Positions 1 through 64,000 of a stretch of DNA of 64,000 nucleotides are shown piece after piece (position 1 is the stretch's first letter; each line of letters begins with the position of its first letter). A program made the position numbers and the translations under genes. The stretch covers positions 2,191,001 through 2,255,000 of the forward strand of contig NC_090126.1 of the NCBI RefSeq assembly GCF_023973825.1, read 5' to 3'. Below the pieces are notes generated by a model. It saw only the letters and a list, made by a program, of their open reading frames with translations. It ran no database searches and was not told the DNA's origin. The stretch is from Plasmodium brasilianum (lineage: Eukaryota > Apicomplexa > Aconoidasida > Haemosporida > Plasmodiidae).

Positions 1-165
1 TCTGATCGATATTCATTTGTTTATTCTGATCGATATTCATTTGTTTATTCTGATCGATATTCATTTGTTTATTCATATCGATATTCATTTGTTTATTCAT
101 ATCGATATTCATTTGTTTATTCATATCGTTATTCATTTGTTTATTTATTTGTTTATTCATGTCAC
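1..165 (-). repeat. 24-bp coding minisatellite (NKQMNIDQ/M octapeptide)
   Basis: At the left edge a 24-base unit is tandemly repeated about six times inside the minus-strand reading frame. It encodes NKQMNID followed by Gln or Met. Units nearest the edge are identical, while those further in vary (NKQMNNDM, and a short NKQINKQ unit). The array is cut by the window boundary. Confidence 0.85.
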
Positions 166-919
166 GAATTGCTTCATTCCTTGCCCTATCATTACTCTCC
201 TCATTACATAGTACACTCTCTCCTTCATAAACTGATAACGGATTGTCTACCTTACTAATCCTTTTATTAAGTATATTCCAATCCGTTATATAGTCCTTCT
301 CTGTTATACTCTCTGCCTGTTCATTAACATCTTTATCATTACGACTCATATTTAGCTGCTTTTTCGTGGTACTCTTAGCTGAAGAAAGATCAACTACAGG
401 GGCACCTAACATAATTGCTGGAACATCATGGAAAAAATCTCTACTCGTCAACTCGCCGCTCTTCTTACTGCTCAAAATGTTAATTTCGTTCTTACTCTTA
501 TCGAAAGTAATAACATCCTTTGCATTGGTATAACCGGGTATGTCCAAATCGTTCCATAACCCATCTTCCCTTAACAGTACTCCCCCTTGATCAAATCCCT
601 CCTGAACAACGTTCTGGCCCAGTACATTCCCTTCAGTACTGTTCTGCTTTAATTTTTCCTGAATTTTTAAAACGTTCGTTATTTTGTCTTTTAAGTATTG
701 ATATCTCTTATTTTTGTTCTCTTCTTTTTTTTTATCTTTCACACTAGTATTTATGGAAACCTTCTCAACCCCTTTGCTTGTATAAATGTACATATCAGTT
801 ACTTGGTTTTTCTTCTCTTCATCTTGGTCCTTCGTATTCTCAAAAAGTTTGCCATTTCCTAGTAATGTTAGGTATTCAACGCGGCTACAACAAAGGGGAA
901 AAAATACAAATATGCATAC

Positions 920-964
<45 letters not shown>

Positions 965-1365
965 TGACGCACATATCACAGTGCGCTCATTTCGCCGCTT
1001 AGCGCAATATTATGATATGCCCAGAAGTATAATACAACCTAGCACTTAGTACTAACGAGATGCATGTGTATCTATCTTTTTTATTATCATTTTTTTTTTT
1101 TTTTTTTTCCTCAAGACACCTTTTCTTCTTATTCGCAGTCGCGTTCGACTTGTTCTACAAAAAGGAAAAACGGAATTAGATAAAAATGTTATGCTGATTA
1201 CATCATGATATTGAACAAAATAATTATATCGAAAAAGAATTAATTTTAGTATATACTACGATCAGCTAAAATGCTTCAAATTAATGCAACGAATGCTGCA
1301 CGTATTTGTACATTGTGTAAGGTCCACGTGTTATTCTTGTAAACTACGCCATTCTCATTTTTCAT
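1..1365 (-). CDS. Conserved protein of unknown function, 5' part (runs off left edge)
   Basis: I do not recognise this protein. Three exons fit on the minus strand: 1365-1312 (18 codons, beginning MKNENGVVYKNN), 1154-1120 (35 nt, acceptor after TTTTTGTAG) and 884 to beyond 1. Phases agree: exon 1 ends on a codon boundary, and exon 2 ends with AG that completes a Ser codon with the first base of exon 3. Exon 3 stays open for all 884 bases and reads as ordinary hydrophilic protein (RVEYLTLLGNGKLFEN, then a Lys/Asn/Asp-rich stretch and VPAIMLGAPVVDLS). It ends at the edge in an Asn/Lys/Gln-rich octapeptide repeat. There is no signal peptide or clear membrane segment. The exon 2 donor (GTGTCT) is weak, so that junction is the least certain part. 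The 3' end lies outside the window. Confidence 0.7.
920..958. repeat. (TA)n microsatellite inside intron 2 of the left-edge gene
   Basis: A nearly pure TA run lies within the proposed intron 885-1119. Similar runs recur at about 2436-2474, 6260-6312, 26826-26858, 51157-51187, 51577-51603, 53683-53714, 58022-58064 and 63750-63795. All of them are intergenic or intronic. Confidence 0.8.
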
Positions 1366-2431
1366 TATTTTGATGCCTATCCATACGTATGCACATATAG
1401 AAATACGTACATATAGGTATGTATATACATATATATGTATATGTACGTATTTGTGTATGTGTATATATTTTTGCCGTATATTCCTTGTTGTAAAATATAT
1501 TATAGAGCGGCTGCTTTGCTGTTAAATGGGATATACATAATCTTTTCTTGTTTTACTGCAAGTATGATAACCAAAATGCATTAATTAAAGTGGAGAATGT
1601 GCAGAAGTTTGCAAGTATATATGTACTTGTGCATCTTTTAAAGTATATCTCATTTTACCATACATTTTTTTTTTTTTTTTTCAGTATCAAATAATTTGAA
1701 CTCTGGTGGGGGGTGTAAAAACCTACGAAAAAGGCAAAAAAGGGAAATAAAAAACAATAAATTCAAAAAAAGTGAAAGTGAGAAATAAAAAACAAAAAAT
1801 ACAAAAGAAGCAAATAAAACAAAAACAATAAAAAAAACTGCGTTAGGATAAAAAAATAAAAAACACACGAATAAACAAATAATTGTTAGTTATGTTATGA
1901 ACATAAGTACAAAAATAAAACAAAGAATATCTTTAAAAGTTGAATTTTATTTATAAAGAATAAAAAATAAGTAAATACATCATCCTTCCATTCACTTGCG
2001 CACGCGGCAACGCAGCAGGGTAAATGTGGAGATGAAAATTGTGGTAACACAGGACGTGCTGAAGTAGAGTAAGTTTACACATAAACACATACACATATAT
2101 ATATATATATACACATATGTATATGTGCTCGCATCTATGCGAAAACGCAAATTCTGATAGCATTTTCGACGAGCACGAAAATGTTCCTAGAGTTTATTCA
2201 TTTGGTCAAAAAATTGTAGCAGGGGATTTTTAACTTTCACATTTGTAAAATGGAAAAAAAGAATGTAAATGGAAAATATTCATGTTGGTAAAATCCCCGG
2301 CTGTTGCTGAGTATTTTTCCCGTTACGAACATTTATATATTTTATGTATATATATATATTTACATTATACATACATATATATGCGCGTGCTGGAGTTTTT
2401 CATGTTTTTTCTTTGCAATTATGTACATAAG

Positions 2432-2478
<47 letters not shown>

Positions 2479-2666
2479 GTACGTTTGTGTATATACTTAA
2501 ATTCCAAATTGTACGTTTTTCCTATACTATTTTTTCTTTTTTTTTTTTTTTTTTTTTTTTTGCCTCGTGCAGTTTTTACTTCAAACCATTACATGCATAG
2601 CACAAATGGGAAATCCGTTAACTCGCGTTTCCTCGAAATATACGTCAAAATTTTTTCTTTTTTTTT

Positions 2667-2786
2667 CTTTTATTTTCTTTCTTTTATTTTCTTTCTTTTA
2701 TTTTCTTTCTTTTATTTTCTTTCTTTTATTTTCTTTCTTTTATTTTCTTTCTTTTATTTTCTTTCTTTTATTTTCTTTCTTTTATT
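2667..2786. repeat. 14-bp minisatellite (CTTTTATTTTCTTT)
   Basis: About eight head-to-tail copies of a 14-base pyrimidine-rich unit form an almost perfect array in the left intergenic region. Translation gives only Phe/Leu/Ser/Tyr-rich peptides in every frame, so this is not coding. Confidence 0.85.
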
Positions 2787-3169
2787 TCCCTTTTTTTTTT
2801 TTTCCCTTTCATTCGAATTTGTACTTACAAATAAAAGAAAAAAGAAAATCTTCAAAAATTCCTTTTCAAGAGCAATTTAAAAAATTTACTCCATTTATAA
2901 TAAACGTCCTAATAATATTTTATTTTATAATAATGGAAGGAATACTTAATGTATTTACGTATATTTTAAAACATTGCTGTTTCTTGTACCGTTTCTCGTA
3001 ATATTTTAAATATACGCTGGCAAGAACAAATATATGAAAAAAAAAGAAAATTTTATATTTTTTTCAAATTGTTGGAGTTGTAATTGGAGTTGGAAATGAA
3101 ATTAGAAATGATTTTTTTTCGTATTTCTTAATGATGCAGTAAATTGTACAGAAAAGCGGTAAATACAAA

Positions 3170-3963
3170 ATGATCGGTAATTTTTACATATACATATGTA
3201 TATATATATTTGTATGTTTACATACGTTCGTATGTTTATATTCATATACTGACGAATACTTAAGCGGTGTTACTACCAATTGTTGAACATTTTTCCATCC
3301 GCGCTTTGCAAAAATGTAAATTACCAATTTTAACGGAAGAAAAAAAAGGCAGTGATAGAAGACGATATGATTTGATGGCAGAAGAAAAATATATATTCAA
3401 TTTCTTGCTTATTCGTTTGTTCCTTTAACGTCTTACATTATGTACTTTTTTTTTTTTTTTAGATTTTGGATATGTAAAAGTTATACATGCTGTTCAAAAA
3501 TTTTTAAACACGTTTACGAAATTACGTGCATACAGTTTTGTTGTACATTTCTTACAGAGGAGCATATATGAAGAATGCAAAAATTTTTATGTAACCTTTG
3601 AGTGTGTTTTTCATATAACGAAATGTACAATGTTTGGAGGTATTTCCTTTTTTATTTTTATTTTGGCTATGAGAATTTTGTTTATGATCATTTGACATAT
3701 GTTCTAGCTTGAAAAAAGTAAGATATGCAAATCAAAACATAACAAAACAAAACATTGAATTAACAAAGAATTAAAGCCTTTTGTATTTTTTTTTTTTTAT
3801 TTTATTCACATATATAAATGTGTTAAGTAAAAACCTTCCTTTTGTAGTACGTAACAGCTACAGCTTATATTTTGGACCATATTTCAAAACTTACTCTTTA
3901 GAAGTATATTATATAGTAGTTACTGTAATGGTTACTAGCTTCCATAAAAATGTGTTATATTAA
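3170..3963 (+). CDS. Candidate three-exon gene, unknown protein (weak)
   Basis: I do not recognise the product. Three blocks join in phase: exon 1 3170-3176 (ATG ATC G, donor GGTAAT), exon 2 3463-3639 (after a T-run and AG) and exon 3 3848-3963 (after CTTTTGTAG), with stop TAA. The result is 99 residues with non-repetitive sequence such as FGYVKVIHAVQKF and RNSYSLYFGPYFKTYSLE. Intron sizes (286 and 208 nt) are normal for Plasmodium. An alternative first exon is 3096-3120 (MKLEMIFF), which also fits in phase. Open frames of this length arise by chance in such A+T-rich DNA and the first exon is tiny, so this is a lead only. Confidence 0.3.
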
Positions 3964-4236
3964 TGAAGGCATACGAACAAAGAGTTCAGTGGTTTCACAG
4001 ATAAGCATATATATATATATATATGTATAAATACTCGTTTCTGCTTTTTTCTCCTGCATTTATTATGTAATGAATAGTACTAATTCTTTGAGAGGTATAT
4101 TTTTGTCTAAATGTCTATAGATTATATTTTTATTTATTTTTTACTACTTATTTCACTTCGAACAATAGAGGTGAGCTGTTTTTTTAAGCTACTTTAAATG
4201 GTGTGTATATAATTTTTTACAAAAACAGAAAAGAAC

Positions 4237-4682
4237 ATGCTTCAGAGGAATGGGATGCATGTATTTCGGTAATTGGAAGGGGTAAAAACGTTCTGTCTAA
4301 TTTTACCGCAATATGTGCTCCATCTTAGGAGCGTACTATTTTTCTGTATATATATTTATATGTGTTTATTTTTGGGCAAGTAGAAGAAAATTAAAAATGA
4401 ACTAACATTTAATAGGTGGTGCTACTAAACTGTTTTCTTTCTTTTTTTTTTTTTTTCTCGTTTTATATAAACTGCATTTGCAGGGGAACGAATATGCGTG
4501 TTTATAGAATAAGAAAAAAAAAGAATAAGGAAAAAATGAAAAAACGGAGAATTGCTTCAACCATTTTATTTCATCCAATGTGCGCGTTTAATTTATTTGT
4601 TTTTCACTGTTCTATAATAGTAGTTTTATTTTATCATGTTTTATTTATTTTTATTTTTTTTTTTATTTCTTTACCTTTTTAA
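4237..4682 (+). CDS. Candidate three-exon small basic/hydrophobic protein (weak)
   Basis: Exons 4237-4268, 4329-4379 and 4484-4682 join in phase to give 93 residues. The N-terminus reads MLQRNGMHVFR, a basic MRVYRIRKKKNKEKMKKRR block lies in the middle, and the C-terminus is very hydrophobic and Phe-rich. The last exon follows a good polypyrimidine tract and TTTGCAG. Against it, the first intron is only 60 nt and the tail is T-rich low complexity. No family is recognised. Confidence 0.2.
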
Positions 4683-5937
4683 ATATGTACTGTTGAAAAT
4701 TCACCTGATGATGGTATATTTTACATTTAAATTTTAAAGCAATTTCTACGATTGGACAACGAATTAACATGACGATTTTTTTATTTTTTCCTAGTATAAT
4801 GTTCAGGAATTTTTTAAGTGAATATTTAGACAAATGTTGTTAGGAAGTTTACAATTTTGTAAATTTCTGTCTTCAAATTTAATGCACTATTTTAATTCGC
4901 AATTCTTACGGCATGCACATTTGCTTTGTTTTTCATCGTTTTTCATCGTTTTTCTGCGCCTTTCATCAATTTTGTTTATTTTTCTTTGATGTCCTTTTTC
5001 CGTTTTGATTTTGTTTTATTCTGTTTTGCATTATTTTTTTGTATTACATTTTTGCTTTACTTTTTTGCTTTACGTTTTTGCTTCAATTTTTTTCTTATTT
5101 TTCCTTTCCCCATTGAAAAGTGTGAGGAAATTAAACGTTATATACGCATAAAATGTGTATAGGAAATTTTGACTTCTTTTGAAAACGACGTTTTCAAAAC
5201 AAAAATTAAAAATCAATGTTTCTAAAACATACGTACATTTAACAATAACGTAGAACAAAAACAAATTTCTAGTTAAAAAAAAAAATATATTATTCAGGAC
5301 ATTTTAACTTTATAACTTGTCAACGTTTTAACCGCTAAACTTTTTAACCGTTTATCTTCACTGTGTGCGTAATTTTATAAACACGTGATATTTACGAATA
5401 AATGGAACTTTTCTTCTAAATAGAAAATTCATGTATTATTTCTTTCTAATTTAAAAAATTAGCAAAGAAATAAATAAAAGTTTACTATATACACTTATTT
5501 TTGTTTTACCATTATATTACCCTTTTCATTTCTTCCTTTGTATTGCAATAAAAACATGCAAAGTAAACTGTCTTTTGTTTTATATATAACACTGAGTAAA
5601 ATTATTTAAAAAACACGAAAAGTTATGTGAAATTTTTTGAAAACCTCAAGTTTTTTAAAAATTTAGAAATATTTAGAAAACTTTTAAAAACATTATTATA
5701 ACCTTTTTTTTATCTTTTTTTTATTTCTCTATTTATTTATTCATAGTAATTTTATAGGAAAGATAATATAATTTAAAGAAAAAAAAAAAAAACAAAAAAA
5801 AAAACGTAAGAATTATGTTTACACAACATAAAACTTATTTTTTTTTTTTTTTTTTAATTATCACTTCTCCTACTGCTATTATTTAAAAAAAAAAAATTAT
5901 TTTATACTCCATTTTTACGTTATTTTTATTTTTTTTG

Positions 5938-6062
5938 TTTTATTTTGCTTTATTTTATTTATTATATATATTTTATTTTATTTATTTTATCTATTTATTT
6001 TATTTATTTTATCTATTTATTTTATTTATTTTATCTATTTATTTTATTTATTTGTTTTTTTT
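5938..6062. repeat. TTTTATTTATTTTATCTA-type repeat
   Basis: A T/A array with an approximately 18-20-base period lies directly upstream of the COPI-associated gene, in its likely promoter or 5' UTR. It is non-coding. Confidence 0.7.
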
Positions 6063-6230
6063 TTTTTATATTTATTTTGGAAAATTTACACAATTGTATT
6101 TCATACATTGGAATTCTATTATTTTTCTCTACTAAGAATAATTTAAGAAAGGAAAAAAAGTTTACTACATAAAAAAAGTAAAATAGGAAACAAAAAAAGG
6201 AACGAGGAAATATCAAGAATATACGATAAA

Positions 6231-6277
6231 ATGGATTCAGGTAAGAAGAAATGAGCACACACATATATATATATATT

Positions 6278-6324
<47 letters not shown>

Positions 6325-8234
6325 AATGCGTACAAACATACTTATATACGTACACACACCAATGAAGAATAAGGAAGGCACATTAATGTGTGGGTATATA
6401 TAATGTGTAAAGAAAAGAAAAATGGAAGGAAAAAATAATAAGTAGAATTTTAAAAAAAGCGTTTTTCTGTATTAAGCTTTTCTGTATTAAGCTTTTCGGT
6501 ATTAAGCTTTTCTGTATTAAGCTTTTCTGTATTAAGCTTTTCGGTATTAAGCTTTTCTGTATTAAGCTTTTCGGTATTAAGCTTTTCGGTATTAAGCTTT
6601 TCTGTATTAAGCTTTTCGGTATTAAGCTTTTCTGTATTAAGCTTTTCGGTATTAAGGTATTAAGCTTTTCTGTATTAAGCTTTTCGGTATTAAGCTTTTC
6701 TGTATTAAGCTTTTCTGTATTAAGCTTTTCTGTTTTAAGCTTTTCTGTGTTAAGCTTTTCTGTGTTAATCTTTTCTGTGTTAAGCTTTTCTGTTTTAAGC
6801 TTTTCTGTGTTCTTAATATTTTATGCTCATTTGCGTATGCACATATTTGCCATTTTTTATCAATTTATTCATTCTTTCACATAATTTGACGCATCATACT
6901 ATTTCGTACTTTTTTCTTTCCCTTTAAAGAATATCAAGGCTTACTAAACAGCAAAGAACGAGAAGATGAAAGTAACGGGGCTCATATAGCCGAGAAGGTT
7001 GAAAAAGGAGGAGAAACGATTGAAAATACTTTAATGAAATTAAATGTAAGATATCAAACCTTATTTTTTTCATCTGGGGTTATGACTGTTTTTTGCGGTA
7101 CCATATCATTACTAGAATCTCTGAGATATTTTTATTTTACTAATTTTGTAGTCTCTACGTTCTTAATGTAAGTTTACATCGTTCAAAAGTGTGCAGTCCG
7201 TTGTATATGAAACTACGCGTATGTATGTATGTATGGATGGATAGATGTACACATGTATTTATATACGTGGGTATTTATGCTTGTGTAGATGTATGCATGC
7301 AATACATTGGCCAATCAATCGAGTCATGTAAAGAAGTTAGTGCACGCACCATATGTTCATTTAAAGATGTGGGAATAATAGCGAACGCGGAACAGCTTAC
7401 ATTTACAATATATAAACTACTTACACTTCATTCAATTCTGTTTTTTATTGTATTTTTTTTTTTTTTTTTTTTTTTAATCTCCCTTTCTGCAGAACTATGG
7501 GATTAATAATGATGATCTTAGACATCCCAGGAACCCCCAGATGGGCTGCTAAACACAGAATTATGATTAGAAAATACATAAAATTTTTAACAAGGTTGAC
7601 AGGAAAAGCTGTGTGGTTTTTCTTTTTGGGTATGCAGAATGATATCTCTTTAAGGGGGTTCATACACACGCATGTAGATCCATAAATATGTGCATACTTA
7701 CATATTACATACATACACACAATTATGTAGTTACTGTTTTATAACACGTGTACCAGTCCCGCTTTATATATATGCATGCATGTGTTCTCTTTGCGTAAAA
7801 TGTACTTATTTTTTTTTTTTTTCTTAATAGGCTCAATGTCCTGCCTGAATTTATGGCCACATTCTAAAAAAGTGACTTTCTTTAGATCCTTTTGGGTTGT
7901 TTTATTTAGCAGTTTCATATTAGCAGTAGCAGTTGTTGGGTTTTTAATAGCTTTAAGAAAGTCTTTAAGATTAGAAAAATTAAAAAAAACTATCAAGTTA
8001 GTTTCAAAGGGGGCTTATATTGATTGTTACAGAAAATATAGTGTAGCTGATCCTGACCATGGAATGCAATTTGAAGAGTTTAATAGAATGTGTTCAGATC
8101 ATACGAATGGTTATATATATTTTGACTTTTTAGATTTGTTTATTATTTTTAATGCTTTGGATGAACACCAGAAATGTTCCATAAATGAAAGAGAATTTTT
8201 GGAGTGGATAAACGGACCTGTGACCTATTTATAA
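6231..8234 (+). CDS. COPI-associated-type membrane protein with EF-hand-like tail
   Basis: Four exons give 262 residues: 6231-6240 (only ten bases, ATGGATTCAG, donor GTAAGAAG), 6930-7167, 7493-7629 and 7831-8234. All junctions are GT-AG and in phase. The protein has four hydrophobic segments, at about residues 42-62, 72-94, 112-132 and 142-166 (the last FRSFWVVLFSSFILAVAVVG). A basic stretch and a soluble tail of about 85 residues follow. This four-span layout resembles the eukaryotic COPI-associated (COPI_assoc/TVP15-like) family of Golgi membrane proteins. The tail has two acidic helix-loop-helix-like patches (ADPDHGMQFEEFNRM; SINEREFLEWI) that resemble degenerate EF hands, but canonical calcium ligands are incomplete. 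Intron 1 carries a large 15-bp minisatellite. Family assignment is by pattern and moderately sure; gene structure is solid. Confidence 0.75.
6452..6812. repeat. 15-bp minisatellite within intron 1 (AAGCTTTTCTGTATT)
   Basis: About 23 tandem copies of a 15-base unit fill half of intron 1 of the COPI-associated gene. Units alternate irregularly between two forms, CTGTATT and CGGTATT. One partial unit sits near 6652-6660 and decayed units (CTGTTTT, CTGTGTT) cluster at the right end. Each full unit contains AAGCTT. Confidence 0.95.
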
Positions 8235-8834
8235 ATAATGTACATGTATCAGCATATATGTGTTTGCCTCTGTACACGTCTTGGTGCATGTATGTATGTA
8301 TATACATATATATGTTTATATATGTTGGCACATATCGCTGTATATGTGCATATATACACCATCACGTACATATGAAAAAAGACTTTATAAGAATTAATAT
8401 TTTTTTGTATGCTGTTAAGTTTTTGTTTATCATTGTGAAATAATTTTTTTATAAATTTCAATTTTTTTTTTTTTTTTTTTTTTTTTATTCACCTTTTAAC
8501 ATAAAACACAAAAGAAGAAAAGTTGTCAAAATTATATGTTTTTCTTTTTAAACCTTCAATTAAATTATTTTTACGAGGTTTTATATTTTGATAAAAAAAT
8601 TTTAACAACAAATAAAATTATGGATAGTTTTAATTCCTAATATTTTTCCCCACGAGGAGAGGAAAAGGGAAAATGCCCATTTATTCATAAACATAAATAT
8701 ATATATATGTACATATGTGTACATTTGCCCATTTGCCCATTTGCACACCTACTGAACGTAAAGCTTCTGCATTTTCTCTGATGATAATAGCATGCAATAT
8801 CTTTTATAGCCATCATTTATCTTACTGTGCATTT
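8235..8834. other. Convergent intergenic spacer
   Basis: The spacer lies between the 3' ends of the COPI-associated gene (+) and the RAMP4-like gene (-). It contains ATGT/TATG-rich sequence, a 25-base T run at 8463-8486 and short (TA)n. I see no gene. Confidence 0.6.
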
Positions 8835-9156
8835 CTATATTCTATTTAAAATTCGATAAACATGTTCAAGAATGGGGAATACACTTATAGCGGATATAAA
8901 TATAACAAAAAATAGCACCAATGTAATGCACATTTTATACAAATATATTAATTTTTTTCTTTTAACATTTTTATTGTAAACTCTGCAACTGTATAGTACT
9001 AATGAATTGTTCTTTTTCCGGACCATATATTTTTTTTTCTTTTTTTCTTTTGCCAAATATTTTAGTTTAAAATATAAAAATTAAATTACTTCAAAGTATG
9101 CATTGTCCCTTTAATAAGTAAAAGGAGGGTTACCGAGCTGTTTGAACAAACGGCAT
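8835..9156 (-). CDS. RAMP4/SERP1-like tail-anchored ER protein
   Basis: Two exons: 9156-9134 (ATG CCG TTT GTT CAA ACA GCT CG, donor GGTAACC) and 8982-8835 (after GTTGCAG). The split Arg codon joins exactly and the product is 56 residues. The N-terminus (MPFVQTARVYNKNVKRKK) is short and basic. A single hydrophobic helix follows (about residues 26-44, ITLVLFFVIFISAISVFPI), ending in EHVYRILNRI. This plan matches RAMP4/SERP1, a protein of about 65 residues associated with the Sec61 translocon, with a QRxRxxNxKxxKN-like basic N-terminus and a membrane anchor ending in FQIIQSIR-like sequence. The intron is 151 nt. The gene is below usual ORF-length cutoffs, so it is easy to miss. Identity is inferred by pattern. 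Confidence 0.6.
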
Positions 9157-9643
9157 ATGAATGTGGATACATCATCGCTTATTTGTATATGTATAGATAT
9201 GAGTATTTATGGATATATGTATTGAGGAATAAATGTATGTATATATATAATTATTCTTACATATACGTATTCTTCCACCCACGTATTCATACATAAACGT
9301 ATGTGCAGTTGTACACTCACGCGTACCTGTGTTTCTATAAATACTTATAATTATTTCATAAGTATGCGTGCCAAATGGTAAAGACGTGAAATGTCGTGGA
9401 TCATTAGCTTGAAAAACTTGAGAACATATATGGGTAAAACGAATTTATGAAATGGAATGTTTTGCAAAGGATGGGAGGAAATAAAAAATTACAAATCAAG
9501 AATAAATAGCGAAAAAAATCATGCAAAAATTATGAGCTCTTCACATAAATTTTCGTACACGTCATACAAAAATTCTTTACAATTGACGAACAGATAATTT
9601 ACAAATTACTTGCAGAGTCCTTTATAAACTAAAAGTGGATGCT
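9157..9643. other. Spacer upstream of RAMP4-like gene / downstream of DDI1
   Basis: This holds the 3' UTR of DDI1 and the promoter of the RAMP4-like gene, both minus-strand. It contains TATG-rich microsatellite-like sequence around 9180-9320. No other gene is seen. Confidence 0.55.
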
Positions 9644-10750
9644 TTAAGATGACCTTGCAATAATATCTTTTTCAGATAAGAAGGGGATTTCATTGTTATC
9701 AATAATTAAGGCATTTTTCTTCAAATCTATTTGGCACTGATGTCTTTTTAATAAATCTAATCCAAATATAAAATCAATATCATATTCATCAATAATAGTT
9801 AAAGAAACAGCATAAAAATAATTTCCAATTTTAATATCAACCATGTGTATTTTACCTAGGATAGATTTTGTGCCAACCCCTTTAGCTATACCTGTAAATC
9901 TTTTATCCATTAATCTCAAAATATTACATTTTTCTGCACATTTTTTGGACATTATACTTGATTGAGCACCAGAATCCACAAAAGCATGAACAACATTTTT
10001 ATTTATTTCAACTGGTATATATAGCATATAGACTACTCCAAAAGCTTCAGGAAAATGTTCTTGAGCTAATGCTAAATTTGAATTAATCTGATTTTTATAA
10101 ATATTTTCATATATATATTTTTGAGAATCTTCTGATAAAGGATTTTTTAATGCTTTTTCATACATTTGTTGTTCTCTTTCTTTTTCTTTTTTTTCTTGTT
10201 CATATTTTTCTTTCACTATTTTTTTAATCTCTTCTACATTTTCACTATTTATAGCATCATATAAAGTCTTATCTTGTAATTGTAGAATACTCATTTTATT
10301 CTTATCTTTTTTTAAGTCCAACAACAATCCCGTTTCCTTTTTTATGTATTCGTTTTCTTGAAAAATTCGAAACTGTTCTAGTAAGGCGTTAAATGTTGGG
10401 TTATTCATAATATTGGTGTTGTTAGATTGGTTTGGATTGACGGAACTATTTGGAGTATTACTACTATTATTATTGTTTGCACCTATCCCTTCAATGGTAT
10501 TTGGCCCATTGCTTATCAAATCAAGACTCAACTTCTTTCGAACAAATAACAAATCGCCTTCATTTATGTTCAATTTTTTTATTGTGTCAAACTTATTTAA
10601 AGAATTTCCATTATATGTCAATTCATTTTGATTCATATTAAGAGAAAAATCATTCTCAATTATGTTCATAATTGTGAACATTTCAGTATCTTCATGTACG
10701 TCTAGGCTCGTTATTATCTTGCTATCATCAGATATAGTTATGAACACCAT
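9644..10750 (-). CDS. DDI1: DNA damage-inducible protein 1 (retroviral-type aspartyl protease)
   Basis: Single exon, 368 residues. The N-terminus (about 1-72, MVFITISDDSKII to EGDLLFVRKKL) is a ubiquitin-like domain. After an Asn/Ser-rich linker and a charged helical region comes the retropepsin-like domain (about 240-350). Its active-site motif is FVDSGAQSS (catalytic Asp259), followed by GIAKGVG, the flap/dimer strand, and FGLDLLKRHQCQIDLKKN, near-identical to other eukaryotic DDI1 proteins. Ddi1 is a homodimeric protease and ubiquitin-binding proteasome shuttle that cleaves heavily ubiquitinated substrates. No C-terminal UBA domain is present; the protein ends soon after the protease fold. 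A longer frame to 10765 begins with GTG, so I chose the ATG at 10750, which starts exactly at the ubiquitin-like fold. Confidence 0.95.
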   Translation of the reverse strand: MVFITISDDSKIITSLDVHEDTEMFTIMNIIENDFSLNMNQNELTYNGNSLNKFDTIKKLNINEGDLLFVRKKLSLDLISNGPNTIEGIGANNNNSSNTPNSSVNPNQSNNTNIMNNPTFNALLEQFRIFQENEYIKKETGLLLDLKKDKNKMSILQLQDKTLYDAINSENVEEIKKIVKEKYEQEKKEKEREQQMYEKALKNPLSEDSQKYIYENIYKNQINSNLALAQEHFPEAFGVVYMLYIPVEINKNVVHAFVDSGAQSSIMSKKCAEKCNILRLMDKRFTGIAKGVGTKSILGKIHMVDIKIGNYFYAVSLTIIDEYDIDFIFGLDLLKRHQCQIDLKKNALIIDNNEIPFLSEKDIIARSS

Positions 10751-13484
10751 TGTAAATATTTGCACGATCTATGTAGGTACGAGATGCACGTGGGTATATA
10801 CGTTTGTGTGTATAAAATTATATAGGTGTATGCTATTCGCAGGTTTATATGCACTCATCAGATAAGAGAATCATGCAAAAAATGTTGTAGTTAATATTCA
10901 ATTCGGTATTTAATCAGCTTCTTCATATTCCTAACTATGCAACAAAGGATTTTAAAGGGAATCTTCCAAATGATCAGAAAAAATATAATAATATAAAAGG
11001 TTAAAATGAAATAAAAAAATAAAATAAATTAACAAAATGGAATAACAAAATAAAATAACAAAATAGAATAACAAAATAGAATAACAAAATAAAATAATAA
11101 AATAATATAATAAAATAATAAAATAATAAAATAATACAATAAAATAAAATTTTATTATACATAAAAAATTTAATAAAAAAAAAAAAAAATTATACAAAAA
11201 AGAAAAAAAAAAAAAAGAGGCACAAAGATATATTCAGTGGAGAGAGTTCAAAATGAAAAAGTATCATGTACGTGTACTTAATGCGTTTTCTCACATTGTA
11301 CAAGTATATATATATGCACATAAATGTATATTCATATATTTATTAATGAATATGTACACATATTTTTACTGTTGATACGAAACAATTAGTGGTAGGAAAA
11401 AAAGAAAAAAAGAAAACGGTGAAACAATCTTATTTTATAATAAGTTTTTTATACTCTTTAGTTGTAATTTTTTTTTTTTTTTAAGCTTTTTCCTTTTTTA
11501 AAAGAAAATTTATTATTGAACAAAACATTTGGTAAAAATTGAAGAGGAGTAAAATGAATATAACATTGTGCTAAACGATATAAATACAAAATTTGACAGT
11601 ACGTTTTTGCTACATAATTATTTAGGAGGAAAGGAAAAAAAAAAAACAAAACACTGAAACTTGTGCTCTGGGAGTTTTATTTTACCCTTTTAAAACAGTT
11701 TCAAATTTTAGTGATAAAATATTATTAATTTAAATTTTAAAACAAATATAGCATTATATGTCTGTGTGTATGCATGTATGTATTTATGTATGTATGCATG
11801 TATGTATTTATGTATGTATGTATGTATGTATGTATGCATGTATTTATGTATGTATGTATGTATGTATTTATGTATATATGCATGTATGTATTTATGTATG
11901 TATGTATTTATGTATGTATGTATATATGTGTATATATACAACTTTGAACATGGCCATTTGGCGTGAAAAATGTTGTACGCTCACGTAACACCCTTTACTG
12001 ATTGCATTTTCGGAATATAAGACCGTACATTTCACTTATATATTGTTCCGTAGTCAATTAGTTTATATCTTTACAAAGAGTTACACAAATTGCGAGTTCA
12101 GTGTATTAAATTTTCCCATTAAATTTTACGCAAATTCATGTATGGTATACGATAAGCAGTAATATGCGTGCACACACACATACATATACATGCATCTGTG
12201 GTATTTATTTTTTGTTTTTGCTTCGGAATAAATGTAAGGAAAAGATTTTAAAATATTTTATGCACAATTTTACTTGATAAAAAACATATGTCACTTTTTA
12301 CGCTTTTTCCATATGCTATTGTATATCCGTTACTAGTATTTTTTTTTTTTTTTTTTTTTGATGAAAAGGGGATTAAGGTTTTTTAAATTAATTTTGGGTA
12401 TTTGGGCTATAGTATAAGTTAGCAAACTTTATTTTTGTACACACCTAATCGTTATGATGTTGTTATGTCTCTTTTTAATTTTGAGAATATAATATAATCG
12501 AATAAACAAAAAGCAAAAAAATTATAAGATATTTTATAATATTTGTACATAATTGTATTTTCATTTGACGGTAATTTATTTCGCGGCACATTTTTTCTGT
12601 TGCTTATCTTTTAAAGTATTTTGTTTGATCTGCATAATATTAGTTATATTCTGCTTCTTACAATCCGGATTCGTATAACACGCTTCTTACAATGAACCTC
12701 CTTATAACTGTTGTGAACATAACTTAAAGCTGGCAGGCAAAATGTAATAAATAAGAAGTATAAAAAAAATTATCACGATGTATGAATATATATAAATAAA
12801 AGATTACATATACTTAAATATATGTTTACTTATACATAAATATATACATATATATATATGTATATATTTACATATATATATATTTATATATTTGCACATA
12901 TGTATATTTGTGTGAAGTTTCATAAAATGGCGTTTTAAAATATTATAGCAGCACATCACGCACATTCACGTAAGGATTTATGAGAAGATTGGAAAAAAAT
13001 TTAGGACGGAAAAATAAATGCCGAGGAAGTCAAATGATTTCAAATACAATTATACTGTTTAATTAAAATTATAAAATACATATATGTGTATGTATGCGCA
13101 TTTGAAATATTTGACATTTTTTTTTTTTTTTTTTTTTTACGTTACAAGGTAAAATACAACTAAAAAGTGGAAAAAGCACATGAACTTACTTTTTTTTTTA
13201 AAAATATTTATCTGCTAAAAAGGTGTATAAAAATATATTTTTAATTAAGTATAAATCGTAATTTAATGATAATTTTTATTCTTTAAGGAAAATTTCTTCT
13301 CAAAAAGTATGTTTTTCAAAATTTTTTAAATAATCCTTAAAAAGAAAGTACAAAAAAACTATAACAAAATTGAGGAAAAGAAGATTTAGTTCAGAGAATA
13401 TATAATTTTTTTTCATCCCTTTTTTGTGCTTCCCTTTTGTAATTCCCTATTTTTGTATAACTATCATCTTTTTATTTTAACAGA
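10751..13484. other. 2.7-kb intergenic region, low complexity
   Basis: The region lies between the divergent DDI1 (-) and the unknown gene at about 13.8 kb (+). It contains AATAAAATA repeats near 11020-11160, poly-T/A runs, a TATG array at 11760-11932 and TA-rich tracts near 12790-12900. A short minus-strand open stretch at 12576-12686 (about 36 residues, TNPDCKKQNITNIMQ) looks protein-like but has no resolvable partner exon. The 12-mer GCTTCTTACAAT occurs twice near 12652 and 12682. Confidence 0.5.
11760..11932. repeat. (TATG)n array with GCATG and TTTATG interruptions
   Basis: A tetranucleotide array of TATG units, broken regularly by GCATG and TTTATG variants. It reads open on both strands as Met/Tyr/Cys/Val or His/Thr/Tyr peptides, which is a property of the repeat and not a gene. 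Confidence 0.9.
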
Positions 13485-13742
13485 TGACGATCAGCAACAG
13501 GAGCTTCGTATATTCTTTGCAGCATTTACTAACTTTATGTTACACTTAAAAGTTTCAACGCTGATATTATTATTCATTTAGTGTGATTTTTTTTTTTTTT
13601 TATAATTATTTTTGCATTGATTGTCTCTTTCTTTTGTGTATGTTTCATATATTCGCTATATAAATTTGTTAAATTCATGCCCTCTTTTATGTTTTTTATT
13701 TGCTTTATTTTAATAGTAATCATTATAATATTTTTATGTCTG

Positions 13743-13780
<38 letters not shown>

Positions 13781-13784
13781 ATAG

Positions 13785-14540
13785 ACAGACGAGCAAATAT
13801 AAAAAATGCTGTGAAAAGTACGCATATATTATTGTGTCATTTGAAGGGATATAACACAGCGTATAAAAAATATGTATGTGCATATGGGAAGAATTTTATA
13901 GTTCACAAGAATCAATTTTCAATTTATGCAAAGAACAAATCAGATGAGTGTAACACAAGTGAGGAGCATAGTGATGATGACAATGACAAACTATTTTTAA
14001 ATGATAACGAAAGTGAAAATGATGCAGAAGAAGAACAGGAGGAAAAATATTCAAAAACAAAAAGGCCTTGTAATAACTCAGAAAATAGCGATCAGATTAA
14101 TAAACATATTTCCGACAAACAAAATTTTAATGAACAAGTTATAAATTCTCCCACGGAGATAACAAAAAAGAGCAAATACGACTCGGATGTGATCCTAATG
14201 TATGATGGCGAATGAAAAAAAAAAAAAAAAAAAAAAAAAAAGATGAGAAAGATAACGTTATAGTGACCTATAACAATGCGAAAAAAGTTGCAAATGTGTA
14301 CATAAATACGTACATGTAATGTACATACATATTCATACTTATGTGCGGAGATATACCCGATGGAACATTCTGGCAATTTATGTTATTCTTAGATACGAAG
14401 ACTTGCCACATTTATCCAGTGATATGCTTAGTCCCCATTTGAGCGAGGAAGAAATAGAACAAGTAAACTCAGGAATACCCGATTTCCCGTACGATAATTA
14501 CTCTAATAATATTGCTTATAACAAGAAGATAAAGAAATAG
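13785..14540 (+). CDS. Acidic conserved protein of unknown function, 3' exons
   Basis: I do not recognise the family. Two exons are clear: about 13785-14199 and 14393-14540, stop TAG. The junction (donor AT|GTATGATGG, acceptor TTATTCTTAG|A) restores an Ile codon and reads SDVILIYEDLPHLSSDML. The protein begins ANIKNAVKSTHILLCHLKG, has a Ser/Asp/Glu-rich disordered middle, and ends in SGIPDFPYDNYSNN. The 5' end is unresolved. The first exon shown may start at 13785 or 13789, because AG occurs at both places. An acceptor-like TTTTAACAG at 13475-13483 followed by ATG at 13484, and another near 13712, suggest one or more upstream exons. Reading straight through the poly-T tract from the ATG at 13736 is possible but would encode a Phe run. 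Confidence 0.65.
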
Positions 14541-15138
14541 TACTCAGAATGGGCCTATTAATTTACAATTAATGCGTACCTTTGAGCACTTGTTAATTTG
14601 TTTTTCTCCTTTTTGCTTTATCTATCTCTATATATCTTTTTTTTTTTTTTTTATGTTATTGTTGTTTGCTCAAAAGACGGGAAACCATCTTCTTTTGTTA
14701 TTAAAAAGAATTACATGTGTAATTCGTAAAGGTAGGCATTTCGCCTTAGCAATTTTTATGCACAAAAAAAAAAAGAAAAAGTAATAGTACGAGTTGGTTG
14801 GAGATGGTACAAAATAATACAAAAGATTGAATATTCAAGTCGCTTGTCAAGAAAAAGAATTAAAATTTTCTCTTATCTCTTATCTCAAAAATTAAAAAAA
14901 AAAAAAAAAAAACTCCTTATGGATGTATTTTTCTCTTCATGATGAAAAAGGGTGAACCTTAACATGTGCATGTTTTAATGTAACTAATGTTGTTTATGCT
15001 CCGTCTAATTCTGTTTTTCTTCTTAGGCATATTTTTTTTTGAAGGGAATGTTTAGTATCGTATTTTACAGGATTGTATCTATAAATGATATATTTATCTT
15101 TTAATATTATTTTTGCCACTTGACATAGTTTTTATTAA
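14541..15138. other. Convergent spacer with a possible alternative 3' exon of the aldo-keto reductase
   Basis: This lies between the 3' ends of the 13.8-kb gene (+) and the aldo-keto reductase (-). It is mostly T-rich. On minus, after CATTTATAG near 15082, a protein-like stretch of about 27 codons (YNPVKYDTKHSLQKKI to a TAA near 15000) could be an alternative last exon of the reductase, joined from a GTACAT donor near 15250. The unspliced C-terminus is equally plausible. Confidence 0.4.
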
Positions 15139-18100
15139 TCATGGTTCGGTACCAGTTCTAAATCCAAATGATGTGCCAAAGGGGTTGTATTTGTAGATAT
15201 ACCAAAAGCTTTCTGTTTTAATTTCTGATGGGGTTAATTTGATGTACTGGTAAATATAATCTAGTTCCATTTTATCGAGTGGATTTATATTGTGCCTATT
15301 TAATAACTGCTTATATATTAGATCAATATCCAGATTATTAAAAATGTCAGGCATATCTTGTCCTATCTGATCTTGATATTGATATAATTCCTGATGATCA
15401 TTTATTGCTTGGCTGATAACTTTTTTCACTTTTTCTTTATTTTCATAAAATTCTCTTATTTCGTCATCTGTTGGAGTAACTGATATGGTATTGTTTTTAA
15501 AGTAAAAATGAAAATCTCTAGTATCATAAAGAGTCTTTTCTGTATTACTGAGTTCGGTAATTATACCTTTACGTACTTTATATTTATCCCATTCAAATAA
15601 AATACTTTCCTTTAGTGCAAAATATTCTCCTTTTCTTTTTTCTCTTTCAATCCATATACGTGAACTAATAAAATTTGAATCATTTGGTTCATCATTTAAA
15701 CCAAATGTTGATCTTATTCTATCATGTTCTTCTTTTAAATCTGTGTATGCATATCGTTTAGGTAAAAATGGTAAGGGATAATTATTCCAGTATGATCCTC
15801 CACTGAATATAGGTATATTTGCTGTTTTGTAAAAAGCATTTTGACTAGTCTTATTTGGGTCCTTAAGACTATTTAAAATAGTATTTCCATCCATAGTACA
15901 ACCCCTATATCTTAGAAAAATTTCATGTATATCATATTCAGTGTGTTGATACATTGGATAATTTAATGCTAAAACGGAGTCTTTTAGTTGTCCTAATGTT
16001 CTTGGTCCTATAATAGATGAAGCTACAAAGGGTCTACTATAAACAAAACTTAAACTTAATTGACTCAGGGTCATCGCATGCGATCGAGCTATTTTCATAT
16101 ATTCTGCAGTAGCATCTTGAGCCCATACACATCTATGTGATTTATATAGATGTGGATATTTATTACATCTACCATTTCTTGGTCCATATGATAAATACCC
16201 ATAATCTTCCGCCTTATTTCCCCTTGAATCGTCTAAATCATGGTCAAGTTGATCATCCCCTAGTAATGTTTCTGGACCAATAGTATGATATCTCTCTGGG
16301 TCTAAATATTTTCCTGTTAATATTCCTCCAGCCAATAATCCATAAGGTACTAATGGCACATTATAATTTTCCTTTAATATCATTTCGACCATTCCTGATG
16401 ATTCTACTTCATTTCTATGTAATAAATTATATAAATTCTGTACACACAAAATTTTCATATTTTTTTTTTTTTTTTTTTTGATATATTACACCATTCATAT
16501 ATACCCCATACACTTTCATTCGATACAGCAATATGTCTAACTTTTCCTTTAAGAACTAACTTTTCTAATATTTCAAATTGTTCCTCTATGGATATTACCT
16601 TTTTATTTTCTAGGTTTAAATTTTCATATCCCCATACATAAGTATCTTCTCCGTTCACACTATTAGGTATGTATCGTTCAGGTAAATCAATAGTTAAAAT
16701 ATCCACATAATTTGTATTTAAATTTTTTAAAATTTTATCTAGCCTTTGTTCTATATTATAAAAACTGGGAGTATCATCTTTGAAACCTTCCATTATCCAA
16801 CTTAAATAATAATCACCATGTGCACTTTTTTCTACATTCCTTGATGAACACATTCTTAAATTTATGACTATATTTTCTCTTTTTTTATCCTTAAGAAATA
16901 AATTCATATTTACGTTTTTACTTTTTTTGTAGCTGTCTGGGTCATGTGGAAATGGATCATATTCACAAATATCAAAAAAATTTATTCCATATTCATAAAA
17001 AGCCATATTTAGTAAAACATTTACATCGTCTTTACTTATGAAATTCTCATTTTCATACATACTAGTCCCAATACAAATTTCACTTACACATAGGTTGCTC
17101 TCACCTAATTTGCGGTACTTCATTCCGTATATTAAATCCTTATGTGTATATATTTTGTGAGTCTTAAAGCTATTCGAGTTGCTAATTCGTAGCAGCTCAT
17201 AAAATAGGTGCTTATATTTCAAGCTGCTCCGTTGTTCTGATTTGTCCGTATTGTCAATTGTTTCTCGTTCTTCCAACTTTTCATTTTTATGAACACTCGA
17301 TAAGATTGCATTCATTAGATCTTGGCTCTCTGGTGGGGGCTTTTCCCCGAATCTAAGTTTACTTATATCTGGTCTTTCTTCATACAACTGATGATTTTTT
17401 TCATCTTCTTCTAGTAAAAATTCTACTTTTTTGATGAACTCGATCTTTTTATCTCTCTCTTCCTTTTCCTTTTGCCTTTCTCTTTCCCGTTCTTTTTGTC
17501 GCTCTTCTTCCTCTTTCGATATCCCTTTGGTTTCTATCCCCTCTTCTTTTTCAACATTGTCCTCTGCTCTGTCATAATAAAATTCTTCCCCCTTTTGCTC
17601 TTCATCTAACATATTTTCCTCATTTTCTGCCTGTACTGCTTCTTCCTTCTGAGCTGTTTTTTTCTTTTTCCTCCCCCTCTTCTTTATATTATTTTCAGCG
17701 CGTAAAGCAGAAACTGTAGCACCGTCTGGGGAATCTCTTATGGTGCTACTTCTACCTCTTCTTCCTCTTCTCTTCTGTGATTTGTTCTCCTTTTCTTTTT
17801 GCAATTCCCCTTCTTTACTCGCTTTTTCTTTTTGTTTATTTTCCTTCTTCTCTTCAGAGTTCCTTTTCGCGTACGCCTTTGTTGATATGACCAAGCTAGT
17901 CATACCACCCGTTGGAGTACCTAAAATTGATAATTTATTGTTCTTTTCTAACGTACTAGGCACTCTCCTCTTTTGTGTTACATAAAGAATATTACTCCAA
18001 ATAAAGCAAAAAGTAGAATAATTTTTAGTAAGACGACTTTTAAAAGTTTTTATAAATGTAGTGTTCCTCAATGAATACTTCTTTCTGACACTCTTTAATT

Positions 18101-18242
18101 TTGTTACACTTTTATTTGTTAAGTTGAAGGTTGAAGTGAATGTTGAGGTGTAATAGTTTCTTTTTTTTAATAGGCAAAAATATTCCTTGAAAAGGAGAAA
18201 TGTGTGAATAACAACAAGGAGTATACTCGTTTGCCCTTTCAT
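15139..18242 (-). CDS. Tas-like aldo-keto reductase, degenerate active site, frameshifted at a poly-A run
   Basis: The reading frame is broken at the 20-base homopolymer 16460-16479. Upstream 18242-16480 gives about 588 residues and downstream 16458-15139 gives 439. One extra A (or two fewer) would restore one frame of about 1,035 residues. The N-terminus is a hydrophobic signal-like segment (MKGQTSILLVVIHTFLLF), followed by a basic and then a Lys/Glu-rich extension. The aldo-keto reductase barrel starts near residue 373 (YRKLGESNLCVSEICIGTSM), continues through GINFFDICEYDPFP and VRHIAVSNESVWGIYEW, and after the break ILCVQNLYNLLHRN and PLVPYGLLAGGILTGKYL. Closest in style to bacterial Tas/YajO-type AKRs. 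The tetrad looks damaged: the catalytic Lys position reads INLRM, the His position reads TIDLPER, and the Tyr is displaced by one. A C-terminal extension of about 200 residues follows the fold. Function may be non-catalytic (inference). Confidence 0.85.
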
Positions 18243-19643
18243 AACTGCTCAGCCGAAATAGATTAATTGCCGTACTGGCCTTTTGCTTTCATGCGCTTCG
18301 CGAGTATGCACATGTGTACAAATATGCACATATATACGTGCAAACATACATACATACAAACATGCAAACATACTCATACGTATACGCATGTACCTACTTG
18401 CTTGCAAATAACACTTGGGTGCATATGTTGGTATGCCTCTTTACAATCCTCTATTTCGTTTCTTCCATAACTTCATCTTGAAAAATATAATGCATTACAT
18501 GGGTCAAAATGAAGAATTCACTTAATAAAAATACTTGTCCTTTTTTGGCATATTAATGAACACGGGAAATATTTTTTAATTTCCCCCTCCGTTCATTATA
18601 TGTGGATTATTGGGACTACAAGATTCGCACGAGTTCGACTTAATATGGTCGTTTTATTTTATTGTATTTCATATTGTTTTATTTTATAGTATTTCATATT
18701 GTTTTATTTTATTGTATTTCATATTATTTTATTTTATTTTATTATTTGTATATTTTATTTTTTTTATATAATTTATTTCTTTTTTTTTTCCACCCCCCCT
18801 AAATTCGAGTTTGCCGAATTTGCTTATGAATAAAATACTGAACAAACAGGAATAATGTTGAAAAAAAAAAAAATAATTAAGCGAAAACTATGAGAGGGTA
18901 AAAAGAAAAAAACAAAGAAAGAAAGAAAGAAAGAAGTATATAAGAAGTTTAAGCGAAAGAAATAAAAAAAAGAGAAAAAAAATACCTGTTAAACTTAGAT
19001 ATGGGAGGAGGAAAAAGGTGAACCCTTCCCATCATTTTTAGCTTTAAATTGGCAAAAAAGGAAAATATTTGACCTACATATGATGAAAAAATGTTCAAAC
19101 GAAATTAATATAAAAAATTGGATGAATATATATACCTACATAGGTAAGCGCCCATAAACGTAAAAGCATAGACATAAGTACACACATACATAAGTACGTA
19201 CAATATATATATAGGCAATTTTTTACCCATTTAGAGCTATTCTTCAAATAAAAAGACCTCAGATCTATGGGAATTTTTACATAATTTGGGAAAAATAAAA
19301 ATAGCTGTGAAGTAAGTCGAAAATTATAGACGACATAGTATTTGTTGCTCATTTTTTTTCCTTATTTGTATTTTTGCCTTAGCATGAGTAGCATATAAAA
19401 AGATGGTTAGCAGAACATTACGAGAACGAATAGTAAAAATAAAAAATAAACTTAGAACTTATTATTGGAATATTACATAAACAGAAGTACATGTACGTAA
19501 AATCACACATATGTATATAGGCACAAGTATATGCATTTATGCATACCCATATATATTATTATGTATATGTACGTATACATATCTATATCTATGTCTATAT
19601 TGGCAAGCGTGCTCCATAAATTCGGTAGAATATCTGAAGGGAA
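18243..19643. other. Divergent intergenic region (promoters of AKR and Trm82-like genes)
   Basis: This separates the 5' ends of the reductase (-) and the WD protein (+). It contains ATAC/ATGC-rich sequence (18300-18400), a TTTTATTGTATTTCATATTG repeat of about 25 bases at 18655-18740, a GAAA run at 18915-18935 and further TATG-like stretches. I see no gene. Confidence 0.6.
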
Positions 19644-21452
19644 ATGAAGAAGAGACGAATTGGAAACTCAGACAATTCTTCGCGTGCTTTAGAAAATTTG
19701 AGTATAGGGGAAGAGAATAAAAAGTATATTTATCCAAGTATAGCAAACTCACCAATACTTTTATGTAATGATAAAATAATATATGGATATGGAAATAGCT
19801 TAATAGTATTTTGTTTGAAGGAGAATAAATATATAAAGAAGATCCAAGACCATAGGAATGCTATAAGATCATTGGATGTAAATGAAAATAATAAATACTT
19901 TTTAACAACGGGGGATGATAAATTAATTATAATATATGATGAAAATTGGACAGTATGCCACAGAATAATTCACAAAAAAAAAATAGTTAAGGCATATTTC
20001 TTGAAATATGTACAACGGGAAGAAAAAAAATTTGAAATACTATTTGTAGACAAATATGGGGATATGTACATATATGATATAAATACGCTCATTCGGAAGG
20101 AGGATGAGCCAACGGATAGCGCTACAGTTGAAGGTAACGAAAAAAGGAGTGCAAAAAATGGGCACCTGCGGATAGAGAAGTCGAAGGAGGATGATCAAAA
20201 AGAGGAGAAAACGGAGGAAGACGATAAAGGCACTGTCAAACTGCGCTATTTAAACGATGCGTTAAATGAGATTCAGGAAAATGATGACGATTTATTTTTT
20301 ATGAAAGATTTTGAACATATGTTACAAAATAATTCTGAATGTTCAGAAAATTCGTTACTTAGTGATAAAAGCAATAATAAGCAAGAGGATAATACCGAAG
20401 GAGAAATGGTAGACGACTATGCGAACCATGAGTTATTAAATTTAAAGGATAAAAATAAAATGAATAATGTAAAGAAGAAACTAGAAAGGCACTATTTAAA
20501 ATGTTTACAAAATAAATGTTTGCTTTACCCTATTATGACATGCAATTCTGCTGTAATTTCTTTGTATTATGATAAGAATTTTTTAATAATAGGTGATAGG
20601 GATGAAAAAATAAGAATAATAAAAAATAAAAGTATTAATAAGATATATAACTTTTATTTAAATCACAAGCTTTTTATTACTTCACTTCTTTTAATTAATG
20701 AACATACATTTTGTTCAGCTGCAGCGGATTGCTACTTACATTTGTGGGATATTAAAACAAAAGAAATTGTCGATTCATTATATCTTGATTTTCATTTTTT
20801 ATCAAAATTTATAGAATTAAAATTAATATTTAACAATTCCAATCACATGAACAAATATAAATTTATCGTAAGCATTTTAAATTATCATCACACAGCCTCA
20901 TCCATCTTTGCTACTATAGAAAATTTGAAAGGAATACTAATAATACCATTAATTATGGACAGTAAAACAAATAGTAATATAAAATTTAACAAGGAGAATA
21001 TCTCGTTTTACCCCTTAAAATATGATGTATTATCCTTCCTCTTTTTAAATGTTTACAATACATATGTCGTATTTTTTACTGATAGAAATAAGGGCACTTT
21101 ACACCAAATAAAATTAAATGAACACGGTCAGCTCGGTGGTGAGTTGATTACGTATGACCACTCCTTTTTTGATGGCAAGGAAAAAATGGGTAAAACAGAA
21201 AAGGCAGTTATATCTCTACATATGCAATTTACTTGTGCGTTGAACTACGTGTGCTGCATGTTGTATTGCTAGTGATTAGTCTAACTTGCTTAATAAATAT
21301 GACTTAGTCTGTTCTAATGTGCAATTATCTGATCGAATATTCATTAACCTGATTCATTGTGCATTCTTTTTTTTTTTTTTTTTTTTTTCTTTATAGATAT
21401 AGGATTAATAAATTACTGGAAACACACAACTATAGAGGGTGATTCGTATTAA
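19644..21452 (+). CDS. WD-repeat protein, Trm82/WDR4-like (tRNA m7G46 methyltransferase subunit)
   Basis: The proposed model has exon 1 19644-21189 and exon 2 21397-21452 (donor GGGTAAAAC, acceptor after T-run and TTTATAG), giving a C-terminus DIGLINYWKHTTIEGDSY. Without splicing the frame ends at 21272 with an odd Cys-rich tail, so I prefer the spliced form. The protein of about 533 residues begins MKKRRIGNSDNS and has WD-type blades: HRNAIRSLDVNENNKYFLTTGDDKLIIIYD, a FVDKYGDMYIYD strand typical of Trm82, and FCSAAADCYLHLWDIKTKEIVDS. A Lys/Glu/Asp-rich insert (about residues 150-290) interrupts the propeller, as is common in Plasmodium. Trm82/WDR4 supports the Trm8/METTL1 catalytic subunit that makes 7-methylguanosine in tRNA. 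Assignment is by motif style; another WD40 protein is possible. Confidence 0.65.
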
Positions 21453-21522
21453 ATTTATATATATATGCATGCACATAGGTACATATGTATGTATGTATGT
21501 ATGTATTTATGTATGCAAGTAC

Positions 21523-21720
21523 TTAAGTATTACATAAATTTACCATAGCATGAGGATTGTGCCCTCTCCTACTTCTCCTATAAAGCCGCTTAATATAATT
21601 AGGTATTTTTTCACTTAAACGTAATACTTCCACTATAATGCTAGATTTATCTACTGTTACTTTTGGAGTGTATACTTCATCTTTATGTTCTATTTTGTTA
21701 ATAATTAATCCATTTGGATT
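21523..21720 (-). CDS. Terminal exon of an unresolved minus-strand gene
   Basis: A 65-codon open stretch after ATTCTTTAAAAAG ends at TAA 21525-21523. It reads as real protein (NPNGLIINKIEHKDEV, VTVDKSSIIVEVLRL, YIKRLYRRSRRGHNPH) with no repeats. It has no internal start near its 5' end, so upstream exons must exist. Candidates on minus are a signal-like N-terminus from ATG 22315 (MTILLRIKCCIFILELLLVF), a block after ATATATTAG near 22150 (FSCVFFRALKLTNPKKMKRI to SKMNSK), and a short block near 21878 (NRNKY). These can be joined in phase only with weak donors, so the 5' structure is left open. The hydrophobic leader would suit a secretory or apicoplast-targeted product (inference). Function unknown. 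It is convergent with the Trm82-like gene. Confidence 0.5.
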   Translation of the reverse strand, partial: NPNGLIINKIEHKDEVYTPKVTVDKSSIIVEVLRLSEKIPNYIKRLYRRSRRGHNPHAMVNLCNT

Positions 21721-22659
21721 CTTTTTAAAGAATGCATTAAAATTTTGTAATTTGCATAAATTTTATATTTTATACAAATCATATATAAAAATAGGTTCCT
21801 CCCATTTTTATGTATTCCTTTTTTTTTTTAATATTTTACAAAAATTGTTTCTCATTGTACACGTATTTATTTCGGTCTGTACTTGTGTTTATGTATAAAC
21901 ACCCCCCTCATATGGATTATATATTGTCAAAAAAAAAAAAATAAATAAAATAGAATAAAATAAAATAAAATAATGTAATTTAGGTAAACGTTTAAGAGAA
22001 ACGTGAACTAATCATTTATAAAGGATTAAATGTTTATCTTTTTCATATTACTTTTACTGTTCATCTTTGAAATTTTAAGAAAATAATTGCATATCCGTTT
22101 CATTTTTTTCGGATTAGTCAATTTTAAAGCACGAAAAAATACACAAGAAAACTAATATATATGCATATGTACATTAATATAAATGTATATGTATATGTTC
22201 GTATTATTATTTGTGTACAAAATATATTCCTATTGTTATATCTCCTCACACTTTTAAAAACCAAGAGAAGTTCTAGTATAAAAATACAACATTTAATTCT
22301 TAATAATATTGTCATTATATGTTGTAACTTAGACTAACCTCCATAATTAAACAACGTATTTACGGCATAGTTAAAAATGAACATTGAGGGATAGAGGAAA
22401 TTGTGACATAAAAAATTATTTTGAGATATTCGAATAACACCCATTGTTTATAGGAGAAAATTAAAAAGTCGAAAGCACAATTAAATGGTATATGGGCATC
22501 GGGAGTGGCAAGAATCAAAAAAAAAAAAAAAAAAATAGTTAAACAGTTTTATGTTTTCCTTTCAAATGTGAAGAATTGTATTAATATTTATGTAGAACTT
22601 ATATACGAAAGAATAACACATATGCGCTTGTTATTTGAGGTATAATTTTCTTTAAAATA
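21721..22659. other. Probable introns/5' exons of the gene ending at 21523, plus promoter of DUS1
   Basis: This holds candidate upstream exons of the minus-strand gene (see 21523-21720) and, on its right side, the promoter and 5' UTR of the dihydrouridine synthase. Poly-A tracts lie at 21930-21942 and 22518-22535. No other feature is evident. Confidence 0.45.
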
Positions 22660-23688
22660 ATGATTAACAACTCAAATGAATATAGTACAAAAAAAGAATA
22701 TGAAAAAACATTCTGGGAACAAATTGGGAAGCCCAAACATATTTTAGCCCCAATGGTTGATTTAAGTGAATTAGCTTTTCGATTACTTTGCAGAAATTAC
22801 AATTGTCATTTAACTTTTACCCCTATGTTACACTCCAAAAATTTTGTTGACCAGGAAAAATATAGAAAAAGCTACTTTCAAAGCTGTGTTAAAGATAAAC
22901 CTGTAATAGCTCAATTTTGTGGAAATAATTCGAATATTATTTTAAATGCAATTGAGTTTATTAAAAATGATGTAAATGCTGTGGATTTAAATTTAGGGTG
23001 CCCTCAACAAATTGCAAAAAAAGGAAATTATGGTGCCTTTTTATTACAGAAACACGATGAAGTTGTCCATTTAGTTTCAGATATAATTAACAATTGTGAT
23101 ATACCTATTACTTGTAAGATTAGAAAAATTGATAAAGACTATCAGAAGACTTTAAATTTATGTTATGATCTTCAAAGTCGTAATGTTAAAATGATTACAA
23201 TTCATGGAAGAACAAAAGAAGAGAAAGGAATAAATATAAAACATTGCGATTATGAAATTATAAAAATAATTAAAGAACGATTAAGTATTCCTGTAGTAGC
23301 AAATGGATCTATTGAACATTTTGAAGATATTGAGAAATGCTTAAATTATACAAAAGCAGATGCAGTTATGTGTGCTGAAATTTTACTTGAAAAGCCATAT
23401 TTTTTTTCAAATCTAAATGTTGACACAGTAGATATAGTTAATGAATATTATGATTTATTTTTAAAATATGAATCAAATACAAAATATTTAAAAGGTCATC
23501 TATTCAAAATGCTTTATAAATATTTTCAAGTACACACCGATCTACGAGACTTACTAAATAATTGTCACTACTTAAATGATTACTTAAACTTTCAAGCAGT
23601 TTTAAATGAAAAAAAGAAAGAAGGTGCTTTAATCGAATCATCGCACAGCTGGTACAGGAGATATAGGAAGAGCGTCAATGGGGAGTAG
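22660..23688 (+). CDS. DUS1: tRNA-dihydrouridine synthase 1 (Dus1/DUS1L type)
   Basis: Single exon, 342 residues, ATG at the natural start. The FMN-binding barrel starts at HILAPMVDLSELAFRLLCRN, matching the Dus1-specific APMVDxSExxxR signature. The active-site loop is DLNLGCPQQIAKKGNYGAFL (catalytic Cys114). Further conserved pieces are CKIRKI, ITIHGRTKEEKG, VVANGSIEHFEDIEKCL and DAVMCAEILLEKPYFF. Dus1 uses FMN and NADPH to reduce U16/U17 in the tRNA D-loop. The C-terminal helical region follows, ending in a basic tail (YRRYRKS). Length is normal for the family. No insert or frame damage is seen. Confidence 0.93.
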   Translation: MINNSNEYSTKKEYEKTFWEQIGKPKHILAPMVDLSELAFRLLCRNYNCHLTFTPMLHSKNFVDQEKYRKSYFQSCVKDKPVIAQFCGNNSNIILNAIEFIKNDVNAVDLNLGCPQQIAKKGNYGAFLLQKHDEVVHLVSDIINNCDIPITCKIRKIDKDYQKTLNLCYDLQSRNVKMITIHGRTKEEKGINIKHCDYEIIKIIKERLSIPVVANGSIEHFEDIEKCLNYTKADAVMCAEILLEKPYFFSNLNVDTVDIVNEYYDLFLKYESNTKYLKGHLFKMLYKYFQVHTDLRDLLNNCHYLNDYLNFQAVLNEKKKEGALIESSHSWYRRYRKSVNGE

Positions 23689-24403
23689 CGCTTGTTTGTG
23701 TGGCTATGTTCACATCTGTACGTAGCTGTACGTAGTTGTACGCAAATGTACATATATATATATATATTACGACGTTTTAATTAAACTTTATTTATTTGAA
23801 ACAACCTTGTCTTACCTATGTATATGTTTTCGAATTACTTGTTGGTGCTTTAATTGATGTATTTCCATTTTAGCTCTTTATTTGTCCATGCTTTGCGTAA
23901 TTTATTTCAGTTTGACTATATTTTTTTTTTGTTAACTTTGTTCCTATTTTTTAATATAAGATATTTTCAATGTCAGCTTTATTTAACTCGTTCATATGAA
24001 CAATTTTTTTGTTTTTAAAAAAGGATAAACATTTGGCTAGTCCGTCATTTGCTTTTTTTTTTTTTTTATTTGTCATATTTCAGAACTTTTACAGCTACTT
24101 ATATGGTTAATATTGAAAATTAAAAAAAAAATTCTGAACGGTACATGTAAAATCATATGATATTTATTTCGCTGTCATAAAAATTCGTACTTTTTCATTT
24201 TTTGCATTCAATATTGAATATTCAATATTCAATATTTTATATTTTATAATTTGTATTTTATATTTTATATTTGTATTTTATATTTTTTTTTTTTGTTTTT
24301 TTCTTTCTTGTTGTTCTCCGTAATGAATCTAAAACGTATTCGTGAAATATATTACTGTTATTGGGTAATGGAAAAAAAAGAGGATGCCGTTTTCTGGTAA
24401 AAA
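23689..24403. other. Convergent spacer
   Basis: The spacer lies between the 3' ends of DUS1 (+) and the coiled-coil gene (-). It is T-rich, with a TATTCAATATTCAATATT repeat at about 24208-24232 and TTTATATT units to 24290. No gene seen. Confidence 0.6.
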
Positions 24404-25936
24404 CTACTTTTCCTTTTTCTGCCTTCTCATTTTTTTTATGTCTAAAGAGATATTTTCAATATTCTAAAAACGAAACATTATATTAAAACATATACATATA
24501 TATATGTGTATGTGTATTTGTATGTTTATGTGTATGTGTATTTGTATGTTTATGTGTATTTGTATGTTTATGTTTATGTGTATGTGTATTTGTATGTTTA
24601 TGTGTATGTGTATGTGTATTTGTATTTGTATGTTTATGTTTATGTGTATGTGTATTTGTATGTTTATGTGTATTTGTATGTTTATGTTTATGTGTATGTG
24701 TATGTGTATTTGTATGTTTATGTGTATGTGTATTTGTATGTTTATGTGTATGTGTATGTGTATTTGTATTTGTATGTTTATGTTTATGTGTATGTGTATT
24801 TGTATGTTTATGTGTATTTGTATGTTTATGTTTATGTGTATGTGTATGTGTATTTGTATGTTTATGTGTATGTGTATTTGTATGTTTATGTGTATTTGTA
24901 TGTGTATGTACATATGTGTATAAAAAATTTCGCAGCTTGAAATACTCGCACGGCATTTTCTTTGAAGCAATATTGCACACCTTTTTTTTTTTTTTTTTTT
25001 TTTGTTAGATACCTTCTTTATTTCTTCTATTTGTGAATTTAAAAACTCTATGTCATTTTCAGAGGAGGTGATACTTTTTTGTAGCTCGGCTATTTTTTCT
25101 TCATAATGTTGGGTGTCGCTATTTATATTCTCATTTATCATATCTATTTGGGCTTTAAGATTTTGTATTTGATAATTTGACAATATCTTGTTATTATTCA
25201 TCGTTGAAAGATTGCTATTATTATTGCTATTACTATTATTGTTATTACTATTGTTATTATTGATGTTGTTGCTGCTGCTGTTGCTGTTGTTACTGTTATT
25301 ATTAGTGCCTTTCACGCTTTTAATTGAGTATATTTTTTTCTTTAATTGGTTATCTATATTAATTAACTGTTCTTGTTTTTTCTTTAGAATGTCTTCATTT
25401 TGCATATATGTATTTTTTAATTTCATCAAGTCTTCTTTTAACTGTCTAATTTCTTCATATTTTGCTTGTATTGATAATTGAGTTTCATTTAGACAAATTT
25501 CATCTATTGCTTTCAATTGTTGCTTTGAAATATTTTCTAAACCTTCTTTGTCATTATTTAATTTTAGTAATATTTCTTCATTTTCTTTTAATTTGTTTTC
25601 TAACTTCACTATTTTATCTGTATTGTCTTCTATGTTTACTTTACTTTTCAACAATTCAATATTTTTTTTATATTTATTTAACTCATTTATAGCTGACTTT
25701 TCGACAGAATTTTTGGCACTAGAAACTGTCTTCTTTTTAACTTGTAATAGCACATTATCTAAAAACACTTTTTCTAGTTTTAATAAATTCTTTTTTATCT
25801 CACAATACATTTCGCCATTTTTTTCGTTTTTACCTCCCTCAACATTCTTCTCTGTATCTAACTTGTTTTTAATAGCTTGTTCTACATTTTTTTTGTTATT
25901 TAAAATGGTACTACTTGAGCTCATGTATTTATTCAT
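24404..25936 (-). CDS. Coiled-coil protein of unknown function
   Basis: Two exons: 25936-25013 (308 codons) and 24463-24404. The donor is AAG|GTATCTAAC and the acceptor TTTCGTTTTTAG, both on codon boundaries. The last exon reads NIENISLDIKKMRRQKKEK then TAG. The product is 327 residues, mostly Lys/Glu/Leu/Asn heptad-like helix (for example IVKLENKLKENEEILLKL and IRQLKEDLMKLK). An Asn/Ser homopolymeric insert (about residues 220-250) splits two coiled-coil blocks, and the C-terminus is basic. There is no signal peptide or membrane segment. Without splicing, the frame reads into the intronic hexamer repeat and yields a meaningless Ile/His/Gln tail, so the splice is well supported. Function unknown; a structural or cytoskeletal role is only a guess. 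Confidence 0.75.
24498..24912. repeat. Intronic hexamer array with higher-order structure
   Basis: The intron of the coiled-coil gene is filled by six-base units TGTATG, TGTATT and TTTATG (plus strand). They are arranged in nested blocks, with a long block of about 180 bases essentially duplicated. All six frames stay open across it because the units contain no stop in most registers. Confidence 0.9.
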
Positions 25937-26158
25937 TTTGTACGTGTTTTTTTATAATTATGTTCGTGTTACATATTTAATAAAAAAAAAAAAAGAAAAA
26001 AAAAAAAAAAACTGATTTGTGTTAATTGTAATAATGAACAAGTGCTAAATAATATAAAAAGGAGAAAGAACTGAATTTGTGTTTCTATCCGTAGTTATAA
26101 TTGCCCATGATATCAATATAACAATAATGATATAATTTTAAAGGAAGCAAATTTTTTA

Positions 26159-26822
26159 ATGGAAGTTATTTCGGATAGTACCTCAAAAGTCTTTCTTCGC
26201 ATATATTTTATACAAAACAAAGGTAAAGAAGGCAAATATGGAGAATAATAAATTTGAAAAATTTTATATTATTGAAAATGTTAGCAATATGCCTATAAGT
26301 GTCAATTTATTTATTCATTTATGTATGTATATGTGTATATATATATATGTGCACATATAATACTTGTACATAAAACACTACATTACTTTTTATGGTTCTC
26401 AAGCGCATAATTTTAATTTTATGAACATACTGAAAAAATAATAATAATGGGTGGTAATAATAATTATAATGATAATAAAAATGTAGGTTTATGTAAAATT
26501 AAAAGGTTCATACTTTCTTTGTGAAATCGCATATTAGACACAGAATATGTTAAAAAAAATATTAATAATAAAAAAAAATAGTAAGGAATAAAATGTTAGG
26601 TATATAAAATAGTAAGAAATAAACTAATAAAAAATAAAATAATAAGAAAATAAAATAATAAGAAAATAAAATAATATGAAAATAGGATTATAAGAAAATA
26701 AAATAATAAAAAAAAGAAAGCGCTTGATGAAAGTGTGTAAAGTTGATACATGTAATTTTAAAAGAGAAATACATTGTGATGAAATTTTCTTAATTAATCA
26801 ACGTATAATAGTACATCTCTTC

Positions 26823-26862
<40 letters not shown>

Positions 26863-27476
26863 CGTATATTACTTTATGTTTATCTGTAATTTCGTAAAAC
26901 TCAAATGCGAACATTTAAAAAGCAAAAAGGAAAACTATCTTAAAATTTTGTTATATAAAACAAATTATGGCCGAACTTTTTTACAATTTCAATTTTTGTT
27001 ATTAATAAATTAAAAATTATCTTTTTATGCATAAAAAACTTAAACTTGTTTATGTATACTTTGAAATGAAATTTAATTAGTTTATGCATAATAAAATTGG
27101 ATTGCTAATTTTTACTTCTATTTAAAATTTCTCGTGAGAAATAAAAAGAAAAAGAAAAGGAAGTTATTTCCTTTTTTCATTTATAAATATAGGCGAAGAG
27201 ACGTACATTTTTCAAATAAGACATTTCAACCCAACAAGTATAAATTAAATTTCTTGCAGTCTTAAATTCGTAATTCCTTTTCGTTTGCTTATACTTTCTT
27301 TGTTGCTTTCATTGCTCCTGTTGCTCCTACTGGTACTATTGCTACTACTTTATTTTTGTATTTTATTCCTTTCTGTTATTCTTTATTTTGCTGTTCAAGT
27401 TAAGGAAGGAGCTCAAAAAATATTAGGCTTTCTATTATTAAAACAAAAAACTAATTACGAAAAAAAAAAAGTGTAA
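26159..27476 (+). CDS. Candidate three-exon 61-residue protein
   Basis: Exons 26159-26222, 27193-27237 and 27400-27476 join in phase at both junctions. Exon 1 (MEVISDSTSKVFLRIYFIQN) ends at a good donor (AAG|GTAAAG). Exon 2 follows AAATATAG and reads GEETYIFQIRHFNPT. Exon 3 follows a long pyrimidine-rich tract and reads KEGAQKILGFLLLKQ to stop. The sequence is not repetitive. The C/T-rich stretch before exon 3 can also be read as a Leu-rich frame after TTGCAG at 27259, an alternative last exon with a membrane segment. The first intron is long (970 nt). No family recognised. Confidence 0.4.
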
Positions 27477-28904
27477 GCAGAATTTTCTATTTTACATAAA
27501 TGAAGTGTATCATTTTTTCTCGTCAAGTTTAAATGTAGTTATATGCCTTACATTTTTATATCAAAAGGTAGAATATGCAAGAAGACGGAATAATAATAAA
27601 ATGCATTATGTTCAATTGTATTACAAAAGCAGAATTAAATTAATATAGCATTAACAGAAATAATTGTAACAATATACAAATGTAATGACAAAAAAAAAAA
27701 AAAAATGAAAAAGGAAACGCGCTTTTTCTAAATGTTATCTCTTCTTTATAAATTGCGTTTTTCTAAGAAGCACATACGTGTGTACAATTATAAAGTTAAG
27801 AAAAGAAAAGAAGTAAAAACTTCTTAAAGAAAAGATGGGGTATAAAAATATACGCGGGTTTCGGAAATTCTTATTATGTATATTTTAATAGTAGTACATT
27901 GTTAAGTTGCACTAGAATTAAAAAAATAATAAAATAAAAAATAAAATAATAAATAAATACCTAAATAAAGAGAAAATATTTTATGAAAAACCATCATAAC
28001 GAGATTTATCAAATCATATGCAACATCTTTCTTTAATAGCATACTAAAACTAATAAATTAATTAAATGGTACAAAAAAAAAAAAGAAATAATAACCGCAT
28101 AAAATGAGAACCGAATAAATAGGATAAAAACAAAAATGAATAAAAAGGTGGTACATACACATGTATACACAAAATTTTACACGCATTGGTAAAAGCATTA
28201 ATACACGTATTTGTAGTTTGTTTTAGTGTAATTGTGTACATATATTAGTATTCAATTTTTTTTTTTTTATAATTTTCGTAAGAATTTGTTATTCCTTTAT
28301 TATTAGGAAATAAAATTTTATGTGCATTTTAAGTAAATCTTTACGTGCCGTGATTATGCATGTTTTCACTTGTATGTATGTATGTACGTATGTATATATG
28401 GTATGCACGTTTAAATCAATGTAATTATAAGAATATACTAGTAAGCACATAGAGTTACAAAAAAAATAAATAAATAATAAAATAAAGCTAAATGAAGTTT
28501 AATTTATACTGTTTTATTGAACTCATCGTCTTAGAAATAAAGATTATTTCATAATTTTTTTTTTTTTTTTATTTGTTGTAATTTATTTTTTTTATTATGA
28601 TTTTCATGTGGAAATTTATGAATCATAATTTTCATTATTATTTAATTTCTTTTATTGCTTTATTTTTTTATGTTTTTTTTCAGTGAAACCTTCCTATTAA
28701 GGAAAGCCTTTTTTTTTTTTTTTTTTTTATCGAAACTGTATCACAGTTTATTCAGCAATACACATATGTTTACGTTATTATGTATACATACATGAACAAA
28801 TTGTTACAGGAATGTATAACATGTGATAATTGAATATGTACATATGCATGTTCTGCTTATGTAGTTTGTTTCAATTTGGCTTTTTAAAAAATGATTACAT
28901 ATAT

Positions 28905-29015
28905 ATGTGGGGGTGCCCGTATGTGAGTACATGCCTATGTGAGTATATTCCAATGTGGGTATATGCCTACGTGAGTATATGCGTATGTTCGTATATGCCT
29001 ATTTGACTATATGCA
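28905..29015. repeat. Imperfect about 20-bp repeat (ATGTGAGTATATGCCT type)
   Basis: Five to six degenerate units of about 18-20 bases with alternating ATGTGAGTA and TATGCCTA cores lie some 550 bases upstream of the giant gene. Non-coding. Confidence 0.6.
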
Positions 29016-29169
29016 TAAGTATGTGCTCATGCGTGAAAGCACATGAGGTATCGGAATGCCTTAATAATTTCCCTATTTTGCGCATTAAAATGCTAATAGT
29101 AAAAAGCGCGAGAGGAGTTCGTGCATGTATTTTGAGCATAGCGCTTTCATCTGTTTATTCCTTTATTTA

Positions 29170-29480
29170 ATATATATGTGTATTTGTTTGAATGTTTTTG
29201 TATGTACTTATTCGTATGTACGTAAGTGTATGTATGTATGTATGTATGTATGTATGTATGCATATGTACGTAAGTGTATGTATGTATGCATTTGTACGTA
29301 TGTATAAGTATGTATGTGTGCATATGTACGTAAGTGTATGTATGTATGTATGCATTTGTACGTATGTATAAGTATGTATGCGCGCATTTGTACTTAAGTG
29401 TAAGCATGTAAGCGCGCATTTGTACTTAAGTGTAAGCATGTAAGCGCGCATATGTACTTAAGTGTAAGCATGTAAGCGTG
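29170..29480. repeat. Compound array: TATG-based units then 32-bp units
   Basis: The left part is built of GTACGTAAGTGTATGTATG-type units of variable length. The right part (about 29390-29480) is three near-identical 32-base units containing TACTTAAGTGTAAGCATG and AAGCGCGCAT. The array ends some 80 bases before the giant gene's start codon, so it lies in the 5' UTR or core promoter. Confidence 0.85.
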
Positions 29481-29559
29481 CATTTGTATGTACGTACATG
29501 TATGTGTGTGTGCTTACATGTCGTAATTTTATTTTGAAAAAACAACTTTGCAAATAAAT

Positions 29560-32500
29560 ATGAGCAACTACATATGGAATAACACGTATTCGTTAGAGTT
29601 TTTAAGTGAAGACTTCTACGATTTAAATATAAGTACAAAGGACAATGTGTATGAAATAGTGAAAAGGAAGAAAGACGGAAACGAGGTGGAGAATTTGAAT
29701 ATAAATATTAGTAATCACATATGTATGTTTGTTCAGTTATTAGACAATCTGTTAGGTAAGATAAGTTATAACAATAGTCCAATCAACGATACGTTAAATT
29801 ATAAGAAATTATTTGATGTGTTTAATTTTATTAAGAATCAGCTATATAATTGTGATTACAGTTTGTTTTTAAGAATATATTCTATTTATTATACCTACAA
29901 TCATCGAAAAAATGGCTATCTAGATGTGAACAATTTGTATTCATTCATTTTAGATATAATAAATAAAATTGAAAATTTAAATGAGAATAATTTCTTAATA
30001 TTACCAGGGGGATTTTATTTACAAAAAGAAAAGTTGTTAGTAAAAATTTTATATATTATACATAAAAAAAATAATCTATATAGTTTTGCTGTTTTAAACA
30101 ATTCTATATATGGTATTCAATACCATTCGTTCAAAGTGGATGATATAGATAACTTGGGTGTTCTACTAAGAGATGTCATATTATGTATAAAAAATATTAA
30201 CAAAAATTACTTAACAAATTCATTATTTTGGTTATGTTTATATCGTTTGTATATATTTCCAAATACAGAAAATGTTGATATATTATATCAGATATTATTG
30301 CCCTATTTAAATAATTCGTTTTTAACAAATAACTGGAATTTAAGTAACAACAAAACTGTTCGAGTAGTTGATCACACAGGTAGTAAAGATGGATCTTCTG
30401 ACTTAAGCAAAGATATTTACCCCAGTGATAGTACCACAAGTATAGAGGCAAATAAAGTTTCAAATTTTAAAATTTACAATGAATCGGTAAATCCAGGAGG
30501 AGGGAATACTTCTAACCAGGCTAATTATTCTAACATTTTGTATGGCAATCAATATAACTTAAGCGATTTGAATGGTCTACATGACAAATCTAGTGGCCTG
30601 AAGAGTACAGATAATTTAGTAGCGCTTAGAACAATAAATAGTGCAAACAGTACGAACAAGTTTGACAAAATGGACGGTTTTAATCAGATGAGTGGTTTGG
30701 ACAATTTTGGCAATGTGTACCATAACGGTGATAGTAAGACGCATCCTACTGCTAACCATTTTAATGGAATTGATTTGGGGCATGCTACATTTTACAGTAA
30801 TGAGGAAGGTAAAAACATGTTCACTAATAACATTTTTAACGATAACATACATGGAAACATGCGGGAGGATAAACATATGAATTATTACGGATCGAGAAAT
30901 GAGAGAATGAAAAAAGGAAAGACAACAAAAGAAAATGATAAATATGGAGGTATATATGTTAATATATATAAAAATAAATTTACTTCCTTTTCAATGAGTT
31001 TATATTATTCTATAATATATATGTTGAAAGTTCTGAACATTCAGGAGGAAGATATTGAGGTATGTAAAATTTTTATATATTATAGTATTGTTTTGAAGTT
31101 ATGTGATGACCTGTTCAGGCTTGATCAAACCGAACGGAAAGAAGCAAAAGCGGAAAATAGAGGCAGGGGTAGTGATGGGAAATATAGCAGCACTAACACT
31201 AATAACAACAGCAATAACAATAACGATAGCAATCAGGTGTACGATAGTATTAGTTATGGCAGTTTCAATGGTAAAGGTAATTACAGTAACGATTACTTCT
31301 ACAACGACACTTACAATTACAATCAGAGTCAGAACTACAGCCATAACTACAGCCATAACTACAGCAACAACCAGAGCTACAATTCTGTTAATAACAGAGG
31401 AGGATTTCCCAATGGAAATGGTGGAAATAATAATAATACCAATGAGTACAATTCCCACGCAGCAGAAAACCTTTTCAGTAGGAACAACGAAAGGAAGAGT
31501 AGCAACAGCAAGATAGATCGTGTCTTTTTTGTTTTCCTGGATATGAGTGTAAGAAAGTTGTGTGTGCTTTTCCATATATATTTTTACAAAATGAAAGTAG
31601 GTATATATGATATTAAGAAAATAATTAATAGTGATATTTTGAATGATATATTGAAAAAGGTGTTATTTGTGAAATATATGTATAACAAGATGGAAGTAAA
31701 ATTATATTCAGATTTAACATTAAATGTTGATATTATAATAAATAGAAACTACAACAATTCTATAAAGTTTCCTATGTATGTAAAATTTGAAGAAGAATTA
31801 CATAAAAATTATCGTAAAATTGAAATTAAAAAAGATATTAATATTCCTATATCTTTTTATATTTCCAAAAGGACTGTTAATACATTTAATGATTTATATA
31901 TTATATTATATCAAACTAATTTAATTACAAATATTTTAATAAATCAAAAAAGATATATAAGACATTGTTACTTGTTAGCCTTTTCTTTTATTAGTCACAT
32001 AATAAATAATGTTTTACCATCTCCTAAACATTTTATTTTTTTATCAAAATTTCACACAATGAATAAAGCTTTACAGGCAAGCATTTTTAATGAAATATAT
32101 CACATGCACAATAACATATATTTTATAACATGCTCCATAAATGAAAATAAGCAAATAGTAATGTATAAAATTATTAACTGTTCCATGTTACTATTTTTAT
32201 ACGATTTTTTGTTAAGGATTCCTTGTGTTGATATTTGTTCAATTTTTTCAATTCATTATAACGGATTTTCGTCTAAACCTAGTAGACCTATATGCCATTG
32301 TAGATCAAAGGATAGGCAGCAGAATCATCGGGAAAAGGGAATGGGGGATAAAAAACATTTTATCCATGGAGAAAAGGAAAGAAGATCCGCTAACGACTGC
32401 AATGTTGGTATATTGAGTCCAAGTTGTAGCATTAGCAATAGCAATGGTACTAGTAATGGTAATGGCAATGGTTTCAATTTGAATAAGTTAAACATCAGTA

Positions 32501-35500
32501 TACCTTGTAGCAGTTCTAAGAGTGGTCATGGTGTGCAAACTCGTGTAAAAAGTTTGAACGTAGCAGGCAAATATTCACAAAGTAATGCAAACAATAATGA
32601 TAGCTACTCATCGTTAGATGAATGCATGCATAAAACTGAGGACTCCCTGAAACTGTCAGGCTATTGTATTGACATATCGGTATTAGAATGCTTTAGTAAC
32701 TATATTTTAATAATAAACCCTAAATTGAATATAATAAGATCAGATGTTATTGAATATTTTTACAAAATTAATGAAAAGAAAATTAACAAGAACAGTCAGT
32801 TGTTTTTGTTTGAAAAAAGTGGGGACATAAATACTAGTGAAATAGAAATATTAGAGAATATAAGTTTAGATCTAGGATTAGATAGAAAAAAAAATAATAT
32901 AATAGAATATTATTGTGGAGAAAATCAATTATTTAAACAATTAGTACCTGAGTTTTATCATTTAAGAGATATGCTATTCTTATTTAAGTCCTATATGTGT
33001 CCATATATTGACAAATTACCTCCTGTAAGGGTATATAAATATGATGATATTAACTTGAAATTTACTTATAAAAATAAATTATATATTAGTGTATTTAATA
33101 GGAAAATTGATATATGTGGATATATGTGTCAGAATAAAGATACCAAGTTAAATTTCTTTTCCTTCATTTATCAATTTATGCAATCATATGAAAATAAAAA
33201 AAATAATTGCATATTAACATATTCCAATCCGAATATGTACACAAATACTTATATTGAAAATGAACTAGATGTTTTGTATGTAAACGATTTACCTTTTTTT
33301 CATCCATCTTTAGATTTAAGGGATGTAGAAATTTTGCTTCAATATTTGACTGTACCTTATATTAGGATACCATTAATTTTAGAATTTTTTTGTGATAAAA
33401 AGAGAATAAAAAGTTTTCAGTCTTTTGACATTCAACAATTATTATTGTGTATTTTGTTTGAACCGTACATATTTAAAAATAAATATAAAACTATTCAAGA
33501 GGATAATTTTATTCCTTCAAAGGATAGAAATATATTTGCAACCAAATACGGTCTATTAATTAATGAACTAATTCTAAGCCCAAAGAATATTTTATGTAGT
33601 ATTTACACATATCTGGAATTACTCTTCAGTTTTGATAAGGAAAATAGTAATAGCGGAAGAGTTAATATTGTTTTTATCATCATGATATGTACATATGTCA
33701 ACTCGTACATAAAATTAATCGTTGAAACGAATAAGGAAATCAGATTTAATTTGGAAAACATTAAAAATATACTTGTGAAGATTGGGTTGGCCAACAGAGA
33801 GAAGATTTTATCTCGTTGTGGTAAAGACAAGGAACCAAGTGGAAGTAGAACTAAAAGTAGAAATAGAAGTAAGAACGAAAGAGCAGGAAGAGGGGGAAGA
33901 AAAAGGAAAAAACAAATGAAAAGAAAAATTCGTACACTGAATAAGCTTAGAAAAAAACTCATAAAAAATGAATTATACTGTTCGGATGAGGTTTTATTAC
34001 ATCTAGATACGTATTATAAAAAAATAAAAACAAAATTAGAAAATGAAATAATAGAAATTTTATTAAAATATATTAGAATATGTGTACAGAAGAATGATAT
34101 AACCACATGTTGTATTTATCATGGATGTATTTTGTTAATATATAAGGACATAAAGTTTAGAGAGCTAAATAAAAGTAATGCAAAGAATTTATTATCCTCC
34201 ATATTTTTTATCTTAACATACTATAATTTTACTGCTGAAACGAATTCTGCTGATTTAAAAAATATATATGGATTAGGTTCCCTTTTTGTTAATACAAATG
34301 ATCATGTTGAGAACACTGTAAAAATGGTTAAGAAGTATGAAAGGACACCTAAGGATATGCTTAATGATACGAATAAACAGAATGAGGAGAATACTTTTTC
34401 TCTTTTGATTAAAACCTTTTCCTTATGTGAATGTGATATCTTTATTTCAATACATAAACAAAGAAATATGTTGTTAAAATATTTGGAAAAAAATGAAATG
34501 GATCGAAATGTTATATTTGAACATACTATTCACATATGCGCATGTGTTCATGAAAATAATAAAAATGTGTATAATCGTACAATTAGTAAATACAATTCTA
34601 ATATCTTCCTAAATTTTCACTCAAATGAAAATGTTATAAGAAAATGGTTACCTGCGCATAAATTTAAGCACATTGGAATTTATACCATAGAAAATGCTCA
34701 TAATGAGATGAATGCTACACGTGTGAAGGAAAAACAGAGAGATAAAATTGAGGTGGATAAAAACAGAGGGACTAACACGAATTACTATTTCACGTCCTCC
34801 ACTTCGCCATCCTCGACCATCTCATCCGTTTCGTCTGCTTCCTTCGATTCGTTGAATTCAGTCGATACGTTCAATACATCTTCGTCCCTTAGATCGTTTC
34901 ATAGAAACAATGATGATGATGCTGATTATATGTCCAAAGGGGTGGAGAAGGGGGAGAGGGAAGTAGTAGGTGAAGAGGGGAATGAAAAATTTTCATTCTC
35001 TGTCGATAATGCTAGAGTTAGGAATGATCTTAGACCAGAATATGAAGCTGAAAAAAGAGAAGGGTTATCTGGCACCCTTGACAAGATGGGAGATGGAACA
35101 AATAAGGATGATGATAATGTCATTATAAGCACACAGATGAAAGATAGTGAAATGATTACTATTTTCGAGGGTAATAATGAACATGTTGTGGGGGAAAAAG
35201 GTAAGGAAGTATGTTCTAAAAAGCAGGAAAATGATAAGATGAAGAAAGAGAAAAACAAAAAGGACAATGGGGTGGAAGAGATGGCTATCAGATTTAAAGG
35301 GAGTAGAAAAAAAAAAAGATACAGCGAATATTTAATGGACTGGGCAGATCAGGGCAATAGCATCAGTAATAACAATGGTTACATATATCATAGTAACAAC
35401 TGCAGCGCTAAACGTAGCGATAACAACAATGGGAGTGATGGGAAGAATGCAGGGGTGAACCCGCTGCACGATACGGAATCTATGCACAACAACACGCAGA

Positions 35501-38500
35501 ACAATATACTAAATTTTCCTTCGTTTTTTAAAAATAATGAGAATTCTGTGGTCAATGAAAAGAGGAAAAAAAAAAAGGAAAGGAGGAAGAAGGATAGCAT
35601 TTTAAGTAATAACAAGTACATTTCGTATATTAAAAAAATTTTAAAGGAGAAGAATATTTTAATTAATTTACAGCTATTTACCTTTTCGTACAAAGATAAT
35701 AATATTATCACGTTAAATGAAAACATTAAGAAGTTTAAAAGCTATAGAGATGTTTTTATGTACAGCAAGAATTATATGAACACGGACAGGAGAAAAAAAG
35801 TACATAAAATGAAAAAAAATATTAAAGTGCTTATTACTCAGTCTTACCAAAATTTCTGCACATTTAATATTATAGGGAAAAAGCATAACTTAGAAGTATG
35901 GAGAAATTCGAAAAAAGTGACAATGAAAAATTTGATGAGTTATGAATATGACAAGTCCAAAATATTTTACATCAAAAGTACTAGTCTTCTAAATAACATG
36001 AAATGTTTGGGAAATAGCAATATTATCGGTAACAGTAATATTAACAGTTACAATAACAGTAATATGAGCAGTTACAATAACAGCAATAATATCAGTAACA
36101 ATATTGGTAACAGTAACGGTAATGACAATGGTAATAGTGTTAGTAATAGGAATAGGAATGATGAGGAAGGTGGAGATGAGTTTAACAACAGAAGTATGAA
36201 TATGACAAGCTTCTATAATTTCCTGTCGGGTGAGGTAAAGAACGGGGTACTATACGAACAGGAGAATAATGATATATATATAAGAATCATATGGAAATAT
36301 AATACGAATGAATTAAATAAAATTAATGGGCATGATACGAAAGGTGCTAAAATGAATGCAGAGGAATATAAAGCAAGGGAAAATGCGTTGGACAAAAATG
36401 AAGATAATAGTTGCAAAAAAGATTACTACGATTTGAAATCATTCAATATAAATTACGAAACACAGAATATTGAGGGTTTATTTAATTTTAAATATGAAGA
36501 GAATCAGTATGATAGCAGTTTAATTAATACTACTGAGGAATCTTCCTTTAGTGACGAAACTAGGGTACTATCAAATGAAAACATTGAGTATAATAAGAAA
36601 GATGAGAAAATGGTAGTAACCAAATCGGTTAGAAGCAGTCCTAGCTCATCTGCTACTTATGAGACTAGTTTATGTAGTGATATTTCTGCACATTTAGATG
36701 AAGATTTGAATGATATTAATTACAAAAAGAAGAATGATATGGTAAGTGGTTCAGTCAAGGGAGTAAAAATAACAGATGCAATATATTATAAAAATAATAA
36801 TAAAAATATACAGAATAGTAAGGTAAAAGGTGCTATTAATAATATTGATAAAAACGAATTAGAGAAAAAAAATAAAAATAGAAAAAAAAATAGTGTCGAT
36901 TTGGAGGAATGCGGATTGAAAGAAATAATTTATCGAAAAGATATGGATTGTATATTTATTTATAGTATATATTTTAATATGAATGGATTTATAAAAAAGT
37001 TGTACTACTGTAGTGATGTAAAAAAGATATATTTCTCAACAAGTATAAACAGATGCAAGAATTTATTTTACCATTTTGAAAATAATAATGTACGTCTTTG
37101 CTACTATAACAGTAAAGAGAGTTATGAAAAATATACTATTTCTATATCTAGAAATATTTATAACAATATTCAAGTACAGACTTATTTGAATCCATGTTAT
37201 CTGTCTACGTTTGTTCCTAATATTCTCCTTCAGTACTACAACTTTTGGTATAATAATGATGATAGTTTAATAGGAGAAATAAAAAATGCAAAGAAAAATA
37301 AAAAGAATAAAAATTGTATTATCTACATAAAGCTCTTTAATAATCTTAGTAATGATGCATGGGAAGAGGAACATAATAATAACGTATCAAATGAACAAAA
37401 CACCAAAGGAACTAAATGCTTAAATATTTTTAAAAATGGGTTGTTCAAACATGATAAGAAGCCGAAATATAATTTTCCTTATGGTATTATTCAAAAATTA
37501 CGAATATTCAATAGACCAAAAAGTTCGAAAAAAATAACATCTCTAAGGATAAATGAAGATTATAAAGCCTTAACTTTTATTAATATTTTAAGTTATGAAA
37601 ACAATCAAGTTTATGATGATTTTTATAACATTCTTATGAAATTTGATCATATAACGTACATATTAATATATACGTTAAACGTTCCACCTTTATTTGATAA
37701 TCGAAAGGGTCCTTCCCCCTCGGATGTTAGCTTTGATAAGAGGAGACCACATTGCAGTGGTATTGTTAAAAATGTTCCTATTACGGTCGATTTAATCGAA
37801 ATTCCTAGGTTAAATTTAACACTGCGGAGGAATAACGTAGACATAAAGATCAGCAGCAATAAAGAAAGAGAGGGTAACAAGAACCGAAGTACTGACGGCA
37901 TCAAGGAAATCAGTAAAAATGGAAATAGTGGTGGAACAATCGATGGAACCACTGATGGTAACATTGGGGGAAGTGCCAACCCTAGTGGCAAGAAGAAGGA
38001 CGGCTGCAAATACTACTTCGAGGAACTGAACATGTTTTTGTACAACGGGAGCATGCAAAAGTACACGTATATTTATAACGTAATAAAAAAGATGAACAAC
38101 ACAGTACTATTACAAAATAGCAAAAATGATCTCTTTTTTTTGGTATCCTTATTAAATAAACCTTTTTTTTTGAATATTTCAAATTTGTATAAAGAGTTCA
38201 ACAAGAAAAATATTCACCTGTGCACATTATTAGAAAAACATATTAATGTTCTGTTGAAGAATTATATGTACGTTACTATTTATTACCATAATTTTAACAT
38301 CAACACAACTGTTAAAAAAAATGTGGATGTATTTAATGAAAATACAGAAAAGAATAACTGTTCAATGCAATATATTATTCTGTCTGTTCATAGTTCTAAG
38401 CTGTTTTTAAATTTTCGAAATTTATATAGTTGCTTTTTTTTTATTGTCAATAAATACCTGAACAAAGATCATGAGGAAGTAATGGAATATTGTAACAATT

Positions 38501-41500
38501 TAAGTATATGTAAAGAAGATATTAAAGAAATAAAATATTTATTAAATATATTAAATTATTGTGATAATACTATTTATTCAGATGTAGATTCTTGTGCATG
38601 CAGATTGAAAATCTTTTTGACCCTATCAAAACAAACGAAAGTAACTCTCCGAAAAAAAAGACATAGAGTTAGTGTAAAAAGAAATGCGTGGAATATGGAT
38701 GATTATTATAATATTTTTAATTATGTAAAATCGTTGTGGTATTTTGAAAAAACAGGAGAAAATGAAGACTCTAGTGGTAATGATATGAATATAAGTGAGG
38801 ATGATAATGATACTACTAATATGAAGGGTTTACTACTCTCACATGGTAAAACATCCAAAAGTACGAAAAGAAGAAATGTTAGCGATGCACATGATAATAG
38901 TGATACCAGCAGAAGCAGCTGGAGTAGTGAGGGTGGTGGTTACTACTCGTCGTCAAATAGCTTCTCATCCTATGATAGCAATTATGTGTCATCAGAAAAG
39001 GAGAATAAAAAAAAGGAACTTAATGCGCAGGAAAAAATTATTGTAGGGGATGAGGACGGGGGTAAGGAAAACATGAGCAGAAGAAATAGAAAAAAAATAA
39101 ATAAAATAAATAAATATTGTAATAATAATTATGATAGTAGAAATCAAAGTAGTTACACTAGTTGTCATAAAAGTAATACAAACAAAATGAATAAGAAGAA
39201 AAGAAATGCAGAAAGCGGTAAGAAAAAAGATCATCATCAACAAAGTGGGAAAAAAAAATCGTATAATGAAAGGGATACAGCTTATTATGAAAACTCAGAT
39301 AATAGTAAAAATGTGTATATATATTGGGATATAGTTAAAGACATTTTATTTTATATAAACAATTTAATATACATTAAAGCAAAGTGCAAATTAACCATTG
39401 ATGAAGAAATATTTTTATATCAAAATTGTAGTATTAATATACATAAATATAAATTAATATACAATAGATATATAATATTAAATAGTATAATAGAGTCCAA
39501 GTTCACCAGTGATAATTGCAATCCATTGTTCTTTTACAATATATTAAAAAAGAAGCAAATAGAAAATCAGAACAAGATGAAAAAGTATCAAATTGAATAT
39601 AGGAAAAGGAGTAGAATTGAAAGCAGCTATGCGAATCAAAAGATACATATGCATCTAGATGATACTAGTTACAGTAATACAGGAATAGTTACTAATAGTA
39701 AGAGAGGTGGTTATAATGATGAATATGGTATTAAAAAGAATGATGACACGTGGAAAAACAAGCTTTACAACAATGTGCTAAATCTAGAGAGTATACAAAA
39801 TAACATAACCCACTTGAAGAACTCATTTAATGGTAAAGAAGAAAAGCATATAAAGGAAGATCACTTGGTTGTATCTATTAATATTCCGAAAATTGAAACA
39901 GTAAAATATATTAACAACATAGATGAAAACATTTTTATGAACATAAACCTGTACGACAATATAGGTAATATAATTAACAATATGTGTTATAAAAAAGTAG
40001 AAGATAAAAATAATGTGGAAGCGTTAACCTACTTAAACTCGTTAATAAACTCCTTAGGGATACAAAATTTTTTTATTATCTATAACTATTTTATGAATAA
40101 TTTGAATATAAGAATGGTTAAGGGAGAAAACACCTTTTTATATGGCAATTTGTTGGCAAGATATTTGTATTTTTATAATTATAATATTAGTCAGTATAGT
40201 AAAATAATTTACATATTTATTTTTATTATTAACCATCAGGAAGTCATAAGTATGTTACCAAAAATTGATGATCAAAAATTAAAAAAGAATTATTTGAATT
40301 TTTTTAAAACCAATGATTCTCTTTTTACCTTTTTCAATGATATTTTTAAATTTGTCCAAAACCTTCAAAAAGAAAAAAAAAAAAAAATAAATAAAAATAT
40401 CATTCCGTTAGTAGTAGACAATAACATTACCATTTCAACCTCCGATGTAACTATGTACCGTCTGATAATTAATATAAATGTAGATGATTATTTGTGTGAA
40501 AAGAGAATTATTTATCCCTTCCATATTAAGAATAACGTTCATGTGGGTAGTGAACTACTCAATGAGTTATGTTTTTGTCCTTTTAAGAAGTTGTACAAGT
40601 ATTTGAGGAAGGTTAAACGAAATTGTGTTGGTAGGATTGGTGGTAGTAGTAGTAGTAGTACTAGTAGTAGAAGTCGTGGAGGTGGAAGTGGAAGAAGGAG
40701 CCATGGTGGAAAGCACAACACTAAGGGCAAGGGTGAGAGCGCTTTACATAATAGAGATGACGGATGGGGGGACGAGTTCGATAATATAAAGCTCGAAAAT
40801 GAAGTAGAAAATTGTGATAAGAATAGTATTAACAGAAGGAATATTCTAAATTTTGATTTTGAAGAGAATAATTTATCTTGTCAAAATACGTATTCGAAAA
40901 ATTTCATAAAGAATATGAAAGTTGACTATAACAGGCACCTAGAATATGAAAAAAAAAAAGTAGACTATGAATTCATTGGTTTCAGTGCTAATGAAATAAA
41001 AATGACTTTTAGCAATATTAAAAAGTTGAAGGAGTATGTAAATATGTTTGTAAGTATAAAGGATATATTATTAGAAATATTCGTAGGCGATAATAAATTA
41101 CTTGAGTGTATAAATGAATTTATGGAGGAAGCGGAAAACGCAAATAGAAACATATTGAACATGGAGAACAGCAAAATTCACCATCAAAATTTGGGAAGAG
41201 CTGAAAACGTTGATATGTTTTATGTAAACAATAGTCAAGAAAGTGAACAAATGAGGAGCAATCATATGAACCCAAGGAGTGGAAAAAGTTATGCCGGTAA
41301 TGTTACAGATTTGTCTACAAGTAACACTGTTGGTGTATATGATACGAGAGGGGGAAGTGTGCATACTGGTAGGAGTAGTAATAACAATGTAAGTAGCAGT
41401 GATATTATCGATCCTAGTAAAAATAACTATGATAACATTTTTAATACGCTAGACGGGGGTCATCTAAGGGACGATGCGCAGGCATATACCAATTACTTTT

Positions 41501-44500
41501 TATACAAATTCGGAGTATTAGGAAAAGCGGAAAAGGAGATAAACTTGAAAATATTAATAAGTTGTTTTATGTCAAAATATGCGTACGAATATTTAATTAT
41601 GATAAATCCAAATTTAAAAAAAGAAAACTCGGAAAAATTTATTAACATCGTTTTGCTGTATATGTTAATAATGAACAGGAAAATGTTTCTACATGAATGT
41701 ATTAGTAGTGTAATAAACATTCTAAATATATTTAAGGTATACAATTTGAAATTAAAAATTTTAAAGCAAAAAGAGAAATATATAAAATCAACTACAAGTA
41801 GTGATGTTAATTCAGATGTCCTGTTGAACAGATTGATGAATAAACAAGAGAAAATAATAAATAAAGCTATTAATACAATTCAGTTGGGAACAAAGAATTT
41901 GACGCAATTGACCTTAACAGAGAGGCATTATTTCACAATGAGAAGCAAATGCAAAAATCGAAAAATAGTTTATAAAAATTTGATGCACGACTCGGATTCG
42001 TCCGATGTATCTACGTGCTATTTTTCCAGCGATCAGTATGAAGAGGGAGTGGAACGGTCCAAGCGAGTGGATCAGGTGGCACAGTTTGAAGGAAAGGAGA
42101 GAAATAAAGCGGATGGAAATACAATTGACGAATTGGGTAATTGGGCAAGTAATTTGGGAGAAAATTGGGGTATTAGCTGGACGAATGAAGAGGATCAAAA
42201 AAATATGACTTCTTCACAATGCAAATTGGCTAATCTTGGAATGGGTGAAGAAGAGCAGAAGAGTAAAAAAGGAGAATGCTTGATTGAGATAAAAGAAGGA
42301 GATGATAATTGTTACTATACTTATGACCCCAGATTACTAATATTTGAATATACGAACAATTTAATTATTAGAAAAAAACAAGTAAAGATGATAAAAAAGT
42401 TAAAAAGAGATTTTTTAAAAAAGAAAAAGCAATACTGTTATCAAATAATAATGGGAGGAGGTAAGACGACTGTATTATCTCCTCTATATTTTTTAATTTT
42501 TTCTAACTACTTTTTAATATTTAATATGTGTCCACAGCCGTTAATACACTTTACAATAAATACATTTCGCTCAAGATTTTCATCAATCATAAGAAAGAAT
42601 ATATTTTATTTTAATTTTAGTCGTTATAATAATATTACAACAGATTTGTACATAAGTTTATGTAGTGCATTAGAAAATAAGTACATATTAGTGACTAGTC
42701 CAACATGCATAAAATCCTTATTTTTAAAATTGGTTAATACTATTCAGGAGTTGAATAATATTAAAACATTTGATATCATAAAGCAAAAAGCAAAAACGCA
42801 TATCACGGACGCATTGACAAAATTTTTGGGTTTCCAAAATGAAGATCATTCTATTAGTGTATCGAATGTAGCAAATTTGACAAATGTGGCGAATTTAGGA
42901 AATGTAGGTAGTATGACTAATATGACTAGTGTAGCTAATGTAGTGTCCTTTAGAAACACAAACAGAAATATATCTACTCAAGGAGCGAGCAGTGGATATG
43001 GTTCATCATCAATGGATTATAATATGTTGAAAAAACAACTTGATTTGTCAGTAAGAATATTCGATATATTAAATAAAAGTATATTATTAATAGACGAAAT
43101 TGACAATGTGTTACATCCTTTAAAAAGCGAGCTACATTGGCCATATGGTATAAATAGAGATATAGATTTAGTTAACGTTGTTAGGAATTTTACCGATGTA
43201 TTTATGAATAACCCATATTTAAAATTTTTATATGACAAGAAAAATGATGACGTCGATATAAAGAATATCAAAATATCAGTTGTAAACCGAAACCAAGTTA
43301 GGAGCAATTTGGCTGCCCATATTAAGCAGTTAAAGGAGGTGGAGACAAAAAGAAATATTTCAAACCGGGTAAATTGCACGCACGATAATAGCGGAAACGA
43401 TGGGAACAGCTACAATAACTGTGGTAATTTCAACAACATCAATTACAATAACAGCAATTACAATAGCAGCAATTACAATAGCAGCAGTTACAACATCAGC
43501 AGTTACAACATCAGCAATTACAATAGCAGCAGTTACAACGCGTATGATGGTAACGCGTTTTCTAGGGAAAAAGGTAAGAGTAAAAATGTAATGGAAAGTA
43601 TGAACATCTCATATGGTACACATGCGTACAGGAAAGAAGACAGCAATGATTTGAGTGTAGTTAACAATAGTGCTTTAAAAACTGTGGGTAAGTACGGATC
43701 TATGAAAATGGTGAACAGCGCAGAAACGAATCATAGCTACTCGCATATCGACTTAAGTCTGTTCAGGTACAAACTAAGTTGGGTATTAATTGACTTTTTT
43801 TTTTATCCTGTGTGTAAGAAATTAACTATACCTATGAATGTTTGTTTTAATACTAATACAGATTATATTGAAGAATTACTACTTATTTTTGATAAAGAAG
43901 TACAAAAAGGTATAGATAATCATGACATTTCTATAATACCTCATTTTCATATTATTAACTTTAATTGGTATAATAACATAATTTGGTTAGTTGCTCGTTA
44001 TGTGTATTATTTTCTTTTGTCTTATAAAATTACGGGAGTATCCCAAAAAATGGTTGAATCTTATTTATGTATTCCTTTATGTATTGGGTATAATGATATA
44101 TGTGTGAACAATAAGTCGAATAATCAAACGGTTTTAAGTAACTCCACCATTAGACGACTGTTGAATATTAAGAAGATAAATGCAAAGTATAGCACTAATA
44201 ACGACAATTATGCAGTTGATTTAGATAATATGAACATGGGTGAAATGCATATACTCTCTAGTGATTATCACTTAAAAATTTTTGAAAAAATTAATGCCAT
44301 AGAATATGTATTCTGTAAAATGTTAAATCTCTGTCGCTTATATATAAATGGCATATTACCTTTCGTGTTTTCAAAAATTAATACTGTGCATTATGGTATC
44401 TTATCCGCTGAACAAATTAATAAGTGCCAAATAATTATGAGTAAAAGCAGGTATTTTCTAGCTGTGCCATATATAGGTAAAGATACCCCTTCCGATATGT

Positions 44501-47500
44501 CTGAGTACACAAATGTAGATATTGTTGTTTCTTTTACTATATTATCATATAGGTATCAAGGTATGAGATATTTTGATTTTATACTCTCCCTCAAAAACAT
44601 TTTATATAATTACTCTTTGGAAAAAGATTATGAACATATTCAAAGTGAATCAGATGATTCATCTATTTGTTCTGAATATTTGAGTGATGAGGAAAGTGTA
44701 GCAGGAAGTTACTGTCACCATAAGAAAAAGGAAAACAAAGATATACATAAAAAGAAAAATAAGAAACATACTAATAATGCACAAACAAATAGTCAAAATA
44801 GTATGGATGATGACAGTAGTTATACTAATACAAGTTATGTTAAGGAAAACAGCTCGTATTCTAGTATTCTAATTAAGAGCGATAAATCATCCAATACATC
44901 GGTTAAATGCAGCAGGTTGATACACAAAGAGGGAAAGGCTAACAATGGAGAAAATGAAAAACGAAATTGTTCTAACAGAGAAGCAAGCGGACATGCTGCA
45001 TCACATAAGGATAGAGGTAAAAGAAATGGTGCTAAAAAGAATAAACAAGGTGGCCACTTTAATAGTACTAAAAATAAGAGCATTAAGGAGGGGAAGAAGA
45101 ATGACAGAAATGATATTAGTGCAAATGGTAGAAGGAAGGTCAGAGGAAAAGACACCAAAAGAAGGGAAAAAAAGGATATAAAAAACATGTATTATCTATA
45201 CAAAGAAATAATAGAAACGAGTGGAGCTAAAATTAGAAAAACGAAAAAGGATATAAATAATAATAATTTCTTTTTTTATGATAATAACATAAAAAGGAGA
45301 ACAGAAAATATAAAAAGAAAGTCAGGAAATTATGTAGACACAATTGATAAAATAGATCTGAATGATAATGAAACACTGTATGATTTATACAATTTAACAC
45401 GTAAAAACCCCTTGTTAATTAGCTATTTTTTATTAGGTATAATATTAGAAAAATATATAAAGCATACAGAAAAGCAGTTGTCCTCAAATTCTCAGGATTT
45501 AACAAATAATGTCTTATTTAAATATGTAATAGGATATAGTGGAACAAGTAATGATATACTACCAGAAGAAATACATAAATGTAAATATGAAAAGGGAACA
45601 ATTGGATCGATTATCAACATTTTGAATGACACAAATATTGTGAATTTTATTTTTTTGCCATCCAAAATTTCCCCTATTCAAATATTAAAAAGTTTGAGTT
45701 ATTCTAAAATTAAATTTAATAGCCTTATCGATACAGGATATTTAATTAATAATATTTCCCCCAAAAAAGTAGCATACTATATTTTGCAATTTTTGGATTA
45801 CATCGATTGTTGCATTTATATTGACAATGGGAAGCATATGTGCATGCTGCCATTGGAAAAGAAAAAAAGAAAAACTAGGCGTAGAAGAAGAGAGGAAAAA
45901 AATGGAAGCAAACACATCTTACACAAGGAAAACCCAAAACGGGAGCATTTGGAAGGGATTACAGCAATGGAAGAGGTTACACAAGGAGAAATTATCAAGA
46001 CATCTATTGAAAATGGTGAAGAAAATAGTAAGGCGGATAGAAGTGTAAACAATAGAATAGGGGCATGTATAAGGGAACAAAAAGCAAAGAAAAAAAGAAA
46101 CATGTGGATGAAGAAAAAGTACAACAAACGTAGCAACAACAATAACAGAAACTATTATAACATTACGGAAAACAGAGGCAGTAATAACAATAGCGGAGGA
46201 AGTGCTGGCATGGAGAATAGTTTCAACATGAACGTGGAAATTATACCTCTACAGGACTGTTATGTACCGATTAAAAAGAGGTTTATTTATTTTGATCATA
46301 TAAATACCTTTGGACAAGATATAAAACAGTATGTAAATGCAAACAGTCTAGTTACAGTAAATATCGGAAATGACATTTCGTCATTTAGTCAAGGTGTTTT
46401 TCGATTGAGGTCTATAGGTATCAATCAGAAAATTTTTTTCTTAATCCCCTTATGCTTAGTTAAACTGATGAACATAAATACTAATCTGTTTAAGGATATG
46501 ATTTTTTCCTCTAAGAAGTGTAATGCAGACGATGCGCGTAGTAGTGAAGTGCCACTTAACGATATTTATAGCAAGAATGTTTTTAAAAAATTTAAAAGAG
46601 AAAAGAAGAAAATGCTCCAAGCATGCAATAAAAATTACAGTGAGGACAGTCAGACCGAATCGGAGCACAACATGAGCGATACCATTTTAGTTAGCAGTAG
46701 CAATAGAAGCAGCGGGGGCAGTGGAAGCAGTGATTATGAGAGCAGTGGTGATGATAGCAAGGATGGTTATAGCAATGGTTGTTACGAGAAAAGAGATAGT
46801 TACGATAAAAACAGTTTTAGCATGAATATGAGAAGAAAAGGAAGAAGAGAGGATGGAGATAGAAGAAGTTACAATTTCATTAATGAGAATGACGAGTGCA
46901 TGTTGATGATTGATTGTTATAATAGCATTTATTTGGACGAAAATACAAAAGGGGATGTTTTAAAAGAGTTGACCCATTACTTAATTTTAAATAATATAAA
47001 TAACAATATAAAACAGAGTGAACTCTTATGTGTACATGGAGTAGTGAATATTATAAAGAAGAAGAGCATAAAAATGTTAATAGACAATTATATAAATATT
47101 GGTGTTTTGAATTATAGGGACTATTTAGATATATTTAACACGAGCATAGATTTTGATATTCAGAATCAGGTGCCATCAAAAAGTAGTTCTTTATTATGTA
47201 TTGTTCAGTTAATAGAAAAATTTCAAAATATTTTTAGTAAAGAAGATGAACTATTTTTACAAGATATATTATATCGCTATTTCTGTTTACACTATGATTT
47301 TTCAAATAAAACAATTTTTATGTATTTTGATGCATTTTTTCCGCGTAAGGATTTTATGAAAAGTAATTTCCCCCAAATTATACTAGATTTATTTGAAAAG
47401 CTAAAAAAGATAAAAAAGGACAACTCTGTTTTGTCTTTCAAAAAGTGCTACAGAAGTAATTGTAATGATTACAATGGGGAGGATGACAATTCTATAGATA

Positions 47501-50500
47501 ACCATCTGTTCAGTTTAGAAAATGAACAGGAGAAAGAAAAAGAAAAAGAGAAGGAAAAGGAAAAGGAAAAGGAGAAGGAAAAAGAGAAGGAAAAAGAGAA
47601 GGAGAAGGAAAAAGAAGAGGAAAAAATACCTGAAGATCAAAAAAAGAAAAATGTCAAGTATAAAAAAGATGAATATAAATTATACAGATGGACAATTGAT
47701 GATATTAATACTGATTTGTTTGGTGCAAAAAAGGGGAAGAAGCAAGTAAATTATGATAAAAAGGAAGAAACGTACAATACTATTTCTTTAATAAATAACA
47801 AAGTTACAGAAACGTTTATGAGAATTCGGGATAGTCCTTTATTTATTCCACTGAATAAAATGTGTGTAAACGACATATTCTTAAATTTTCCGTCGTATGT
47901 ATATGTATCTAAAAATTTTATAAACTCGGATGCTATTAATACAAAGAAGGTGAAGAAGGTAAAAAACATTTTACTTGTAATCGAATGTGCGCACAAGGAA
48001 GTTGAAAATATTCGTTTTACGGAAAATAATAATTATGATATATACTCAGAAAAAGAAATTTTAAAAAGTATATGGGATATATTACAAGAAAATAATATGG
48101 AAGAAATTCTCAACATTTTAGATATCAACCCTTTTAAGTATTCTTACGATTTGACAAAATTGATACTTGATTATCTAGAAAAAAATAAAAATAAAAATGC
48201 AAGTTTTGTAAATTTTACATTCATATTAAATCAACTTGAATTGTATTTTAGTAGTAAAAATAAAAAGTATATAATTGTAAGTTTGCAAGAAGCAGAAACA
48301 TTGAGATACTACATTCATAAGAGGTATAGCATGGAAAAGGTAAATAAAGCCCTAGCCGATGATATAGGGGCTATATGTATGAACCAGCACAAAAGAAGTT
48401 TATCTTCAAATAAATGCTACACAACTAACGAAGCTGGAAGTAACACAAATGGTGGAATACAAATGAATAACGAATGGAAGCAAACTCGTACAAATGAGAA
48501 TTGTACAGGAGAAAAGAATAACATGGGTTCAAATGTGTTAAACTCCTTTAATGATAATACATCAAATATCGGTTTAACAAATGTGGATATGAACTTATTT
48601 GACATTTTTGACAAAAAGGGGGATAGCAACATAGGGGCAGATGGTAACCTAAACAGCGAGAAAATTGAAGAGAGTTGTAATAATATGAAGGACTACATAT
48701 CACATGATGTATCTATAACAGATGGATGGGGATTAAACAACAATCTTTCGAGCATATCGTTGGAGGATAAGGATAATGTGGATGGTGTTAGTGGTAACAA
48801 TGGAGGCAATAGTATCAGTAGTGCTAATTATGCTAACAGTACGAATGATAATTTAATCTTCGAAGATATGGAAATTCAAAATAAAAAGAAGAACTCTTCT
48901 AACATAGTAGCAATGAATAGCAGTAGTAAACAGGTTATTGGTAGAACACACAATTTGGAACTGTTGGATATATATGAAAAGGAAAAAATGAGGACGCGAA
49001 AAACAGAAGAGAAAAATTTATTTTCAGATGTACATATAAATATATACAATTACCATTTTTGGTTTACGCCTATTGAAATTACAGACAAAAATAATTTGAG
49101 AAAATATTTATCAAGACAGGTACAAATAGTTTATAGTGTGTGTAAGTTTTTTAACTCGGATAGAAAATTTATAGATGCTCATGTTAACTTACTATTACAG
49201 TATTTAAATTTTAATTCTCCAAAACATCGATTTAATTATTTTAATGAGTTATATTTATTAAGAAGAATGATGAAAGAAAATTTAAATAAAAGCTATAGTT
49301 ACAAGAGTTTAGAAAAACATGTGCTTATTCCTAAAAATGTAGAACTAGAAATTGCCGAAAAAAAATTATTCGAAGGAAATGGGGATATATATGCGTTTAA
49401 AATTATGCAACAAAAAGTGAGACAAAGCTTAAAAAAGAAACAGTTAACGTTGCAAGAAATTTTCGATAAAGATATAGATTACACATGTAGTAGGGAAGAT
49501 ATAAAAATTTTATTTGACTTTTTAAATATACATGATAATAATTCAGTTAATGTTCTCTTTGATATATTAGGATCAAATGTATCTCTTCAAGATTTATGTT
49601 TTTCACTTAATCCAACAGAAAATATGAAAAAATCGGATTTCCAGAAAGATCTATATGTAGATGAAAAAGCAAGATATGATGAGGATTTCATAAAAGAAGT
49701 GGATATGTGTTTAAAAAATTTTAAATTCTCCTTAACAGATCATACTTATTTTAAGCTGATATGGTCAGGTAAAATTTCCAATCAGAGAATTGTACAAGAT
49801 ATTGCTCTAGATAATAAAAAGGAGACGATTTTAATGAGTAATGAAAAGGTTCCTTATACAGAGAAATACGATGATAATGGTATCAGTACCCATGAAAAGG
49901 ATTTTTATAAAAACTCATCAACGAACGATTTGCTGAGCGATATATTTGGATTTAGCAAAATTCACAATAATAACAACAATATTATCAGCATTAATAATAA
50001 TGCTTATGTTAACAGCGTCAATAGTTGCAGTATCAATGGTAGCAATGTCAATGGAAGCAGTATCCATATAGGTAATAGTAAATATGAGCAGCAAGAGTTA
50101 GATGGAAACATGAAATATATTGTAAATAATTCTGAACAGTTTTATATATACGAGGCAGAAAACACGGATCCAAAGGACAGAGGAATGATGAGTAAAAATA
50201 AACACAAAATACTTTTTGGTCATTATGCATCAAATAAGGCAATGGATAATACTTTTCCAATACTTGAAATGACAGATGTATCTATAAACAGTATGTATAC
50301 AAGTGCATCTGCTAAAGAAGTTTTAAATTTATTCTTCCCTCATCCAAAAAAATATCTACTATTATGGCATGAAGATTATTCTATAAAAAATGTAGAGGAG
50401 TGCCTTCATATATGGAAACCAGTTCTCTCGTCTGCTCATTTTTCAAGTACAGTATTCCTAGGGTTTATTACAACCGTCGGGCCTCAACAACCCCCTTTAA

Positions 50501-51051
50501 ACAAAATTAGAGCAGTTCCAAAATCTCTAGTTAAAAATGTTCAAAACAAGAAATATGCTACCTTCTATTCTGACAATAGTTTTTCGATTGACAACTCCGG
50601 GGTGTTCAGTTCGTTGAACATTCACTTTTTCAGTAATAAGAAAGATTGAAAAATGTTAAGAATAAGAAGCTTGTACCCATCTCTGTGATAGTCGTTATTG
50701 TTTTGTTATTGTTATTGCGGTAGTATTAGTGGCAGTAGCAGTTGTGGCTGTTGTTACTTATATTTTATTTTTTTTCGTACAAGTATGCTTTGTATCTCTT
50801 TGCAAAAATGTTTCTCCATGTTGTCCTCATTTTTTTTTTTTTTTTTCTACACCTCATTTTTAGACGGATTGGACAACAAAAATTATGAAGAATTTCTATT
50901 TAGGAATTTCTCTTTAGACATTGTTGTCAAAATGAAAAAAATAAAATCAGTGAATGAAGATATCTTTAATTTATGGGGAGACGAGAAACAAGATTTTAGT
51001 GAAGAGGATGAGCCATCTTCTGAGTGGGAAGTAATACCTCGAAGCTTTTAA
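29560..51051 (+). CDS. Giant protein (about 7,086 aa) with SecA/SF2-like DUF3638-type NTPase core
   Basis: Two exons: 29560-50632 (ATG; the frame extends to a TTG at 29548) and 50864-51051. The donor CA|GTAATAAG and acceptor CATTTTTAG rebuild an Asn codon and replace the unspliced end with a 62-residue acidic C-terminus (ending EWEVIPRSF). Residues 1-4,250 are blocks of ordinary sequence separated by Asn/Ser/Gly/Lys-rich linkers. The core holds Walker A QIIMGGGKTTVLSP (G4299-T4303), Walker B ILLIDEIDNVLHP (D4512-D4515), YSGTSND (S5327), LIDTG (5389-5393), YFDHINTFGQDI (5577-5588) and SQGVFRLRSIG (5610-5620). This is the pattern of the eukaryotic DUF3638/DUF3645 proteins of fungi, amoebae and apicomplexans. 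Function of that family is not established. A Lys/Glu tract lies at about 5,991-6,022. No signal peptide or membrane helix is evident. Its length and single long exon are extreme even for Plasmodium. Confidence 0.93.
47530..47625 (+). repeat. Coding Lys-Glu repeat tract in the giant protein
   Basis: About 32 codons alternate GAR and AAR, giving (Glu-Lys)n just after the motor-like region. Codon choice varies (GAG/GAA, AAA/AAG), so the DNA is less regular than the peptide. Confidence 0.9.
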
Positions 51052-51151
51052 AATTTTACCTACCACTAACTTCGTTATTCAGATGAGCATTAATTCTTTT
51101 TGTTCAATTCTGCTTCATTATAAAATCATTAATAATATGCATTGTTCACGG

Positions 51152-51193
<42 letters not shown>

Positions 51194-51570
51194 TACTTAA
51201 ATATGTGTATGCATTATATATTTACATATTATTATACCTCCTTTTTGTCATTCCATATGCATAATTTTTTTTTTTTTTTTTGTTTCGTCTAAGCATAAAA
51301 GAAGGATGTGTGCAACTGTTATTTATGATTAATACAGTTCAGTAATAACTTTTTCGTTATTTATGTTATCACATTTACATATATTTTTTTGTTTATATAA
51401 TATTTTTAAATAAACTACGACGTTTTAAAATTTTTCAAAATCATTCCTCTTCTATATTTACATTAGCTAGTAAGAAAGGGGGAAGAAGAAAAATTAAACG
51501 TATCATATAGTGCATTTTTTTTTCTCCCTCTTTTTCTTTACCATTTTTTGAGAAATATATAAACATATAC

Positions 51571-51609
<39 letters not shown>

Positions 51610-51871
51610 CATACACGTATACAGTATAAAAAATTTTCACTTTGAAAACTAGTTGGACGTGGATGTTCTCTTGAACTGTAGAAGTTTTAATTGTGTATCC
51701 ATTAAAAGGGTTAACAACTATGCAAGTAAATGCATAATATCATTTGTTATTTATTAAAAAGGAGAAAGGAAAAAAAAAAAAATATATATATATATATATA
51801 TGTAAATACACGCACTATATGCCTGTGTCTGATGGGGAATAATATTTATTATTAAGATATATAATTTTTTG
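51052..51871. other. Convergent spacer
   Basis: The spacer lies between the 3' ends of the giant gene (+) and eS8 (-). It has two (TA)n runs (51157-51187, 51577-51603), poly-T and a third TA run at 51780-51801. No gene seen. Confidence 0.65.
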
Positions 51872-53038
51872 TTAGTTTCTTTTTTTCTTGTCCATTTTAC
51901 GCTTATAAAATAACAATTCATCTCCTTCAATTATATATCCATCAGCTTTACCACACTGACCTGGTCTGCTACTAATACATGCTAAAACTCTTCCTTGCTT
52001 AAATTGTTCAAGTAATGCTGGATCTATTTGCTTTGATTTTCCTATTTTTTTAATTACTGAATATGATTTTGTTTTTTCGTCTTTTTTTTCGTTATTATTT
52101 TCTTCATTCTCTTCAGTATCAGCTTTATTCTCCTCTTTAATATCTTCGTCAGATCTTACCTTCTTCTTCTTTCCAAGTGTAACACCAAATGTATTTTCGT
52201 ACCTACATCAAATATAAGTGTTCATAAATATAATGCATACATACGTACATACATACGTACATACATACGTACATACATACATACATACATATATATATAT
52301 ATAAATACGCTTCCATGCACAACAATATTTTACGTACACCTTTTTTCATTAACAGTTATCAAGTTAATATTTTAAATTATTTAATACAATCGTTCCCATT
52401 TTTTCAGATAAGTGAAATATATTGAAATCGCATGCTTTCACATTTCATTATTCTATTATTATTTATTGTGGAGGTAATAACAACCAAATAAACATTTTAT
52501 TTGGTCAACATTTTTTTAAGATATTTCAACAGTGTATATTTTTATCATCATTTATGAAGAAAAAAAAAAATGAATATGCATAAGATTATAACGCAAATGT
52601 GCAGTTATTCTATTCCATATTTTAATTTCTTCTATATCTCTCTCTCTTTACATTTCTCCCTCTTTTCTTTTTTTTTCCTAAATTATGCAAATGTTTTCAT
52701 TACCAAGTCGTAAAAGGATGAGAATCTATCAAAACAATACAATTTTTTACTAATGTTTTTGTTCTGACAAGTTCATTATTTGATGCATTATAAACAACAT
52801 CAATAATTCTAGTTATTTTGGATATTCCGAAGCTAGACCAAGAAAAACTACCAGAATCCAACTTAATTGCACGAAATTTGTAATTCCTTCCTCTTCCTCT
52901 AACAACATGAACTTGTCTACTGCCTAACTTGGTATTTGATGGTGGTCTACCTAATTCATATTTTCTCTTTTTTTTGTGAATTTTTTTTTTCCCACCAGTT
53001 AAGCGAAGTTTATGTCGACCATCTCTGCTAATACCCAT
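51872..53038 (-). CDS. RPS8: 40S ribosomal protein S8 (eS8)
   Basis: Two exons: 53038-52704 and 52202-51872, 221 residues. The split Trp codon (TG|G) and the sequence across it (HPFTTW then [10 protein letters not shown]) match eS8. Hallmarks are [35 protein letters not shown], the near-universal [29 protein letters not shown], and in exon 2 [20 protein letters not shown] and [14 protein letters not shown]. An acidic Asn/Glu/Asp insert (about residues 130-160) sits where other eukaryotes have a shorter variable loop. eS8 is a structural protein of the small subunit, bound to 18S rRNA. The ATG lies directly after CCCCCTTCAG, a perfect splice acceptor, so the mRNA probably has a 5' UTR intron. 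Length is normal. Confidence 0.96.
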
Positions 53039-53090
53039 CTGAAGGGGGAAAAAAATACATATATGTATGCATGTGGGTGGATACGTGTAC

Positions 53091-53139
<49 letters not shown>

Positions 53140-53676
53140 TAATGCTAATATACTTTACATTAACATGTAATATATATATTTCATTTATTGCGAACAAGTC
53201 ATATAAATTCATATGCACATAATTCTCTTAAAATGACAAGCGAACATGATTTTTCCGTTTTTCTGTTACACTTAAAAGTATATATATATATATATATATA
53301 TTTATTTATTTACTATTTCTGTTCATATGTACGTACGTATGTATAAACATATATAAAATAACTAGGCACATTTTCGTTCATGTACAAATGCATATATGTT
53401 ATGGTACATTTATATTCAAAGTATGTTTTTTACAAGTATATGCAAAAATTTACGCTTTATTTTTGAATTATAAGGGCGGTTAAAAAAAATAAGCATTAAT
53501 TTTGCAATCATATATTGTATGTAAACAACAGATAAACGAACAGTCACAGAACTATTTGCAGATAAGTAGAAAAGAACAAAACATTATATAAGAAATAACT
53601 TGAATAAATGTTAAATAACACGTATAATGCTTCATACATATGTGCATACATACGTATGAATATATATACGAGAGTA

Positions 53677-53718
<42 letters not shown>

Positions 53719-54394
53719 AATATACTATTCGAATATATACATATATACAACAATAAATAAATTTTACTGAAATTTAACTCTCTATTATATTATACTCTCA
53801 TTTTATATATATAAATTTTACGTATATTTTATAATCATATATTTTTCTTATTACCTTATAAAAAGTTAAAAGGTGTAACTAAAATTTTTGTATTTTAAAT
53901 TAATAATCTTTTTTAAAATTCGTTCAAAATGTGAAATAAAATAATTTCATAATTTTAAAAAAGAACTGAATTTTTTAAATATTTTAGAAAAAACAAATAA
54001 ATTATACTTTTTTTTTTTTTTTCAAATGATGTAAAATCATATGTAATATAATTTATGTTTATACAATTATTGTATCCTACTTATGTATGTATATATATAT
54101 ATATATATACATATATGTGATAAAATTTATTTTTAAGTAAAAAAAAAAAAACAAAAAACAAAAAAGGTGTATAAAATATATAATTTTGTACACTCAAGAA
54201 ATAATTACAAACGTAAATTATGTATATGTATACACATAATACGTATGTTTTAAATATAGAGCTATTATATAAAATTACAAGAGGGTAATGCACTTTTTTA
54301 ATTTAAGTATTTTACTCACATTTATTATACTCTTTTGGCAAAGTTGTTCTTATTTCGTTTTGCTTATAATAATTGATATAATATATTATGACTA
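53039..54394. other. Upstream region of eS8, probable 5' UTR intron and promoter
   Basis: This tract is TA-rich, with (TA)n at 53091-53136, 53280-53301, 53681-53714 and 54091-54109, plus poly-T and poly-A runs. It should hold the non-coding first exon and intron of eS8 and the 3' UTR of the next minus-strand gene. No coding exon was found. Confidence 0.5.
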
Positions 54395-55151
54395 CTATGC
54401 TTGCATTTTTGCAAGTTCTTCAAGCAGTGCGTTACTAAAAGTGATAATAAGAGCAGTAGTAACCTGAGGGGGTTAAAGACTGATGACAGCCTATAAGGAG
54501 CAATTACGAATATTATGTTCATACAAATATATATATTATGGGAATATATAATATACTTATATCATATATACCTACCAATTCATATTTTTTTTTAAAAATA
54601 ATAAGTGTTATTGCAGAATACTTAAAATTTTTAACAGGCTCATTTAAAATGGGCTACAAAAAATAAAGTAGGAGTGAACTTGTTAAATTTTTTACGTAAT
54701 AAGATCCACACAGAGATTTTTCCTTATTACATTTTTTACTAATTTTCATTGTACTTTGTTGTAAATCGTTCATTAGATATACAACAAAGTATATAATATA
54801 TATATATATTATAGAAATAGCAGATTTGTGGGGTATAAAAAAACATTGGAAAAGTTAAAAGAAATTGTATTGCATATATATACATACATACATATATACA
54901 TACATATATATATTCTGATGTCAAAAAGTAGCTGCAAAATGTAGCAATTTTGAATAATAATATTTTTTAACATGTTTATTTTGCATGTTTAAATTGAGAA
55001 TAATATGCCTAAGTGCTGAGGGGTTTTTTTCTTTTAATTCAGCAGTTTCATCAACATGAGCATAAAAATGTAATAAGGAAATGGGTGTATCTAATGTTCC
55101 ATTAAATATGCTTTTTATCGAATTTTTTGGCAATTCATTTTTTTTGATCAT
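54395..55151 (-). CDS. Small conserved-looking protein, 108 aa, three exons, unknown function
   Basis: Exons are 55151-54972 (60 codons), 54653-54576 (26 codons) and 54463-54395 (22 codons plus TAG), all in phase 0. Acceptors are strong (TTTTTGTAG, ACCCCCTCAG), as is the second donor (TTG|GTAGGT). The first donor (CAT|GTTAAA) is weaker. The product begins MIKKNELPKNSIKSIFNG, continues DTPISLLHFYAHVDETAELK and PVKNFKYSAITLIIFKKKYE, and ends TFSNALLEELAKMQA. Only moderately hydrophobic, no signal peptide, no repeats. Exons 2 and 3 have higher G+C and balanced residues, unlike the surrounding spacer. I cannot name the family. The unspliced first exon alone would give a 76-residue protein ending at 54921. 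Confidence 0.65.
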
Positions 55152-55519
55152 ACATAATATATACTGATAATACTATATGTACGTATGTGGGTATGTATAT
55201 ATATATATGTATATATAACTGATGGTACGAATAAGGATATGTTTAATAACAAATTAAAGTATATTAAAAAAAAATATATAAAAATATGTTAAGGGTCTTA
55301 TAAGTTTGTATAGGAAAAAAAAAACAAAGTGGACACTATCATTCTTTATATTGATAAAATATACAAATACATTGTGCATTTTGGAAATGGTGTAATGTAT
55401 ACATGTATTTACATAAATAGTGTACACATGGAGCACAATTTGCGTCTAAAGGGGAAAATATATAAATTAAAAAAAAAAAAAAATTCAGTTAAAAAATATT
55501 TTAATTCCTGAAAAATCTC

Positions 55520-56245
55520 TTATTTCCTTTTTAAAATTTTATGTATCACGTCAGATGACAATTTATAAATTTTATTTTTGGCTTTTTTATCCTTTTTTCG
55601 AATTTTTGTAATATCTTTAATGACAGTCATATTTCCCACTTTTAATTCTCCTTCTAGTTTTTTAGCCTTTTTCTGTTCTTTTTTTATTTTATTTTTTTTT
55701 CTTCTTTCACTAATTTCATCTAGCATTTTTTTTTCCAAGTCTTTTCCTGCTTGTGTTAATTGTTTTAATTCACTGTTTTTAAAATTTTTTTTACTCTTAT
55801 TTTTATCTTTTTTTATTCGTTTTATTGTTTTATTGTTACTATTATTAGTATTATTTTTACGAACTTTTTCATCATGATTTTTTAAATTTAAATATACAAC
55901 ATTTCTTTCAATCATTTTATTTATTTCGAACTCCAATTCATCATCACAATGAAGAATAATATTGCTTAACCCACTAGTTATATTATCTGATTTTAAATCT
56001 ATATTATGACAAATATTATCCTTTTCGTCATTATTAGCCCCTTTAATTGTTGTTCCTGCTTCATTTTCCTCATTACCATCCCTACTGTTGCCATTGTTAC
56101 CACTGCTGCTATTGCTACCACTGTTAATATTTTTATTATTGTTGTCAATATTTTCACTACCGCCCATTTGTGTTATCCCTTTCGAGGTTATATTAAAATT
56201 CTGCCTGAACAAGCGCTTTTGAATTTGTGAAGTTATTTTGTACAT
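55520..56245 (-). CDS. Lys-rich basic protein of unknown function, 241 aa
   Basis: Single exon from ATG 56245. The N-terminus (MYKITSQIQKRLFRQNF) is followed by a Gly/Asn/Ser-rich disordered stretch, then a conserved-looking segment (LSNIILHCDDELEFEINKMI and VVYLNLKNHDEKV). A strongly basic helical half comes next (KDLEKKMLDEISERRKKNKI, KKEQKKAKKLEGELKVGNMT), ending IYKLSSDVIHKILKRK. The basic helix with KKxKK clusters suggests a nucleolar or RNA-binding protein such as a ribosome-biogenesis factor. That is inference, and no family motif is recognised. A second in-frame ATG (MGGSEN) could be the true start. There is no membrane segment. Confidence 0.75.
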   Translation of the reverse strand: MYKITSQIQKRLFRQNFNITSKGITQMGGSENIDNNNKNINSGSNSSSGNNGNSRDGNEENEAGTTIKGANNDEKDNICHNIDLKSDNITSGLSNIILHCDDELEFEINKMIERNVVYLNLKNHDEKVRKNNTNNSNNKTIKRIKKDKNKSKKNFKNSELKQLTQAGKDLEKKMLDEISERRKKNKIKKEQKKAKKLEGELKVGNMTVIKDITKIRKKDKKAKNKIYKLSSDVIHKILKRK

Positions 56246-58017
56246 ATTCGATTTTCTTTTCTTTATTTTGTTAAATGTTTCAAGATCATATAAAATGACA
56301 AATAAAATTACAACTCAGGTGTAAAAAGATATAATAAATTAAAATAAAACAAAATAAATGAATGTAATATTTTCGAATAAACAGGTCAAAAATAAATTAC
56401 GAAAAAAGAAGTGATATGACCTACGTAAATATGTTATATCTTAAAAAGTTGGAAGAACGTACTTAACAATCAAAAAATAAATTCATTATATATATATATA
56501 TATATATATATGTACAAACACAATACATATATATATATTTGTATCTTTTACGTAATATCAAATGCTTTTAAATAAAGCTACCCCTCTCATTATTTTTTTT
56601 TTTATATTCAGCGCATACATGCTCAAGCCAACAATTTTTATTAGAAAAAAAAAAAAAAGGATTTTATTTGTTTTCCCATTTTTCGCATAATAATTTATGT
56701 ACTAAATAATAAGCTGAATAATAAAGTAGCTACCGTTAATACAGTTTTGTTCGTTTTAATGAATCGTCCTTTATTTACGCTCTTATGATAATATGAATTT
56801 TTTTGAAGGACAGCTTTGTTTTACGCAAATTTGTTTTGTTTTGTTATGTTATTATATGATTTGCTATTATATGTAATGATATGCTATAATATGCTATTAT
56901 ATGTTACGACATTTTATGATATGCTATTATATGTTATGATATTTTATGATTTGTTTTTCCGAGTTCTATTTGAGCCAACGATATGACGGTGTGAGGACCT
57001 TCGTACGTGAATATTTAGTTAGCTGCGTATTAACCTGATAGATTGCTTTACATTTTAGCAACAACGTGAATTAATCATATTTATGATTGTATGTTTATAT
57101 TCACAATGGGAGAATGGAAAATACTTCTGTTCATCTTATTGCTTATTATATAGAGTATTCCAATTTGATGAAAAAACAACCATGTTTTTGCTACAAATAC
57201 AAAGAAGTATATTTGTTTATAAATTTTTTTTTATTTATTTTTTTATTCTTTTAAGGAAAGGGCAGCTATATAACAGAGGGAAGCTTGAATATTTTGAAAA
57301 TTTTTGAAGGCCCGATTTTTTTTTTTTTTTTTTTTAATTCATAATTATCTATGAAATTCGTTTAAAATAATACCAAAATAATGCACTTATTTGTTTTAAA
57401 ATATCACTCAAAACATGATTATATGTATAGTATTAAAAAATATTGCTATTTAACGTTTTCATCCTTTTATTTAATTTTAATATCCTTAAATTTTTTGAAG
57501 GAAATAAGTGAATGAAAATTTGTTATGCACGTTGTGCAGAAAAAAAAAAAAAAAAAAAAATATAAAATAAGCGAAAAGGGAAAAGAGGAAAGAGACATGC
57601 GAACAGAGAAAAAGACGTGCATAATTTTTTAAGCGCGAGACGCGGATTCAAGTCTTTCTTTCTTCATTTCGTATGAACTATGCGTCTTTCCATCCTTTTT
57701 TTTTTTTTTTTAAAAGACAATATGCAAATTTATCGACATTTTTATGGCTACATTTTAATTAATTTTTAATATATTATTAATCAGCTTTAAAATTATCTTA
57801 AATTAGTTTCCTCCCCTCTCTGACGCAGAGAGAATAATAATGTACATACTGCGTATTACATATATGCATACATATATGTATGTATGTATGTATGTATACG
57901 CCTGTAAGTGTTAACGTCAATGCGTGTACATGTCCAAGAGTTATAAAAGCCGCCTAAGTAAAAACTTCTAATTCCAGTCATACGTACCTAAATAGATATG
58001 TAAATAAGGACAAACAC

Positions 58018-58071
<54 letters not shown>

Positions 58072-58250
58072 GTATATGTATATGTATATGCATATGTGTG
58101 TGCACATCTCTCTTGACTTAACTCTACGGGGATATGCCTTCCAACTTTTGGACAGTAAGAAGAGATAATTTTACGCGTTATAGGTTGCTTCTACAGAATA
58201 AAGGATGACACTGGGAAAATATTTGTAAATGTATATCAGTGTGAGTAAAT
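56246..58250. other. Divergent intergenic region with one candidate exon
   Basis: Between the basic protein (-) and the helicase (+). It has (TA)n at 56488-56510 and 58022-58064, poly-A/T tracts, and TATGATATGCTATTATATG-type repeats at 56850-56950. A possible last exon on plus, 57059-57307, follows CATTTTAG and stays open for 82 codons (reading QQRELIIFMIVCLYSQWENG, then YRVFQFDEKTTMFLLQIQRS, then a Phe-rich part and a stop). No convincing partner exon was found, so it is not called as a gene. Confidence 0.45.
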
Positions 58251-61200
58251 ATGAATAAGGTAGAGCAAAAAATTCATAAGAGATACAAAATAGTAAAGAA
58301 GGAAGAAGTGAATAACCGATATACCATTAACGATATAGAAGTGTATTTTCCGTACGAATTGTATGATTGTCAATATAATTATATGCTAAGTGTATTAAAT
58401 GCCTTAAAAAAAAAAGAAAATGCAATTTTAGAATCACCTACAGGGACAGGAAAGACGTTATGTTTGCTTTGTGCAAGTATAAGTTACTTAGTTGATGTTT
58501 TAGAAAAAAAAGGGTATTTTTCGGAAAATATAAATATCAGTGAAAATAATAAAAATGTATCATTTGAATTTAAGGAAAATAATAATAATGAAGAAAGTCC
58601 AAATAAAATAGTAAAGACTGATTTTCCAAAAATTATATATGCATCTAGAACCCATAGTCAGTTAAAGCAAGTAATAAAAGAATTAAAAAATGTGTATTTT
58701 ATAAAAAATAATGAAAAGTATAAATTATTAACAACTATATTAGGTTCAAGAGATCAGTTATGTGTTCATAATATTAATTATACATATAAAGGAACATTGT
58801 TAAATAATATGTGTAAGAGAACAAGGAAAAGTGGGGAATGTACATATCACAATGGATTGAAGCATTTATATAAAATAAAACATTTATTTACTACTCCAAT
58901 GGATGTAGAGGCCTTAAATGAAATAGGAAAAGGAAATTCTGTTGGACAGAATATTCATTTTTGTCCATTCTATGCAACTCGAGAAATTCAAAATGAATGT
59001 CATGTAATTTTATTACCTTATAATTATCTCTTTGAAGAAAGTACTAGGAAGATATTAAAATTGGACTTGGAGAATTGTATCATAATAATAGATGAAGGAC
59101 ACAACATTGAAAACGTTGCAGAAGATGCTGTGTCGTTTAAAATTAGAGATTCAGATTTGAACATATTTTTAGAAGCAATAAAAGCTACATTGACAATACT
59201 GGACAAGGTGAATGATGTCGATAAAGAAGCGAAAGAGAAAATAAATGTAGATGAATTGTTCATATTGAATAGAAGTATAATAGGTTTAATTACGTGGTTA
59301 AACAATGAAAAATTAGAAAAAAATGAAAGAAAAAAAATTAAAGAAAAACATAAAACATATGAAGGAAAACATATATTTGAAATATTTCAAAATAATAGTA
59401 TAAATATAACCAAGGAAAATTTCGAAAATTTTAATACTTTATTAACTTCTATGGTTGAACTGTTAAATAAATATATGAACGATTTCAAATTATCCCAAAT
59501 GGATATTAAAAATGTTAATAGATATATATCCTCAATAGATAGTATAAGAAAATCGTTGGGTATACTGTTTAGTGATATTGTAAGTAATTGTATAGAATAT
59601 TTTCAACTATATATTAATGAGGAAAAAGTGCCTTACACCGAATGTAGTGATGTAAATAAAGTATTTGACAATATGAAGAAATTCTCTAAAAATAAAACAA
59701 AAATTATGTACGATCAACAGAATTTTACCATGTGTAAAAATATATCATTATTATGTTTTTCTGCTACAGCTAGTTTATGTGGAATAATTAAAGAAAAAGT
59801 TAATTCTATTATTGTAACCTCAGGTACTTTATCACCTATTGAACCATTTTCCAAACAGCTAAGTGGTAATTACTTTTCTTTTAAACATATTTTAGAAAAT
59901 GATCATGTTATTAAATCACATCAGCTGTTTGTTGGATGTATGACTCATTATAACAATCAAATTTTACTGTCAACATATGAAAATAGGACTAATGAAAATT
60001 ATATAAGAGCATTAGGTAATTGTATATTTGATATTATTATATGCATACCGTTTGGGGTGTTAATATTTTTTTCTTCCTACAGCTCAATGACTGAAACAGT
60101 GAATGTATGGAAGAGGATGAAAATTTTTGATAAAATAAATTCATACAAAAAGATATTTGTGGAACCAAATAAAGCAAACGATTTGAAAGATATTTTGACT
60201 GAGTATGAACATATCATAAAAAAAAAAAAAAGGGAGCTATTCTTATGGGTGTATGTAGAGGTAAAATATCAGAAGGCATTGATTTTAAAGATGACTGTTG
60301 TAGGGGGGTTATAATATGTGGCCTCCCATATGGCAATATATATGATAGTAAAATAATATTTAAAAAAGAATTTTTGGATAATTTTAATTACGATTCGACC
60401 ACAAATAAAGATCTTACTACTCCTTCTACCACTGATTCGATTAGTTCATACAATACTGTGTCGTCTAAAGGAAATAAGTGGTATAATGAAGAAGCTATGA
60501 GATCTATTAACCAATCCATAGGCAGAGTTATAAGGCATAAAAATGATTATGGTTCAATATTTTTCTTGGATTCCAGATTTTCAAATAGTCAAAGAATTAA
60601 AGAAATTTCAAAATGGGTTAGGACTCATTTTCGTGTTTATAGAGATATTGAACAAATACAAAGTGATATTGATAAATTTTTTGAATTATTCAAAGGGATG
60701 AACAACCGAATGATGGAGAATAACGACAGCTCGACGGATAATAAGGACATGCATAGTAGTAACAATGGTAATAATAGTAACAACACGAACTGTGCCAATA
60801 ATAATATTGGTAACAGTAATAGTAATAAGGAGAAGGGGGAAGAGTACGATAAAAATAGTGCTCTGGGAAAAATAGGAAAAAATTTTCAAGATTGTTATAT
60901 TAAAAATGAAAAAACGAATAAAAATAAACATGACTTTTCTCAAAGTAAATTTGTTTTTAACCCTTCCAAAAAAATGAAAAATCAACCTAAAATTCTTAGC
61001 ATGATACAAAATATAACGAAGGGGAAAAACCAGGAAAAAAGTATTTACATAGACAACGATAATAATAATCATGGTGCCAATCATAATGACAATCATAATG
61101 ATAATCATATTGATAAGGAGCAAAATATTTTCAAAGCACATGAACAAGAAAACACCTCCAAGTTAGACAGCGCCAAGTCGCTCATTTCATCCTTTAGGGA

Positions 61201-61639
61201 AATTTTATCGAAAGAGATATACGACAAATTTTTCGAGCTTATCAAAGATACAAAGAAAAAAAGTAACGAAAATAAATATGAGATATTAATAAATAACATA
61301 CTTGGGTTGGTCGTTCAGAATTTTGTTGAAGTAAAAAAAGGGGAAAAAGTAAAACAGCCAGGGGATGAAGATGTAGATGTACTTGTAGATGGGGCCGCAT
61401 TCCAAGGGAAGGATGAAAAACAAAAGACACGCGTAGTTTTTAATGATATTATGAATGATCAACAGTTGAAAGATATATGGCAAATGCTAATTAGACTGAT
61501 TAACAACTTTTTCCCAGCAAAAGAAAAAGAAAAATGCTTTTTTATTCTTCAAAAGATATTTAAGGAAAGGGCAAACAATTTTAATGAATTAGAGAACTAT
61601 GTGTACAATTACAGGCTAGAAAAAATTGAGATTATCTAA
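58251..61639 (+). CDS. RTEL1/FANCJ-family Fe-S DNA helicase, frameshifted at a poly-A run
   Basis: The frame breaks inside the 14-base A run 60218-60231. Upstream codes to about residue 660 and downstream resumes as GAILMGVCRGKISEGIDFKD and runs to 61639. One additional A (or two fewer) rejoins them into about 1,129 residues. Features in order: RTEL1-like start FPYELYDCQYNYMLSVLNAL, Walker A ESPTGTGKT (E61-T69), YASRTHSQLKQVIKEL, the four Fe-S cysteines C171, C188, C197 and C238, DEGH box (281-284), VTSGTLSPIEPFSKQL, motif V and motif VI NQSIGRVIRHKNDYGS. A disordered Asn/Asp/His-rich region and a helical C-terminal domain follow. XPD-type 5'-3' helicases of this group unwind recombination intermediates, telomere loops or interstrand-crosslink structures. 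The N-terminus resembles RTEL1 more than FANCJ; I recall the P. falciparum copy being called FANCJ-like. Confidence 0.92.
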
Positions 61640-63121
61640 AGAAGGGTTTTAAAAATAATTTCAATATAGCTGTGATATGTAGGTGCAATGTTCACGGTGC
61701 AAAACCCGCCCCTTGACAGGTGCAAAAATTGGAAAAAATATATGTCGTCCTTGTGTATGTGCATTCATATATGTACATGTATGAGTATATATGTATATGC
61801 ATGCTGGAGGTCCTCTATATACCACGTAGATGGAGGATTTGCTTAAGAGAACTGTTGCTACTGTGGTAATTTTTATTGGCACCACTAACGTTCATTTTTG
61901 CTTTAAAAAAAAAAAATAAAAAAATTAAAGCTTTTTTTCTGAAACACCTTTCCTTTTTACGAATTATGGAAAAGTACGTAAGTGCATGTTACTGTATTAG
62001 CCCCATATGTACAAGCATATCTTTTAATTTACCAAATAAAATATAAAGCGTTTTAAGTGTAATTTTTTTTTTTTAACCGTTTTAGCTTCCAATTTACATT
62101 TTATTATCAATTTAGTAGCAATTTTTTTTATCATTTTATCGTATTATTAATTTTATTATTTTTTTTTTTTGTATGTGTCCAAAACAAATATATATATATT
62201 AATGTGGCATATCCTATAACACAATTTTCAGGAATTTTTTTTTTTTTTCATCTACCCAAGCGCAACATTTTAAATTGTAAGATTTTTCCCCTTTTTTTCT
62301 TTTACTATTTCCATATTACATAAGCATATATTAATGCAAAATAAAAAAGAAAAAAAAAATGTCAGCTAAAAATGTAACCAATATGTTGAGGCTAAAATTA
62401 AAATTAGCATTTAAACAGGTTATTAAAGGTACCCAAAGGTGAAAAATATCAACTGCTGTTATTGTGTTCAAAGACGTAAAATTAAAAATAAAAAAAAAAT
62501 AATAATTTTCAACACTTTCGACTACTTTTAAATAACATATATATTTTTAAAAAAGTGTATATATGAAATTTATTAAAAAAATATACATAAAAAATTAATA
62601 AAATACTACAGCACTTTTGGAAAAGATAATTTAATAATATTATATAAACGTAACAGTGCATTGTTGTATAAATTATTTTTTTTCGAAAATGAAATATGTC
62701 TTGTACTATTTTCTAAAGGGGAGGTAACGCTTTCATGGTGAAGGTGAAAAATTACACTATCTCGTTTATGTTTGATACTTCGCTGTAACTCCGCAGCTGC
62801 ATAGAGAAAGAACAAAACGAGCGGATGTACAAACGAGTGAGAAGACAAATGAGAAGATATATTATGAAGAGACAAGTGGGTAGACAAGTGAGTAGACATA
62901 TGAGCAGACAAATGAGCAGACAAATGAGCAGACAAATGAGCAGACAAATGAGCAGACAAATGAGCAGACAAATGAGCAGACAAATGAGCAGACAAATGAG
63001 CAGACAAATGAGCAGACAAATGAGCAGACAAATGAGCAGACAAATGAGCAGACAAATGATCAATTTTTTATAAAAGTGCGCATTCGATAAAACCACAAAT
63101 GAACTGTTTCTTCCTAGTCTT
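61640..63121. other. Convergent spacer
   Basis: The spacer lies between the 3' ends of the helicase (+) and the tail-anchored gene (-). It has T-rich runs (62064-62075, 62158-62170, 62236-62249) and the 12-bp array at 62898-63058. Long open frames across the array are repeat artefacts. No gene found. Confidence 0.6.
62898..63058. repeat. 12-bp minisatellite (AATGAGCAGACA), about 13 near-perfect copies
   Basis: Units are identical over most of the array, with degenerate copies at the left (GTGAGTAGACAT, GTGGGTAGACAA) and one changed unit at the right end (ATGATCAA). It lies in the 3' flank of the tail-anchored gene, just beyond its stop codon. Confidence 0.95.
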
Positions 63122-63563
63122 TTAAATGATTACCATCCGTCTTTTTCTCTTTCTTATATATTTTCTATACATAACTCTTATTAACAGTATGAAAAGACAA
63201 ATCAGAAAGATGGTAATAAAGGATAAAAGGAATAAACTTAGAAGGCTAAAAAAAAAAGTGGAAAAAAAAATTAATTCTTAATATACTCATTTGAACTTAT
63301 GGGGTATGGTCGACTTGTAGATAATAACACATAACTGGTCATATTTATTTGCGCATTTTACCTGTATGTTTCGAATAACGCATTAACTTGTTCATAAAAT
63401 GAATTATCATTTGTATGCGCGGAAATGACTCCAGGTTTATCTTGCGCCAACACTTGATGAAGTTTATCTCTAGTTGGTATAATTGGTTCCTTTTCTCTTA
63501 AACTATTTTTTATTTTTCTCAGAATATCTAAAAAAAGAAAGAAAATGTGATGTATGAAGTAAC

Positions 63564-63594
<31 letters not shown>

Positions 63595-63745
63595 GTCAAT
63601 ATCGTTTCTTCCCCTTCATTTATTATCATCTGCGTGTAGCGTGTGGGGGCATCTGCACAAGTATAGTGTTACATTTAAGTGCCCTTATATGCATGTGTAT
63701 ACTTACGCATGTGTACACAAAAACGACGCAAATAATAATATATGG

Positions 63746-63800
<55 letters not shown>

Positions 63801-63980
63801 TAAAATGGCATACAAAAAAAAGTATGTTTTCCCCTTTCCATCATTACCTTCTCTGTTACTCTCGTACTTTTGTAGAAATTTTTTTTTTTGTCTTTCTCGT
63901 AAAGTATTTTCTGTAATATTTTCTAAACTTAAATTATTTTCTGATAATGAATGCAATGTTATTCCTTTTGCATAAGCCAT
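63122..63980 (-). CDS. Tail-anchored membrane protein, 140 aa, three exons
   Basis: Exons are 63980-63848, 63527-63362 and 63245-63122. Junctions restore an Asp codon (G|AT) and a Ser codon (AG|C), with donors GGTAATG and GGTAAAA and T-rich acceptors. The N-terminal 95 residues are soluble and helical (MAYAKGITLHSLSENNLSLE, LRKIKNSLREKEPIIPTRDK, HTNDNSFYEQVNALFETY). A single hydrophobic span of about 23 residues follows (LLSLFLLSFITIFLICLFIL), then a very basic end (RKYIRKRKRRMVII). This is the layout of a tail-anchored protein such as a SNARE or ER/Golgi adaptor, though no SNARE zero-layer is evident and I cannot name it. Unspliced reading gives only a 77-residue fragment running into (TA)n. 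Confidence 0.75.
63560..63591. repeat. Poly-A tract in intron 1 of the tail-anchored gene
   Basis: A run of about 31 A residues, followed downstream at 63750-63795 by a (TA)n run. Both lie within intron 1, 63528-63847. Confidence 0.9.
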
Positions 63981-64000
63981 TAATTTTTTTTTTTTTTTTT

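Follow-up and report, generated by a model that had tools for sequence, protein, structure and literature searches.

The window analysed here, 64,000 nucleotides of a Plasmodium brasilianum contig (NC_090126.1, positions 2,191,001 to 2,255,000), holds a giant open reading frame, and the question that it raises is what kind of machine a protein of some 7,000 residues might be. The protein belongs to the DUF3638/DUF3645 family, for which a sequence-only reading of this DNA had stated that there is no settled function; this agrees with the available part of a 2025 Tetrahymena paper, which calls the mechanism of the DUF3638 domain undefined (PMC12615304). The domain also appears in the part available of a further paper (PMC5423893). 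No report of a motor function for the family was found in the open-access literature, and reports may exist elsewhere. From the analysis below, the reading that we prefer is that the giant is a DUF3638/DUF3645 ATPase motor which pulls or remodels a client polypeptide, to which we assign a probability of ca 0.58.

The giant open reading frame and its motor motifs

The frame runs uninterrupted on the + strand from 29527 to 50649, that is 7,040 codons and a stop. The 7,086 residues given by the sequence-only reading must accordingly be corrected to 7,040 codons from stop to stop (29527–50646), or to 7,030 amino acids from the first ATG at 29560. A low-complexity tract rich in GTATGTAT/GTAAGTGTA lies immediately upstream (29220–29520).

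The six strings on which a motor had been proposed each occur once, on the + strand in frame 0 and in the order claimed: motif I (Walker A) MGGGKT at 42451–42468 (ORF residue 4309), motif II (Walker B) DEIDNVLHP at 43093–43119 (residue 4523), motif III YSGTSND at 45535 (residue 5337), LIDTG at 45724 (residue 5400), YFDHINTFGQDI at 46288 (residue 5588) and motif VI SQGVFRLRSIG at 46387 (residue 5621). The span from motif I through motif VI measures 1,323 residues, against the ~1,320 claimed. Family membership is borne out by Pfam matches in the motif region to both DUF3638 (PF12340; E 4.6e-15, 56 bits against a curated cut-off of 31) and DUF3645 (PF12359; E 7.1e-7, 28.9 bits against a cut-off of 25), which are the only matches above cut-off in a Pfam scan along the frame; a match to AAA_21 that falls short of its cut-off (E 0.0021) overlaps the Walker B part. 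Judged by its letters, the giant carries a superfamily 2 (SF2) signature, with motifs I, II, III, V and VI in order and the catalytic residues kept. Identification as SecA by sequence was considered and rejected, there being no SecA Pfam model among the matches at E ≤ 1.

Conserved core, polar inserts and eukaryotic relatives

Residues 4256–5719 align to a profile of the eukaryotic core in four segments, all of them strong and collinear (E 2.4e-162 for the whole protein); a fifth, at residues 5803–5860, is weak. Core block 1 (42292–43176, +; residues 4256–4550) belongs to lobe 1, contains motif I as MGGGKTT and motif II as DEID..LHPLKSEL, and carries an insert of its own at about residues 4404–4500. 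Beyond a polar insert (43177–43743, +; residues 4551–4739) comes core block 2 (43744–44658, +; residues 4740 to about 5044–5083), the domain between motifs II and III, within which DUF3645 sits at residues about 4974–5004. A second polar insert (44659–45180, +; residues 5045–5218) leads to core block 3 (45181–45849, +; residues 5219–5441), in which lobe 1 ends, with motif III YSGT, and lobe 2 starts, with LIDTG. A third (45850–46233, +; residues 5442–5569) precedes core block 4 (46234–46683, +; residues 5570–5719), the part of lobe 2 in which motif V (DHINTFGQDI) and motif VI lie. The residues N/K/S/D/E/G/H/Q make up 52–70% of the sequence between blocks versus 35–49% within them, which upholds the earlier statement that the motif spacing is inflated by inserts; in other words, the Asn/Ser/Lys-rich stretches of the Plasmodium giant are, on composition and alignment, inserts that separate the core blocks. 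Compact relatives, for example P0001 and P0056, contain the entire motor without inserts.

Protein searches yielded 135 relatives (3, then the best 120 of 137, then 14, with two repeats). Conserved columns were taken from the 73 of 121 relatives with a complete core, and read G.GKT, DE.D..LHPLKSELN, SGT, D.G, H.TG.D and QG..R.R. At columns conserved in ≥ 90% of these 73 the window residue is identical in 98 of 167 cases, and at all 16 catalytic columns checked the window agrees with all 11 other giants compared. The P. knowlesi protein P0122 (6,495 aa) is 57–59% identical to the window giant over nearly its full length. There is also a conserved N-terminal domain (32644–33816, +; residues about 1040–1430), with the consensus DSELLLSYLTVPYLRIPL across eukaryotic DUF3638 giants. 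In BLAST comparisons all six giants examined, which range from P. knowlesi to Aureococcus, match it collinearly; it matches no Pfam family in the scan of the giant frame, was not found in the 64 bacterial open reading frames searched, and is mostly helical in a low-confidence predicted model.

Relative to other DUF3638/DUF3645 giants, of eukaryotes and Chlamydiota, the Plasmodium protein differs in its long polar inserts and at one further point. Between motifs V and VI a near-invariant GKDM.FRD is replaced by NIGNDISS (46360–46383), likewise in P. knowlesi, while DM.FRD is retained in all seven Theileria and Cryptosporidium sequences. As far as the two Plasmodium sequences compared indicate, this is a Plasmodium-specific change adjoining the putative active site.

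Relatives in Chlamydiota

A scan of prokaryote genomes returned relatives in a Parachlamydiaceae, in another Chlamydiae assembly and in one gammaproteobacterium. Of 190 Chlamydiota genomes, 93 have a DUF3638 match at E 0.001 (78 of the 190 above cut-off), as do 7 of 274 genomes of the other class sampled (5 of the 274 above cut-off). The copy numbers in Chlamydiota amount to a large expansion, with up to 14 DUF3638 matches in a single genome and many frames of about 3,000–4,000 codons (G001; L023–L038, L099–L138).

Of 64 long bacterial frames, 60 show a match to the eukaryotic core profile, which in 51 extends over the length of the profile. Within these 51, GK[TS] of motif I, DE of motif II and [ST][GA]T of motif III are present in every case, D of motif IV in 49, G and D of motif V in 46 and 44, respectively, and the Q, R and R of motif VI in 50, one row being gapped. 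In a quick tree the bacterial rows fall on one side of a branch (SH-aLRT 100) and the window giant, itself a long branch, groups with the eukaryotes (SH-aLRT 100).

Two further features of bacterial giants deserve mention. The C-terminal end of one (L024:1928–14530, +) matches the NCBIfam model of the effector kinase LegK1 far below cut-off (E 3.5e-9), which hints at a possible role within host cells for some of the bacterial giants. Some 60 bases downstream of another lies a 716-residue J-domain protein (L023:99–2246, −).

Predicted fold and likeness to SecA

The predicted model examined is that of the compact relative P0056, taken in place of the window protein. Both RecA-like lobes, the absence of which had been named beforehand as refuting a motor, are present in it. 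In its predicted secondary structure motif I lies in the loop following strand 105–108, the DE of motif II ends strand 269–273, the SGT of motif III ends strand 650–655, motif V follows strand 780–784, and helix 812–822 contains the Q and the first R of motif VI; these modelled positions fit an ATP site. The conserved family motifs and the two-lobed model support the earlier reading of an ATP-driven motor, from which we infer ATP hydrolysis, and that the giant is an ATPase motor appears very probable.

SecA, chosen as the comparison fold by the sequence-only reading, is the best solved match to the model, taking ranks 1–23 and 27 among the 50 best listed, many of which repeat the same few proteins. 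Full SecA stands 4.7 Z units over the first nucleic-acid motor, with 415–603 aligned residues versus 336, that is about 80–270 more. When the motor lobes alone are compared, SecA and ALC1 are tied at less than 1 Z unit apart; the margin of SecA over other motors stems from regions beyond the motor lobes. Foldseek places DinG within its top 12 matches.

The likeness to SecA (PDB 2fsg, 5eul, 1tf5) extends to the two RecA lobes, a large domain that separates motifs II and III, a helical region after lobe 2, and the motifs G.GKT, DEVD, [FM][ST]GT, G.DI and Q...R in order, yet global superposition is poor. Motifs II and III are 311 residues apart in the bacterial median and 390 in eukaryotes, as compared with 164–294 in SecA, 26 in Mfd and 36 in PriA, whereas the spacing of motifs V and VI is 24, as in Mfd, against 60 in SecA. 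With one gap SecA-sized and the other Mfd-like, the insertion would be SecA-like and lobe 2 a generic SF2 lobe. In SecA the II–III gap is occupied by the substrate-gripping preprotein cross-linking domain; in the DUF3638 family DUF3645 occupies the same gap, in an insertion of the size of the SecA clamp to which fold searches gave no clamp assignment. Further differences from SecA are that the motor is embedded in proteins of about 3,000–7,000 aa, and that motif VI reads R.R in place of R..R. The overall picture is of an old motor signature with a predicted fold nearest to that of SecA, and a SecA-type arrangement in the giant is likely.

Client of the motor and alternative readings

The accessory domains of the relatives, tallied by hand from precomputed Pfam lists, bear on what such a motor might act upon. 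Ubiquitin-linked domains are found in 25 of the 135 (UBA 10, NZF 9, WWE 3, RING 2, AZUL 1) and chaperone-type domains are also found (thioredoxin-like 15, DnaJ 1), some accessions in these lists being what we take them to be. No dedicated nucleic-acid-binding domain was recognised in the 135 lists, one weak sub-cut-off Agenet match excepted. In one protein (P0021) DnaJ and DUF3638 occur together; EF hands are common and uninformative as to the client. Taken with the J-domain neighbour of the bacterial giant, the accessory domains favour a protein client, and the balance tips towards a polypeptide.

These same data have to be set against the reading, to our mind rather unlikely, of an SF2 nucleic-acid translocase or helicase, for RNA or DNA, in which the likeness to SecA would reflect a shared motor with a convergent insert. 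Profile–profile alignment (hhalign), which is suggestive, not significant, with a probability of ≤ 25% throughout, gives a higher top score to Mfd (42.2) than to SecA (35.6). Both scores exceed all 250 column-shuffled controls, and reversed controls too, while block shuffles, in which the short motifs stay intact, attain the SecA score 7 times in 60 and the Mfd score 0 times in 60. Local alignments to SecA pair the P-loop, DEVD, and GFSGT with GMTGT, but the best slips out of register past motif II, the alignment at motif III (25.4) is level with a reversed control (25.0), and the register is also lost at LIDTG. Those to Mfd pair the P-loop region and, separately, motifs V–VI. Of 17 genomes with sub-cut-off DUF3638 matches only, the six inspected gave four Mfd and two PriA (named by reading, without a profile), which are SF2 DNA translocases sharing the motor motifs, and two of the three bacterial giants that were scanned show a weak overlap of the SF2 model ResIII with DUF3638 (E 0.012 and 0.17). 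The Mfd-like V–VI spacing, the tie with ALC1 on the motor lobes and the presence of DinG among the best matches point the same way, and NZF-type fingers can also bind RNA. Against this stand the wider alignment and higher score of full SecA, and the ubiquitin-linked domains of 25 relatives, next to the dearth of dedicated nucleic-acid-binding domains in all 135 lists.

Two other readings are less likely still. An ATP-gated scaffold or switch, in which the lobes would change shape to control a very large platform for binding and would not move processively, would accord with the huge size, the N-terminal domain that is helical in its low-confidence model and the many protein-interaction domains of relatives; we hold it to be improbable, since motifs III and V, as well as the Gln and the two Arg of motif VI, are retained in 12 of 12 giants, the window included, which is more than a pure binding switch would need. 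The UniRef name of several relatives, ‘ubiquitinyl hydrolase 1’, and the ubiquitin-binding domains of some would make the giant a deubiquitinase. Such a domain is absent at E ≤ 1 (Pfam) from the window protein and from four relatives, three of them so named, none is recognised in the Pfam lists of the 135, and the conserved core is that of an ATPase; the name seems to be wrong and the reading very unlikely.

Proposed mechanism

In the preferred reading of a polypeptide-pulling motor, ATP would be bound and hydrolysed between the two RecA-like lobes, motifs I, II and III being on lobe 1 and V and VI on lobe 2. The DUF3645-containing domain, which interrupts lobe 1 between its motifs II and III, would be positioned like the substrate clamp of SecA, and the helical part following lobe 2 like its helical scaffold. 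Opening and closing of the lobes by ATP would move the inserted domain, such that a client gripped between it and the helical part could be pulled or remodelled. Clients might be ubiquitinated or misfolded, as suggested by the ubiquitin-binding and chaperone-type domains of some relatives. It is in this conditional sense that we would apply to the giant the label ‘translocase-like’.

The locus in Plasmodium

Within the window the giant is flanked by a Ddi1-like protein (9644–10765) and a DEAD_2 helicase, probably FANCJ/Rad3-like (58251–61639, +), the latter in two overlapping frames with contiguous halves of Helicase_C_2. An aldo/keto reductase domain (15139–18242, −) is likewise split across two overlapping frames (profile 1–155 and 155–284), for which an intron, a frameshift or an error in the sequence could account. 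In the available parts of the sources, P. falciparum Ddi1 is PF3D7_1409300 (PMC8621276), the Rad3/FANCJ-like helicase is PF3D7_1408400 (PMC4839739, PMC12873845), and PF3D7_1408700 is a ‘conserved Plasmodium protein, unknown function’ listed with 7182, which we read as residues (PMC9189790). Because length and gene and number order agree, PF3D7_1408700 is the probable counterpart of the window giant. According to the part available of an apicoplast-loss screen, this gene, with an Ile4809Val change, is one of 12 candidates and is not among the five that were validated; it is given as essential in the P. berghei screen and not in the P. falciparum piggyBac screen (PMC6380595). A six-frame search of the window's own assembly (31.4 Mb in 43 contigs, the organelle genome possibly absent) gave no match at E ≤ 1 to ordinary SecA (PF07517).

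Meaning for the family and for the parasite

The SecA-like signature in a malaria giant suggests a eukaryotic protein-pulling machine that has gone unrecognised. A wider proposal, which we offer tentatively and hold to be possible but doubtful, is that SecA-type polypeptide motors comprise, next to SecA1 and SecA2, a third major lineage, the DUF3638 giants, common to many protists and Chlamydiota; that the eukaryotic giants are ubiquitin-linked extractors or unfoldases outside the Sec pathway; and that the Plasmodium one aids apicoplast maintenance, perhaps by moving proteins across an apicoplast membrane. The shared family raises the question of the route by which Chlamydiota and eukaryotes both acquired such giants. 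If the reading is true, a SecA-type fold would give a widespread eukaryotic family without a function a testable mechanism, and proteins now called ‘unknown’ or ‘ubiquitinyl hydrolase’ would gain one. The malaria protein of ~7,000 residues, essential in the P. berghei screen, would then be an ATPase with a defined active site.
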